From Actinomycetes bacterium (GTDB taxonomy: Bacteria > Actinomycetota > Acidimicrobiia > Acidimicrobiales > Poriferisodalaceae): a DNA stretch of 53,597 nt. Under the pieces are notes generated by a model that searched no databases, was not told the DNA's origin, and saw only the letters and a program-made list of their open reading frames with translations. Positions within the stretch are counted from its first letter, which is position 1; each line of letters begins with the position of its first letter. The stretch spans positions 1 to 53,597 of the forward strand of contig JAAETH010000509.1 in the NCBI GenBank assembly GCA_024228575.1. Reading direction: 5' to 3'. Shown one piece after another: positions 1 through 53,597 of the stretch. The position numbers and the translations under genes are program-made.

Positions 1-45
1 GAGCCGCACGGAGGAGGCCCGGTGGGCCGACCAGAAGGCGGGTTC

Positions 46-882
46 ATGACCCTGTTTGTTGTCGCAACGCCGATCGGGAACCTCGAAGATGTGTCGGCGC
101 GAACCAGGCGCACTCTCGCCGACGTTGCAGTAATCGCATGTGAGGACACCAGACGCACAGGCAAGCTGCTCGAGCTGCTGGGTGTTCCTCGCTCCGAGTT
201 CGTGAGGGTAGACGCCCACACGGAGGCCACCCGCGGTGCGAGGCTGATCGAGCGGCTGCTCGCAGGTGAAGATGTGGCTCTTGTCTCCGATGCCGGCACG
301 CCGGCGGTTTCGGACCCCGGCGAGGCCCTGGTCGGGGCTGCGATCGAAGCCGGCATAGAGGTGATTGCCATCCCGGGCCCGTCTGCGTCGCTTGCTGCGC
401 TGGTTGTGTCCGGCCTTCCCACCGACAGGTTCGTATTCGAGGGATTTCTCCCGAGGAAGGGTCGGGCGAGAGCGGACCGTATCGGTGGCGTGGCCTCCAG
501 CAGCTGCACGTCGATCCTGTTCGAGTCGCCGAAACGTTTGCGAGCGACATTGGTCGAGCTCGGCAACGCTTGTGATGCGGAGAGGCCGATCGCTGTCTGC
601 CGAGAGCTGACGAAGCTCCACGAGCAGGTTGTGCGGGGAACGATTGCCCAGGTCATCGAGATGTTCGACACCGATCCTCGAGGAGAGGTCGTGATCGTTG
701 TGGGGCCGGCACCACCGGAGGATGCGAAGGGCGACTCCGAGATCGTCACCGCTCTCGAGCAGCGCAGAGCGCTCGGTCTCGACAGGCGAAGTGCGGTTGT
801 TGTGGTGACCAGCGATTTCAGAATCGGTCGCCGGAGGGTCTACGACCTGGCGCTTGAACTCGACTGGGATCCGACCCATTGA
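46..882 (+). CDS. rsmI: 16S rRNA (cytidine-1402-2'-O)-methyltransferase RsmI
   Basis: SAM-dependent 2'-O-methylation of C1402 in the decoding centre of 16S rRNA. The N-terminus LFVVATPIGNLEDVSART, the segment CEDTRRTGKLL and the loop LVSDAGTPAVSDPG are the hallmark motifs of the RsmI branch of the tetrapyrrole-methylase fold; about 278 residues is normal length. I chose ATG 46, which puts the family's conserved start at residue 2. A GTG at 22 with GGAGGAGG at 10-17 would add eight residues and cannot be excluded. It converges on the glycosyltransferase gene with a 31-base gap. In mycobacteria rsmI also stands just before metG. Confidence 0.95.
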   Translation: MTLFVVATPIGNLEDVSARTRRTLADVAVIACEDTRRTGKLLELLGVPRSEFVRVDAHTEATRGARLIERLLAGEDVALVSDAGTPAVSDPGEALVGAAIEAGIEVIAIPGPSASLAALVVSGLPTDRFVFEGFLPRKGRARADRIGGVASSSCTSILFESPKRLRATLVELGNACDAERPIAVCRELTKLHEQVVRGTIAQVIEMFDTDPRGEVVIVVGPAPPEDAKGDSEIVTALEQRRALGLDRRSAVVVVTSDFRIGRRRVYDLALELDWDPTH

Positions 883-913
883 ACCTGCTCCGGTCCCGGA
901 GCCTCGGCGTGGA

Positions 914-2773
914 TCAGCCTCGAAGCAGCTGATACGGGCGCACGACCGATGTGAACTCGGTGATCAGATCCCGCTCATCATTGGACACACCGACGAATCG
1001 GCAGCCGATCCGAAAGCGACTCCTCGTCTGGTTCGGGAGCTGGTTCCTGACGACGGCCCGCAACTCGAGGTCGGTGGCGCCTCCACTCGCGTCGGCGAGT
1101 CGGAACCTGAGCGACAGTTTGGTTCCGGGCGCGAACGACTCGGTTGACACGAAACCTGCACCGTCTGGTGTCAGGTCGCTGATCTTGACCAGACGACCGT
1201 TTGCGTAGGCACCGAGATCGACGTCCACGCGGTACTGGCTCCGGTGCTGGCGTCTGCGAACGAAGACCCCGAGAACCTGCAGCGCGATCCAAAGAACGGT
1301 CGCGCCTGTCAGGGACGAGGCGATCAGAGCCAGACCGCGCATCGATTCGAGCGGCCACCCGATGAGGGCGTCGAGCATCCTGGCGGCGAGAATCGTCTCC
1401 AAGACGAGGGTCAATGCCGTCAACAGGCGAAGATGTTCGATCACGTCGAGGCCACCCTCGTCGACACCCGTTCTGGCAACGGGTTCGAACCGACCCGAGC
1501 GTCTGCTCACCGCGGCCCCCAACGCCTTCAGGTGGATTTCGAGGGTCAACATCCGTCGTGCCGCCGTCTCTCCGAACCCGATCCGCCCCCGCGAAAGAGC
1601 GACTGCGGCGAGCGACCGCAGAGCGAACGCGGGAAGCCAGATCGTGGCAATCCCGACGAGCGAAGCGTTCAACGGCGCCTCTCCGGTCCACAACACGATG
1701 CCGAGCAATGTGACCAAGGCGAGGTCGATCGGCGCCTGCAGGTAGTCGAGCAACAGATGTGAGAAGCAGACACGCTGGCGAACCGTCAGCCCACGCTTGC
1801 GGATGGGATCGTCGTCGGTGCGCAGCACTCCGAGGTGCCCGCGGGCCCACCGTTCGCGCTGGCGCAGGAAGGCGGAAAGGTTGTGGGGTGCTAGGCCTTG
1901 GACGATTGGTTCGGCGTGGTACTTGGTGCTCCAGCCAGCGGCCTGAAGCCGCATCGTTGTCTGCAGCTCGCCGGTGGTGGAGTCGGTTGCGATTCCTCCG
2001 ACCGTCGCGAATGCAACCCGACGGATCAGGCTCGCCGATCCTTCCCAAAGGGCTCCACCCATGTGATTTCGAGCTGGGCCCAGAACCTCGTTTGCGAAAC
2101 CCCGCTCGTGGCGCCCGTCTGACGAGTGCAGGACCGAATCGTGGTTCAAGTATTCCATCGGAGTCTGCACGACCGCGATCTTGGGGTCGTGGAAGTAGCC
2201 GGTGACTGCGTGGAGTGCGTCGGGCAGCGGGACCTGGTCGGCTTCGAGAACAAGAACCAGATCTGCCTCGGATTGTGCGAGGGCGTGGTTCAGCGCACCG
2301 GCTCTGGCGCCGTCGGTGTCATTTCGATGGAGGTACTGCACACCGAACTCTTCGGCCAGAGCCACCATCTCGTCGCGTCCTGCGTCGTCTATCAGAACCG
2401 TGCTGTGTGGATAACCCAAGGCGCGGCACCCGAGAAGTGTTGCACGAACCAGGTGTTCCGGTTCGTGGAAGGTCGTGACGAAGATGTCGACCGACTGGAG
2501 CGAACCGATGTCGGCGCGTTCGGACGGCGGCACCGTCCACAACACGATCGCGTCGAGGGCCAGCCGTGCGAACGTCCAGATCTCGATGCCCAGAAGCGGA
2601 GCGAACAACCACAGCGGTGTTGCCCCCCGGGTCGAGGTGAAACGCCATACCAGGTAGCCGGTGGTCGCGAGGATGGCTACCGACGCGACCGAACGCGCCA
2701 GGACGGGTTGATCCCACCGGCTGGCGGTGTGATCCGTCGGCGCGACTGCGCGCGTGCGGGTCGTGGTGGACAT
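914..2773 (-). CDS. GT2 glycosyltransferase (cellulose-synthase-like) with C-terminal PilZ domain
   Basis: Processive family-2 glycosyltransferase of the BcsA type, probably making or exporting an extracellular polysaccharide at the inner membrane. Two membrane segments lie near residues 28-65, then the GT-A domain with the acidic motifs DDAG and LEADQVP and the QxxRW motif (QRERW, about residue 308). Several further membrane helices follow at about 335-375 and 470-510. The last ~105 residues resemble PilZ, a c-di-GMP receptor: arginine-rich entry RRRQHRSQYR, then ISDLTPDGAG, where Thr replaces the usual Ser of (D/N)xSxxG. It is the last gene of a minus-strand run with a GGDEF protein and a GntR-type regulator. 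The sugar substrate is unknown; no BcsB partner is visible. Confidence 0.85.
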   Translation of the reverse strand: MSTTTRTRAVAPTDHTASRWDQPVLARSVASVAILATTGYLVWRFTSTRGATPLWLFAPLLGIEIWTFARLALDAIVLWTVPPSERADIGSLQSVDIFVTTFHEPEHLVRATLLGCRALGYPHSTVLIDDAGRDEMVALAEEFGVQYLHRNDTDGARAGALNHALAQSEADLVLVLEADQVPLPDALHAVTGYFHDPKIAVVQTPMEYLNHDSVLHSSDGRHERGFANEVLGPARNHMGGALWEGSASLIRRVAFATVGGIATDSTTGELQTTMRLQAAGWSTKYHAEPIVQGLAPHNLSAFLRQRERWARGHLGVLRTDDDPIRKRGLTVRQRVCFSHLLLDYLQAPIDLALVTLLGIVLWTGEAPLNASLVGIATIWLPAFALRSLAAVALSRGRIGFGETAARRMLTLEIHLKALGAAVSRRSGRFEPVARTGVDEGGLDVIEHLRLLTALTLVLETILAARMLDALIGWPLESMRGLALIASSLTGATVLWIALQVLGVFVRRRQHRSQYRVDVDLGAYANGRLVKISDLTPDGAGFVSTESFAPGTKLSLRFRLADASGGATDLELRAVVRNQLPNQTRSRFRIGCRFVGVSNDERDLITEFTSVVRPYQLLRG

Positions 2774-2849
2774 GCGATTGACCTGTCGGCCGCGCCGGGG
2801 TCACACAGAAGGGGTTTTGACTGCACCGGCGATCGGCCGCCGGTGGGTG

Positions 2850-4136
2850 TCAGGCCGCCAGAACCTCGAGGAGGTCGTCGGCCAGGCGGCGCGTCAGCGA
2901 GCCGTCGAGCCTTGCCACGGAGATGCGTATGCCGTGGGGTGAATTGCCATCGACAGCCTCACCGCCGACGACGAGCCAACCCCGATCGAACAGCATCGAG
3001 ATGACTTTCTCCTGGTCGTGCACGGGGACCCAGACCCACGGCCCGGCCAGTCCCTGGCTGGAGATGCCTCTGGCACGGAGTTCCGCCATGAGGGCCAGCC
3101 GCTTGCTGCCGTTTGCTCGGGTTGTCAATGCGAGGCGCTGTGATGCTCCAGGGTGAGCCAGGAGTTCGTCGACGATGCGGCGCACGAGCGAGCTGAGAGG
3201 GCTGCCCAGCCTCTCGACCCTGCCTCGTACGCGTGCCAGCGTCACGGGGTCGCCGGCCAGAGCAGCAATGCCGAGACGATTGCCGAACATCGGTTCGAAC
3301 GAGCGGACCACGGACCAGCGAGAGCGATCGGGATCGGCGATCGGTTCGTACTCGCAACCGGCGAGGGGGCCGAGGGGATCCCACTCGATGAGCGAGACCT
3401 CGGAGTGGTAGCGGAGAGCCGTGCGCAATTCCGACGCGCGCGCGGCATCGATGACGGAGCCGGTCGGATCATGCCCGCGCGGCGTCAAGATGCACGCTGC
3501 CACTCGCGGCAGAGCGGCCTCGAGGCTTGCGGGTATGGCGCCGTGCTCGTCCATTTCGATTGCGACCGGATCGAGGCCGTTCAGGCTCAGGACGTCGGCG
3601 ACCTCCATCGATGTGGGATCCTCGACCGCGACGCGATCTCCTGGCAGCAGCTGCGAATCGAGGATGCGGTCGAGGGCTTCTCGTGCCGAACCGACGACGA
3701 CGACACCGGCACAGGTGACGCCATCGGCGTCGAAGTCCTTGATGAGTCGATCCTCGAGATCGACGGGGCCCGGAGAAACGAGACGATCTGCCAGATCGTG
3801 CATCACCTGGGTCAGTGTCGGGGCGATCTCGTCCTGGTGCCTGGTTCGTGTCAGGTCTCTGACGTGATCCGGCAGCGGCGTGGCTGAAGGAATCTCGATC
3901 GGTGGGCGTTGATGCACCTTGGTGCCGCCCCGACCGTGGGTGGAGATGACCCCGCGTTGTCGAAGTTGTCGGTATGCCGAGGAAACCGTGCTCGGGCTGA
4001 CCACGAGCTCTTCTGCGAGGGCGCGAACCGTAGGCAACTTGGTGCCGGGGGAAAGCCTCCCCTCACGGATTGCGTTCTCGACGCTGTCGCTGATTTGGGT
4101 AGCGCGTTTGCCCGCTACGCCCCAGGGTGCCGCCAT
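2850..4136 (-). CDS. GntR/MocR-type regulator with degenerate aminotransferase domain
   Basis: Residues ~10-75 form a GntR winged helix (TKLPTVRALAEELVVSPSTV). The rest is an aspartate-aminotransferase-like domain, the MocR architecture. In active family members a PLP-binding lysine sits in a motif like SFSK..GP.LR; here the aligned segment is SFEPMFGNRLG (residues 279-289), with Pro in the lysine position. The usual HNPTG is HDPTG. The protein may therefore be PLP-independent or bind another ligand. ATG 4136 is the first plausible start. It lies 107 bases after the GGDEF gene and 76 bases before the PilZ glycosyltransferase on the same strand, so it may regulate that run. Its target is unknown. 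Confidence 0.85.
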   Translation of the reverse strand: MAAPWGVAGKRATQISDSVENAIREGRLSPGTKLPTVRALAEELVVSPSTVSSAYRQLRQRGVISTHGRGGTKVHQRPPIEIPSATPLPDHVRDLTRTRHQDEIAPTLTQVMHDLADRLVSPGPVDLEDRLIKDFDADGVTCAGVVVVGSAREALDRILDSQLLPGDRVAVEDPTSMEVADVLSLNGLDPVAIEMDEHGAIPASLEAALPRVAACILTPRGHDPTGSVIDAARASELRTALRYHSEVSLIEWDPLGPLAGCEYEPIADPDRSRWSVVRSFEPMFGNRLGIAALAGDPVTLARVRGRVERLGSPLSSLVRRIVDELLAHPGASQRLALTTRANGSKRLALMAELRARGISSQGLAGPWVWVPVHDQEKVISMLFDRGWLVVGGEAVDGNSPHGIRISVARLDGSLTRRLADDLLEVLAA

Positions 4137-4243
4137 GGCGGCCGAGAGTACCCAACAACTGTCCCGCGCTGGTGGTTATCCGAAGACATGGAGTATTTGT
4201 GAGTACAAAACCTTGTCCCGCCTGGGGTATCGGCTGACAGGTT

Positions 4244-6181
4244 TTAGTCGTTTTGTGCGGTTTCAAATGGCAGCTTCGGTGTTTGGAGAGTGTTTCCGAA
4301 CACGACGTGCCTTCCCCGCCCGAGCTCCTTGGCCCGGTACATCGCAGTGTCGGCATTTCGCATCAGACTCTCGACTGTCGTGATGCCGGGGCGCGCAACG
4401 GCGATACCAACGCTCATCGAGACGAACCAATCGGCCCCGTCGAGTTCGATGGGCTCTTCGACGATACGCAGGAGCCGTTCGGCAAATCGCTCGGCGTCGT
4501 CGAGGTGGTCGAAATGGTCGCAGAGGACCACGAACTCGTCCTCTCCCATCCGGCCGATCGAGTCGCCGGGCCGGATCGAGAGTACAAGCCTCTCAGCCAG
4601 TGCCTTGAGGAGCCGGTCTGCGATGTCGGTGCCGACGGCGGTGTTCACGACCTCAAAGAAGTCGAGATCCAGGAGCAACAACCCGACCCTCTGGCCGGTG
4701 CGGCCGGCGCGAGCGAGAGCAACCTCTACCCGATCGTGCAACAGGACGCGGCTGGGGAGGCCGGTCAGGTGATCGTGGGTCGCCTCCCATCGCAATTCGG
4801 CATCGGTTCTATCGCCGGCGAGGGGGCGGCTGACCGATGTCCATCGATTCACAGCTCCCGATTCGTCGGGGAGCCCGATCAACACGAGTGAGACGGGAAC
4901 TTCTTCACCGGCTGGATCGAGTAGTGCCAGATCAGCGCTCCAGGAGCGTCCTGCCCGTGTTTCTGGAACCCCGTGTTTAGCGATTCTCTCGACGGCCCAT
5001 CTGGGATGGATGTCGAGCAGGCTTACCCCGTGCAGGTCCTTCCCGGTGCCGAGCATTCGTCTGGCGGCGGGATTGGCACGGGCAGGCCCGGTCATGTCGA
5101 AATCCCAAACGGCGTCGGGTGTCGCCTCGAAGAGAGCCGAGGTGTCCCGCGGTGTTGTGTCAGCGACGGACCCCTCGATGTCGACGCCGAATCGTACGCG
5201 TGCGGTAGCTGAAGGCCTTGTGTCCACGTCTGTCGATCGTCCGGTTTCGGTCCGCGCAACCATCTCGTCACCCACCGCCGCGGCTCCGACATATGCCAAC
5301 CCCAGCAACAGGTCGAGCTGGTCGCGTATCTCGGTGATCGTCATGTCCCGGCGGGTCCAGCCGGATCCGTTGGCGACCCGCACCGTGGTCTCGAGCACCG
5401 ACGATCTCGAGGTTCGCCTCGCCGAGGTGATCGCTTCGTGATCATCGGGATGGATGAGGTCGAGGATTGATGCACCGACGAGCGAAGCGGCATTTCGTCC
5501 CGTGGCTCTCTGTGTCGAGGCGGAAACGAAGGTGATTGTGCCGTCGGCCCGTGTCGTGACGACAAGATCGTCGATGTGGTCGATGACGCCGTCGAAACGG
5601 GCGAGCTTCTCGCGTGTGGTCGGGCCGAGGTCGGCGGGCACCAGCTGCACGAGGGTGTGGCCCATCGAACCACCCCCGCTGAGCGGGTTCAGCATCAGTA
5701 CTGCTTCGATGTCGTCCTCGCCCTGTCGGTCGACCGCCACCTCGAAGATGGCCGGTTGTACGGGAGTCCGACACCATCGCGACACCGGCTCGACGGACCG
5801 TGCGGCGAGCAGATCCTCCAGGCGCGTGCCGACCACCTTGCTCTTCGGGCGCCTGAGGAGAGCGGTATATGCAGGATTGACGAGCAGATGTGATCCGCCT
5901 CGATCGATGATCGCCAGACCGATCGATGCCTGGTCGAATCCACCCCGAAGCCACAGGTCGCGAGGTCGCTGCTTGGGCAGTGGCGGCCTCCCAGCGATCG
6001 CGGGTGACCTGTCTGTCGGAGTGTCTGGATCTGCCTGGCCAGAGCGGAAGGCGTCTGCTGGCGAACTCACCGCTCTCCTCTTCTGATCGTCGGGTGCGCT
6101 TGGTCCGGGCGGGTGTACGAACGGGATGGTGTTCGTTTGGGCGGCACTTGTGCCGGGTTCTGATCGTTGCTCGCGCGTCAT
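4244..6181 (-). CDS. PAS-PAS-PAS-GGDEF signalling protein (GEDEF variant)
   Basis: Predicted diguanylate cyclase-type protein. With start 6181 it has about 645 residues: a polar N-terminal ~70, then PAS-like domains near 74-180, 195-320 (DGTITFVSASTQRATG, LIHPDDHEAI) and 345-460, then a GGDEF domain from about 475 (THDHLTGLPSRVLLHDRVE, LLLLDLDFFEVVNT). The active-site loop reads RMGEDEFVVL at 4532-4546, so Glu replaces the second Gly of GGDEF; activity is uncertain. No membrane segment was noticed. The frame stays open upstream to 6613, but that part lies inside metG; ATG 6181 or 6235 are realistic starts and neither has a strong ribosome-binding site. It is divergent from metG. Confidence 0.85.
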   Translation of the reverse strand: MTREQRSEPGTSAAQTNTIPFVHPPGPSAPDDQKRRAVSSPADAFRSGQADPDTPTDRSPAIAGRPPLPKQRPRDLWLRGGFDQASIGLAIIDRGGSHLLVNPAYTALLRRPKSKVVGTRLEDLLAARSVEPVSRWCRTPVQPAIFEVAVDRQGEDDIEAVLMLNPLSGGGSMGHTLVQLVPADLGPTTREKLARFDGVIDHIDDLVVTTRADGTITFVSASTQRATGRNAASLVGASILDLIHPDDHEAITSARRTSRSSVLETTVRVANGSGWTRRDMTITEIRDQLDLLLGLAYVGAAAVGDEMVARTETGRSTDVDTRPSATARVRFGVDIEGSVADTTPRDTSALFEATPDAVWDFDMTGPARANPAARRMLGTGKDLHGVSLLDIHPRWAVERIAKHGVPETRAGRSWSADLALLDPAGEEVPVSLVLIGLPDESGAVNRWTSVSRPLAGDRTDAELRWEATHDHLTGLPSRVLLHDRVEVALARAGRTGQRVGLLLLDLDFFEVVNTAVGTDIADRLLKALAERLVLSIRPGDSIGRMGEDEFVVLCDHFDHLDDAERFAERLLRIVEEPIELDGADWFVSMSVGIAVARPGITTVESLMRNADTAMYRAKELGRGRHVVFGNTLQTPKLPFETAQND

Positions 6182-6277
6182 GAGAATAGCGGGCTGAGCG
6201 TTGAAGAAAAGAGGGCGCGACGACACTGGAGCCATCGGTACGCTCGGTGATTGGCCGATCGAGGAGATGAAGCGGCG

Positions 6278-7777
6278 ATGAGCGCACGAAAGATGCTGAC
6301 CACGCCGATCTACTACGCGAACGACGCGCCCCACATCGGACACGCCTATACGACGGTCACCGCCGACGGCGTGGCCCGCTGGCATCGCCTTCGGGGTGAC
6401 GATGTCCTCTTTGTGACGGGAACCGACGAGCATGGACTCAAGGTCCAACGTTCCGCCGAGGAAAACGACGTAGACCCCCAGATCTGGGTCGATCGAACCT
6501 CCCAGCGTTATGTTGACGCCTGGTCTCAGCTTGGTATTTCGTACGACCAATTCATTCGCACCACCGAGCCCCGGCACTATGGGGCGGTGCAGAAGATCCT
6601 CGATGCGTGTCATGCCAACGGCGATATCGAGCTGAGGACCTACGAGGGCCTCTATTCGGTGGCCGACGAGGCGTATGTGGCTGAAGAGGATGTGCCGGCG
6701 CTCGAAGCCCAGGGGCGTCCGGTCATCACGATGAGAGAGGAGAACTACTTCTTCCTCCTCAGCCGCTACGAGGACCGCCTACTCGAGTGGTACGAGAGCA
6801 ACCCAGATCTCGTCAGGCCGGCGTCCAAGCGCAATGAAGCCATGGGCTTCATCAGGCAGGGCTTGCAGGACTTCTCCATCTCGCGCACCTCGATCGACTG
6901 GGGCATCCCGATCCCGTGGGACACCGACCACGTCACCTATGTCTGGTTCGATGCCCTCACCAACTACATAACCGCGGCCGGATACGGGACCGACGAGGCC
7001 GAGTTCGACAAGTGGTGGCCCGGCCACCATCTCATCGGCAAGGACATCCTCCGGTTCCACTGTGTCTACTGGCCTGCGATGCTCATGTCTGCTGGCCTCG
7101 AACCCCCCAGCAACATCAGCGTTCACGGGTTCCTCCTCATCGGTGGTGAAAAGATGAGTAAGACGAGGCTGAATCACATCGCCCCCTCCGACCTCGTCGA
7201 GGAGTTCGGAGTCGACGGCTTTCGGTATCACTTCTTGCGCGACCAGAACTTCGGACCTGACGGCGATTTCTCCCATGAAGGCATGGTCGCCCGGTATAAC
7301 GCGGACCTCGCCAACAACCTCGGCAACCTATTGAGCCGCGTGACCACGGTCGTCGCCAAGAAGTGCGACGGTGTCGGTCCAGCACCCCGGCCGGACTCAC
7401 CGCTGGCGCCGGTAACCGAACGCGCCGTCGAGATCGCCGACGATGCATGGTGTCGCGTCGCCCCTTCAGAAGCGCTCGACGCGACGTGGCAAATCATCCG
7501 CGAGACCAACTCGCTGCTCGAGAATGCCGAACCGTGGAAGTCCGATCCCGGGCCCGAGACCGATGCCGTGCTGGGTGACGCCCTCGAGGCGTTGCGGCTG
7601 GTCGCAATCCTGGCCAGCCCGGCGTTGCCGGCCTCGACCGCAGAGATCTGGAATCGATTGGGGCTCGAGGGGTCGCCCGCGGACTGTCGCATCGGCGTCG
7701 ATACGCGGTGGGGTCTCTATCCCGGCGGTCTTGATGTCATCAAGGGAGCACCACTGTTCCCCCGGCTCAAGGTCTGA
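6278..7777 (+). CDS. metG: Methionine--tRNA ligase
   Basis: Charges tRNA-Met and initiator tRNA. Class I motifs are clear: PIYYANDAPHIGHAYT (HIGH), TGTDEHGLK, and GGEKMSKTRLN (KMSKS loop with Thr last). The catalytic domain is followed by a helical anticodon-binding domain (VTTVVAKKCDG, SLLENAEPWK), and no C-terminal tRNA-binding extension is present; about 499 residues. ATG 6278 is preceded by GAGGAG (6261-6266). In the connective-peptide insert, where many MetRS enzymes carry zinc-binding Cys pairs, the segment YSVADEAYVAEEDV has no cysteine, so this is a zinc-free form. It is followed 12 bases later by tatD. Confidence 0.97.
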   Translation: MSARKMLTTPIYYANDAPHIGHAYTTVTADGVARWHRLRGDDVLFVTGTDEHGLKVQRSAEENDVDPQIWVDRTSQRYVDAWSQLGISYDQFIRTTEPRHYGAVQKILDACHANGDIELRTYEGLYSVADEAYVAEEDVPALEAQGRPVITMREENYFFLLSRYEDRLLEWYESNPDLVRPASKRNEAMGFIRQGLQDFSISRTSIDWGIPIPWDTDHVTYVWFDALTNYITAAGYGTDEAEFDKWWPGHHLIGKDILRFHCVYWPAMLMSAGLEPPSNISVHGFLLIGGEKMSKTRLNHIAPSDLVEEFGVDGFRYHFLRDQNFGPDGDFSHEGMVARYNADLANNLGNLLSRVTTVVAKKCDGVGPAPRPDSPLAPVTERAVEIADDAWCRVAPSEALDATWQIIRETNSLLENAEPWKSDPGPETDAVLGDALEALRLVAILASPALPASTAEIWNRLGLEGSPADCRIGVDTRWGLYPGGLDVIKGAPLFPRLKV

Positions 7778-7789
7778 GCGCGAGACGAC

Positions 7790-8539
7790 ATGACGACCTG
7801 GATCGACAACCACTGCCACCTGCCAGACGATCCCGACCTGGCGGCCGAGCAGGTCGCCGAGGCTGTGACGGCCGGAGTTGGTCGACTCGTCGATGTGGGC
7901 ACCGATGTCGAGAGCAGTCGAACGGCCATCGCGAGAGCCGAACGGTTCGAGATCGTCTCGGCCACAGCGGGGATACACCCTCACGTTGCCCGGCATGGCA
8001 TCGACGGGTTGGCAGACCTGCTTGCGCATCCTCAGGTTCGGGCTGTCGGTGAGACCGGGCTCGACTTCTACTACGACAATTCGCCACGTCGCGAACAGAA
8101 GCTGATGTTCGAAGCCCAGATCGAACTCGCCCACGCCTACGACCTTCCACTGGTGATCCACTCGCGAAATGCGTGGCCAGAAACCTTCGAGGTGCTCGAC
8201 GCCGTCGGTGTGCCCGAACGCGCGGTATTGCACTGCTTCACCGGGGGTCCGGCCGAGGCCGAAAAGGCACTCGACAGGGGAATGGTCCTTTCGTTCAGCG
8301 GAATCGTCACTTTCCCGAGTGCAACCGAATTGGCCCAAGCCGCAGTTTTGTGCCCGCTCGACGCGATGATGATCGAGACCGATTCGCCATACCTGGCTCC
8401 GGTGCCACACCGCGGTACCAAGAACCGGCCGGCTCATGTGGTGGCCGTCGGAGAACACATTGCCCACTTGTTGGGCGCCGAGGTCGACGTGATCGCAGAG
8501 GCCACTTCGAGACGGGCCCACGATTTCTACTCCATCTAG
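7790..8539 (+). CDS. tatD: TatD family metal-dependent DNase
   Basis: Metal-dependent hydrolase of the amidohydrolase fold; family members are 3'-5' exonucleases or D-aminoacyl-tRNA deacylases. Metal ligands are in the expected order: DNHCHL near the start, GETGLDFYYD (Glu), VIHSRNAW (His), LHCFTGG (His) and ETDSPYLAP (Asp). About 249 residues is the normal size. It sits 12 bases after metG, as in many actinobacteria, and is probably cotranscribed with it. Which of the known activities applies cannot be decided from sequence. Confidence 0.95.
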   Translation: MTTWIDNHCHLPDDPDLAAEQVAEAVTAGVGRLVDVGTDVESSRTAIARAERFEIVSATAGIHPHVARHGIDGLADLLAHPQVRAVGETGLDFYYDNSPRREQKLMFEAQIELAHAYDLPLVIHSRNAWPETFEVLDAVGVPERAVLHCFTGGPAEAEKALDRGMVLSFSGIVTFPSATELAQAAVLCPLDAMMIETDSPYLAPVPHRGTKNRPAHVVAVGEHIAHLLGAEVDVIAEATSRRAHDFYSI

Positions 8540-8566
8540 ATGAGCCCGCGGCCAGACGCTCGCCAA

Positions 8567-8627
8567 GGACAAACCCCCGGGTCGTCACAGACAGGTGTCG
8601 TGCCTGGTTCGGGGGCCGTCTTGTTCC
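8567..8627. other. Long hairpin between tatD and the Rpf gene
   Basis: The arms GGACAA (8567-8572) and CCCCCG (8574-8579) are answered by CGGGGG (8610-8615) and TTGTTCC (8621-8627). An inner CAGG/CCTG pair lies between them. It could terminate the metG-tatD transcript or be a leader structure of the Rpf gene. It lacks a clean U-run, so the role is open. Confidence 0.4.
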
Positions 8628-8655
8628 TCGGGTTTCCCGATTGATGCAGAAACGT

Positions 8656-8684
8656 TTGCGCTGATGCGACCCGCTCCCTAGGCT
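8656..8684 (+). promoter_or_regulatory. Candidate promoter of the Rpf gene
   Basis: TTGCGC (8656-8661), a 17-base spacer and TAGGCT (8679-8684) form a plausible -35/-10 pair about 55-110 bases upstream of the possible starts of the Rpf gene. It was seen by eye only; actinobacterial promoters are degenerate, so this is tentative. Confidence 0.3.
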
Positions 8685-8794
8685 GCCGTGCGCCAATCGA
8701 AGTTCCCTGTTCGGGGACATCTGGTGGAGCTGGAAAACTGAGAAATCGAACTTCGGAGCGCAGGCGGTCTATTCGTGTAGCGAGTTCGGTCACG

Positions 8795-9634
8795 ATGGTG
8801 ACGCTGCCTCTGCTCCTGCTGTACAACTTCACAATCGCACCTCCCCCGCAAGGGGCTGTGCCTGCCGCGGCCATTCCCGAGGTCGTGGCGCCGACAACTG
8901 TCGATGTTTCGGACATGGGCGATGTTGTGGCCTCGACCGCTTCGGATCTGCTGTCCGCCGCCGAGTCTGCGCTCGCCGATCAACAGGCTCAGCCCGTTGC
9001 CGAGGTCGCTCCCGAACTCGCGAGAGCGCCCCAAGAGCCGACGACCACGACCACGACTGTTGCTCCTGCCACGACTACGACCGAGGCGACTACGACCACC
9101 GTGGCCACCACCACGACAACAACACAAGCTCCGGTCGAGACCACCACCACGACGACAACACAAGCCCCGGTCGAGACCACCACCACGACAACAACACAAG
9201 CTCCGGTCGAGACCACCACCACCACCACCACCACGACGACGACAACAACCGAAGCTCCGGTCGAGACCACCACCACCACGACAACAACCGAAGCTCCGGT
9301 CGAGACCACCACCACCACAACCGCCGCGCAGGCTGCTTCGCCCATCGCCCCGTACCCGTGGAACGACCGCTGGCCCGCCGTCGAGATGTGGGACACGCTC
9401 GCCCATTGCGAGTCGTCCGGTCGCTGGAGCGCCAACACCAACAATGGCTACTACGGCGGTATCCAGTTCACCGCTGCGTCCTGGGAATGGGTCGGCGGTT
9501 CAGGCCTGCCGCACCAAGCCAGCCGCGAAGAACAGATCTACCGTGGTGCTCTTCTCTGGGACATCCAGACCTGGGCAGCCTGGCCCGGTTGTACGCGAAA
9601 GTACGGTTGGAGCGCCACCCAGACGAGTCCGTGA
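8795..9634 (+). CDS. Resuscitation-promoting-factor-like muralytic protein with Thr-rich linker
   Basis: The C-terminal ~80 residues are an Rpf (lysozyme/transglycosylase-like) domain: WDTLAHCESSGRW with the catalytic Glu, NNGYYGGIQF, ASWEWVGG, and WAAWPGCTRKYGW with the second conserved Cys. Such proteins cleave peptidoglycan and promote growth or exit from dormancy. Between a hydrophobic N-terminus (MVTLPLLLLYNFTI) and the domain lies a linker of about 100 residues rich in Thr with repeated APVE units. ATG 8795 is the first standard start but gives a signal without basic residues. The frame is open upstream to a CTG at 8738, preceded by GGTGGAG, which would add RNRTSERRRSIR. No G5 domain, unlike RpfB. 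Its stop overlaps rsmA (GTGA). Confidence 0.88.
   Translation: MVTLPLLLLYNFTIAPPPQGAVPAAAIPEVVAPTTVDVSDMGDVVASTASDLLSAAESALADQQAQPVAEVAPELARAPQEPTTTTTTVAPATTTTEATTTTVATTTTTTQAPVETTTTTTTQAPVETTTTTTTQAPVETTTTTTTTTTTTTEAPVETTTTTTTTEAPVETTTTTTAAQAASPIAPYPWNDRWPAVEMWDTLAHCESSGRWSANTNNGYYGGIQFTAASWEWVGGSGLPHQASREEQIYRGALLWDIQTWAAWPGCTRKYGWSATQTSP
9125..9320 (+). repeat. Tandem repeats encoding (Q/E)APVE-poly-Thr
   Basis: Five copies of a unit encoding Gln/Glu-Ala-Pro-Val-Glu followed by 6-13 Thr; the first two units are exactly 36 bases apart (9125, 9161), the later ones vary in Thr count. Within the Rpf protein this forms the extended spacer that would span the cell wall. Length variation between strains by slippage is likely. 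Confidence 0.85.
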
Positions 9635-10473
9635 CCCTGACCCCGCGTCAGGTCGCCGATCTTCTCGAGCATCACGATCTCGAGCCCAACAAGGCGCTCG
9701 GACAGAACTTCCTCGTCGACCCGAACACGGTTCGCCGTATCGTGTCGTTGGCCCGTGTCACCGAAGGACAGGACATCGTCGAAGTGGGCCCAGGACTAGG
9801 CTCGTTGACGCTGGCTCTTTGTGATGCAGGTGCCACGGTGCTCGCGGTCGAAGCTGACAGGCACCTCATCGAACCCTTGTCCGAGATCGTCGGAGGGTTG
9901 CCGGTCGAGATCCTGCACGGCGACGCACTCGAACTCGGTTGGGCAGCCCGTCTCGACTCGCCCGTATGGCTCGTGGCAAACCTGCCATACAACGTCGCTA
10001 CCCCCCTCGTTGCCGAGGTTCTCGATCGGGTTCCCCTGGTCGAGAAGTTGGTGGTCATGGTGCAGGCCGAGGTCGGCGAACGTCTCATCGCTGGTGTTGG
10101 CGATTCGGCCTACGGCGCAGTCAGCGTGAAGGTGGCCTCGTGGGCGAGCGGTAGGCGTCTGTGCAAGGTGCCTCCGACGGTGTTCATTCCGCGTCCCAAG
10201 GTCGATTCTGTTGTCGTCGAGCTGGTTCGGCACCGCGAGCCCGTCGTACCTGAAGACATCGATCGCGAGTCGTTGATGTCCCTCGTTCGCGCCGGGTTCG
10301 GCCAACGACGCAAGATGCTGCGACGCTCGCTGAAGGGGCTCGTGACAGCCGAGCAGTTCACACGGGCCGAGATCAGGCCCGAGGCAAGGGCTGAGGAACT
10401 CGACCTGCAGGATTGGGTGAGGCTCGAGATCGCCCGCCGCGGACTCCTCTCCACACCCCAACGGGCGCGATGA
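9631..10473 (+). CDS. rsmA: 16S rRNA (adenine-1518/1519-N6)-dimethyltransferase
   Basis: KsgA-family enzyme that dimethylates two adjacent adenines in the 3' hairpin of 16S rRNA. Motifs: NKALGQNFLVDPNTV, the SAM-binding VEVGPGLGSLT, VEADRHLI, the catalytic VANLPYNVAT (NLPY), and the C-terminal helical domain with FGQRRKMLRRSL. I chose GTG 9631 because it gives the family's start (MTLTPRQVADLL) and overlaps the Rpf stop as GTGA; the frame is open further upstream but that part lies inside the Rpf gene. About 280 residues. Its stop overlaps the ispE start by ATGA, so the three genes are probably translationally coupled. Confidence 0.95.
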   Translation: MTLTPRQVADLLEHHDLEPNKALGQNFLVDPNTVRRIVSLARVTEGQDIVEVGPGLGSLTLALCDAGATVLAVEADRHLIEPLSEIVGGLPVEILHGDALELGWAARLDSPVWLVANLPYNVATPLVAEVLDRVPLVEKLVVMVQAEVGERLIAGVGDSAYGAVSVKVASWASGRRLCKVPPTVFIPRPKVDSVVVELVRHREPVVPEDIDRESLMSLVRAGFGQRRKMLRRSLKGLVTAEQFTRAEIRPEARAEELDLQDWVRLEIARRGLLSTPQRAR

Positions 10474-11255
10474 TGATCATCGAGTTGGTGGCTCCAGCCA
10501 AGCTCACCCTCGAGCTCGAGATAGTCGGCTTGCGCCCGGACGGGTATCACCTGATCGATGCCGAGATGGTGAGCCTCGATCTGAACGACTCGATTCATGT
10601 CGCCGAAGGTGACTCCATCGTCGTCGAGGAAGCCGGCTCGGGGCTGGTCGTCGATTCGGGACCAGACAACCTGGTTTCCAGGGCACTGCGTATGGTCGAT
10701 CGCTCGGCTGCCGTCAGGATCGTCAAGAGGATCCCGGCCGGAGCCGGTCTCGGTGGAGGCAGCAGCGACGCTGCAGCCGTTCTGGCCTGGGCCGAGATGA
10801 CCGACGAGGTCACGGCAGCTGGTCTTGGCGCCGACGTCGCGTTCTGCCTTGCCGGTGGTCGTGCCCGCGTCAGGGGCATCGGTGAGATCGTCGAACCTCT
10901 CGAGTTCGCCGATCGTGAGTTCACCCTTCTGACACCACCGTTCGGTGTGTCGACACCCATCGTCTATCAGATGTGGGACGACCTCGGCGGTCCGGCGGGT
11001 GACCATGGCAACGATCTCGAGCCGGCTGCCGTGGCGGCCTATCCCGAGCTGGAGCGATGGCGCGCGGGGCTGGGCGAAGCGACGGGCCTACGCCCCCGGC
11101 TGGCCGGGTCCGGTGGCACCTGGTTCGTCGAGGGTCACCACGATGTCGAGATCGATGGAATCCGCGCTGTGAAGGTGACAACGGTCCCGGCGCGCGCGTC
11201 CGCTCGGTCTCCTGTGAGACTGACCGGACGCGAAAAACAGGGCCGGGAGTCCTGA
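10470..11255 (+). CDS. ispE: 4-diphosphocytidyl-2-C-methyl-D-erythritol kinase
   Basis: GHMP kinase of the MEP isoprenoid pathway; phosphorylates CDP-methylerythritol. The start is APAKLTLELEIVGLRPDGYH, with the substrate-binding Lys and the GYH motif. The ATP loop is PAGAGLGGGSSDAAA, and GADVAFCLAGG and RLAGSGGTWF follow. About 261 residues, slightly shorter than the usual 280-310, with a shortened middle. ATG 10470 overlaps the rsmA stop (ATGA). The 3' end runs into a hairpin at 11238-11274. The rsmA-ispE pairing is conserved in actinobacteria. Confidence 0.95.
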   Translation: MMIIELVAPAKLTLELEIVGLRPDGYHLIDAEMVSLDLNDSIHVAEGDSIVVEEAGSGLVVDSGPDNLVSRALRMVDRSAAVRIVKRIPAGAGLGGGSSDAAAVLAWAEMTDEVTAAGLGADVAFCLAGGRARVRGIGEIVEPLEFADREFTLLTPPFGVSTPIVYQMWDDLGGPAGDHGNDLEPAAVAAYPELERWRAGLGEATGLRPRLAGSGGTWFVEGHHDVEIDGIRAVKVTTVPARASARSPVRLTGREKQGRES

Positions 11256-11274
11256 ACACAGGAAGCCGGCCCTG
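11238..11274 (-). terminator. Two-tier hairpin terminator for the bS22 gene, overlapping the ispE end
   Basis: CAGGGCCGG (11238-11246) and CCGGCCCTG (11266-11274) are perfect 9-base arms; inside them TCCTG and CAGGA pair around AACA. Read on the minus strand the stem is followed by TTTTT (11233-11237), a good Rho-independent terminator for the bS22-like gene. On the plus strand it ends ispE without a U-run and may act weakly in that direction. Confidence 0.75.
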
Positions 11275-11303
11275 AAATCGGTAGTTGTGGATGATTGAAT
11301 GAG

Positions 11304-11393
11304 TTAGCGACGCTGGAAACGGGTACGACGAAGCATCTTCTTGTGCTTCTTCTTTCGCATCCGCTTGCGGCGCTTCTTGACGAGAGAGCCCAT
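11304..11393 (-). CDS. Small ribosomal protein of the bS22 / AURKAIP1-COX24 type (29 aa)
   Basis: A 29-residue very basic protein starting MGSLVKKRRKRMRKKK and ending RTRFQRR, which matches from memory the actinobacterial AURKAIP1/COX24-domain proteins, one of which was seen in mycobacterial 30S structures as bS22. It would be a component of the small ribosomal subunit. The gene is too short for many gene finders. No good Shine-Dalgarno sequence precedes ATG 11393, so it may be leaderless or start very close to the 5' end. The hairpin at 11238-11274 terminates it. It is divergent from the sigma-factor gene. Confidence 0.88.
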   Translation of the reverse strand: MGSLVKKRRKRMRKKKHKKMLRRTRFQRR

Positions 11394-11473
11394 GAGGGGC
11401 GCCAGGATAGCGTGTGGGGGAGGGCTTGCGAGCCAGTGTCATCGTGCACCGTCGCCAGCGTTGGATTGAGAGT

Positions 11474-12109
11474 ATGCAATCGGTTGAGTTGACAGCGGCG
11501 GCCAGAGAGCCCCAGGTCGAGGTGCCCGACGGGACACTCGCCAATGAAGCAGGGCTCATCGAACGCGCCCGCAAGGGCGATGCCAACGCTTTCGCTGCCA
11601 TCTACCGGCACTACTTGCCACAAATCCACGCCTTCGCCTATCGACGCTGTGGCAGTCGAGAAACAGCGGAGGATGTCACGGCGGTCGTGTTCGAGAAGGC
11701 CTACCGAAACCTCGGCAAGTTCGAGCCTCGCGGTGGCGGATTCGGGGCCTGGCTGTTTCGAATCGCTGCCAATCAGATGAACGACCACCACAGGCGCTCG
11801 GCTCGACCGTCGAGCGACAGGGGACAGGTCGCCATGGCGCGACTCATGACCGAGAGCGAGGATCCAGTCGACGATGTCTTGCGGGGCGAGCGATCCGAGG
11901 TGGTGCGTTCAGCTCTCGATCGCATCAAGCCGCGCTATCGAAAGGCGCTGTCACTTCGCTACCTGGCCGGTCTGACCAACGAGGAAGCCGCTGCTGCGAT
12001 GGGTGTGACTCGAAGCACCATGGCTGTGCTCGTGCACCGGTCGCTCAAGTCGCTCAGGCGACAACTCGAGATCGAAGGCGTCGCAGCAACCGAGGAGGTG
12101 AACCCATGA
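11474..12109 (+). CDS. ECF-type RNA polymerase sigma factor
   Basis: Sigma-70 region 2 is at about residues 35-100 (AAIYRHYLPQIHAFAYRR, SRETAEDVTAVVFEKAYRNL, GAWLFRIAANQMNDHHRR). Region 4 is at about 140-200 (LDRIKPRYRKALSLRYL, NEEAAAAMGVTRSTMAVL). Region 3 is absent, which fits an extracytoplasmic-function sigma factor. I prefer ATG 11474 over GTG 11414 because it leaves room for divergent promoters towards the bS22-like gene; the choice is uncertain. Its stop overlaps the next gene as ATGA, which is the usual arrangement of an ECF factor with its regulator. The regulon is unknown. Confidence 0.9.
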   Translation: MQSVELTAAAREPQVEVPDGTLANEAGLIERARKGDANAFAAIYRHYLPQIHAFAYRRCGSRETAEDVTAVVFEKAYRNLGKFEPRGGGFGAWLFRIAANQMNDHHRRSARPSSDRGQVAMARLMTESEDPVDDVLRGERSEVVRSALDRIKPRYRKALSLRYLAGLTNEEAAAAMGVTRSTMAVLVHRSLKSLRRQLEIEGVAATEEVNP

Positions 12110-13239
12110 CCCACGACGTAGAGAACATGCTCGAAGAGATCGGGTCGGCACAGGCTCCGCCTCCGCCTCCGTCCCCACGATTTGCCGACTCGCTCGAGTC
12201 AGACCTGCGGGTGATGATCGCAACCTCGTCATCGACGGGGGCCTCTTCGCGTCTCGGACGTTGGCCCGCCACCGTCGCGGCTGCCGGATTCACCGTTGCG
12301 GTAGTCGTGTTCGCACTCGCCACCCTGGCAAAGGGACCAACCCAGGTCTACGTTTCTCAGGCCTCCGACACCGAGGTCATCCTCCCGACGGGCGAGCGTT
12401 TTGAAGCAACCTCTGGTGTCGCCCTGCCATCTGGCGCCGTTCTGTCGGTGGGGGAGAACGGCTCGGTCACGGTTGGCGACAAGACCTTTGGACCCGAAAC
12501 CAATCTGGTGGTGGAAGGCGACGAGGTCGAGGAGGTCGGCGACGACATCGCTGCCGTCATCGAGGAACTGCCGACGACCACCCTTGTGGCTCCGACACGC
12601 GGGTCGGGTGAGACGATCACCGTCGATTCCCGAGACCGATCGGGTTCCGATGGCGGTATCGACCCAGCGACCTCTACCTCGTCCTCCACCATCGCGACGA
12701 CGGAGCCGCCACAGCCGACAACAACATCGGTCTCCACCACGTTCGTCGATGTGTCTCCCGAGTCGACGACCACCATCGACCCGACGACCACGGTCGTCTC
12801 GCCAACGACGTCGATGGTCGTGACCACGGCACCGTCGACGTCCGCGCCGACGACGGTCGTCTCGACCTCATCCTCGGTTCCGACGGCAACCACGATCGAT
12901 GTGACCGGCACGACGACGAGCACCACGACGTTCGATCATTCAGACACAACGACGACCGATCCATCGGACTCGACCTCGACGACCACGACGACCACGACGA
13001 CCTCGACTACCACGACGACCACGACGACCACGACGACCGAACCCAGCGACACGACCACGACCACGGTTGTCGGTGCAGGTGCAGAATTGAGTCTCAACCA
13101 ATCGAGTAGGGCAGATCTATTGCCCAGGGCCGAGGCTTGGGTGATGGCCCAGAGGACGGAACTCGACGGTTGTGTCACTGGTTGCTGGGCAACTACGAAG
13201 TATGTGGTGGGCCTGCGGACCAAACGCCGCTACCTTTGA
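12106..13239 (+). CDS. Putative membrane anti-sigma/FecR-like protein with Thr-rich tail
   Basis: Likely partner of the upstream ECF sigma factor, judged by the 4-base overlap and by layout. A cytoplasmic N-terminus of about 60 residues is followed by one membrane helix (VAAAGFTVAVVVFALATL, about 65-83). A FecR-like segment comes next (YVSQASDTEVILPTGERF to about residue 145), then about 170 residues dominated by Thr, Ser and Pro and a 50-residue tail with two Cys. No zinc-binding HxxxCxxC anti-sigma motif is present, so the anti-sigma role is inferred. The end lies nine bases before tRNA-Gln. Confidence 0.7.
   Translation: MTHDVENMLEEIGSAQAPPPPPSPRFADSLESDLRVMIATSSSTGASSRLGRWPATVAAAGFTVAVVVFALATLAKGPTQVYVSQASDTEVILPTGERFEATSGVALPSGAVLSVGENGSVTVGDKTFGPETNLVVEGDEVEEVGDDIAAVIEELPTTTLVAPTRGSGETITVDSRDRSGSDGGIDPATSTSSSTIATTEPPQPTTTSVSTTFVDVSPESTTTIDPTTTVVSPTTSMVVTTAPSTSAPTTVVSTSSSVPTATTIDVTGTTTSTTTFDHSDTTTTDPSDSTSTTTTTTTTSTTTTTTTTTTTEPSDTTTTTVVGAGAELSLNQSSRADLLPRAEAWVMAQRTELDGCVTGCWATTKYVVGLRTKRRYL
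12700..13060 (+). repeat. Low-complexity ACG/ACC (Thr) tract
   Basis: Degenerate triplet repeats of acg/acc/act encoding the Thr-rich linker of the putative anti-sigma protein, densest at 12970-13040. The opposite strand shows spurious poly-Val frames. Confidence 0.8.
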
Positions 13240-13248
13240 GGGATCTGA

Positions 13249-13320
13249 TCGGGGATCGTTCAAGCGGTAGGACAACGGGTTTTGGTCCCGTCAATGGAGG
13301 TTCGAGTCCTCCTCCCCGAG
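13249..13320 (+). tRNA. tRNA-Gln(UUG)
   Basis: Acceptor arms TCGGGGA (13249-13255) and TCCCCGA (13313-13319) pair fully. The anticodon stem ACGGG/CCCGT encloses the loop TTTTGGT with anticodon TTG. The T stem GGAGG/CCTCC encloses TTCGAGT. The discriminator base is G and CCA is not encoded. Total 72 nt. Confidence 0.95.
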
Positions 13321-13444
13321 CGATGGGTCGGCCGATGAGTGGGCGATCCCGCGAACAGGCCGATTCGAGAACTGGTTCGGTTGAAGAGAAGGCCGACACG
13401 ACTTTCGGAGGCGCAGTGGTGGCACCCACGATCGGACGGGCTGC

Positions 13445-14536
13445 GTGAGCCCATCCATCTCAGCGATCATCCTTGCGGCAGGGCAGGGAACCAGGATGCG
13501 TTCTGCCATTCCCAAGCCGGCACACCGTCTCTGCGGGCGCCCGATGGTGTCCTTTGGCCTCGACGCTCTCGCTTCGGTCTCGCTCAGCAAGGCGGTTGTG
13601 GTGGTTGGTTACGGCGCCGAAAGGGTGAGATCGTCGGTGCTCGATCATGCGCCCGCGGGCGTCGACGTGGTCTTCGCCATTCAAGCGCAGCAGAAGGGCA
13701 CTGGCGACGCCACAGCCGTCGGGTTGTCGGTGTTCACCGCCGCCGAGATCGACGATGACGATGCCGATGTCGTCGTCCTACCCGGCGACGTCCCTTTGGT
13801 GAGGTCAGCGACCATCGCGGCGATGATCGATCTGCACCGGTCGTCCTCGGCTGGGGCGACCGTGCTCACGGCAAAGGTGCCCGATCCGACCGGCTATGGA
13901 CGGGTGGTCCGCGATCGGCACGGGCAGGTGACAAACATCGTCGAACATCGCGACGCCAGCCCAGAGGAGCTTTCTATCGACGAGATCAACACGGCGATCT
14001 ACTGCTTCAAGCGATCGCTCCTCGGGCCCGCCCTTCGGAGGATCACGCCTGCCAACGCCCAGGGCGAGTACTACCTCACCGATGTCATCGCCGTGTTGCG
14101 CGACGCTGGTTATCCGATCGTGGCCCACACCGCCGACAGTCCCGGCGAGACGATGGGTATCAACGATCGTGTGCAACTGGCCGAAGCCGAGGCCGAGCTA
14201 CGCCGACGCACAAACCGGGCGTGGCTCGAGGCCGGAGTGACCATCGTCGATCCGGACAACACCTACGTCGACACCACGGTTCAGCTCGGTACCGACGTGA
14301 CGATCTTCCCCGGTGCCGTCATCCAGGGGTCGACCGTCATCGGGCAGGGAACCACCATCGGTCCTCGGTGCCATATCGTCGATTGTGAGATCGGTTCGAA
14401 CAGCCGGCTCGACTCGACGAGTGCTCGCGGTGCCTTTGTCGGCGACAATTGTCAGGTCGGGCCGTTCGCCTCGCTGGGTGACGGAGCACAAGTCGCGTCG
14501 CTCACTGTCACCGGCCCGCTCTATGCTGCCCCTTGA
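13445..14536 (+). CDS. glmU: GlmU-type UDP-GlcNAc pyrophosphorylase with truncated acetyltransferase domain
   Basis: The N-terminal ~230 residues are a complete nucleotidyltransferase: LAAGQGTRMRSAIPKP, QQKGTGDATAVG, LPGDVPLV, YGRVVRDRHGQVTNIVEH, NAQGEYYLTDVI. It would make UDP-GlcNAc from GlcNAc-1-phosphate. A left-handed beta-helix begins at about 265 (TIVDPDNTYVDTTVQLG) but stops after VGPFASLGDGAQVASL. That is about 100 residues short of a standard 450-residue GlmU, so the acetyltransferase active-site region (His363/Tyr366 of the E. coli enzyme) is missing. Only 54 bases separate it from prs and no lost frame is visible there. Start GTG 13445. The acetylation step may be done by another protein. 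Confidence 0.9.
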   Translation: MSPSISAIILAAGQGTRMRSAIPKPAHRLCGRPMVSFGLDALASVSLSKAVVVVGYGAERVRSSVLDHAPAGVDVVFAIQAQQKGTGDATAVGLSVFTAAEIDDDDADVVVLPGDVPLVRSATIAAMIDLHRSSSAGATVLTAKVPDPTGYGRVVRDRHGQVTNIVEHRDASPEELSIDEINTAIYCFKRSLLGPALRRITPANAQGEYYLTDVIAVLRDAGYPIVAHTADSPGETMGINDRVQLAEAEAELRRRTNRAWLEAGVTIVDPDNTYVDTTVQLGTDVTIFPGAVIQGSTVIGQGTTIGPRCHIVDCEIGSNSRLDSTSARGAFVGDNCQVGPFASLGDGAQVASLTVTGPLYAAP

Positions 14537-14590
14537 ATCGAGTTCACGGGCAACCCGTCGAACCATCCAATCCTTGTCGCCGAGGCATCC

Positions 14591-15586
14591 ATGAACCAAA
14601 ACCTCGAACTGACCGCCAAGAAGCGAATGCACCTCCTCTCGGGGAGATCCAATCCAGAACTCGCAGCCGAGATTGCGGGGCATCTCGGTGTCGATCTCGG
14701 CGATCCGGGATTGATCGATTTCGCCAACGGCGAGATCGGGTGCCAGTTCGGTGAGTCGATTCGTGGTGGAGACGTATTTGTCATCCAGTCGCACACGGGA
14801 TTCGCCGACGGGTCGGTCAACGACGCGATCATGGAGCAGCTGATCATGATCGATGCCGCTCGGCGGGCGTCTGCCAAGCGCATCACGGCCGTCGTGCCGT
14901 TCTACGGCTATGCCAGGCAGGATCGCAAGGCTGCGGGTCGCGAACCGATCACAGCGCGGCTTCTCGCCGACATGTTCCGTGCCGCGGGCGCCAAACGCCT
15001 CGTCAGCATCGATCTGCACAGCGGCCAGATCCAGGGCTTCTTCGATGGCCCGGTCGATCATCTGACGGCGATGCCCGTTCTTGTCGAGTATCTGCGCTCG
15101 GCGGTACCGTCCGATTCTGTCATGGTCTCTCCCGACTCGGGTCGGGTGAAGGTGGCCGAGCGTTATGCCAAACACCTCGATGCCGATGTTGCCTCGATCT
15201 ACAAGCGCCGCTCGAAGTCAAAAGCGAACGAGGTCGAGGCTCTCGGGGTCATGGGCGACATCGAGGGCAAGGTCTGCGTCATCGTCGACGACATGATCGA
15301 CACAGCCGGAACCCTGGTCTCTGCTGCCGAACGGCTCATCGAGCACGGAGCGATAGACGTTTGGGCTGCGTGTACACACGCTGTGTTCAGCGGACCGGCG
15401 GTCGATCGTTTGAAGAACTCGAGGTTGTCGCGCGTCATCGTCACCAACACGGTTCCGCTGCCCTCCGAGAAGAGATTCGACAAGCTCGAGGTTCTCTCGG
15501 CTGCGCATGTGTTCGCCAGGGCTCTTCGCGCCGTCTACGACGACAGTTCCGTGTCGGAGATCTTCGACGGAGAGAACCAGAGCTGA
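14591..15586 (+). CDS. prs: Ribose-phosphate pyrophosphokinase
   Basis: Makes PRPP from ribose-5-phosphate and ATP for nucleotide, His and Trp synthesis. Class I features: LLSGRSNPELAAEIAGHLG, FANGEIGCQFGESIRG, PFYGYARQDRK, LVSIDLHSGQIQGFF, the flexible-loop region YKRRSKSKANEV, and the PRPP loop CVIVDDMIDTAGTLV. Length 331. It follows glmU with a 54-base gap, the order seen inverted in mycobacteria (prsA-glmU). Confidence 0.96.
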   Translation: MNQNLELTAKKRMHLLSGRSNPELAAEIAGHLGVDLGDPGLIDFANGEIGCQFGESIRGGDVFVIQSHTGFADGSVNDAIMEQLIMIDAARRASAKRITAVVPFYGYARQDRKAAGREPITARLLADMFRAAGAKRLVSIDLHSGQIQGFFDGPVDHLTAMPVLVEYLRSAVPSDSVMVSPDSGRVKVAERYAKHLDADVASIYKRRSKSKANEVEALGVMGDIEGKVCVIVDDMIDTAGTLVSAAERLIEHGAIDVWAACTHAVFSGPAVDRLKNSRLSRVIVTNTVPLPSEKRFDKLEVLSAAHVFARALRAVYDDSSVSEIFDGENQS

Positions 15587-15721
15587 AGCGGTTTCCCCGC
15601 CGGGGCGTTGCCCATGGGTGGCGCGAGGCCTAAGCTGGTCGATCGCGCTTCGCAGGCATCTGCGAACCCCCACGAACTGCCACGCGGTACGCCCCGCGTG
15701 CTCCCAGGAGTCTCCAGTCGC

Positions 15722-16369
15722 ATGGAAGAGAACACGCTCGTCGCAACAACCGGTCGGGGCCACGGCAGCGGCCCTGCCCGCCGTCTACGCACCGAAGAGA
15801 AGGTCCCTGCCGTCGTCTACGGTCAGAACGCTACGCCCACGTCGATCACCGTCGACCGTCTCGAGTTCCGTCGTGTGCTCAACGCGGCTGGCGCGAACGC
15901 GGTCATCACACTCGACATCGAGGGCGACAAGAGGTTGACCTTCGTTCGCGACATCCAGATCCATCCGATCAAGGACACGGTCCAGCACATCGACTTTCTC
16001 CTCGTCGACGCAAAGCAGCGGGTCACCGTCGAGGTGCCCATCGTCCTGGTCGGCGAAGCTGTCGAGCTCGGACGTGAGGGTGGCATTCTCGAGCAGCTCA
16101 TGAACGCGATCACCGTCGATGCTCCGGTTGTCTCGATTCCCCGTCAGTACGAGGTCGATGTCACCGAAGTGACCCTCGACAACTCGGTGCGTGTATCGGA
16201 CATCGATCTCGGCGAGGGTGTCACGACCGAGGTCGATCTCGAGGCCCCAATCGCCACCGGATCTATCTCCAAGGCCACCCTTTCCGAGGACCTCGACGAG
16301 GGCGAAATCGCAGAGGGCGAAGTCGCAGAGGGTGACGAAGTGGCCGACACAGAGTCTGCCGAGGACTGA
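15722..16369 (+). CDS. rplY: 50S ribosomal protein bL25, Ctc (long) form
   Basis: Binds 5S rRNA. The N-terminal bL25 domain (LVATTGRGHGSGPARRLRTE, KVPAVVYGQNA, FVRDIQIHPIKDTVQHIDFL) is followed by the TL5/Ctc beta domain (LVGEAVELGREGGILEQL) and an acidic, repetitive tail (EGEIAEGEVAEGDEVADT). About 215 residues, the long Ctc form. ATG 15722 has AGGAG at 15706-15710; the frame is open upstream to 15608 without support. The stop lies two bases before pth. Confidence 0.95.
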   Translation: MEENTLVATTGRGHGSGPARRLRTEEKVPAVVYGQNATPTSITVDRLEFRRVLNAAGANAVITLDIEGDKRLTFVRDIQIHPIKDTVQHIDFLLVDAKQRVTVEVPIVLVGEAVELGREGGILEQLMNAITVDAPVVSIPRQYEVDVTEVTLDNSVRVSDIDLGEGVTTEVDLEAPIATGSISKATLSEDLDEGEIAEGEVAEGDEVADTESAED

Positions 16370-16371
16370 GC

Positions 16372-17019
16372 ATGGGGCTTGGCTCGGTCTTCGACCGGGC
16401 CGGTGCTCGTCGCGGAACCCCCGCCGAGTTCCTGGTCGTCGGCTTGGGAAACCCGGGTTCCGACTATCGCGGCACGCGCCACAACGTCGGAGTCGAGGTT
16501 GTCGAGATCCTTTCTCGGCGTCACGCTCGCCCCGGCACCGATGGCGAGCTGAGGTTGTCGAAACCAGAACGTGCACTGACGGCCGAGGTCGAGGTCGAAG
16601 GTCACCGTGTTGCGCTGGCGTTCCCCCAGACCTACATGAATCTCTCCGGCGAGGCGGTCTCGCCGCTCGTGAAACGTCACGGCATTGTCGACCCCCGACA
16701 GATTGTTGTGGTCCACGACGAGATCGATCTTGTGGTCGGCGGACTTCGCGTCAAGGTTGGTGGTGGCAACGCTGGTCACAACGGGCTGCGTTCGATCGAC
16801 CTGCATATCGGTTCGCGCGACTATGCGCGGGTGCGGGTCGGCGTGGGTCGTCCCACAAACTCACGGGCGGGTCGTGACCATGTGTTGAAAGTTCCCTCGA
16901 AGGCAGAGCGTAGCGAGCTCGATGTCATCGTCGAAGAGGCTGCCGACGCCGTCGAGTGCTACTTGTTGCACGGCATCGATGAGACCATGAACAGGTTCAA
17001 TCGCAGGGTGACCAAGTGA
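16372..17019 (+). CDS. pth: Peptidyl-tRNA hydrolase
   Basis: Recycles peptidyl-tRNA dropped from stalled ribosomes. Motifs: LVVGLGNPGSDYRGTRHNVG with the catalytic His and conserved Asn, FPQTYMNLSGEAV, VVHDEIDLVVGGLRVKVGG with the catalytic Asp, and GNAGHNGLRSI. There is an N-terminal extension of about 18 residues before the fold. Its stop overlaps the mfd start (GTGA). The rplY-pth pairing is widely conserved. Confidence 0.96.
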   Translation: MGLGSVFDRAGARRGTPAEFLVVGLGNPGSDYRGTRHNVGVEVVEILSRRHARPGTDGELRLSKPERALTAEVEVEGHRVALAFPQTYMNLSGEAVSPLVKRHGIVDPRQIVVVHDEIDLVVGGLRVKVGGGNAGHNGLRSIDLHIGSRDYARVRVGVGRPTNSRAGRDHVLKVPSKAERSELDVIVEEAADAVECYLLHGIDETMNRFNRRVTK

Positions 17020-20000
17020 CCGCTGCTCTTTCGGCTGTTCCCGATCTGGTCTCCAACATCGAGTCGTTGGTGAGGTTGGCTGGGCGCAGCCACGGGGTCC
17101 TTGCCGTACCCGAGAACGCTCGGGCCATCGCCATTGCAGCACTTGCCCGCAGGTCGAGCCGCTCGCCGATCGTCGTGGCGGTGCCGACAACCGCCGAGGC
17201 CGAGAGGCTGCTGAACGATCTTCGAGCATTTCTCGGCGAGCAAGAGGTTGCGTGGTTCCCGGCCTGGGAGATCCTGCCGTTCGAGCGTGTCAGCCCATCG
17301 ATAGACACGATGGGGACTCGCCTCGAGCTGATGTGGCGGCTGCGGATGCCCGACATGGGACCGCGGGTCATCGTGGCGCCGGTTCGTGCACTCGTACAGA
17401 TCAATGGCCCGGCCACCGCCGAGGTCGAACCCATCGAGATCCGACCGGGAGACCTGATCGATTCGTCCCAGCTGGTCGAGAATCTGGTCGGCATCGGATA
17501 CAGGCGCGAGTTTCAGGTTGAACATCGCGGCGAGATCGCCGTCAGGGGTGGCATCGTCGACGTGTTCGGTGCCACGGCCAGTGGTCCTGTTCGCATCGAC
17601 TTGTGGGGAGACGAGGTAGACCGTCTCACCAGCTTCTCGGTAGCCGATCAGAGGTCCATCGACGATCTCGACCGCGTTCGTCTCTTCCCCGCGCGCGAGG
17701 TCTTGCCCACCGAGGCGGTTCAGGCACGGGCCTTGTCGCTGATGTCGAGCGAGCCGTGGGGTCGCGAACAGTGGCAGCGTCTGGCCGACGGCGATCTGTT
17801 CGATGGCATGGAATCGTGGCTCCCGTGGCTGGTCGATGACGAGACCGTGTTGTTCGACCTCGTCGGCGACGATGCCCAGGTGCTGTTGATCGAACCGAGG
17901 CGCATGCGGGATCGAGCCGGCGACCTGCTGGCCGAGGAGATCGATCTGGCGAAGACCCTGGCCGGCACCTGGGGTGCAGTCGACTCATCGGGTGGTGCTG
18001 TCGAATTCCCGCGTCTGCACGTCGAGTTCGACCGTCTCTTGCAGCGCACCGAGGCCTCGGCATGGACGGTCGTGAGCGTTGCCGAAGGGCCCGACACGGT
18101 GGTGTTCGAGTCGACCGCCTGGGAGCCCATCGCAGGTGAGGCCGAGCGCACCCTTGCCCAGATGAAAGAGATTCTCATCGGCGGCGGAACCCTCGTTGTC
18201 GCTGCCGAAGGCATCGGGTCTGCGTCGAGGCTCGTCGAAACGCTAGGCGCTGAGGGAATCCAGGTCGTCCTTCGATCGGAAGCCGAACTCGATCGGTTGT
18301 CGGAGCCGGGCGGGCATGTGGTTGTTGCGCCCATCGAACGGGGTGTCATCGTGACGCCGGCAGGTCTTGGCCTCCTGGCCGAGAGTGATGTCACGGGCAG
18401 ACGGCGCACCCACCGCCGGGCTCGACCGCGCAAGCGAGGCCAGCAGGGTGCCTTCGAGGCCTTGACCGAGGGTGACTTCGTCGTTCACCATCATCATGGT
18501 GTTGCGAGGTACGCCGGCATGGTCACCCGCAAGATCATGGATGTCGAACGCGACTACCTGATCCTCGAATACAAGGGAACCGACAAGCTCTATCTGCCGT
18601 CCGACCAGATCGACCTCATCCGGCCCTACTCGGGTGGCGAGAGCCCGGCACTCTCCAAGATGGGTGGCGCCGACTTCCAGAAGGCCAAGGCGCGCGTCAA
18701 GGCAGCGGTCAGAGAGATCGCTCAGGAGCTCGTGGTTCTCTACCAGAGGCGCATCACCACCGAGGGCATTGCTTTCCCCGAACCGACCCCGTGGGAACGC
18801 GAGCTCTCCGACAGCTTCCCGTTTCAAGAGACACCCGACCAGTTGTCCGCGATCACCGATATCCAGGAAGACATGGAGGCGACGGCACCCATGGATCGCC
18901 TGGTGTGTGGCGATGTCGGCTTCGGCAAGACCGAGGTCGCCATCAGAGCCGTCTTCAAGGCGGTTCAGGCGGGCAAGCAGGCCGCAGTGCTGGTACCGAC
19001 CACCCTGCTGGCCCAGCAGCACCATCAGACCTTCGGTGATCGATTCGCCGCCTTCCCCGTTCGTGTTGAGGTCCTGTCTCGATTCCTGACGACTGCTCAG
19101 CAACGCAAGATCATCAAGGCTGTCAAGGACGGCGAGGTCGACGTCATCATCGGAACACACCGGCTTCTCAGCAGCGACATCGAGTTCCGCGATCTCGGAC
19201 TGCTGGTGGTCGACGAGGAGCAACGTTTTGGTGTCTCCCACAAGGAGCAGATCAAGAAGCTCCAAACCGACATCGATGTGTTGACCCTCACAGCGACACC
19301 CATTCCGCGAACGCTCGAGATGAGCCTCACGGGTATCCGCGACCTGTCGTTGCTGCAAACACCACCAGCCGAGCGGCAACCGATTCTGACCTACGTCGGC
19401 GAGCGCGACGAGAGGGCCATCGCCGAGGCGATCCGGCGCGAGTTGTTGCGCGAGGGCCAGGTGTTCTTCGTGCACAACCGGATTGCCGACATCGATCACG
19501 TCGCCGACGATCTGCGGTCGTTGGTGCCAGAAGCCCGAATCGTCATCGCTCACGGCCAGATGGACGAGGGCTCGCTCGAGCAGGCAGTGCTCGATTTCTG
19601 GGAGGGCGCCTATGACGTCTTGGTGTGTACGACCATCATCGAATCGGGTATCGACATGCCGTCGGTCAATACCCTGGTGGTCGATCGCGCCGATCTTCTG
19701 GGCTTGGGCCAGCTTCATCAGATCCGTGGACGGGTGGGCCGTTCGGGGCAACGTGCCTACGCGTACTTGTTCCATCCTCGCGATCGAGTCTTGACCGAAG
19801 AGGCCTACGAGCGGCTGAAGACCATCGGCGAGGCGACCGAACTGGGTTCGGGTTTCCGCATCGCCATGCGCGATCTCGAGATCCGGGGTGCAGGGAACCT
19901 GCTCGGTGCGGGTCAGTCGGGCCATATCGCAGCGGTTGGCTACGACCTGTACTGCCAGATGGTGACCGAAGCCGTCGCCGAGCTGAAGGGTGAACCGACG

Positions 20001-20471
20001 CCGGAGCCCGTCGAGATCAAGCTCGATCTGCCCATGCCTGCGTTTCTGCCGACCGACTACGTCGCTCGTGAAGAGCACAGGCTGGAGGCCTATCGCCGGC
20101 TGGCTTCGGTCACGTCGGCGGGTGAGGTCGACGACGTCGAAGCCGAGTGGCTCGATCGCTATGGCCACCTGCCAGAAGCAGCGAGGAACCTCCTCGAGTT
20201 GGGATACCTGCGGGCAGCCTGCCACCAGCGCGACATCCGCGAGGTGGGCGTTCTGCGCAACACGATCGCCAAGTTCACACCGTTGCAGCTACGGATCAGC
20301 GAGCAGACGAGGCTCAAGAGGCTGTCATCGAGGGCGGTCTACAAGGACGACGTCGACGAGGTTCACCTACCCGTCAAGGTGGGACCCGGACTGGCCGCCC
20401 AACTCGTCGAGTTCTTGAACGAGCTCCGTCCCCAAGGCGAATCTGCGGGTTCTCTGGGGAACGCAATGTAG
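17016..20471 (+). CDS. mfd: Transcription-repair coupling factor
   Basis: ATP-dependent translocase that removes stalled RNA polymerase and recruits UvrA. Order of domains: UvrB-like N-terminus (about 1-350), the RNAP-interaction domain (LTEGDFVVHHHHGVARYAGM, about 485-560), a superfamily-2 motor with Walker A GDVGFGKTEVAIRA, the Walker B box DEEQRFGV, TATPIPRTL and the TRG-type RVGRSG region, then the C-terminal UvrA-inhibitory domain. Length 1151, normal. GTG 17016 overlaps the pth stop. A 660-residue antisense frame lies inside it and is a shadow. Confidence 0.97.
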   Translation: MTAALSAVPDLVSNIESLVRLAGRSHGVLAVPENARAIAIAALARRSSRSPIVVAVPTTAEAERLLNDLRAFLGEQEVAWFPAWEILPFERVSPSIDTMGTRLELMWRLRMPDMGPRVIVAPVRALVQINGPATAEVEPIEIRPGDLIDSSQLVENLVGIGYRREFQVEHRGEIAVRGGIVDVFGATASGPVRIDLWGDEVDRLTSFSVADQRSIDDLDRVRLFPAREVLPTEAVQARALSLMSSEPWGREQWQRLADGDLFDGMESWLPWLVDDETVLFDLVGDDAQVLLIEPRRMRDRAGDLLAEEIDLAKTLAGTWGAVDSSGGAVEFPRLHVEFDRLLQRTEASAWTVVSVAEGPDTVVFESTAWEPIAGEAERTLAQMKEILIGGGTLVVAAEGIGSASRLVETLGAEGIQVVLRSEAELDRLSEPGGHVVVAPIERGVIVTPAGLGLLAESDVTGRRRTHRRARPRKRGQQGAFEALTEGDFVVHHHHGVARYAGMVTRKIMDVERDYLILEYKGTDKLYLPSDQIDLIRPYSGGESPALSKMGGADFQKAKARVKAAVREIAQELVVLYQRRITTEGIAFPEPTPWERELSDSFPFQETPDQLSAITDIQEDMEATAPMDRLVCGDVGFGKTEVAIRAVFKAVQAGKQAAVLVPTTLLAQQHHQTFGDRFAAFPVRVEVLSRFLTTAQQRKIIKAVKDGEVDVIIGTHRLLSSDIEFRDLGLLVVDEEQRFGVSHKEQIKKLQTDIDVLTLTATPIPRTLEMSLTGIRDLSLLQTPPAERQPILTYVGERDERAIAEAIRRELLREGQVFFVHNRIADIDHVADDLRSLVPEARIVIAHGQMDEGSLEQAVLDFWEGAYDVLVCTTIIESGIDMPSVNTLVVDRADLLGLGQLHQIRGRVGRSGQRAYAYLFHPRDRVLTEEAYERLKTIGEATELGSGFRIAMRDLEIRGAGNLLGAGQSGHIAAVGYDLYCQMVTEAVAELKGEPTPEPVEIKLDLPMPAFLPTDYVAREEHRLEAYRRLASVTSAGEVDDVEAEWLDRYGHLPEAARNLLELGYLRAACHQRDIREVGVLRNTIAKFTPLQLRISEQTRLKRLSSRAVYKDDVDEVHLPVKVGPGLAAQLVEFLNELRPQGESAGSLGNAM

Positions 20472-20486
20472 GTAGGCTTGTTCCTC

Positions 20487-21365
20487 GTGCCTTCGATTAG
20501 AACCTTTTTGGTCGCGTTTGTTGTGATGCTGGTTGTGGCGTCGTGTGGTGATCGCGTCAATGTTGCGGCCACCGCCGAAGGAACCGACATCACTGTCGAA
20601 CACCTTCACTCCGCTCTCGAGACCATTCCCGATTACGCCAATCTCGATGTGTCGGCGTTCGCCGCAGGCGATGAACGGGTGACAGGTGTTCTCCAGACGC
20701 TCATCGTCGTCGAGGTCATTCGCGACGATGCCGAGGATCTCGGCCTGGACACACCGGACATGGACGAGTTCAGCGCGTCGTTCATCGACTCGATTGCCGT
20801 TCTGGCCGACGGGCTGGCCGAAGGGATCGTGCCAGAGCCAGATGAGGCAGAGCGGCAGAGACAGATCGACGAGTTCGTGTCGGCTGCCATCGGGTCGGCA
20901 TCTCAACCCGTCTGTGTTTCGCACCTTCTCGTCGAGACCGAAGACGAGGCTCTTGCCGCCGCAGAACGTATTGCCGGGGGCGAGGCGTTTGCCGATGTTG
21001 CCCAAGATGTCTCGACTGGCCCAAGCGGCCCGGAGGGTGGCTTCCTCGGATGTGATGATCCCTCGGCATGGGTGCCCGCATTTGCTGAGGCATTGGTGGC
21101 GCTCGATGTCGACGAGATCTCAGATCCTGTTCAGACCGACTTCGGCTTCCACTTGATCTGGCGCCAGGACTCGGTCGAAGCCGAGGCTGACTTGGAAGCG
21201 CAGTACACCGCCCAGGCCGAACAGATGGTCGACCAGCGCCTGCTGCAGGAACGAAATACGGCGGTTGGCCTGTGGATCGATGAGCACCGGCTCGACGCCG
21301 ACGTCGAGATCGACCCGATGTTCGGCGTCTGGGATGACGGCATCATGGGCCCGCCGGCGCGCTGA
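20487..21365 (+). CDS. PpiC/SurA-type peptidyl-prolyl isomerase lipoprotein
   Basis: Probably an exported, lipid-anchored folding factor. The signal peptide FLVAFVVMLVVASC ends in a lipobox-like VASC. A SurA_N-like helical segment follows (VTGVLQTLIVVEVIRDDAEDL), then a parvulin domain (CVSHLLVETEDEA, AFADVAQDVSTGPSGPEGGFLG, FGFHLI). Start GTG 20487; TTG 20478 would add three residues. It lies between mfd and mazG, where mycobacteria have no obvious counterpart except the lipoprotein LpqU nearby, which is unrelated in my reading. Substrates are unknown. Confidence 0.85.
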   Translation: MPSIRTFLVAFVVMLVVASCGDRVNVAATAEGTDITVEHLHSALETIPDYANLDVSAFAAGDERVTGVLQTLIVVEVIRDDAEDLGLDTPDMDEFSASFIDSIAVLADGLAEGIVPEPDEAERQRQIDEFVSAAIGSASQPVCVSHLLVETEDEALAAAERIAGGEAFADVAQDVSTGPSGPEGGFLGCDDPSAWVPAFAEALVALDVDEISDPVQTDFGFHLIWRQDSVEAEADLEAQYTAQAEQMVDQRLLQERNTAVGLWIDEHRLDADVEIDPMFGVWDDGIMGPPAR

Positions 21366-21367
21366 TC

Positions 21368-24583
<3,216 letters not shown>

Positions 24584-24584
<1 letters not shown>

Positions 24585-25537
24585 TGGTCACGCAACATCC
24601 GGTCGTCGCCGAGGGCCTCACCCGGCGCTTCGACGACCTGGTTGCGGTCGATCACATCGATCTCGAGATCCAATCCGGCGAGATCTTCGGTTTTCTCGGC
24701 CCGAACGGCGCAGGCAAGAGCACTACCGTGCGCATGCTGACCACCCTGCTTCGCCCGACAGAGGGTCGCGCCGCAGTAGCCGGCTACGACGTCGTCAGCC
24801 AATCAGGAGCGGTCAGGGCATCCATCGGGGTGGCGCTGCAGGATGCGGCCATCGACCCGATCATGACCGGAACCGAACTGGTCATGCTTCAGGCGGTGCT
24901 ACACGGCATCCCTCGTTCGGTTGCCGCTGCCCGCGGCGCCGAACTTCTGGAGCGAGTTGGCCTCACCGCCGCCGCAGACCGCCGGGTTGGCACCTACTCG
25001 GGTGGCATGCGGCGCCGTCTCGACCTTGCGTTGTCGCTGGTCCACGAACCAACCGTCCTGTTTCTCGACGAACCCACAACGGGGCTCGATCCGACCAGCC
25101 GATCGGCCCTGTGGGAAGAGGTCAGGCGGTTGAACACCGAATTTGGCACGACCGTTCTGCTCACAACCCAGTACCTCGAAGAGGCCGACCAGCTTGCACA
25201 TCGCATAGCCATCATCGACGACGCCAAGATCGTTCGCGAGGGCGAACCTGCCGAACTCAAGAACGCCGTGGGCGACCCGACCCTTCGCATCGATGTGAAG
25301 CGCGAGGACCTGGCGAGAACTTCCGAGATCGTTTCGGTTTTCGGTGACGAACGTCCTGCCCGCGAGGGCAGGGTGGCGGTCGGATTGCGCGGCGGTGCTT
25401 CTCGTATGGCCGAGGTCGTCAGGTCGCTCGACGATGCCGGGATCAACATCGTCCACATGGAGCTCGACGCGCCGAGCCTCGACGACGTTTTTGCCGAAGC
25501 GACGGGGCGGCGCCTCGAAGGAGCCGTCGAGGGTTGA
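24584..25537 (+). CDS. ABC transporter ATP-binding protein (DrrA type)
   Basis: Nucleotide-binding subunit of an ABC-2 type exporter. Walker A GPNGAGKSTTVRM, the Q-loop in VALQDAAIDP, signature TYSGGMRRRLDLAL, Walker B TVLFLDEPTTGLDP and the H-loop region TTQYLEEADQLA, where Gln replaces the usual His. The C-terminal ~100 residues form the DrrA-like extension. ATG 24584 overlaps the ftsB stop by one base. Two permease genes follow directly, so the three form one exporter. The substrate (drug, lipid or other) is unknown. Confidence 0.93.
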
Positions 25538-26352
25538 GCACCACGGCGACAGTCGAGGCCACTGGTGATGCCGCCACACGCGCCGTCTTTCGGGTCGGCC
25601 CGGTGGCGGCGATGGCTCGTCGGTCGATCCGGTCGATTGTGCGGCAACCCCAGGTCTGGGTTCCGGCGATCGTCTTCCCGATGTTCTTTTCTGCCGTCAG
25701 TTCGGCAGCGTTCGACCGCACGAGGTCTCTGCCCGGATTCCCAGAGGTCGACTCGTTCCTGACGTTCATCCTGCCGGCAACAATCATCCAGGGGGTGGTG
25801 TTCGGAGCCACGGCGGTCGGAACCGATATGGCCATCGATATGGAGAACGGGTTTGCCGATCGTCTTCGTGTGGCACCGGTTGGCCGCATTGGGCTCATGC
25901 TCGGGCGTCTCGCCGGTGTCATGGTGCTGGCGATCGTCCAGACCGTCGTATTCAGCACGGTGTTCGTGGTCGCCGGTGCTTCGATCGCAGGCGGGCTGGC
26001 GTCGGTCTTCGGTCTCGTCCTGGTCTCGTGTTTGCTTGCCGGCGCCATCGGGTCGTTCGCTCTCATCGTGGCCCTGCGCACCGGCTCGGTCGAGGCGGTG
26101 AACGGCTTCTTCCCGATCCTGTTCGCGGCCCTGTTCCTTTCGTCGGCCTTCTTCCCGCCCAACCTCGCCGGCGGCTGGTTTGAGGCGGTGGCCGAGGTGA
26201 ACCCGGTGACGTGGATGATCAATCCGTCGCGTCGCCTTGTCATCACCGAGTTCTCGATGTCCGATCTGATCCAGGCGACAGCCGTCAGCTTCGGTTTCAT
26301 GGCGATGATGACCGCCGGTGCGGTTGGGGCCCTCAGAGGAACTGCAAGATGA
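25534..26352 (+). CDS. ABC-2 type permease (DrrB-like), first
   Basis: Integral membrane subunit with about six helices: one at VWVPAIVFPMFFSAV, one at FILPATIIQGVVFGATAV, and others at about 125-150, 155-180, 190-210 and near the end. The DrrB-like element MENGFADRLRVAPV lies after helix two. TTG 25534 overlaps the ATPase stop (TTGA). It ends in an ATGA overlap with the second permease. Confidence 0.88.
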   Translation: MSTTATVEATGDAATRAVFRVGPVAAMARRSIRSIVRQPQVWVPAIVFPMFFSAVSSAAFDRTRSLPGFPEVDSFLTFILPATIIQGVVFGATAVGTDMAIDMENGFADRLRVAPVGRIGLMLGRLAGVMVLAIVQTVVFSTVFVVAGASIAGGLASVFGLVLVSCLLAGAIGSFALIVALRTGSVEAVNGFFPILFAALFLSSAFFPPNLAGGWFEAVAEVNPVTWMINPSRRLVITEFSMSDLIQATAVSFGFMAMMTAGAVGALRGTAR

Positions 26353-27134
26353 CAGCGGCATCGTTCAGACCGAGCCTCGTCGCCTCGTCGATGGCCGTGT
26401 GGAGGCGCGGGCTGATCCGCACGCTGCGTATACCGGCGATCATCGTCCAGTCGTTCTTTTTCCCCGGCTTCTTCCTCGTTGTCTATGTGGGTCTCTACAA
26501 GGCCGTCACCCAGCTGCCCGGCTTCCCGACGGACAATGTGGCCAACTGGTACCTGCCCTTCATGATGATCCAGGGTGCTTCGTTCAGTGGCGTCGGTGCC
26601 GGTTTCACGACCGCTGTCGATATCGAGAACGGCTTCTTCGATCGGCTCCTGTTGATGCCAGGCAACCGCCACGCCATCACACTGGGCACGGTGGCGATGG
26701 CATTGACACGTGCCCTTGCCGTCGCTTCTGGGGTGTTCGTTCTCGGGCTGATCGCCGGAGCTCGGCCAACCGACTTCGTCGGCGTGCTCCTCACCCTGAT
26801 GGCTGTCGTTTCGGTGTCGATCATGGGTAGCTGCTTCGCCCTCGGTCTCATCTACAGGGTGAAGGACCAGAGGGTCGCACCGCTGTTCTCGATCGGCATC
26901 TTTGTGGTCTTGTTCGTGTCGACAGCACAGGTCCCTCTCGATCTCACCACCGGCTGGCTCACGACCGCCGCCAAATACAACCCGATGACACAAATTCTCG
27001 AGCTGGCCCGCACCGGTTTCATCGATCAGGGCGTCACCTGGGGCGACACGTGGCCGGGACTGGTCGCCATCGGTCTTTCCGGTGGTCTGTTGGCGGCCTT
27101 TGCGTGGCAGGGGCTCCGCCGATTTGTTCCGTGA
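26349..27134 (+). CDS. ABC-2 type permease (DrrB-like), second
   Basis: Homologous to the preceding permease: the element IENGFFDRLLLMPGN aligns with MENGFADRLRVAPVG, and the closing motif KYNPMTQILELAR matches its NPVTWMINPSR. About six membrane helices in 261 residues. The two would form a heterodimer with the ATPase. ATG 26349 overlaps the first permease stop. After it comes a 238-base gap before coxS. Confidence 0.9.
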   Translation: MTAASFRPSLVASSMAVWRRGLIRTLRIPAIIVQSFFFPGFFLVVYVGLYKAVTQLPGFPTDNVANWYLPFMMIQGASFSGVGAGFTTAVDIENGFFDRLLLMPGNRHAITLGTVAMALTRALAVASGVFVLGLIAGARPTDFVGVLLTLMAVVSVSIMGSCFALGLIYRVKDQRVAPLFSIGIFVVLFVSTAQVPLDLTTGWLTTAAKYNPMTQILELARTGFIDQGVTWGDTWPGLVAIGLSGGLLAAFAWQGLRRFVP

Positions 27135-27372
27135 GACCTCGCGGGTGCTGCTCGGCCCCGGCTTCGCCGTGAACCCCGGTCGAGCGAGTCGATGTTGTCG
27201 AGCACTGCGGCTGCGTTTCGACAACGACCCGACCGCACGCCGAATCGAGGAGGGGTAGTCATGGCTCGGACCAATCCCAATAGTGAGACACCAATTCGAG
27301 TGCCGGTTCAGCGCGTGGGTTTGACATGAGGCATGATGGCACGGCTGCAGAGCTGTCCTTCAGGGGGAACGC
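27135..27372. other. Gap between exporter and cox operon; holds one candidate 22-residue ORF
   Basis: No conserved gene recognised. A short frame 27261-27329 (MARTNPNSETPIRVPVQRVG...) is preceded by GAGGAGGGG at 27247-27255, five bases from its ATG, an unusually good ribosome-binding site. It might be a leader peptide or a chance frame. A TTGACA at 27321-27326 has no convincing -10 partner. Confidence 0.4.
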
Positions 27373-27843
27373 GTGGAGATCAACGTCAACGTCAACGGCG
27401 AGGCGACATCGGCCGATGTCGAGCCGCGGCGCCTACTGGTTCACTACCTGCGTGAGGACGTGGGTCTGACAGGAACCAACATCGGATGCGACACCTCGTC
27501 GTGTGGCGCCTGCACCGTTCACCTCGACGGCGAATCGGTGAAGTCATGCACTGTTCTGGCCGTTCAGGCCGATGGCTCCGGTGTTGTCACCATCGAGGGC
27601 CTGGCCCCGAACGAAACCGATCTCCATCCGATGCAGGAGGCCTTCCGGCAGAACCATGGGCTGCAATGCGGCTATTGCACTCCGGGCATGGTCATGGCGG
27701 CGGTCAGCCTGCTGGACGAGAACCCCAAGCCCACCGAACGCGAAGTCCGCGAGGGCCTCGAGGGCAACCTGTGCCGCTGCACCGGATACCACAACATCGT
27801 CAAGGCCGTCCTCGCCGCCAGCGGGCAGCCGGTCGAGAGCTGA
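27373..27843 (+). CDS. coxS: CO-dehydrogenase/xanthine-oxidase-family [2Fe-2S] small subunit
   Basis: Electron-transfer subunit of a molybdenum hydroxylase. The plant-type [2Fe-2S] site is [15 protein letters not shown] with a further Cys in [10 protein letters not shown]. The second cluster is in [13 protein letters not shown] and [12 protein letters not shown]. 156 residues, normal for CoxS. GTG 27373 follows AGGGGGA. It is the first gene of the cox operon; coxM follows after ten bases. Assignment to CO dehydrogenase rather than another hydroxylase rests on the accessory genes, since no large subunit is present. Confidence 0.93.
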
Positions 27844-27853
27844 GGAGGCCGAC

Positions 27854-28681
27854 ATGATTCCTGCAGCATTCGACTACTTCCGTGCAGGCTCGGCCGAAGA
27901 GGCCGTGTCGCTACTCGTCGAACATGGCGATGAGGCCAAGATCATGGCCGGTGGGCATTCACTCGTGCCGATGATGAAATTGCGTCTGGCAGTTCCGACC
28001 GTCATCGTCGACGTCGGCAGGCTGAACGGTCTTCGGTACGTACAAGATGCCGGCGATCACCTCGCCATCGGGGCGCTCACAACTCACCGCATGCTCGAAA
28101 CCGACGACCTGTTGTCACAGCAGTGTCCGATTCTTCCCGCTGTCGCCCACGTCGTCGGTGATCCGCAGGTTCGGCATCGCGGCACTCTCGGAGGAACGTT
28201 GGCTCACAGCGATCCGGCTTCCGATCTCCCCGCTGCGATTCTGGCTCTGGGCGGCACCCTCGTCGCCCAAGGTCCCGATGGCACTCGCGAGATCGCAGCC
28301 GGCGACTTCTTCACCGGCTACTTCGAATCCGCCCTCGCCGAGGACGAGATGCTTACCGAGATCCGGGTGCCCAAGTGCCCGAACGCTGGTTGGAACTATC
28401 AGAAGTTCAATCGACGGGCCCAGGACTGGGCGATCGTTGGTGTTGCAGCGATCGTGGGCGAAGGGCTGACAGGTGTCAGTCTTGTCAACATGGGATCGGT
28501 TCCGATTCGTGCCTCGGGCGTCGAGGCTGCCCTTGCAGGAGGTGCAAACGCTGCCGACGCCGCGGCCTCAGCCGTCGATGGCACCGATGCGCCGACCGAC
28601 CTGAACGCAACCCCCGAATACCGCGAACACCTGGCCCGCGTTCTCACACGTCGCGCTCTCGAGGCTGCCGGCGTTGACTGA
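27854..28681 (+). CDS. coxM: CO-dehydrogenase-type FAD-binding medium subunit
   Basis: Passes electrons from the iron-sulfur subunit to the acceptor. FAD motifs [14 protein letters not shown] and the [19 protein letters not shown] region (here [16 protein letters not shown]) are canonical, with the C-terminal CODH_FAD domain ([14 protein letters not shown]). 275 residues. ATG 27854 has a strong GAGGAGG at 27842-27848; the frame open upstream is inside coxS. The end overlaps coxD by eight bases. Confidence 0.94.
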
Positions 28682-29600
28682 CGCGTCCGCTTCGCAGCCG
28701 GCACTCGGTGGATCACCTGCCGAAGTTGCGGCGGTTCTCGAGGCAAACGGATATCTGGCCGACGATGGTCTCGCGACCATCATCCATCTCGCCATCGCAC
28801 TCGGGCGGCCATTGCTGCTCGAAGGTGAGGCCGGAGTTGGCAAGACCGAGGTCGCCAAGGTCCTTTCTGCCGCCGGCGGAGGTGAACTGATACGGCTTCA
28901 GTGCTACGAGGGCATCGATGCATCGCAGGCGTTGTACGAGTGGGACTACACCCGTCAGCTGCTGCATCTGCGCACCGCCGAGGCGTCGGGTGACGCGGCG
29001 GGACGGGCCGATGAGCTGGAGCACGAACTATATTCCGAGCGGTTCCTGGTCAAGAGGCCTCTGCTGCGGGCACTCGATCCCGTTGCCGGTGTTCCTCCGG
29101 TCCTGCTCATCGACGAGGTCGACCGTGCCGACGACGAATTCGAGGCCTTCCTACTCGAGGTGCTCAGCGACTACTCGGTCACGATCCCCGAACTGGGCAC
29201 CTACACCGCTTCGAAACCCCCCATCGTCATCATCACCTCGAACCGGACGCGCGACGTTCACGACGCTCTCAAGCGCCGGTGTCTGTATCACTGGGTTGAA
29301 CATCCGGATTTCGAACGCGAGACCCGCATCATCGAACTGAAGTCCACCGGCGCGTCCGCAGAGTTGGCGCGACAGGTCGCCGCCGCAGCGACGTCGATGC
29401 GCGAGCTCGGCCTGTACAAACCTCCCGGTGTTGCCGAGACGATCGACTGGGCGACCGCGCTGGCCACGCTCGGCGCCGTCGAGATCGACGAGCAGATCGT
29501 GACGGCGACGATCGGAACCGTCCTGAAGTATCGGGAGGACCAGGCCAGGGTGGCCAGCCATGGCATCGATCAACTGGTCGCTTCCCTGAAACGTGACTGA
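28674..29600 (+). CDS. coxD: MoxR-type AAA+ ATPase, CoxD-like
   Basis: AAA+ chaperone needed to build the active site in Mo-Cu CO dehydrogenases (known for CoxD). Walker A LLEGEAGVGKTEVAKV, Walker B PPVLLIDEVDRADDEFEAFL, sensor 1 IVIITSNRTRDVHDAL, and KRRCLYHWVEHPDFERE, the usual MoxR ending. 308 residues. TTG 28674 overlaps the coxM stop; the stop overlaps coxE by eight bases. It pairs functionally with the VWA protein downstream. Confidence 0.93.
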   Translation: MTDASASQPALGGSPAEVAAVLEANGYLADDGLATIIHLAIALGRPLLLEGEAGVGKTEVAKVLSAAGGGELIRLQCYEGIDASQALYEWDYTRQLLHLRTAEASGDAAGRADELEHELYSERFLVKRPLLRALDPVAGVPPVLLIDEVDRADDEFEAFLLEVLSDYSVTIPELGTYTASKPPIVIITSNRTRDVHDALKRRCLYHWVEHPDFERETRIIELKSTGASAELARQVAAAATSMRELGLYKPPGVAETIDWATALATLGAVEIDEQIVTATIGTVLKYREDQARVASHGIDQLVASLKRD

Positions 29601-30729
29601 CACGATCGAGGTGTCGGGCGATCGGTTGGCTGTCGCGTTCACCCGCATCCTTCGTGGGGCCGGTCTCGAGGTTGTCACCTCACGCACCATGACCTTCGTC
29701 GAGGCGCTCTCGTGCATCGACGTCGCGAATCGTGACCAGGTCTACTGGTCGGGTCTGGCGACATTGACCTCCGATCCCCGCGATCGTGACGTTTACGACG
29801 CTGCGTTCGCAGTCTTCTGGGAAGGATCGGATCCAGCGCCGGGTGGCTTCGAGCTCGAAGAGCAGACGACCGAGATTCTCCTCGCTACCGACGCCGGACC
29901 CGAGTCCCCAGACGACGACGGTGAACCCGACATTCACGACGGGCCGATCATCGAGGTGCGCTGGAGCGATCGCGAAATCCTCTCCAACAAGGACTTCGCC
30001 GACTGCTCGGCCGACGAACTCGACCAGCTTCAGAAGTTGATGCGCTCGCTGCGTTGGAACGTCACCACCCGACCGAGTCGCCGTCTCGTCCGGACAAAAC
30101 GCCAGACTCGGAGGCCCGACCTGGGTCGAACCGTCCGGCGGGCCCTCGCTACCGGAGGAGAACCCATCCGCAGAGAATTCAGGGCGCCGGACAGAAGGCC
30201 CAGGCGTCTGGTTCTGCTGGTCGACGTCTCGGGTTCGATGGAAGCCTATGCAAGGGCACTGCTGCGTTTTGCCCATGCCGCTGTCGTCGGCAGGACGCGG
30301 GTCGAGGCCTTCACGATCGGCACGAGGCTCACCAGGGTCACGCGCGAGCTTCAGAGCCGCGACCCGGACGCGGCCATTCACGCTGCGTCGGAGTCGGTGA
30401 AGGACTGGTCGGGTGGCACCCGGCTTGGAGAGACACTTCGCGAGTTCAACGACCAGTGGGGTGTGCGCGGCCTTGCGCGCGGTGCCGTGGTGGTCGTCTT
30501 GAGCGATGGCTGGGACAGGGGTGAACCCGCCGAACTCGAGGCTCAGATGGAGCGTCTCCACCGGGTGACCTTTGATCTCATCTGGGTCAACCCTCTCAAG
30601 TACACCCCTGGGTATGCGCCCCTCGCACAGGGCATGGCCGCAGCGTTGCCTCACGTCGATCAGTTCGTCGAGGGACACGCCTTTGTTTCGCTCGAGATGC
30701 TCGCCGGCCTCATAGGAGAGAATTCGTAA
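29593..30729 (+). CDS. coxE: VWA-domain protein, CoxE-like
   Basis: Partner of the MoxR ATPase in metal-centre maturation. A mainly acidic N-terminal half (EDDGEPDIHDGPIIEVRWS) leads to a conserved arginine-rich stretch (TTRPSRRLVRTKRQTRR). A von Willebrand A domain follows with the MIDAS motif LLVDVSGSMEAYA at about residue 213, then SGGTRLGETLREF and VVVVLSDGWDRGEP. 378 residues, typical for CoxE. GTG 29593 overlaps the coxD stop. Confidence 0.92.
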   Translation: MTDTIEVSGDRLAVAFTRILRGAGLEVVTSRTMTFVEALSCIDVANRDQVYWSGLATLTSDPRDRDVYDAAFAVFWEGSDPAPGGFELEEQTTEILLATDAGPESPDDDGEPDIHDGPIIEVRWSDREILSNKDFADCSADELDQLQKLMRSLRWNVTTRPSRRLVRTKRQTRRPDLGRTVRRALATGGEPIRREFRAPDRRPRRLVLLVDVSGSMEAYARALLRFAHAAVVGRTRVEAFTIGTRLTRVTRELQSRDPDAAIHAASESVKDWSGGTRLGETLREFNDQWGVRGLARGAVVVVLSDGWDRGEPAELEAQMERLHRVTFDLIWVNPLKYTPGYAPLAQGMAAALPHVDQFVEGHAFVSLEMLAGLIGENS

Positions 30730-30763
30730 CCCCGGTAGTCTCGGCACAGCAGGGAGGTGCGAC

Positions 30764-31081
30764 ATGATCGAGATCCTCGACGACATCGAACGCTGGCAGC
30801 ACGGTGGCAAACGAATCGCCGTTGCCCGTGTTGTCGACATCGAAGGTTCGGGTCCCCGCGACCCGGGTGCGGCCATGGCCGTGAACGAGGACGGTGAGGT
30901 GGCGGGTTCGGTCTCGGGAGGATGTGTCGAGGGAGCCGTCGTCGGCGAAGCCCTCCAGCTCCTCGAAGGTGTTCGCGGCGCTGGTGTGGTCACGTTTGGC
31001 TACTCCGACGACGAGGCCTTTGCTGTCGGTCTCACATGCGGGGGCACAATCCACCTATTCCTCGAGGAACTGGACTGGTAG
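30764..31081 (+). CDS. XdhC/CoxF N-domain-only protein
   Basis: A 105-residue protein consisting of the XdhC_CoxI domain only: ARVVDIEGSGPRDPGAAM, GEVAGSVSGGCVEGAV with its conserved Cys, and GLTCGGTIHLFLEEL. XdhC proteins bind and protect the sulfurated molybdenum cofactor before insertion. ATG 30764 is preceded by GGGAGG. The next gene carries the C-terminal NAD-binding domain and overlaps by one base, so the pair may act as a split XdhC. Confidence 0.9.
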   Translation: MIEILDDIERWQHGGKRIAVARVVDIEGSGPRDPGAAMAVNEDGEVAGSVSGGCVEGAVVGEALQLLEGVRGAGVVTFGYSDDEAFAVGLTCGGTIHLFLEELDW

Positions 31082-31863
31082 TGGGCGATATCTACGATCT
31101 CTACCGAGACGCGCTGCGCAGCGAGACTCCGGCTGCCCTGGCGACCATCATCGAGGGCGCCGGCGTCGGAGCCAAGATGTTGGTTCGTCTCGACACCGAC
31201 CCGGTCGGCACCCTCGGCAACAGCGATCTCGACCGGGTGGTCGTACGCGATGTGTTGGCGGAACTCGACGCCGGCACGAGTGGAGTGCGCCACTATGGCC
31301 CCGAAGGTGAAGCCCGCCAGACCGACGTCAGCGTGTTCATCGAATCTCATGCTGCCCGCCATCAGCTGTTGATCTTCGGCGCAGTCGATTTCACGAGAGC
31401 TCTCGCGGCTCAGGGCAAACTCCTCGGCTACCGGGTCACCGTCTGCGACGCGCGTGAGGTGTTCGCGACCAGGCGCCGATTTCCCATGGCAGACGAGGTT
31501 GTCGTCGACTGGCCCAATCGCCTGCTCGATCGAGTCGGCGAATCGCTTGGGCCGCGCGATGCCATCTGTGTCCTCACACACGACAACAAGTTCGACGTGC
31601 CCGCCATCGTGTCAGCGCTGAAGACCAGGGTCGGGTACATCGGGGCGATGGGCAGTCGCCGCACTACCGACACGCGCAACAAACGTCTGCGCGAGGTCGG
31701 TGTCACCGACGAGCAGATCGACCACATCATGGCCCCGATCGGACTCGACATCGGTGCTCGATCCCCGGAGGAGACGGCCGTGTCGATCGTCGCCGAGATC
31801 ATCTCGAGTCGCACCGGACGTCAAGCCCCAAACCTCCGCGACCGCCACGGTGCAATTCATTGA
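31081..31863 (+). CDS. XdhC/CoxF family protein with Rossmann C-domain
   Basis: 260 residues. The first ~90 residues look like an XdhC N-domain without the SGGC motif (ALATIIEGAGVGAKMLVRLD); the rest is the XdhC C-terminal Rossmann domain (LLIFGAVDFTRALAAQGKLLG, VCVLTHDNKFDVPAI-like segment AICVLTHDNKFD, YIGAMGSRRTTDTR, GLDIGARSPEETAVSI). It would cooperate with the preceding 105-residue protein in cofactor sulfuration or handover. GTG 31081 shares one base with the previous stop. TTGA overlap with the next gene. Confidence 0.9.
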   Translation: MGDIYDLYRDALRSETPAALATIIEGAGVGAKMLVRLDTDPVGTLGNSDLDRVVVRDVLAELDAGTSGVRHYGPEGEARQTDVSVFIESHAARHQLLIFGAVDFTRALAAQGKLLGYRVTVCDAREVFATRRRFPMADEVVVDWPNRLLDRVGESLGPRDAICVLTHDNKFDVPAIVSALKTRVGYIGAMGSRRTTDTRNKRLREVGVTDEQIDHIMAPIGLDIGARSPEETAVSIVAEIISSRTGRQAPNLRDRHGAIH

Positions 31864-32417
31864 CAACGGCAGCGGTGCTCCTGGCGGCCGGCGAGGGCTC
31901 GCGGTACGACGGGCCTACCCACAAGCTGCTCGCTCCAATCGACGGTTCGGTGGTGTTCGAGCGATCGCTCATACCTGTCCTCGCAGCCGGGTTCGATGAG
32001 GTGATCGTCGTGACGGGCGCGTGTGAACTCGGTCGGTTCATCCCCGACGGCGTAACGATCATCGACAACCCGATCTGGGACGAAGGTCAGGCGACATCGC
32101 TTGCGGCCGCGGTCGACTACCTCCAGGCCGGTCTGCACGATGCAGCCGTCATCGGCCTCGCCGATCAGCCGGGGGTCACCACCGACTGCTGGCGATCGCT
32201 TCGGGAGTCGAACGCCGATCTCGCTGCTGCTTCCTACGAAGGGCGCCAGCGCAATCCGGTCCGCCTTGCACGGTCGGTGTGGCCCGAGCTCCCTCGCGAG
32301 GGCGACATCGGTGCACGCCAGATCCTGCGGGCGAGGTCGGCCGAGGTAGAGCGGATAACGTGTTCGGGAAATAGCGACGACATCGACACCCTGGAGGACC
32401 TGCGGTCATGGAGTTGA
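31860..32417 (+). CDS. MobA-like NTP transferase, probable molybdenum cofactor cytidylyltransferase
   Basis: Converts molybdopterin cofactor to the cytosine dinucleotide form used by CO dehydrogenases (inferred from family and context). GT-A motifs: AAVLLAAGEGSRYDGPTHKLL, IDNPIWDEGQATSLAAAV, VIGLADQPGVT, and GDIGARQIL. 185 residues. TTG 31860 overlaps the XdhC stop; the end overlaps coxG by ten bases. Specificity for CTP rather than GTP is not provable here. Confidence 0.88.
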   Translation: MTTAAVLLAAGEGSRYDGPTHKLLAPIDGSVVFERSLIPVLAAGFDEVIVVTGACELGRFIPDGVTIIDNPIWDEGQATSLAAAVDYLQAGLHDAAVIGLADQPGVTTDCWRSLRESNADLAAASYEGRQRNPVRLARSVWPELPREGDIGARQILRARSAEVERITCSGNSDDIDTLEDLRSWS

Positions 32418-33094
32418 GCAACGAGTTTCGAGTCGACGCCCCTATCGACGTCGCCTGGGCGATCTTGACCGATGTCGAGGGCATCGCTCCGTGTATGCCC
32501 GGAGCTCAGTTGACCGAGATCGACGGTGACGAGTTCAAGGGTTCGGTCAAGGTCAAGGTTGGCCCCATCACGGCCCAGTACCAGGGAGTCGCAAGATTCG
32601 CCGAGAAGGACGACGCCAACCACAAGGCTGTCATCGATGGCTCGGGTCGCGACACCCGCGGCCAGGGAAATGCCAGCGCTCTGGTAACGCTGCAGCTCAC
32701 AGCGGACGGCGAGGGCACCCACGCTCAGATCTCCACCGAGTTGAAGATCACCGGAAAGGTCGCTCAGTTCGGTCGCGGGGTCATGGCCGATGTGTCCCAG
32801 AAGTTGCTCGGACAGTTCGTCGAATGCCTCGAGGCAAAACTTGCAGATGCACCGACACACGAGGCTTCGGAAGTGTCGGGCGACGCCCCCACCGCAGAGG
32901 CCGACCCCGCCGGGGCATCTCCCCAGGATGAGGTGACCGAACCCACCGCTCCTTCGAGCCCGCGCAAGATCGACATGCCAGAGGCTCAGCCGGTCGACCT
33001 GCTCGATACCGCCGGTGCACCGCTTCTGAAGCGGATCGCGCCGGTTCTCGCCGTCTTGATCCTGTTGTTCTTGTTGCGTCGCCGTCGACACTAG
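32408..33094 (+). CDS. coxG: CoxG-type SRPBCC protein with C-terminal membrane anchor
   Basis: CoxG recruits the CO dehydrogenase to the membrane and has been linked to quinone binding. The first ~145 residues are the CoxG lipid-binding fold (FRVDAPIDVAWAILTDVEGIAPCMPGAQ in part, GSVKVKVGPITAQYQG, GKVAQFGRGVMADVS). An acidic, Ala/Pro-rich linker follows, then one C-terminal helix (IAPVLAVLILLFLL) capped by RRRRH, so the protein is tail-anchored with its domain inside. ATG 32408. It ends the cox operon; a 70-base gap precedes the Hsp70-like gene. Confidence 0.92.
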   Translation: MELSNEFRVDAPIDVAWAILTDVEGIAPCMPGAQLTEIDGDEFKGSVKVKVGPITAQYQGVARFAEKDDANHKAVIDGSGRDTRGQGNASALVTLQLTADGEGTHAQISTELKITGKVAQFGRGVMADVSQKLLGQFVECLEAKLADAPTHEASEVSGDAPTAEADPAGASPQDEVTEPTAPSSPRKIDMPEAQPVDLLDTAGAPLLKRIAPVLAVLILLFLLRRRRH

Positions 33095-33164
33095 CTGCCG
33101 GTCCGGTCACCCGTAGTGGCCAGATATCGGATGTCGCACTAGGATTTCGAACGCGACGCATGGG

Positions 33165-35030
33165 ATGGGGTACCGCGTGACGTACTGGATCGGTGTTGAT
33201 CTGGGCACCACCTATACGGCTGCGGCCACACACTCATCGGATCGGAGCGAGATCTTCGACCTGGGAACGCGCACGTCCACCATTCCGTCGGTTGTCTACG
33301 TGCGAGACGACGGGACCTTTCTCACAGGTGCCGCTGCCAGTCGGCGAGCCCTCCAGGACCCAAGCCGCGTGGCCCGGGAGTTCAAGCGCCGGGTGGGCGA
33401 TCCGACACCGATCTTGCTCGCGGGCAGCCCCTACCCCGCCGAGGCCCTGTCCGCCAAACTTCTCCGATCCGTCATCGACGCGATCACGACGCGACAGGGC
33501 TCGGCTCCCGAAGGGGTCGTTCTCACTCACCCGGCGAACTGGGGCCCCTACAAGCTCGATCTGTTGGCTCAGGCGCTCCGTGTCGCCGAGATCGGCGATG
33601 TCGAGCTCTTGACCGAACCCGAGGCGGCTGCCATTCAGTACGCCTCACTCGAACGGGTGGAGCCAGGATCCGTGATCGCCGTGTTCGACCTCGGCGGCGG
33701 CACCTTCGATGCTGCGGTTCTGCGCAAGGACGACGAGCAGGGATTCCAGTTTCTCGGACGTCCGGAGGGCATCGAAAGATTGGGCGGCGCCGACTTCGAC
33801 GAAGCGGTGTTCGGATTTGTTTCACGTTGGGCCGGCGACGCAATCCAGGCGCTCGACCCCAACGACTCGACAGCGCTTGCGGCCGTAGCGCGTTTGCGCT
33901 CCGAGTGTGTCGAAGCCAAAGAAGCCCTCTCCTTCGACACCAAGGTCACGATTCCCGTCGTGCTTCCGAACGTTCACACCGAAGTAACCCTCACGCGGTC
34001 GGAGTTCGAGAACCTGATCCGTCCGAGCCTCGACAATGCCATCGAAACAATGCGTCGTGTCGTCAAGGGAGCCGGCATCGAGTTGAGCGATGTCGACCTC
34101 GTCTTGCTCGTCGGTGGTAGCAGTCGTATCCCGCTCATCGGACAGATGGTCGCCGGTGGCCTCGGACGTCCTGTGGCAATCGACGCCCACCCGAAACACC
34201 TGGTCGCCCTCGGCGCAGCGCTCGCGGCTTCAACCCCTGACCCGCCCGCTGTCGAGGTTGTTGTGGCTGCGCCGCCGACGATGACGCAGCCGGTGCCCCC
34301 CGTCCGGGTCGAGCCGGTCGTCGAGCCTCGGCCCAAATCGGTCGTCGACACCACCGAAGAGGACCGGCCGAAGCGTGGTCTTCTCATCGCCGGCGCGGTT
34401 GCTCTCGCCCTGGTCGTGGCCCTCGGCGCCCTTTTCCTTCGACCCGACGACGGCGACAGTGCCGAGGCTGCCCTCAGTGCCCCCTCGACCGTTGCCGGCG
34501 CCGACGGCACCGACGACTCGAGCGACACCCCACTTCAGCCGGACGCGACCGAGGGTTCGGTGGAGCCAGAGATGGCGGTCTCAACCACTGAGGACGACCA
34601 GGCGGAGGTTCCCGAAACCCCGGCTACTTCGACGACCAACGACACGCTGGCGGACAACACGACGACCGCTGCCCCGACGACCGCTGCGGTGATGACAGCG
34701 GTCTCAACAACGACGGCACGGCCCACGACCACGGCCTCGGCGACCACCACGACGAGCACGCCCACCACAACTCCCGAACCCACGACGACCACGTCCACGA
34801 CCACCACCTCGACAACGACGACCACCACCACGACGGCCACGACGACTCCACGGACGACCTTCGTGCCCAGTGTCAGCGGGCTCACCGGTGCCGCCGCGGT
34901 GACGAGCATCCGCAATCAGGGCCTGAACGCGTCGTGCGGAGATCGGTGCGCCGACATCGTTGCAGGCACCAGCCCGGGTGCTGTGACCGAACTCGAACCC
35001 GGGACGACTATTACCCTCATCTTCGGATGA
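33165..35030 (+). CDS. Membrane-anchored Hsp70-like protein with Thr-rich linker and PASTA-like domain
   Basis: Residues ~1-360 form an actin/Hsp70 ATPase: WIGVDLGTTYTAAA, LTHPANWGPYK, AVFDLGGGTFDAAVL, LLVGGSSRIPLIGQ. The DnaK substrate-binding domain is absent. A Pro-rich stretch leads to one membrane helix (LLIAGAVALALVVALGALFL, about 405-425). Outside lie an acidic segment, about 110 residues of mostly Thr, and a C-terminal ~55-residue PASTA-like domain (FVPSVSGLTGAAAVTSI ... LEPGTTITLIFG) with a CGDRC pair. ATG 33165; GTG 33177 is an alternative. Function unknown; the design suggests an ATPase sensing or bracing the cell wall. Its stop lies just before the secreted propeller gene. Confidence 0.85.
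   Translation: MGYRVTYWIGVDLGTTYTAAATHSSDRSEIFDLGTRTSTIPSVVYVRDDGTFLTGAAASRRALQDPSRVAREFKRRVGDPTPILLAGSPYPAEALSAKLLRSVIDAITTRQGSAPEGVVLTHPANWGPYKLDLLAQALRVAEIGDVELLTEPEAAAIQYASLERVEPGSVIAVFDLGGGTFDAAVLRKDDEQGFQFLGRPEGIERLGGADFDEAVFGFVSRWAGDAIQALDPNDSTALAAVARLRSECVEAKEALSFDTKVTIPVVLPNVHTEVTLTRSEFENLIRPSLDNAIETMRRVVKGAGIELSDVDLVLLVGGSSRIPLIGQMVAGGLGRPVAIDAHPKHLVALGAALAASTPDPPAVEVVVAAPPTMTQPVPPVRVEPVVEPRPKSVVDTTEEDRPKRGLLIAGAVALALVVALGALFLRPDDGDSAEAALSAPSTVAGADGTDDSSDTPLQPDATEGSVEPEMAVSTTEDDQAEVPETPATSTTNDTLADNTTTAAPTTAAVMTAVSTTTARPTTTASATTTTSTPTTTPEPTTTTSTTTTSTTTTTTTTATTTPRTTFVPSVSGLTGAAAVTSIRNQGLNASCGDRCADIVAGTSPGAVTELEPGTTITLIFG
34620..34860 (+). repeat. Low-complexity Thr-coding tract
   Basis: Irregular acg/acc triplet repeats encoding the extracellular Thr-rich linker of the Hsp70-like protein, densest at 34780-34850. 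Similar tracts occur in the Rpf and anti-sigma-like genes. Confidence 0.8.
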
Positions 35031-35044
35031 ACGGAGCGAATGCC

Positions 35045-36853
35045 ATGATCCTCAGAGCTCGAATGAAGACTCTTGCGGTTGTTGCCCTTGTCGTGACGGC
35101 GGTGGGGTTTGGTGCAGCTACCTCGGCCCATGCAGCCGAGGAGAGCGACGGCTACTGGATTCTCGACCAGGCGGGCAACCTCTATTCCTTCGGTGGTGCC
35201 GACGAGTTCGTTCCGGTGTTCGGCACAGCTGTCGACATGGCGTCGGGACCGAAGGAGTCTCTGTGGATCCTCACCACCGACGGTGTTGTCCACACCCGCG
35301 GGTCGGCCCAGAGTTATGGCAACGTCGACCTCGACACCCTCGACGATGACGAGGTACCCAGCGCCATCTCGGTGACCCCGAGCGGCGAGGGCTACTGGGT
35401 CTTCACATCGCGAGGCAGGGCTCAGGCATTCGGAGATGCCGCGTACTACGGGGGTGTCGAACATCTCGTCCTCGACGGACCGGTCATCGATGCCGTAGCC
35501 ATGCCCGACGGAACCGGCTACTACATGGTCGCGTCCGATGGTGGTGTGTTCGCGTTCGGTTCTGCAGATTTCTACGGCTCGATGGGCGGCATACCGCTCG
35601 ATCGGCCGGTGAATGCACTCATCCCTGACCCTGACGGTGTCGGCTACTGGCTGACGGCCGAAGATGGCGGCATCTTCGCATTCCTGGCACCGTTCAAGGG
35701 TTCGATGGGCGGCATCGACCTGGTCCAGCCGGTGGTCGGAGGTATGTCCTACGGCAGTGGCTACACAATGATCGCTTCCGACGGGGGCGCCTTTGTGTTC
35801 TCCGAGCTCTCATTCCTCGGCAGCCTCGGAGGTGTCGAACTGCCCGCACCGGTCGTGTCGATCGCAGCCTCGTACCCGGCTCCGCCCGTCGGCCCCGAGA
35901 CCATCACGTACGTCGGCAACGTCATGGCGGGTGACGGATCCTGGCAGGGGAGAGCTGGCTTCGGTGCGATGTGGATCCCCAACAAGACCGAGAACACGGT
36001 CACCGTTGTCGACACCACGACCCTCGAGGTCGTCGAGACGATCCCGGTGGGCCAGCAGCCGTACCCTGTCTCGATCGGTGGTGACAAGATCTGGGTACCG
36101 AACAATGGTGATGGAACGATGACGGTCATCGATGCGGTGACGCGCGAGGTGCTCGCAACGATTGCCACTGGATCACAGCCGCGAACACCCCCGCACTACG
36201 ACGACAAGGCGTATGTTTCGAACCGCGGCGACGGCACGATCACGGTCATCGACCACAACACACTGCAGGTGCTCTCGACGTTCCCCGTCGGGGGCGGTGG
36301 GCAGTCGCCGATCATCAGCGACGATCTGCTTTGGATGGCCGATGTCGACGAGGACCAGGTCGTCGTGTTCGATGCCATGACGTTCGATCAGGTCGCCACC
36401 ATTCCCGTTGGGGACAAGCCATACACGCCGTCGGCTGGCTTCGATCGGCTCTGGGTGCCCAACCACGGTGAGAACACGGTGTCGGTCATCGATCCGGCGA
36501 CGTTCGAGGTGGTCGACACGATTACCGTCGGTTCGAAGCCCTTCCGCCCCCTCGTGGCCTACGACCTGCTATTTGTCGCCGGGTCCGACTCGAACGATCT
36601 GGTCATCATCGATCCGACCGACAATTCGACGCGGTTCCAGCCATTGGCCGATGGAGCCCTCATGCCCACCCCTGGCCAGGACGTCATCTGGGTTGCGAAC
36701 AATCTCAGTGACAAGCTGGCGGTGTTCGATCCGGTCACGTTCGAGGTGGTTGCCGAACTCGACATCGTGGGCCCGAAGAAGCCCGCTGTTGTTGGCGAGT
36801 TTGTCTGGGTCTCCACCGATGGTGGCGTGATCCATGTATTCAAGGCTCGTTGA
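35045..36853 (+). CDS. Secreted beta-propeller protein (GYW/GG repeats plus YVTN repeats)
   Basis: A signal peptide (MKTLAVVALVVTAVGFGAATSAHAA) is followed by about five repeats of the type GYWILDQAGNLYSFGGA and GYYMVASDGGVFAFGSADFYG, often seen in exported actinobacterial proteins. From about residue 300 come at least six YVTN-type blades (MWIPNKTENTVTVVDTTTLE, VSNRGDGTITVIDHNTLQV). Both parts should form propellers outside the cell; ligand unknown. ATG 35045 has CGGAG eight bases upstream; ATG 35027 overlapping the upstream stop (ATGA) is an alternative. It is probably cotranscribed with the Hsp70-like gene. It converges on pilB with a 15-base gap. Confidence 0.88.
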   Translation: MILRARMKTLAVVALVVTAVGFGAATSAHAAEESDGYWILDQAGNLYSFGGADEFVPVFGTAVDMASGPKESLWILTTDGVVHTRGSAQSYGNVDLDTLDDDEVPSAISVTPSGEGYWVFTSRGRAQAFGDAAYYGGVEHLVLDGPVIDAVAMPDGTGYYMVASDGGVFAFGSADFYGSMGGIPLDRPVNALIPDPDGVGYWLTAEDGGIFAFLAPFKGSMGGIDLVQPVVGGMSYGSGYTMIASDGGAFVFSELSFLGSLGGVELPAPVVSIAASYPAPPVGPETITYVGNVMAGDGSWQGRAGFGAMWIPNKTENTVTVVDTTTLEVVETIPVGQQPYPVSIGGDKIWVPNNGDGTMTVIDAVTREVLATIATGSQPRTPPHYDDKAYVSNRGDGTITVIDHNTLQVLSTFPVGGGGQSPIISDDLLWMADVDEDQVVVFDAMTFDQVATIPVGDKPYTPSAGFDRLWVPNHGENTVSVIDPATFEVVDTITVGSKPFRPLVAYDLLFVAGSDSNDLVIIDPTDNSTRFQPLADGALMPTPGQDVIWVANNLSDKLAVFDPVTFEVVAELDIVGPKKPAVVGEFVWVSTDGGVIHVFKAR

Positions 36854-36868
36854 CCGGACTGCGTCCGA

Positions 36869-38578
36869 TCACGCCACCGAGCGGGCGAGTTCCTTGATGG
36901 TGGTCATCCCCGCGGCGGCCTTGATGAGGCCGTCCTGACGCATCGTCAGCATGCCTTCTTTCTGGGCTTGGCGCTTGATGTCGACCGCCGAAGTGTGGCT
37001 GAGGATCATGTGCTGGATCTCGGGTGATACCAGGAGCACCTCGTGCACTCCGAACCGGCCCTTGAAGCCCGAGTTTCCACACTTGGAACACCCCACTGGG
37101 CGCCGCCAGTTGACCTCGGTCAGGTCCGAAGTACGGATGAGGCCTTCCTGCCAGCCGGCAGCCTTCAGGTCGGCGGGATCTGGTTCATCGGGTTCGGCAC
37201 AGTGGGCGCACAATCTTCGTGCGAGTCTCTGGGCGACGATGCAGGTGATCGATGCCGTCACCATGAACGGCTCGAGGCCCATCTCGATGAGACGCAGAGG
37301 GGTCGAGGCCGAGTCGTTGGTGTGCAATGTGGACAACACGAGGTGACCCGTCAGGGCGGCCTCTGCGGCTATCTGAGCGGTCTCGATGTCTCGGATCTCA
37401 CCGACGAGCACGACATCTGGGTCGGCACGTAGAATCGCTCGAAGAGACGATGCAAATGTGAGGCCGGCCTTGACGTTCATCTGCATCTGTTTGATGCCGT
37501 CGATCCGGTACTCGACCGGGTCTTCGACGGTGACGATCGCCGTGGTCGGGTCGTTGAGGGCGTTGAGGGTCGAATAGAGGGTTGTCGTCTTTCCAGAACC
37601 GGTCGGTCCTGTGACGAGCACACCGCCGGCAGGCTTGTTGTAGGCCCACTCGAAGCGCTTACGAGCCCTGGGATGCATTCCGAGGTCATCGATGTCGAGG
37701 CTGTTCGTTCCCTGGTCGAGGATACGAAGAACAACACACTCGCCGTACACGGTGGGCACGGTGACGACACGGAGATCGACGACGCGGTCGCCGATCTTCA
37801 CCGATGTACGGCCGTCTTGGGGTACTCGTTTCTCGGCGATGTCGAGTTCGGCGATGATCTTGAACCTGGACAGCACTCCGCTCTGGACCGACTTGGGCGA
37901 GCGCATCACGTCCTTGAGGACACCGTCGACCCGGAACCTGATTCGCAGTCCGTCCTCGGCCGCCTCGACGTGGATATCTGATGCCCGTTCCTGAATGGCG
38001 CGCTTCAAGAGCAGGTCGATGAAGCGGACGATCGGACCGTCGTCGGTCAACTCGCCCATTTCCGAGAGACCGTTGTTGTCCCCTGGGCCCATCGCATCCG
38101 CTGCGTTGCGGACCGCTTCCTCGGCCTTGCCGTCCTCGTATATCGAGTTGATGACTCGTTCAAGCTGCTCTTGTGAGCCGAGTACCGGCAAGATACGCGA
38201 GCCGGTCGCCGCCCTCAGATCGTCGATGGCGAACACGTCGAAGGGTTCGGCCATGGCGACGCGCAGCTTGCCATCGGTGGTTTCGGAGAGGGCTACGGCC
38301 TTGATCCTGCGGGCGAGTGGCTCAGGAACCTTGCGCGCGAAGATCGGGTCAGGGCGCTGGTTGTCGAGATCGACTACCTCGATATCTTGCTGATCGGCCA
38401 GAGCCTTGTAGAGGTCGCCCGGAAACAGTGTGCCCGACTCGACGAGGATGTCTCCGAGGCGCCTTTTCGTTCGCGCCTGTTCCTCGAGGGCGATTTGGAG
38501 CTGCTCGACGGAGACGACGCCGTTGGCAATGAGAATGTCACCAAGTTGGCGCCTGGTCCGCGTCGCACTGTCGCTCAC
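36869..38578 (-). CDS. pilB: PilB/GspE-type secretion ATPase with MshEN-like N-terminus
   Basis: Hexameric motor for type IV pilus extension or type II secretion. N-terminal ~150 residues: MshEN-like domain with two related motifs, QLGDILIANGVVSVEQLQIAL and RLGDILVESGTLFPGDLYKAL, the fold that binds c-di-GMP in MshE. The motor has Walker A GVLVTGPTGSGKTTTLY, the Asp box VTVEDPVEYRIDGIKQ, Walker B DPDVVLVGEIRD, the His box GHLVLSTLHTNDS, and the zinc tetracysteine CAHC/CSKC. 569 residues. Start GTG 38578. No other pilus gene is in the window. Divergent from the DUF501 gene (62 bases). Confidence 0.93.
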   Translation of the reverse strand: MSDSATRTRRQLGDILIANGVVSVEQLQIALEEQARTKRRLGDILVESGTLFPGDLYKALADQQDIEVVDLDNQRPDPIFARKVPEPLARRIKAVALSETTDGKLRVAMAEPFDVFAIDDLRAATGSRILPVLGSQEQLERVINSIYEDGKAEEAVRNAADAMGPGDNNGLSEMGELTDDGPIVRFIDLLLKRAIQERASDIHVEAAEDGLRIRFRVDGVLKDVMRSPKSVQSGVLSRFKIIAELDIAEKRVPQDGRTSVKIGDRVVDLRVVTVPTVYGECVVLRILDQGTNSLDIDDLGMHPRARKRFEWAYNKPAGGVLVTGPTGSGKTTTLYSTLNALNDPTTAIVTVEDPVEYRIDGIKQMQMNVKAGLTFASSLRAILRADPDVVLVGEIRDIETAQIAAEAALTGHLVLSTLHTNDSASTPLRLIEMGLEPFMVTASITCIVAQRLARRLCAHCAEPDEPDPADLKAAGWQEGLIRTSDLTEVNWRRPVGCSKCGNSGFKGRFGVHEVLLVSPEIQHMILSHTSAVDIKRQAQKEGMLTMRQDGLIKAAAGMTTIKELARSVA

Positions 38579-38640
38579 GGTTGTCCATCGGCTCTGGACC
38601 TCGTCCTTTCAAGGCTTCATCGGCCGAATACGATGCCGTT

Positions 38641-39090
38641 GTGCCCTGCCCCGACGAACTCGCGAAAGTGACCGAATTGCTCGGCAGACGGCCCCAGGGA
38701 CATTTCGAGGTCGTGGTGCGCGATTGTGATGGTTTGCCTGTGGTTCTGAGGAACGCGCCGCTGCTCGACGACGGTACACCGATGCCTACCTTGTACTGGC
38801 TCGTCGGGCGCAACGAGCGCGTCGTCGTCGGGCGTCTGGAGGCCGCATTCGGGGTGAAACGAGCCGAGAGGGAGATCGTGCCAGACGAGATCGAAGCAGC
38901 CCACGCGAGGTATCGTTTCGAGCGCGATGCGGCCATTCCCGAAGACCACGACGGCCCGAGGCCATACGGGGGAGTCGGAGGTACGCGGCGTGGCGTCAAG
39001 TGTCTTCACGCCCACTTCGCCTATCACCTTGCCGGCGGCGACGATCCTGTCGGGCGCTGGGTCGCCGCCCATCTCGAGGAGGTTGCATGA
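38641..39090 (+). CDS. DUF501 family protein
   Basis: Conserved actinobacterial protein of unknown function, here about 149 residues (CPDELAKVTELLGRRPQGHF, PTLYWLVGRNERVVVGRLEA, GGTRRGVKCLHAHFAYHLAGG with Cys and two His that could bind metal). GTG 38641 is preferred; an upstream TTG 38581 would run into the pilB leader. The stop overlaps ppx (ATGA). In mycobacteria DUF501 lies between ftsB and ppx2; here only the ppx link is kept. Confidence 0.88.
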   Translation: MPCPDELAKVTELLGRRPQGHFEVVVRDCDGLPVVLRNAPLLDDGTPMPTLYWLVGRNERVVVGRLEAAFGVKRAEREIVPDEIEAAHARYRFERDAAIPEDHDGPRPYGGVGGTRRGVKCLHAHFAYHLAGGDDPVGRWVAAHLEEVA

Positions 39091-40040
39091 TGTCCTCTGA
39101 ACGGCGCGCCGCCATCGATTGCGGCTCGAACACCACCCGGCTGTTGATCACCGAAGCGGGACGTGATCTGGTTCGAGAGTCGCATATCACGGGCCTTGGC
39201 AAGGGGCTGGCCACAACCGGTCGAATGTCACAGGAGGCCATCGACAGGTGTGTCGCTGTTCTGGGCCAGTACCGCGACCGGATCGACCTCCACGAGGTGA
39301 CGGCGATCAGAGCCATCGCAACGTCGGCGTCGCGAGATGCAGACAATGCTGTCGAGTTCTTCGATGCCGCCGAGTTCGCTCTCGGCATCAGGCCAGAAGT
39401 GATAAGCGGTTCCAACGAGGCTGCACTGGGGTTTGCCGGAGCCACAGGTGGCTTGTCGAGCACGGGTTCGGTCATGGTCGTCGACATAGGTGGAGGTTCG
39501 ACCGAGTTCTCGGTCGGAAATGTCGTCGATGGAGCCGGCACCTTGTCGGATGCGATCTCCATCAACATGGGATCGGTTCGATTCACCGACACATACCTGC
39601 AGCACGACCCTCCTCAACCAGAAGAGCTGACCTCCCTGCTCAGCATGGTCGAGGCCCACCTCGACGACGTGATCCGGACGGTTCCGGGGGCGGGTTCGGT
39701 CAGCACGGTCGTGGCGGTGGCAGGTACGGCAACAACGGTCGCGGCTGTCGAGATCGGCCTGCTCGAGTACGACTCGGAGGCAATCGAGGGGTTCATCCTC
39801 TCGCGCTCCGCAGCCGAAGACGTCTTCCGGACTCTCGCCACCGAACCGCTCGCGGACCGGATCCACAATCCTGGCCTCCCCCGCGGTCGGGCCGACTTGA
39901 TTGTCGCCGGATGCGCCATTCTTGTCGGGGTGATGCGGTTCTTCGATCTCGACGAGGTGGTCATTCGAGAACACGACATTCTCGACGGCCTGGTCGAGTC
40001 GATCGACCCCTCCCCAGGGGGTGTCGGCCTTGGCGGGTGA
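39087..40040 (+). CDS. ppx: Exopolyphosphatase / pppGpp phosphatase (Ppx/GppA)
   Basis: Hydrolyses polyphosphate or the pppGpp gamma-phosphate. The actin-like ATPase motifs are AAIDCGSNTTRLLI, IRAIATSASRDADNAVEF, ISGSNEAALGFAGA, VVDIGGGSTEFSVG and VAGTATTVAAVE; the length of 317 indicates the short actinobacterial Ppx form without the HD domain. ATG 39087 overlaps the DUF501 stop. The frame is open upstream to 39000 inside DUF501. Overlaps the next gene by 20 bases. Confidence 0.93.
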   Translation: MMSSERRAAIDCGSNTTRLLITEAGRDLVRESHITGLGKGLATTGRMSQEAIDRCVAVLGQYRDRIDLHEVTAIRAIATSASRDADNAVEFFDAAEFALGIRPEVISGSNEAALGFAGATGGLSSTGSVMVVDIGGGSTEFSVGNVVDGAGTLSDAISINMGSVRFTDTYLQHDPPQPEELTSLLSMVEAHLDDVIRTVPGAGSVSTVVAVAGTATTVAAVEIGLLEYDSEAIEGFILSRSAAEDVFRTLATEPLADRIHNPGLPRGRADLIVAGCAILVGVMRFFDLDEVVIREHDILDGLVESIDPSPGGVGLGG

Positions 40041-40623
40041 GCTGTACACCTCCAGGCTGATGTTGCGTCCGCTTCGCGCGGCAGACTTCCCGGCCTGGAG
40101 CGAGGTCAGGATCCGGTGCGCGGACTACCTGCGTGTCTGGGAGCCGGCTAGGCCACCTGACGCACCCGACCCCTCCACCGATCCCGTGGCCTTTGCGACC
40201 AGATGTGCTTCTCGAGACCGTGAGCGCCAACTTGGTGTCGCGTACGCTCACGGCATCTTTCGCGGCCGGAATCTCGTCGGGGAGATGAACCTCTCGAACG
40301 TGCGCCGTGGCCCGTTTCAGTCCGGCGATATCGGCTATTGGGTCGATCAGAGATGTACAGGAAACGGCATCGCGCCCGAGGCTTTGTTGGCCGCACTTGG
40401 CCTCGCCTTCGAGCAGGTCGATCTGCATCGGGTCGAGATCTCGATCATCCCCAGAAACTCGCGCAGCCGCCGGGTGGTTGAGAAGCTCGGAATTCGCGAG
40501 GAGGGCGTCGCCCGGGAGTTTCTCGAGATCAACGGCGTCTGGGAGGATCACTCCCGCTACGCGATGACCTCACAAGAGTGGCTTGAACGTAGCGACGAGT
40601 TGCAGCGACTGGTTCAGGGTTGA
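40021..40623 (+). CDS. GNAT N-acetyltransferase, RimJ/RimL type
   Basis: Acetyl-CoA-dependent acetyltransferase, about 200 residues. RimJ-like features: LMLRPLRAADFPAWSEVR, VGEMNLSNVRRGPFQSGDIGYWVD, the acetyl-CoA loop QRCTGNGIAPEALLAAL, HRVEISIIPRNSRSRRVVEKLG, and the final EINGVWEDHSRYAM typical of RimJ. The target could be a ribosomal protein N-terminus or another amine. GTG 40021 overlaps ppx, suggesting one transcript. Confidence 0.9.
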   Translation: MSALAGELYTSRLMLRPLRAADFPAWSEVRIRCADYLRVWEPARPPDAPDPSTDPVAFATRCASRDRERQLGVAYAHGIFRGRNLVGEMNLSNVRRGPFQSGDIGYWVDQRCTGNGIAPEALLAALGLAFEQVDLHRVEISIIPRNSRSRRVVEKLGIREEGVAREFLEINGVWEDHSRYAMTSQEWLERSDELQRLVQG

Positions 40624-40638
40624 CCTGACCTCGTCGAG

Positions 40639-41586
40639 CTACCAGGCCTCGTCGTCCTCGATCCATCGCCGACCTTCGGAACAGGAGTCGCTCACCGGGC
40701 ACCAGCGGCACGGCGGTCCTGCGCGCAGTATCGGCTCGGCTTCGCCGATCGCCAACTCGGCCAGGGTCGTCACGCCGTCGACCGTTCGACGCAGCGTTGC
40801 AGCGAGCATGTCCTCTGTCACCTGCTCGCGATCGAGTCGGCCGGTCTCGACGTAGTGGGTGGCGACCGCCAGCGGAGGAACTCCGGTCACGAGGGTCTCG
40901 ATGAGAGCGTAGAACCGCAGGTCTTGGCGGTGATCGGCCGATGCTCCACCGGTCTTGATGTCGATGATGACCCGTCCCGCTGTGGTGTCGAAGGGCACCC
41001 CCAGCGTCAGATCGAACCTGCCGGCCAGAGTCAGGTTGTTACTGCACAACTCGACCCGTTTGGGCACCTCGGTTGCGGGTCGCCAGCCTCTCTTCATCGG
41101 CGGGAACGTGTCGAGGAACCCGGAGGTCAAAGCAGAGGTCTCGCTGCGGAGCTCGGCCATCGTCGACTCTGTGCACGTCGCGAGGAAATCGCCGAGGGTC
41201 GTCTCACGGTCGATGATGCGAGCGAAGGCTTCGTCGATCAGTTCTGCGGGGTCCCGGTGTCCTTTCAGGTGAAGCGAGAGCTCGATCGCCTTGTGGGTGA
41301 TCGAGCCGCGTGCCATCGGGGCGGTCCATTTGAACCTCTCGGCCGACTCGGCGAGGTGGCGCCCCTGGCATCCGTGAACGGCGCCGAGCTGGCGTTTGCC
41401 GACGAACAAGGTCTTGCCGGAGGTCGAGGCCACATATCGATCCATGATCGTCACCAGCTCGCGTTCGAGTTGATGACGCAGCTCGATCTTGAGCGTCGAG
41501 CGATACGACGGCCTCTCCTCTGCGGGAGGGCGAAGCAGGTCGAGGTTCTCCTGCTGTGTCGGGTTCAACGCCTCTGGCTCGGCCAC
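40639..41586 (-). CDS. PD-(D/E)XK nuclease-family protein with putative Fe-S cluster
   Basis: RecB/Cas4-like nuclease domain on its own. Motifs: GSITHKAIELSLH (His of the fold), AGRFDLTLGV (Asp) and VIIDIKTGG (DxK). One Cys near the N-terminus (VHGCQGRHL) and three near the C-terminus (CRWCPVSDSC) make the spacing typical of the AddB/Cas4 four-Cys iron-sulfur staple. 315 residues; start GTG 41586. No helicase or CRISPR genes are nearby. It may be a stand-alone repair exonuclease; this role is inferred. Confidence 0.82.
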   Translation of the reverse strand: MAEPEALNPTQQENLDLLRPPAEERPSYRSTLKIELRHQLERELVTIMDRYVASTSGKTLFVGKRQLGAVHGCQGRHLAESAERFKWTAPMARGSITHKAIELSLHLKGHRDPAELIDEAFARIIDRETTLGDFLATCTESTMAELRSETSALTSGFLDTFPPMKRGWRPATEVPKRVELCSNNLTLAGRFDLTLGVPFDTTAGRVIIDIKTGGASADHRQDLRFYALIETLVTGVPPLAVATHYVETGRLDREQVTEDMLAATLRRTVDGVTTLAELAIGEAEPILRAGPPCRWCPVSDSCSEGRRWIEDDEAW

Positions 41587-41621
41587 CGGGTCAACGTATC
41601 AAGCCCGATCGACCGAACCCG

Positions 41622-43304
41622 TCACACGATGACACCGATGGTCAGAGTCGCTACGACCAACAGGGTCAGGGGTGCGCCCAGCCTGGTGAAGTCGGTGATC
41701 TCATAACCACCCGGGCGCCAGATCATCGTGTTGGTCTGGTAGCCGAACGGGGTCAGGAATGAGGCTGACGCCGCCACCACGACCGAGAGGGCGAGCTGTC
41801 TTTCGTCGACGGCCAGATGGGGCCCGAGTGCGATGGCCACCGGCAGCAAGATTGCGACGGCAGCGACGTTGGTCAGGAGTTCTGTCATGAGGACCGTCGC
41901 GACCAGCAGGACCACGACACCGGCGGTCGGGTGTGTTGACGCTGCCACCGACTCGATCTGTTCCACGATCGCAGAAGCCAGTCCCGATCGTTCAACGGCG
42001 GCACCGACGCCGAGCGCGGCACCGATGAGCACCACCACTTCGATGTTGACGAGTCGGAGTGCTTCGCGAGGTCGCACGGTTCCTGCGACCACCAGGGTGC
42101 CCACACCGCAGACGACGGCGCGCAGGACTCCGATCTGTCCGATCGATGCGGCGATGACGGTCGCCAGAGCGATTGGAACGGCGCGTCTCGCGAGGTGTGA
42201 TCGCGATGGAGGAGTGTCGATGCGTGCGGCGAGGCTGAACTCGGCGTTCGACGATGTGGAGCGCATCAGCTGTGGGTTGGCACATACCAGCACGGTGTCA
42301 CCCCGTCGCAAGGGAGCGAGGGGGACCGTCCCTCGTTCGAGTCGCCTGGCGAACACGCCCGGTGGGCTGGCAGAATCGCCCAGCACCGCAGCGGTCCACG
42401 GCGATCCTGGCGCCACGACCGCCTCAAAATACCGTCTGCCCATCTCTTCGGCCGGGCTCGATGCGAAGGTTTCCCTCGCCTCGATGACGGCGGTGCTCGG
42501 GCCGATCACAACCATGACATCGCCGTCTTGCAGGATGTCCTCGTCGGTCAGCAGTTTGTCGTGACGACGCACAGCCTCGATACCAGCGAGCGACGATCTC
42601 AAATTCTGGATGGTCGACCCGATTGGCGCTCGGTCTGCCTGGGCGACAAATCGCGCGACAAAACGTGCCTCGGGTTCGGTGTTGGTTCCATCGCGGTCGG
42701 AGTCGAGCAGCAGGGGCGCGAACACGATCAGGTAGACGAGCCCGATGATCACAACCGGCGCTGAGACGGGAACGAGGTCGAACATCGTGATCGAATCCTC
42801 GCCTGCGCTATCGAGAAGGCCAGAGGCCGCAACGTTGGTCGACGATCCGATGACGGTCAGCGTTCCGCCGAGAATTGTCGCGAACGACAGTGGCATCAGC
42901 AGGGCTCCCGATCCCTTGCCCCTCGACCCGGTCCAGCGTGTGATGGCGGGCGCGAGTGTTGCGACGACGGGCGTGTTGGCGACGATCGCCGACGACAATG
43001 CCGCCGGAACCGTCAGTCGCGTCAAGGTTCTGCGCAGCGAGGGCCCACTGTCCATGAGGGTGGACAAGAGGCCGGTCAGAGCACCGGTTTGTTGCACCAC
43101 ACCTGCGATGACGTACAGGCCTGCGATGACCCATGGTGCTTCTGAAGAGAATCCGCCAAAGGCCTGAGCGCTATCGGTGACGCCGAGCACAAAGAGGCTC
43201 GCGGTGGCGGCGAGCATCGCCGAAGCGGGTCCCACCCTTCGTCCGAAGAGTGCTCCAAGGGTGATCACGAGCACGGCGGTCGTGATCCAGGCGTCGGTCG
43301 TCAT
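41622..43304 (-). CDS. SLC13/DASS-type permease with TrkA-C-like domains
   Basis: 560-residue transporter in two membrane halves. The first half has SSEAPWVIAGLYVIAGVVQQTGAL and SSAIVANTPVVATLAPAI; the second has LTNVAAVAILLPVAIALG and SFLTPFGYQTNTMIW. The repeated NTPVV/TNVAA hairpins are the substrate and sodium sites in this family. Two soluble RCK_C/TrkA-C-like segments lie between (IQNLRSSLAGIEAVRRHDKLL, DGDVMVVIG, DTVLVCAN). The likely substrate is an anion such as sulfate or a dicarboxylate. It is divergent from the small gene at 43369. Confidence 0.9.
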   Translation of the reverse strand: MTTDAWITTAVLVITLGALFGRRVGPASAMLAATASLFVLGVTDSAQAFGGFSSEAPWVIAGLYVIAGVVQQTGALTGLLSTLMDSGPSLRRTLTRLTVPAALSSAIVANTPVVATLAPAITRWTGSRGKGSGALLMPLSFATILGGTLTVIGSSTNVAASGLLDSAGEDSITMFDLVPVSAPVVIIGLVYLIVFAPLLLDSDRDGTNTEPEARFVARFVAQADRAPIGSTIQNLRSSLAGIEAVRRHDKLLTDEDILQDGDVMVVIGPSTAVIEARETFASSPAEEMGRRYFEAVVAPGSPWTAAVLGDSASPPGVFARRLERGTVPLAPLRRGDTVLVCANPQLMRSTSSNAEFSLAARIDTPPSRSHLARRAVPIALATVIAASIGQIGVLRAVVCGVGTLVVAGTVRPREALRLVNIEVVVLIGAALGVGAAVERSGLASAIVEQIESVAASTHPTAGVVVLLVATVLMTELLTNVAAVAILLPVAIALGPHLAVDERQLALSVVVAASASFLTPFGYQTNTMIWRPGGYEITDFTRLGAPLTLLVVATLTIGVIV

Positions 43305-43368
43305 CGCGGTAGATCGAACTCCATCGAAGGTCAGGTCATTCAGTCGACCGTCCCACCCCCTGTGTTAG

Positions 43369-43704
43369 ATGGAAGACGTGAGGAACGTCGCACCAATCCA
43401 GCAGGCACCGTCGATGCGGTTTGCCGTCGCCGCACGTTGTGTGGCCGACGAGGCTCGCCGCATGGGTCTCGTCGTGCCTGCGTTCAAGAGCCCCCCTCGA
43501 GTCGACAAGGCCGATCGCACAGTACGTCGTGCCGGTCGCGATGTTGTCGTGGCCGTCAGGGTGAAGGGACGCCCGTTTGCCGCCGTCATGGCCGATCTGG
43601 TCGAGGGTGTTGTCGTGGCAAACGAGTTCTCCGGGGTCGAGGCATCGAGGGTGAGGTCACTCATGTGGGATGCCTTGGCCGGATCCGACGCAATGGCCGC
43701 GTAG
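43369..43704 (+). CDS. Small basic protein of unknown function
   Basis: 111 residues, not recognised. The N-terminal half is basic and Ala/Arg-rich (AARCVADEARRMGLVVPAF, KADRTVRRAGRDVVVAVR), followed by a hydrophobic strand pattern (VKGRPFAAVMADLVEGVVVAN) and a helical end. No signal peptide or metal motif. It begins 64 bases from the divergent permease and is followed 42 bases later by the acetoacetate-CoA ligase. Coding is favoured by a good ATG and codon pattern, but this is only moderately sure. Confidence 0.6.
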   Translation: MEDVRNVAPIQQAPSMRFAVAARCVADEARRMGLVVPAFKSPPRVDKADRTVRRAGRDVVVAVRVKGRPFAAVMADLVEGVVVANEFSGVEASRVRSLMWDALAGSDAMAA

Positions 43705-43746
43705 GCTCGCTCTGGCCGTCTGCGATCCGAAGGTGACATTCAAACC

Positions 43747-45663
43747 ATGAGCTCTGACGTGCTTTGGAATCCGCCCAACCTCGATGCCACCAACTGGGCG
43801 CGGTTCGCTCGTCAGGTCGGTATCTCCCCCGACGATCTCCAGGCTTGGTCGATCGAGAACACCGGCGACTTCTGGACGGCGGTCTGGGACTTCGGCGAAG
43901 TCATCGGCGATCGGGGTGATGTAGCGGTCGAGTCTGGTGACGATCTCTGGGATACCCGCTTCTTTCCCGAGGCTCGTCTCAACGTTGCCGAGAATCTGTT
44001 ACGTCCGGGTTCCGATTTGGCCCTCATCTTCCGCGGCGAGAGCGCCGGCGACGCCAGGGAAGTGTCGCGCGACCAGCTCCGCTCGCTCGTGGCCAAGGCT
44101 GCTGCCGCGATGCGCGAGGCCGGGCTCGGACCCGGCGATCGTGTCGCTGCGTGGCTTCCAAACCTCCCAGAGACCTATGTGGTCATGCTCGCCGCGGCGT
44201 CGATCGGTGCGGTGTTCACCTCGACCTCTCCCGACTTCGGGGTCGATGGTGTTCTCGATCGGTTCCAGCAGGTCGAACCGAAGCTGCTGGTCGGCGTCAA
44301 CGGCTATCGATACGGCGGCCGTGTATTCGACCGGCGCCAGGAGCTGGCCTCGGTGGTCGAGTCGATCGACTCGTTGGTCGAGACGTGGGTTGTTCCGTTC
44401 GTCGATCTCGATGTCGACATGGCAGGTGTCCGGGCCTGGGACGAGGTCGTCCTTGCCAGGACCGAGACCGAGCCGATCTTCGAGCGGTTGCCGTTCGATC
44501 ACCCGTGGTATGTCCTCTATTCGTCGGGCACTACAGGCAAGCCGAAGTGCATCGTTCACCGCGCCGGTGGTCTGCTGTTGAAACACCTCACCGAACATCT
44601 GCTGCACACCGACGTCAGGCCGACCGATCGGCTCTTCTACTTCACGACAGCCGGTTGGATGATGTGGAACTGGCTGGCGTCTGGCCTTGCGACAGGTGCC
44701 ACGGTCGTGTTGTACGACGGATCGCCGTTCCACCCCGACGGGAACCGTCTGTTCGATCTGCTCGACGAGGTGGGCGCCACCCTGTTCGGAACCTCCGCCA
44801 AGTTCATCGAGTCGGTCGAGAAGGCAGGCCTTCATCCGGTCCAGTCGCATGGTCTCGACACCGTTCGTACCATCGCTTCCACCGGGTCACCGCTGGTCGA
44901 GGAAGGTTTCCGCTTCGTCTACGAGTCGATCGCTCCACACGTACACCTCGCCTCCATCAGCGGCGGCACCGATCTGTGTGGGTGCCTGGTCGCCGGCAAT
45001 CCCACCGCTCCTGTCGTAGCTGGCGAGATCCAGGCTCCGACTCTGGGGCTCGACACCCAGGTGGTCGACGACGACGGACAGCCGACCTCGGCCGGCGAGC
45101 GCGGCGAGCTCGTGTGCCGCAACGCGTTCCCGTCGATGCCACTCGGGTTCTGGAACGATCCGAACGACCAGCGCTACCACGGCACTTACTTCGAGCGGTT
45201 TGGCGGAATGTGGCACCAGGGCGATTTCGCCGAGCGAACACCGTCGGGTGGGTTCATCATCCACGGCCGAAGCGATGCGACCCTGAACCCTGGCGGGGTC
45301 CGTATCGGCACAGCCGAGATCTACCGCCTGGTCGACCGCTTCGCCGAGGTGCTCGAGAGCCTCGTGGTCGGTCAGCAGGTTGGCGCCGACGTGCGCGTGG
45401 TGCTCTTCGTCAAACTGCGCGACCATCTGGTCCTCGACGACGATCTACGCCACCGGATTCAGTCGGCGGTTCGGGCGGGTGCCACCCCCCGTCACGTTCC
45501 AGCAGTCGTAGCCCAGATCCCCGATATCCCGCGTACCCGCAGTGGCAAATCGACCGAGTTGGCGGTCAGAGAGCTCATCCACGGCCGGCCGGTCAAGAAC
45601 ATCGAAGCGCTGGCGAACCCAGAGGTTCTCGACGCTTTCGTCGATCACCCAGATCTCGCCTAA
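43747..45663 (+). CDS. Acetoacetate--CoA ligase
   Basis: ANL-superfamily enzyme activating acetoacetate to acetoacetyl-CoA in ketone-body or PHB turnover. Features of the AACS branch: [15 protein letters not shown]-type N-terminus, [15 protein letters not shown], the AMP loop [46 protein letters not shown], and the C-terminal Lys in [16 protein letters not shown]. 638 residues, normal. ATG 43747. Its stop overlaps by four bases with the convergent acyltransferase gene. Confidence 0.93.
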
Positions 45664-46316
45664 CCGCTGGGTTCCAGGGGTCGTGCCGGTGCCCCGACAA
45701 CAACCGCGCCGGGGTCAATGTTCCTGGTGACGACGGCTCCGGCAGCTACCACCGCTCCGTCGCCTACCTTCAACCCCTCGAGGACGGTGGCATTGCTGCC
45801 GATCATCGCGCCACTACCGATCACACAATCGCCCGAGACAGCACTTCCGGGCATCAGGCTGGTGAAAGCACCGATGATCGTGTCGTGCCCGACGAGAGCG
45901 CCGTGCGAAACAAAGGCGTGATCGCCGATCGACACCAATGACCCCAACGCGGTCTGGGTCATGACCACGACCCCGTTGCCCAGCGACACTCCGGTTCCCA
46001 CACTTGCCGTTTCATGAACCACCGTCAGCGCTGCGAGGTCGAGCTCAGCGATCTGCTCGACCACGTCCGCTCGTGCGCTCGGATATCCGACCGCCGCTAT
46101 GTAGCGCAGCTTTTCCTTGGCCGCCATCTCGGCCAGTCGATCAAAACCGAGCACATCAACACCACGTCCGGCGAACCGGGATTTGTCGATGTCATCGGGA
46201 TCGGAGTGGAACATCCCCACTACGTCGTAGCGGTAACGAACGCCGCCGAACGACTCGATCAGCGACAGAACATCGCTCGCATGACCCTTTGCACCGATGA
46301 GCGCTACCCGCACCAT
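45660..46316 (-). CDS. NeuD-like sugar O-acyltransferase
   Basis: An N-terminal Rossmann-like domain ([29 protein letters not shown]) precedes a left-handed beta-helix of hexapeptide repeats ([24 protein letters not shown]-type [32 protein letters not shown]) and the closing [16 protein letters not shown]. This is the NeuD/PglD acyltransferase pattern for modifying nucleotide sugars or glycans. GGAGG at 46324-46328 sits seven bases before ATG 46316 but only one base before the ATG at 46322, so 46316 is chosen. The open frame up to 46586 crosses tRNA-Leu. No other sugar gene is adjacent. Confidence 0.9.
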
Positions 46317-46423
46317 GTCCATACCTCCACGAACACGTCTCCCATCGGTCGGTGGGTGACGAACATGACGCATCGGCTGCCGAGCACCGGTGGACCTTGT
46401 ACCGTCCTGCTTGGTCAGCCGCG

Positions 46424-46509
46424 GCCCGGATGGCGGAATTGGCAGACGCAGGGGGCTTAAACCCCCCGGCTCCTCAGGGGGCGTGCGGGTTCGAGCCCCG
46501 CTCCGGGCA
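46424..46509 (+). tRNA. tRNA-Leu(UAA)
   Basis: Acceptor arms GCCCGGA (46424-46430) and TCCGGGC (46502-46508) pair fully, with discriminator A. The anticodon stem GGGGG/CCCCC encloses CTTAAAC, anticodon TAA. A long variable arm (CGGCTCCTCAGGGGGCGT region) and T arm GCGGG-TTCGAGC-CCCGC follow. 86 nt, no CCA encoded. Its 3' part is the attachment site of the island. Confidence 0.95.
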
Positions 46510-46521
46510 CTGCTGATCAGG
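46459..46521 (+). repeat. attL-type direct repeat (3' end of tRNA-Leu)
   Basis: Begins at the anticodon loop (aaacccccc) and runs through the T arm and acceptor to ctgatcagg. It matches 53348-53410 at 61 of 63 positions; the differences are in the variable arm (cctca/cccca) and the T loop (cgagc/cgaac). Confidence 0.9.
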
Positions 46522-46564
46522 CCTTTTGCCCTTCCGGTCGATCTCGCAGAATCACTGAAGAGGC

Positions 46565-46598
46565 AAAACGCGCACAAAACGCGCACGGACTTGTGCGC
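46565..46598. repeat. Left-end repeats, candidate integrase arm sites
   Basis: Two direct copies of AAAACGCGCAC (46565-46575 and 46576-46586) followed by an inverted GTGCGC at 46593-46598, between the tRNA and the integrase. A near-identical pair stands at the right end (53208-53227). Confidence 0.5.
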
Positions 46599-46622
46599 AT
46601 CGCCCGGGAAGGGCCCCGTGTC

Positions 46623-47732
46623 ATGGCACGAGGATCGGTGATCAAGCGAAACAACAGCGGCGGCGGCGCCAGGTATCCAAACAGGGGTTCCGCACGAAGA
46701 AGGAGGCCGAGGGCGTCCTGGGCGATGTGTTGTCGTCTGTCCGTGCGGGTTCGGCGGTGTCGAGATTGTCCGTCACGGTGGGGGAGTACCTGGCCGATTG
46801 GCTGGTCGGCCAGCGTCAGCAGCTGAAGGCCACCAACTGGGAGTCGTATCGCCCCATTTGTCGAGCGCATCGACGCCAAGGTCGGCTCTCTGTCACTCCA
46901 GGGCCTCAAGTCCAAGCACATCGAGGACCTGTACCGCGACCTCGGTGAGGCGGGCGGCCATCGAGGCCGGCCGCTGTCGCCCAAGACCGTCCGCAACACC
47001 CACACCGTTCTGCGCAAGGCGCTGTCCGACGCCGAGCGGCTCGAACTGCTGCCCCGCAACCCTGCCGCGGTCGCTCGACCTCCCGCCGATGACGAGACCG
47101 AGCGGATCACCTGGTCGAGCGGCGAGCTGCGCGAGTTCTTCGATCACGTCGCCGACGACCGGCTCCACGCCCTGTGGATCCTGTTCGCCGCGACCGGCAT
47201 GCGCAGGGGCGAGGCCCTGGGGTTGCGGTGGCGTGATCTCGATCTCGACTCTGGCGATCTGCGGATCACCCAGACGATCGTCACCATCAGCTACACGCCA
47301 CAGTTCGACACGCCCAAGACCAAACGCAGTCGCCGCAGCATCTACCTCGACCACACCACCGTCGACGAGCTTCGCCGACACCGCCTACGCCAGAAGGAAG
47401 AGCGCTTGGCTCTCGGCGAGGCGTGGATGAACGACGGCGACCTCGTGTTCACCGACGAGCTCGGCCGTCCGCTGCATCCCGACAAGGTGACCAGGGCGTT
47501 CCGCGCTCACGTGCGAGAAGCCGACCTGCGATCGATCCGACTTCACGACCTGAGACACACCTACGCCACGTTGGCGCTCAAGGCCGGCGTCCACCCCAAG
47601 GTCGTCTCCGATCGCCTCGGCCACGCTACGACAGGGATCACGCTCGACCTCTACTCCCACGTCACACCGGGAATCGGCCGAGAAGCCGCCGACCTCGTCG
47701 CGGACCGGATCTTCGGACGGGACGTGGTCTGA
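46623..47732 (+). pseudogene. Tyrosine recombinase/integrase, frameshifted
   Basis: The start [12 protein letters not shown] is followed, in another frame, by [18 protein letters not shown] and [20 protein letters not shown] up to NWESYRP, and then in a third frame by FVERIDAKVGSLSLQ to the end. Breaks lie near 46660 (with loss of most of the AP2-like N-domain) and near 46855. The catalytic domain is intact: ATGMRRGEALGL (Arg), TKRSRRSIYL (Lys region), LHDLRHTYATLA (HxxR) and LGHATTGITLDLYSH (His, Tyr). It probably excised and integrated the island at tRNA-Leu; no full-length product can now be made. Confidence 0.88.
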
Positions 47733-47733
47733 G

Positions 47734-48198
47734 ATGAACCTGCTCTGGTTTCTGCACTTCGCCCAGCCGACGACGATTGATGAGATTGCCGACCTGATCC
47801 GTTCCTCACCCGGGCTCTACCGAATGCAAGGCGTTGCCTCGTTTGCGGTGGTCCCTGCCGCAGATGGGTCGGGGTCGCGCCTCAGCCTTGAGGTGGAAAC
47901 CGAAGAGGGCCGTACCTACCTCGCCGTTCAGTCGCTCTCTGCCGAGGACGTCGGACCGCCGGCGGCAGTTGCGCGTTCGTTCAAGTTGCCCGAGGTAGAG
48001 CTTGATGCGAGCGCCGACTGGTTGTTCGAGGTAGAGGCCTCGGGGCCGGACGAAACAGTCATGTTCGGCACCCTCGGCTACCTGCTGGGCTGGGATCGCT
48101 TCGACGGTGGATGGTTGACCGCCGAGGCTCACGGGTACTCGTTCTTCTCGAGATCTCGTGGATGGATCCCGGAGCCCAACCTCGAGAGTTCAACCTGA
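47734..48198 (+). CDS. Island protein of unknown function (154 aa)
   Basis: Not recognised. Mixed alpha/beta composition without signal peptide or membrane helix (MNLLWFLHFAQPTTIDEI, FAVVPAADGSGSRLSLEVE, MFGTLGYLLGWDRFDGGWL). ATG 47734 lies one base after the integrase stop, with GGTCTGAG-type weak ribosome binding. Base composition is slightly less GC-rich than the core genes by eye. Intact, so it may be under selection or recently acquired. Confidence 0.65.
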   Translation: MNLLWFLHFAQPTTIDEIADLIRSSPGLYRMQGVASFAVVPAADGSGSRLSLEVETEEGRTYLAVQSLSAEDVGPPAAVARSFKLPEVELDASADWLFEVEASGPDETVMFGTLGYLLGWDRFDGGWLTAEAHGYSFFSRSRGWIPEPNLESST

Positions 48199-48252
48199 TA
48201 GGAATCAGTCAGGAGTCGCGAACCTGACGTGCTCTCGGAGCCGGGTAGGGCC

Positions 48253-48678
48253 CTAGAGCAAGCTGACGACGAAATCGACAAGAGGTACGCGAGGAAGCGT
48301 TTGAATCTCAGCCAGCGTGAACCACGCTGCCTCGTCGGTTGTGCTGTGGATCCAGTCGGTGCGGAGTTCGGCGCGTAGTTGTCCCATCTCGTAGCCGAGG
48401 TCGAGAACGTGACCGGCGTCGCCACGTGGCGATTTGTCCGCAGCGAACCAGCGAGAGAAGACGCCGAGCACGGTGTCCGCCTCACCATCTAGACCCGCTT
48501 CCTCCTGGAGCTCGCGCTTGACGGTGTCCTCCGGTGACTCGCCCCACTCCAATCCGCCACGGGCATCGTCCACTTCCCGTGATCAGGAGTGCCTCCTGAC
48601 GCGAACCTCGTGAGCAACAATCGCTGAGCGGGGTCTCGACACTGCGTAGGCCGCTGCCCGCCGCCAATGAGCTTCCAC
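48253..48678 (-). pseudogene. Nudix hydrolase, two frameshifts
   Basis: The complete Nudix box GGLEWGESPEDTVKREL + QEEAGL is in the frame ending at 48253. The upstream part (CRDPAQRLLLTRFASGG, PDHGKWTMP) is in a second frame, and the first residues (VEAHWRRAAAYAV, from GTG 48678) are in a third. Single-base losses near 48630 and 48562 explain both shifts. Ancestral role: hydrolysis of an NDP-X compound such as an oxidised nucleotide. The 3' fragment 48253-48573 still carries the catalytic motif. Confidence 0.8.
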
Positions 48679-48708
48679 CACGGCATCCTCCCTTGCCTGT
48701 CGGGCAGG

Positions 48709-49158
48709 CTAGGTGACGCCGATGAGCACGAGCGCAGTCACGAGGGCGATCACCGCAAGGCGAACACAGACGCTGTACACGGTGTGACCCAGTCTGGTCT
48801 CGATACGTTCGACCGTGAACGGCAGCTCACGCCCGCCGAATGGGTCGCTTCGAATCCCGAACTGATAGGCGTCCGACGCGGTTTCGACAGCGAGCACGAA
48901 GACTCTCACGAAGAAGAACTGACGAGTCGAGTAGAGCGTTGCACGCTTGACGTCGTCATGCTTGATCCTCCAGTTCCCCTGGGTCATCCATTTGTCGTCG
49001 ACACACAGAGCGCCCCTTTGAGCCCTGACCCACTTGGAGGACCGGCGCGGGGGACCTGCCTCGCCTTTGAGCCCCTTGGCAGCGATCTGCACGGGACAGT
49101 ACGTCGAGTCGTCTGCCACAGGGGCGACAGTACCGGCACCGCGCTCGTCCGGCATTCG
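48709..49158 (-). CDS. Unknown island protein with PH-like core and C-terminal membrane helix
   Basis: About 149 residues from ATG 49158 (the frame is open to 49221). The middle looks like a small beta-rich, PH-like domain: ALCVDDKWMTQGNWRIKHDDV, ATLYSTRQFFFVRVFVLAVE, AYQFGIRSDPFGGRELPF. The end is hydrophobic (CVRLAVIALVTALVLIGV), so it is probably tail-anchored. No family name can be given. It lies in the minus-strand group of the island. Confidence 0.55.
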   Translation of the reverse strand, partial: RMPDERGAGTVAPVADDSTYCPVQIAAKGLKGEAGPPRRSSKWVRAQRGALCVDDKWMTQGNWRIKHDDVKRATLYSTRQFFFVRVFVLAVETASDAYQFGIRSDPFGGRELPFTVERIETRLGHTVYSVCVRLAVIALVTALVLIGVT

Positions 49159-49217
49159 TGTCGACGGGGCGACGAGTCCAGGGATCTGCGGATCGCTCGT
49201 GTCGCGTTGAGCGGGTC

Positions 49218-49643
49218 TCACCGACTTGGTGCGGGCTCCTCAACGACCTCGACCAGCACGCCCCAGCTTGGAACCGACACCGAAGTATCCCAGCAGACGC
49301 CCGGCCCCTCTTCGGCCTCCACCTCGTACGTCCGGTTGGCCGCCTCGAACTCGTAGACGCCGAATCGCTCGGTTCGGACCGCGGATAGCGCTCCGATCTC
49401 GGGGTGGTTGATCGATAGGACCTTCAGCGCGAGCCGGGTCCAGCTATCGGGCTGTAGCAGCGAGTTGTAGAACACGATGTCGGGTGTCTGTCTCAGCCAG
49501 GCAACATGAGTAAGGTCCGGCAGCTCGGTGTAGACGACGAAGTCGTTGGATTGCCCGACGACTATGGATTGGTCGAGGTTGTACCAACCGGGTAGCCACA
49601 CCGCGGTCTTCGCATCTCCCACGCGTGCGGTCATGGAGCGCAT
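49218..49643 (-). CDS. Unknown island protein (141 aa)
   Basis: Not recognised. From ATG 49643 the sequence reads MRSMTARVGDAKTAVWLPGW and continues with beta-rich segments (DFVVYTELPDLTHVAWLRQ, FGVYEFEAANRTYEVEAEE) and an ending VCWDTSVSVPSWGVLVEVV. No signal peptide or membrane helix. The frame overlaps the end of the next upstream gene if the longer start 49730 is used; the shorter start avoids most of this. Start is uncertain. Confidence 0.55.
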   Translation of the reverse strand: MRSMTARVGDAKTAVWLPGWYNLDQSIVVGQSNDFVVYTELPDLTHVAWLRQTPDIVFYNSLLQPDSWTRLALKVLSINHPEIGALSAVRTERFGVYEFEAANRTYEVEAEEGPGVCWDTSVSVPSWGVLVEVVEEPAPSR

Positions 49644-49675
49644 ACTGCCATGAGAGGTAGCGATGAAGCCGTTCG

Positions 49676-50266
49676 TCAGGGGATCTTCCGGAGTTCTGGC
49701 CCGTTGTAGCGGTCGTCGTGGCCTTCCCAATACCGTAGGTATCCGTAGTCGTACCCGATGGCGAAGGTTGGGAGGTTGAGCGCCAGCAGTAGCTGTTCTT
49801 GTGGCTCCGGGTGGTAGGTGTGCTGGGCGTTCGAGAGTGCAGCGACGGCAGCCGCCTGGTCGCCCCGACCGATCGTGGAGACGAACGCTTCGGCTCCAGA
49901 TGCCTCCGCCGCTTCGAACCCGAGCGCCGAGAAGTCGACGTCCTCGAGGCCTTCAAGCTCCTCGGGGCTCAGTCCCATGTATTCGGCGGTGTCGTGTGTC
50001 GTGGCATCGGCGAGGAATCGTCCCTGGCGCCACACCTCGACAGTCAGAACCTCGTCGTCGAAGATGCTGCACCGAACGATCGGCGAATCCACGGATTCTG
50101 AGACCGCTCGGGGCAGATCATGCCTGAGCGGGTCACCTGCGTCGTCGAGGAATAGAACGACGACATCACCTTCCGCGGCGATCCAGCCCTTGTGACCAGC
50201 GAGTGCCGCGGCAGCGGCATCGAGTGTGGTCTCGAGGATCATCATCTGCTGATAGGAGCCACCCAT
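49676..50266 (-). CDS. MGGSY-family protein A (unknown function)
   Basis: 196 residues from ATG 50266, with GGAGGTGGGCC directly upstream. Paralogue of the protein at 51439-52017: both start MGGSY, share an early ALAGHKGWIAAEGDVVVLFL/LLAGQDGWIAGDGATVAVFV segment, the core FDDEVLTVEVWRQGRFLADA/FDDDVLTCELWREGELVADV, an acidic EELEGL/EELAML region and the ending LPTFAIGYDYG ... YNGPELRKIP. No signal, helix or enzyme motif was found. The two genes flank the DUF4262 gene. Role unknown; an immunity or SUKH-like role is only a guess. Confidence 0.75.
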   Translation of the reverse strand: MGGSYQQMMILETTLDAAAAALAGHKGWIAAEGDVVVLFLDDAGDPLRHDLPRAVSESVDSPIVRCSIFDDEVLTVEVWRQGRFLADATTHDTAEYMGLSPEELEGLEDVDFSALGFEAAEASGAEAFVSTIGRGDQAAAVAALSNAQHTYHPEPQEQLLLALNLPTFAIGYDYGYLRYWEGHDDRYNGPELRKIP

Positions 50267-50493
50267 GGCCCACCTCCACTGCCACAACCGCGCGCACTAC
50301 CCGACTACATCACATCTCGTCGGCGCAGCCCCTGCGATGTCAAGGAGAGGTCATGTATCAATGAGCTGCTTGGCCATGTTTGGGGCCCTTGCGTGGGATC
50401 GGCGCGATTCGCAGATTGGAGTGTCCGGTCTGGTGGCGGTCGCCGAGCTGGTCAAGGGGAGTGCGACTTCGTCCGAGCGAACCCGGCGGGTGC

Positions 50494-51252
50494 CTAGTCC
50501 GCGCTCATTTCGCTGCGCACCCACGGCCCGTCCAGCGTGAAGCGCTCGGCCTCCCACCCGATGGCTAGGTCGGCGAGTTCGACAAGGCGCGGGTTGAGGC
50601 CGACGAGGTGGCGGAAGTGCGATCTGACCACGTCGTCGGGTTCGACCAGCCCTCCATCGAGGATCTGCCATTCGCCTTCGTGGTCGTGGGCGACAAGCAT
50701 TGCTGGCTGGCCGTCGTGAAGGATTCGCTTGGTGGAGTAGACGAACGCGTCAGGTAGCTCTTCGAAGGGCCATGGGCCTAGGCCGACGGTCCATGGCCCG
50801 GTGGGGTGGTCTTGCATGGCGGTCCAGCCCTGTGGTTGGTCCAGGCGGCACCGATCACCCACTCCTTCTTGCCATGGGAACAGGCTGTGACGGTCGGGCC
50901 ACACCGCCTGGATGACCGGCAGCGGGGGATGCTGGGCGAACCACATCGCGTAACCGAACAGTTCGGGATACCAGCTCCTGTCGATCGCCCTCATGGTCAA
51001 AGGCGCCGTGGGAAGGACGCCCTTGACTTGTTCGAGGTCGGTCAGCGTGCTTCCTGTCCGGACTCTCTCGGCGAGCTGGTTGAGCCAGGTGGCCATGTCG
51101 CCTTCCTGGAGTCCGAACATGGCGATCTCGGGATTGAGATCCAGGAGGCTGTCGATATCATCTGGCCGGTGAAGCAAGCGGCGACCAGACCCGGTAGCTC
51201 CGACGTCTTTCCTCGAGAGAGGACTCGGCCGATACCTGGTCGCGGACGCCAT
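50494..51252 (-). CDS. DUF4262 domain-containing protein, possibly N-truncated
   Basis: The segment NPEIAMFGLQEGDMATWLNQ, ... LPVIQAVWPDRHSLFPWQEG resembles DUF4262 from residue ~40, but the expected beginning of the domain (a YTVGL-type strand) is missing. The C-terminal ~100 residues (WTVGLGPWPFEELPDAFVYS, ILDGGLVEPDDVVRSHFRHLVG, ELADLAIGWEAERFTLDGPWVR) form a second domain I cannot name. The first ~38 residues overlap the PIN remnant on the other strand and may not be native, so the gene may have lost its start by rearrangement. Confidence 0.6.
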   Translation of the reverse strand: MASATRYRPSPLSRKDVGATGSGRRLLHRPDDIDSLLDLNPEIAMFGLQEGDMATWLNQLAERVRTGSTLTDLEQVKGVLPTAPLTMRAIDRSWYPELFGYAMWFAQHPPLPVIQAVWPDRHSLFPWQEGVGDRCRLDQPQGWTAMQDHPTGPWTVGLGPWPFEELPDAFVYSTKRILHDGQPAMLVAHDHEGEWQILDGGLVEPDDVVRSHFRHLVGLNPRLVELADLAIGWEAERFTLDGPWVRSEMSAD

Positions 51253-51412
51253 CCGAGCCCGCGGCTACACGGTGCTACCGATGGCCGAGCGATTCGACCT
51301 TCATCTGAACCGCATCCTCCAGCGGGCAGCCAAGCCCGGCCCATACCTGTACGTGATCGGAGCCAAAGGACTCGAACATCGCTGCCATCGGGGTGACCGT
51401 GGGTTGCTTTGA
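51185..51412 (+). pseudogene. PIN-like toxin remnant with internal deletion
   Basis: The reading SFLERGLGRYLVADAIRARG YTVLPMAERFD is the usual beginning of a PIN-like family (acidic tip altered), and LNRILQRAAKPGPYLYVIGA is its usual end. The central ~70 residues that normally carry the acidic catalytic cluster are absent, and no start codon in frame is convincing. Stop TGA at 51410-51412. Probably once a toxin-type RNase; now non-functional. The identification is from memory of the family. Confidence 0.6.
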
Positions 51413-51438
51413 GCTGCCTGATCCGGTGGGTTGCCCCG

Positions 51439-52017
51439 CTAGCTCAGCGCGGTGAGTTCGGGACCTTCGTACTGGTCGCCGACGGCTTCGAGCCCGAAGA
51501 AGTCCCATCCCACGGCGAATGTCGGAAGGTCGAGTGCCTTCAAGAGCTCGCGGTGCAGATCGGTCGCGTAGACACGAGTCGTGCCGAGCGCATCTGCAGG
51601 GTCTGTCAGCAGTGCCAGCGCTTGTGCTCGCTCTCCGCGTGCAAGCACGTTGACGAATGGCTCTGGGCCCGATGTCTCCGAGGTAGCCACGTCTATGCCG
51701 AGCATCGCGAGTTCCTCCGGCGTGTCTGCATACTCGAACATGTCCGGGACAGACACGTCGGCGACAAGCTCGCCTTCTCGCCACAATTCGCATGTCAGAA
51801 CGTCATCGTCGAACACGCTGAAACGGAGCACGGGGGTGTCGAGCAGGGTCGACACCGACGAAGTCAGTATCGAAGGGTCGGCCAGGGGTTCCGAGCGGAC
51901 GAAGACGGCTACGGTGGCGCCATCCCCGGCGATCCAGCCGTCTTGTCCTGCCAACAGCTCGGCGGTCTCGGCCGCTGAAGTCTCAAGAGCGAGCAAGTGT
52001 TCGTACGAGCCACCCAC
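51439..52017 (-). CDS. MGGSY-family protein B (unknown function)
   Basis: 192 residues, paralogue of the protein at 49676-50266 over its whole length (see the shared core FDDDVLTCELWREGELVADV and ending DLPTFAVGWDFFG ... YEGPELTALS). Start GTG 52017 with the same GGAGGTGGGCC ribosome-binding context, so even the leader is conserved between the copies. Only partly similar in the middle (FVNVLARGERAQALALL), so the duplication is old or the copies came in separately. It is divergent from the broken RNA ligase gene. Confidence 0.75.
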   Translation of the reverse strand: MGGSYEHLLALETSAAETAELLAGQDGWIAGDGATVAVFVRSEPLADPSILTSSVSTLLDTPVLRFSVFDDDVLTCELWREGELVADVSVPDMFEYADTPEELAMLGIDVATSETSGPEPFVNVLARGERAQALALLTDPADALGTTRVYATDLHRELLKALDLPTFAVGWDFFGLEAVGDQYEGPELTALS

Positions 52018-52103
52018 GGCCCACCTCCAAACTGATGGGTAGGCGCACGAGGATAGGGGACATTCGATGCGCCGACGTCATTCGTGTCGCTACGGTCGGC
52101 TTC

Positions 52104-53136
52104 ATGTCGGAGATGCAGGTGGGCGATCGCAGCTTGGCGAGTATTCGCACCGTGGATCGTGTTGACCCGATCGAGGGAGCTGATCGCATCGAGGTTGCGC
52201 GGGTTGGTGGGTGGAACATCGTCGTGAAGCGAGGGGAGTTCGTGCCGGGCGATCGGTGTGTCTACTTCGAGTTGATTCGCTCCTGCCGACGGGCGACGCG
52301 AGGTTCGCCTTCCTGGCTGAGCGTGGCGAGCGGACGGTCGAAGATGGGCGGACGGGTCATGTTCTGAAGACGGCTCGTCTTCGTGGCGTCTTCTCGCAGG
52401 GACTGGTGATGCCTTTCGATCTGCTTCCAGAGATCCGAGATGCCAGCAGCGGGGATATCGATCTGGGTGCCTTGATCGGTGTTTCGAAGTGGGAGCCACC
52501 CATTCCGGCCGGTCTCGCAGGTGAGGTGGTGGGGCCGTTCTCGTCAGCGTTCGTCCGCAAGACCGATTCGGAGCGGGTCCAGAATCTGACAGACCTCTAC
52601 GATCAGGTCCGTTCGTCAGCGGAGTGGATGGCTACCGAGAAGATCGATGGAACGTCGGCGACGTTCATTCTCGATGGCGGCAGGCTCCGCGTCTGCGGTC
52701 GCAACTGGGAGTGCGCCGAGTCGGACAGCAACACGATGTGGGACCGCGCCCGCGGCCTGAGTCTGGCCGAGCGGATGGTCGACGGGTGACCACTGCAGGG
52801 CGAGGTGTTCGGTGAGGGGATTAGTTCGAACCCGCTCGAGATCCGTGGCAAGAGGTTCGCCGTCTTCGCCCTGTCCCTCGATCGGATTCCTGTCCCACGA
52901 GAAGAGTGGCCGGATTGGGTTCGCGATCTCGCCGTGCCCGAACTCGACCTGGAGCTCCCTGCGACTGTCGAAGAGGCGTTGCTCCAAGCTGACGAGTTGG
53001 AGTCGATGATCACCCCGGCCGGCGAGCTGAGGGAGTCGTCTGGCACACGCGAGACGGATCGATCCTCGACGAACTCGACGGCCGTGGCACCTTCAAGGTG
53101 ATCTTGAACCGCTACTTGCTCAAGCGCGACCGCTGA
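52104..53136 (+). pseudogene. ATP-dependent RNA ligase, two frameshifts and one nonsense codon
   Basis: Ancestral product about 340 residues: MSEMQVGDRSLASIRTVD and GGWNIVVKRGEFVPGDRCVYF in the first frame. After a shift near 52272 comes DSLLPTGDARFAFLAERG through the nucleotidyl-transfer motif ATEKIDGTSATF (Lys attacks ATP). TGA 52787-52789 interrupts DG*PLQGEVFGEGI, and a last shift near 53030 moves to EGVVWHTRDGSILDELDG ... LKRDR. This is the Rnl2/Deinococcus-type RNA ligase family, used for RNA repair. A truncated protein from 52211 could keep only part of the domain. Confidence 0.8.
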
Positions 53137-53207
53137 GTGCGGTTGCAGCTCGTTCTCGATGTTCAGGAGTTCCCGCACGGGGGTGGCCCGGTTGTTCTTC
53201 TGTCAGA

Positions 53208-53227
53208 AGCGCGCACGAAACGCGCAC
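53208..53227. repeat. Right-end repeat, candidate integrase arm site
   Basis: AGCGCGCACGAAACGCGCAC, a direct pair of CGCGCAC elements like those at 46565-46586. Both sites lie inside the island, about 45 and 120 bases from the left and right repeats. Confidence 0.5.
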
Positions 53228-53347
53228 AAGAGCCGCCGGATCGAGACGGAACCGCCGGATTCGGCCGGAAAGTCCGGACACAAACACCACCTCTGACCAG
53301 CATTATTGGAATCTGCCGAACTCCACTGGACGTTTCAGGCCGCTCTC

Positions 53348-53410
53348 AAACCCCCCGGCTCCCCAGGGGGCGTGCGGGTTCGAACCCCGCTCCGGGCACT
53401 GCTGATCAGG
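53348..53410 (+). repeat. attR-type direct repeat (tRNA-Leu fragment)
   Basis: Copy of 46459-46521 with two mismatches. It contains the variable arm, T arm and acceptor 3' strand of tRNA-Leu but no 5' half, so it is not a tRNA gene. It marks the far end of the island. Confidence 0.9.
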
Positions 53411-53597
53411 GCGTTTGTCCCTCTGGCCGATCTCGCCTATTCGCCGAAAGGGCAACACGCGTGGCGCTGCGATCGAGGTCGGCGATGCGAACTGCCCGAT
53501 GTTGGCGCCAGGTAGCTCCCAAGCCTCCAGGACACTGGCTGAGAGTCCGCAGCAGCGGACAGAGACCAGGTCTCGACCTACGTATCCGTTTGTAATA
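53411..53597. other. Sequence beyond the island; no gene recognised
   Basis: The first ~50 bases (gcgtttgtccctctggccga onward) resemble the bases after the left repeat (ccttttgcccttccggtcga onward) well beyond the tRNA homology. This could be the start of a second, tandem element. No convincing coding frame is visible before the window ends. Confidence 0.4.

Follow-up and report, generated by a model that had tools for sequence, protein, structure and literature searches.

The gene examined here lies on contig JAAETH010000509.1 of an Actinomycetes bacterium (assembly GCA_024228575.1; Acidimicrobiales, Poriferisodalaceae), and the whole 53,597-nucleotide stretch that was analysed, contig C509 in our numbering, is referred to below as the window. 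An ORF of 621 aa on the plus strand (33165..35030) encodes, in order, an Hsp70 ATPase, a transmembrane helix, a threonine-rich linker and a PASTA domain. The true start is probably the GTG at 33177, giving 617 aa, because the 87%-identical paralogue on contig C483 begins at the same GTG. Immediately upstream on the same strand, a CoxG-like gene (32408..33094), the last of a cox maturation cluster, ends 70 bp before the ORF and 82 bp before GTG 33177, with synteny kept in locus L056. The cluster as a whole (27572-33094) is of the CO dehydrogenase maturation type, comprising an FAD subunit, AAA, CoxE, XdhC, MobA-like and CoxG genes, and runs into the Hsp70-PASTA gene. Downstream, after a gap of 14 bp, a gene on the plus strand (35045..36853) encodes a secreted two-part propeller protein of 602 aa with a signal peptide and a YncE/YVTN-type C-terminal half. 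An assembly artefact was ruled out as the origin of the Hsp70-PASTA fusion, because the fusion and its neighbours recur in a genus relative (G004), where the order Hsp70-PASTA-propeller is found in the same cox context.

The N-terminal Hsp70 nucleotide-binding domain (residues 8-357; 33186..34235, plus strand) keeps the ATPase residues and scores 163.1 bits against Pfam HSP70 (PF00012, cut-off 20.6). Since this match ends at residue 356, the protein has no substrate-binding domain; it also lacks a VLLLDVTPLSLG-type linker, and alignment with the DnaK of the same genome confirmed that the interdomain linker is absent. The domain is followed on the same strand by a proline-rich juxtamembrane segment with basic residues at its end (34236..34376), assigned to the cytoplasm from its sequence and the family topology described below, by a predicted transmembrane helix (residues 405-425; 34377..34439) with a mean hydropathy of 2.77, flanked by KR before and DD after, and by a predicted disordered extracellular linker, acidic at first and then Thr/Ser-rich (34440..34853). 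A full-length structural model gave pLDDT values of about 90-98 for the Hsp70 domain, a helix at residues 405-423 and values mostly below 50 for the linker, with the PASTA region poorly modelled (about 36-59). These results agree with a preliminary description of the locus, which had proposed a DnaK-type ATPase without a substrate-binding domain, joined through a single helix and a Thr linker to a PASTA-like C-terminal domain.

The PASTA domain itself (residues 567-620; 34863..35024, plus strand) was recognized by Pfam, by a PDB sequence match and by fold prediction. It scores 24.8 bits against PF03793 within the whole protein and 30.0 bits alone (cut-off 23.2), while residues 560-621 find the PASTA region of Mycobacterium tuberculosis PknB as their best, weak match among PDB sequences (E 0.004). 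An AlphaFold2 model of residues 560-621 reached a pLDDT of 90.8, and ranks 1-30 of the 35 Foldseek rows obtained with it were all PASTA chains—domains of PknB, PrkC, StkP, PBP1, PBP2x or PonA2—with a best E of only 0.002 over 62 residues; by VIA, the model superimposes on the PASTA domain of Staphylococcus aureus PBP1 with a Z of 10.2 and 1.7 Å over 59 residues. A misread or chance PASTA match was ruled out by the isolated-domain pLDDT of 91, Foldseek ranks 1-30 and the Z of 10.2. No non-PASTA fold emerged for the C-terminal domain among these top 30 rows, and the prediction of a membrane helix was upheld by its hydropathy and by a charge bias across the family. No kinase family appeared among the Pfam matches of the window protein, and NF033483 covers its linker and PASTA part only, at 16.3 bits against a cut-off of 450. 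The layout resembles that of the PASTA kinases PknB, PrkC and StkP, in which a nucleotide-using domain inside, one helix and a Thr-rich linker lead to PASTA outside; the window protein differs in having an Hsp70 ATPase as its cytoplasmic domain and a single PASTA unit where those kinases have several. This unit carries a CGDRC loop (C591-C595; 34935..34949, plus strand), in which we infer a disulphide. A CGxRC loop is found in two Hsp70s and one kinase. Muropeptides and lipid II have been reported as ligands of the PASTA domains of PknB (PMC3145798, PMC6428115).

The kinase in question is encoded on contig C589 of the same genome and combines a Ser/Thr kinase domain (PF00069, 152 bits) with a helix, a Thr linker and a PASTA domain. 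The latter is 50% identical to the window PASTA over 54 aa, CGxRC loop included, and alone scores 22.1 bits, under the Pfam cut-off of 23.2. Moreover, the gene that follows this kinase encodes a propeller 44% identical over 613 aa to the one in the window. Because both the PASTA domain and the propeller of the window are paralogous to those of the C589 kinase, a kinase and an Hsp70 ATPase of one genome share, as judged from these alignments, a single PASTA-plus-propeller sensor cassette, and we propose that the propeller at 35045..36853 is the partner of the window receptor. The propeller was dropped as a generic marker, since its N-terminal half has a large number of paralogues, and full-length matches alone were therefore counted: there are three, each of them behind a CGxRC PASTA receptor (two Hsp70s, one kinase). 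That N-terminal half, with its GYW...DGG repeats, has 45 matches in the same genome at E <= 1e-30, an unusually large expansion of surface proteins. A CGxRC PASTA profile searched at E <= 1e-9 against 248 genomes of the order retrieved the two copies of the window's own genome only.

Besides DnaK, the genome encodes four Hsp70 proteins of this kind, on contigs C509 (the window), C483, C310 and C595. Among the loci fetched, which come from actinobacterial genomes, there are 84 distinct family members; in 61, the ATPase domain is followed by a membrane helix. Membership was set at 212 bits to a family profile—a cut-off chosen after the data had been seen, with ordinary DnaK reaching at most 210; the lowest members, at 220-222 bits, are both cut and helix-less and hence uncertain, and every helix-bearing member scores at least 249 bits. 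Two partial rows that duplicate the window protein (L097, L020) were left out. In one search, six of the 80 named loci belonged to the family, the other 74 being ordinary DnaK-type proteins or under the member cut-off; the member in genome G600 has no helix. Counts of lysine plus arginine are higher ahead of the helix than behind it in 50 of these 61 proteins, equal in eight and lower in three, a positive-inside trend in line with a cytoplasmic ATPase.

What lies outside varies widely. Six helix-bearing members have at most 29 residues outside; the ectodomains of the remaining 55 were scanned, and Pfam matches included FGE-sulfatase (6), PQQ_2 (5), DUF6923-type propellers (4), PD40 (3), BON (3), Septum_form (2), PASTA (2), RCC1 (1) and Peripla_BP_6/ANF_receptor (1), with PASTA confined to the genus of the window. 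The architecture given in the preliminary description stands, but not its view of the protein as an unusual design: it is one member of a wide family of receptors whose outer domains can be swapped. That description also passed over the propeller gene, the kinase with a common cassette and the connection of the family to IniA-type dynamins. A comparable repertoire—PASTA, ANF_receptor, WD, PQQ and DUF323/FGE domains—has been described for receptor Ser/Thr kinases (PMC1262709), and on inspection of their sequences PASTA, WD40-, NHL- and solute-binding-like ectodomains are also present on kinases encoded by these genomes. Another type of ectodomain, H.HFF, recurs in 15 of the 61 helix-bearing members (e.g., L005:2761-3105 and L110:7726-8070). 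Across 13 aligned sequences, three of its histidines and two of its cysteines are invariant; Pfam at E 0.01 returned nothing for it in L028 and a BON match alone in L068, and PDB profiles gave a best E of 0.17, with weak hits to fragments of Cu/Zn superoxide dismutase. It is possibly metal-binding. Three members without a clear membrane helix (L208:2566-4914, L210:2399-6337 and L085:1144-3861) have C-termini that look FHA-like by eye, and these proteins may possibly act as soluble adaptors reading phosphothreonine.

Within the genus, the tree obtained was (C310,(G004 PASTA,(window PASTA, C483))), with bootstrap values of 100 throughout, the bootstrap not being fully settled. By these sequence relationships, the window gene is related to the C310 copy, which stands beside the IniA-like pair of the genome, as a genus-level paralogue whose ectodomain has been swapped. 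The C483 paralogue is 87% identical to the window protein in its ATPase domain, but the two ectodomains are unrelated, which makes the swapping of sensors a recent event. Directly behind this C483 gene with its replaced ectodomain lies an ORF that looks transposase-like by eye (L022:2414-3508). A search of plasmids for close relatives, with an E limit of 1e-45, returned no match.

The genes adjoining family members repeatedly include pairs of dynamin-like GTPases. In the 248 genomes of the order, the Hsp70 family was detected in 24 (E <= 1e-70) and Dynamin_N in 42 (E <= 1e-6), the two occurring together in 22 (Fisher 7e-18, relatedness ignored); at least two dynamins were present in 22 of the 24 family-positive genomes versus three of the 224 others (Fisher 4e-26, relatedness likewise ignored). 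Since the genomes are related, these Fisher values overstate independence. Hsp70 and dynamin genes lie within 13 kb of each other in 17 of 22 genomes, against 0.49 expected with random placement and with relatedness ignored; this distance was set after the data had been seen, and 16 of the 22 are linked within 7 kb. Among 396 genomes of the phylum, all seven family-positive ones outside the order have a linked dynamin pair. Paractinoplanes durhamensis (L111), which is culturable, has an Hsp70 gene of the family next to a dynamin pair. Counter-cases are G117 and G124, which have the Hsp70 without dynamins, and 20 genomes with dynamins and no Hsp70 of this family; in five genomes both are present and unlinked on their contigs, and in the genus relative G004 they are on separate contigs.

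The larger dynamin matches Mycobacterium smegmatis IniA almost from end to end at the three loci compared (E 1e-111, 5e-66 and 2e-94). On contig C310 the Hsp70 gene is followed by an IniR-like AAA-LuxR regulator and then by the dynamin pair, whose IniA-like member is the one with E 1e-111. The C310 locus thus resembles iniBAC/IniR in placing the paralogue beside an IniA-like dynamin, a second dynamin and the regulator. It differs in that the regulator matches the IniR equivalog NF038181 (E 2e-32) at 112 bits, under the cut-off of 750, in that there is no IniB family match, and in that the window gene lies elsewhere: an IniA/IniC dynamin pair is absent beside the window gene and present beside the C310 paralogue. 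A 568-aa acidic, Thr-rich ORF on the minus strand (L290:4314-6020) sits beside the IniA-like dynamin of C310 in the iniB position; no NCBIfam family matched it. IniA has been reported to carry out membrane fission, and Ini dynamins have been linked to membrane integrity under tuberculosis drugs (PMC6715688); in M. smegmatis, a dnaK-like gene lies downstream of iniR (PMC5760070).

We propose, with a probability of roughly 45%, that the window protein is a single-pass envelope-sensing receptor whose Hsp70 ATPase works as an ATP/ADP switch, not as a peptide-binding chaperone, and feeds Ini-type machinery. The computed basis consists of the way in which the domains are ordered and folded, the positive-inside trend, the swappable ectodomains, the cassette shared with a kinase, and the linkage and co-occurrence with IniA-type dynamins. 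Through putative peptidoglycan binding, and probably with the help of the secreted propeller, the PASTA domain would read the state of the cell wall; the wall signal would then alter, across the helix, the nucleotide state or the clustering of the Hsp70 domain, a predicted ATPase. The switched domain would act in trans, by a putative contact, on the Ini-type machinery encoded next to its closest ini-linked paralogue on contig C310, namely the two dynamins and the IniR-like regulator, so that the membrane is reshaped or protected. For the window copy, this last action is the least certain step, carried over by analogy from the family; against it stands the position of the gene, which follows a cox cluster and has no adjoining dynamins.

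That position gives substance to the strongest competing explanation, which we consider unlikely: the protein would be an envelope receptor, but in place of dynamins it would serve the neighbouring cox genes, which are for CO dehydrogenase maturation, or some other unlinked partner. The coxG gene lies 70 bp upstream in the same orientation, or 82 bp upstream of the likelier GTG start, the order is retained in G004, and the dynamin pair of the genome is on a different contig. However, the kinase that shares the PASTA-plus-propeller cassette lies outside any cox cluster, and the other three paralogues of the genome have no neighbouring cox genes in the stretches read.

A switch was also weighed against a structural role, in which the Hsp70 domain would be an actin-like membrane scaffold or tether that PASTA pins to the wall, like the filament-envelope links of FtsA and MreB. 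Hsp70, MreB and FtsA have a common actin fold, and MreB_Mbl exceeds its Pfam cut-off on the window protein (35.8 versus 27 bits); in addition, the IniA-type dynamins are membrane remodellers (PMC6715688). The HSP70 score is far higher, however, at 163 bits, and the domain model is closest to DnaK (Z 43; 2.2-2.3 Å over about 350 residues), while ectodomains of the solute-binding, RCC1 or PQQ types would be ill-suited to a simple wall tether. We regard the scaffold as quite improbable.

Still less probable is a membrane-anchored chaperone accessory, whose Hsp70 domain would work with DnaJ and GrpE or lend its ATPase to the housekeeping DnaK. The genome does encode DnaK, together with three J-domain proteins that pass the cut-off, and the ATPase site is intact: 51-52 of 52 aligned rows retain the equivalents of DnaK D8, T11, K70, E171, D194, T199 and D201, which we take to be the ATPase residues. 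The couplings to chaperone partners, on the other hand, are missing. The substrate-binding domain and interdomain linker are gone, and at the positions of DnaK R167, N170 and T173, which reportedly take part in binding DnaJ or in the stimulation of DnaK (PMC4022485), the window protein has E, T and E. Across the aligned rows, the N170 position is T and the T173 position E in 36 of 52 each. No J-domain gene occurs on the contigs of the four paralogues of the genome, and no J-domain or GrpE gene was seen near family members among the 25 families listed of 67 (70 of 74 adjacent genes scanned). Since the ATPase residues are kept and the linker, substrate-binding domain and DnaJ contacts are lost, the engine is, to judge by sequence, retained in this Hsp70 group and its chaperone couplings are not. 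Compared with DnaK/Hsp70 chaperones, the window protein is thus alike in its nucleotide-binding domain, by sequence, fold and ATPase residues, and unlike them in being anchored in the membrane and in the parts lost or replaced. An ordinary DnaK copy was ruled out on the same features. Finally, it is hardly credible that the C-terminal match is no true PASTA domain or that the helix lies outside the membrane: the modest scores (24.8 bits for the whole protein, PDB E 0.004) and the poor PASTA region of the full-length model would fit such a reading, but the isolated model (pLDDT 91), the top 30 Foldseek rows, all PASTA, and the recurrence of helix and charge bias across the family speak against it.

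The individual domains and the receptor logic of the proposed Hsp70 receptor are known; an Hsp70 ATPase as the cytoplasmic half appears to be new, and the large Hsp70-receptor family has apparently been undescribed so far. The accessible parts of the open-access literature searched contain no description of transmembrane Hsp70 receptors and, for an association of Hsp70 with dynamins, only the M. smegmatis remark (PMC5760070) and the Hsp70 without a substrate-binding domain of DO-GTPase systems (PMC7159879). The DO-GTPase/GAP1 conflict systems (eLife 2020, PMC7159879) are similar in that an Hsp70 without a peptide-binding domain is found near paired GTPases. They differ in that those GTPases are described as a separate, often zinc-ribbon-bearing TRAFAC family; the text of that article uses the word "dynamin" 0 times, and its accessible portions describe no membrane-receptor Hsp70s with ectodomains.

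If the proposal is correct, an Hsp70 ATPase would do the signalling in a receptor, something for which the open-access literature searched offers no description, and the Ini dynamins would gain a candidate membrane sensor, which bears on what triggers them. More doubtfully, and as a tentative generalization, Actinobacteria may possess, in addition to kinases and chemoreceptors, a further class of transmembrane receptor built on an Hsp70 ATPase, with ectodomains that can be exchanged and a common output in an IniA-type dynamin pair, in which an ATP switch set by outside signals would control membrane remodelling. The window protein would represent the peptidoglycan-reading branch, by way of a PASTA-plus-propeller cassette moved between kinase and Hsp70. 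Such a common sensor cassette amounts to a natural domain-swap experiment. A further effector type with a PASTA ectodomain is found in the same genus, in the form of a CHAT-domain protein with a membrane helix, a Thr linker and PASTA encoded on the minus strand of a G004 contig (L059, contig C586, 2824-4839).
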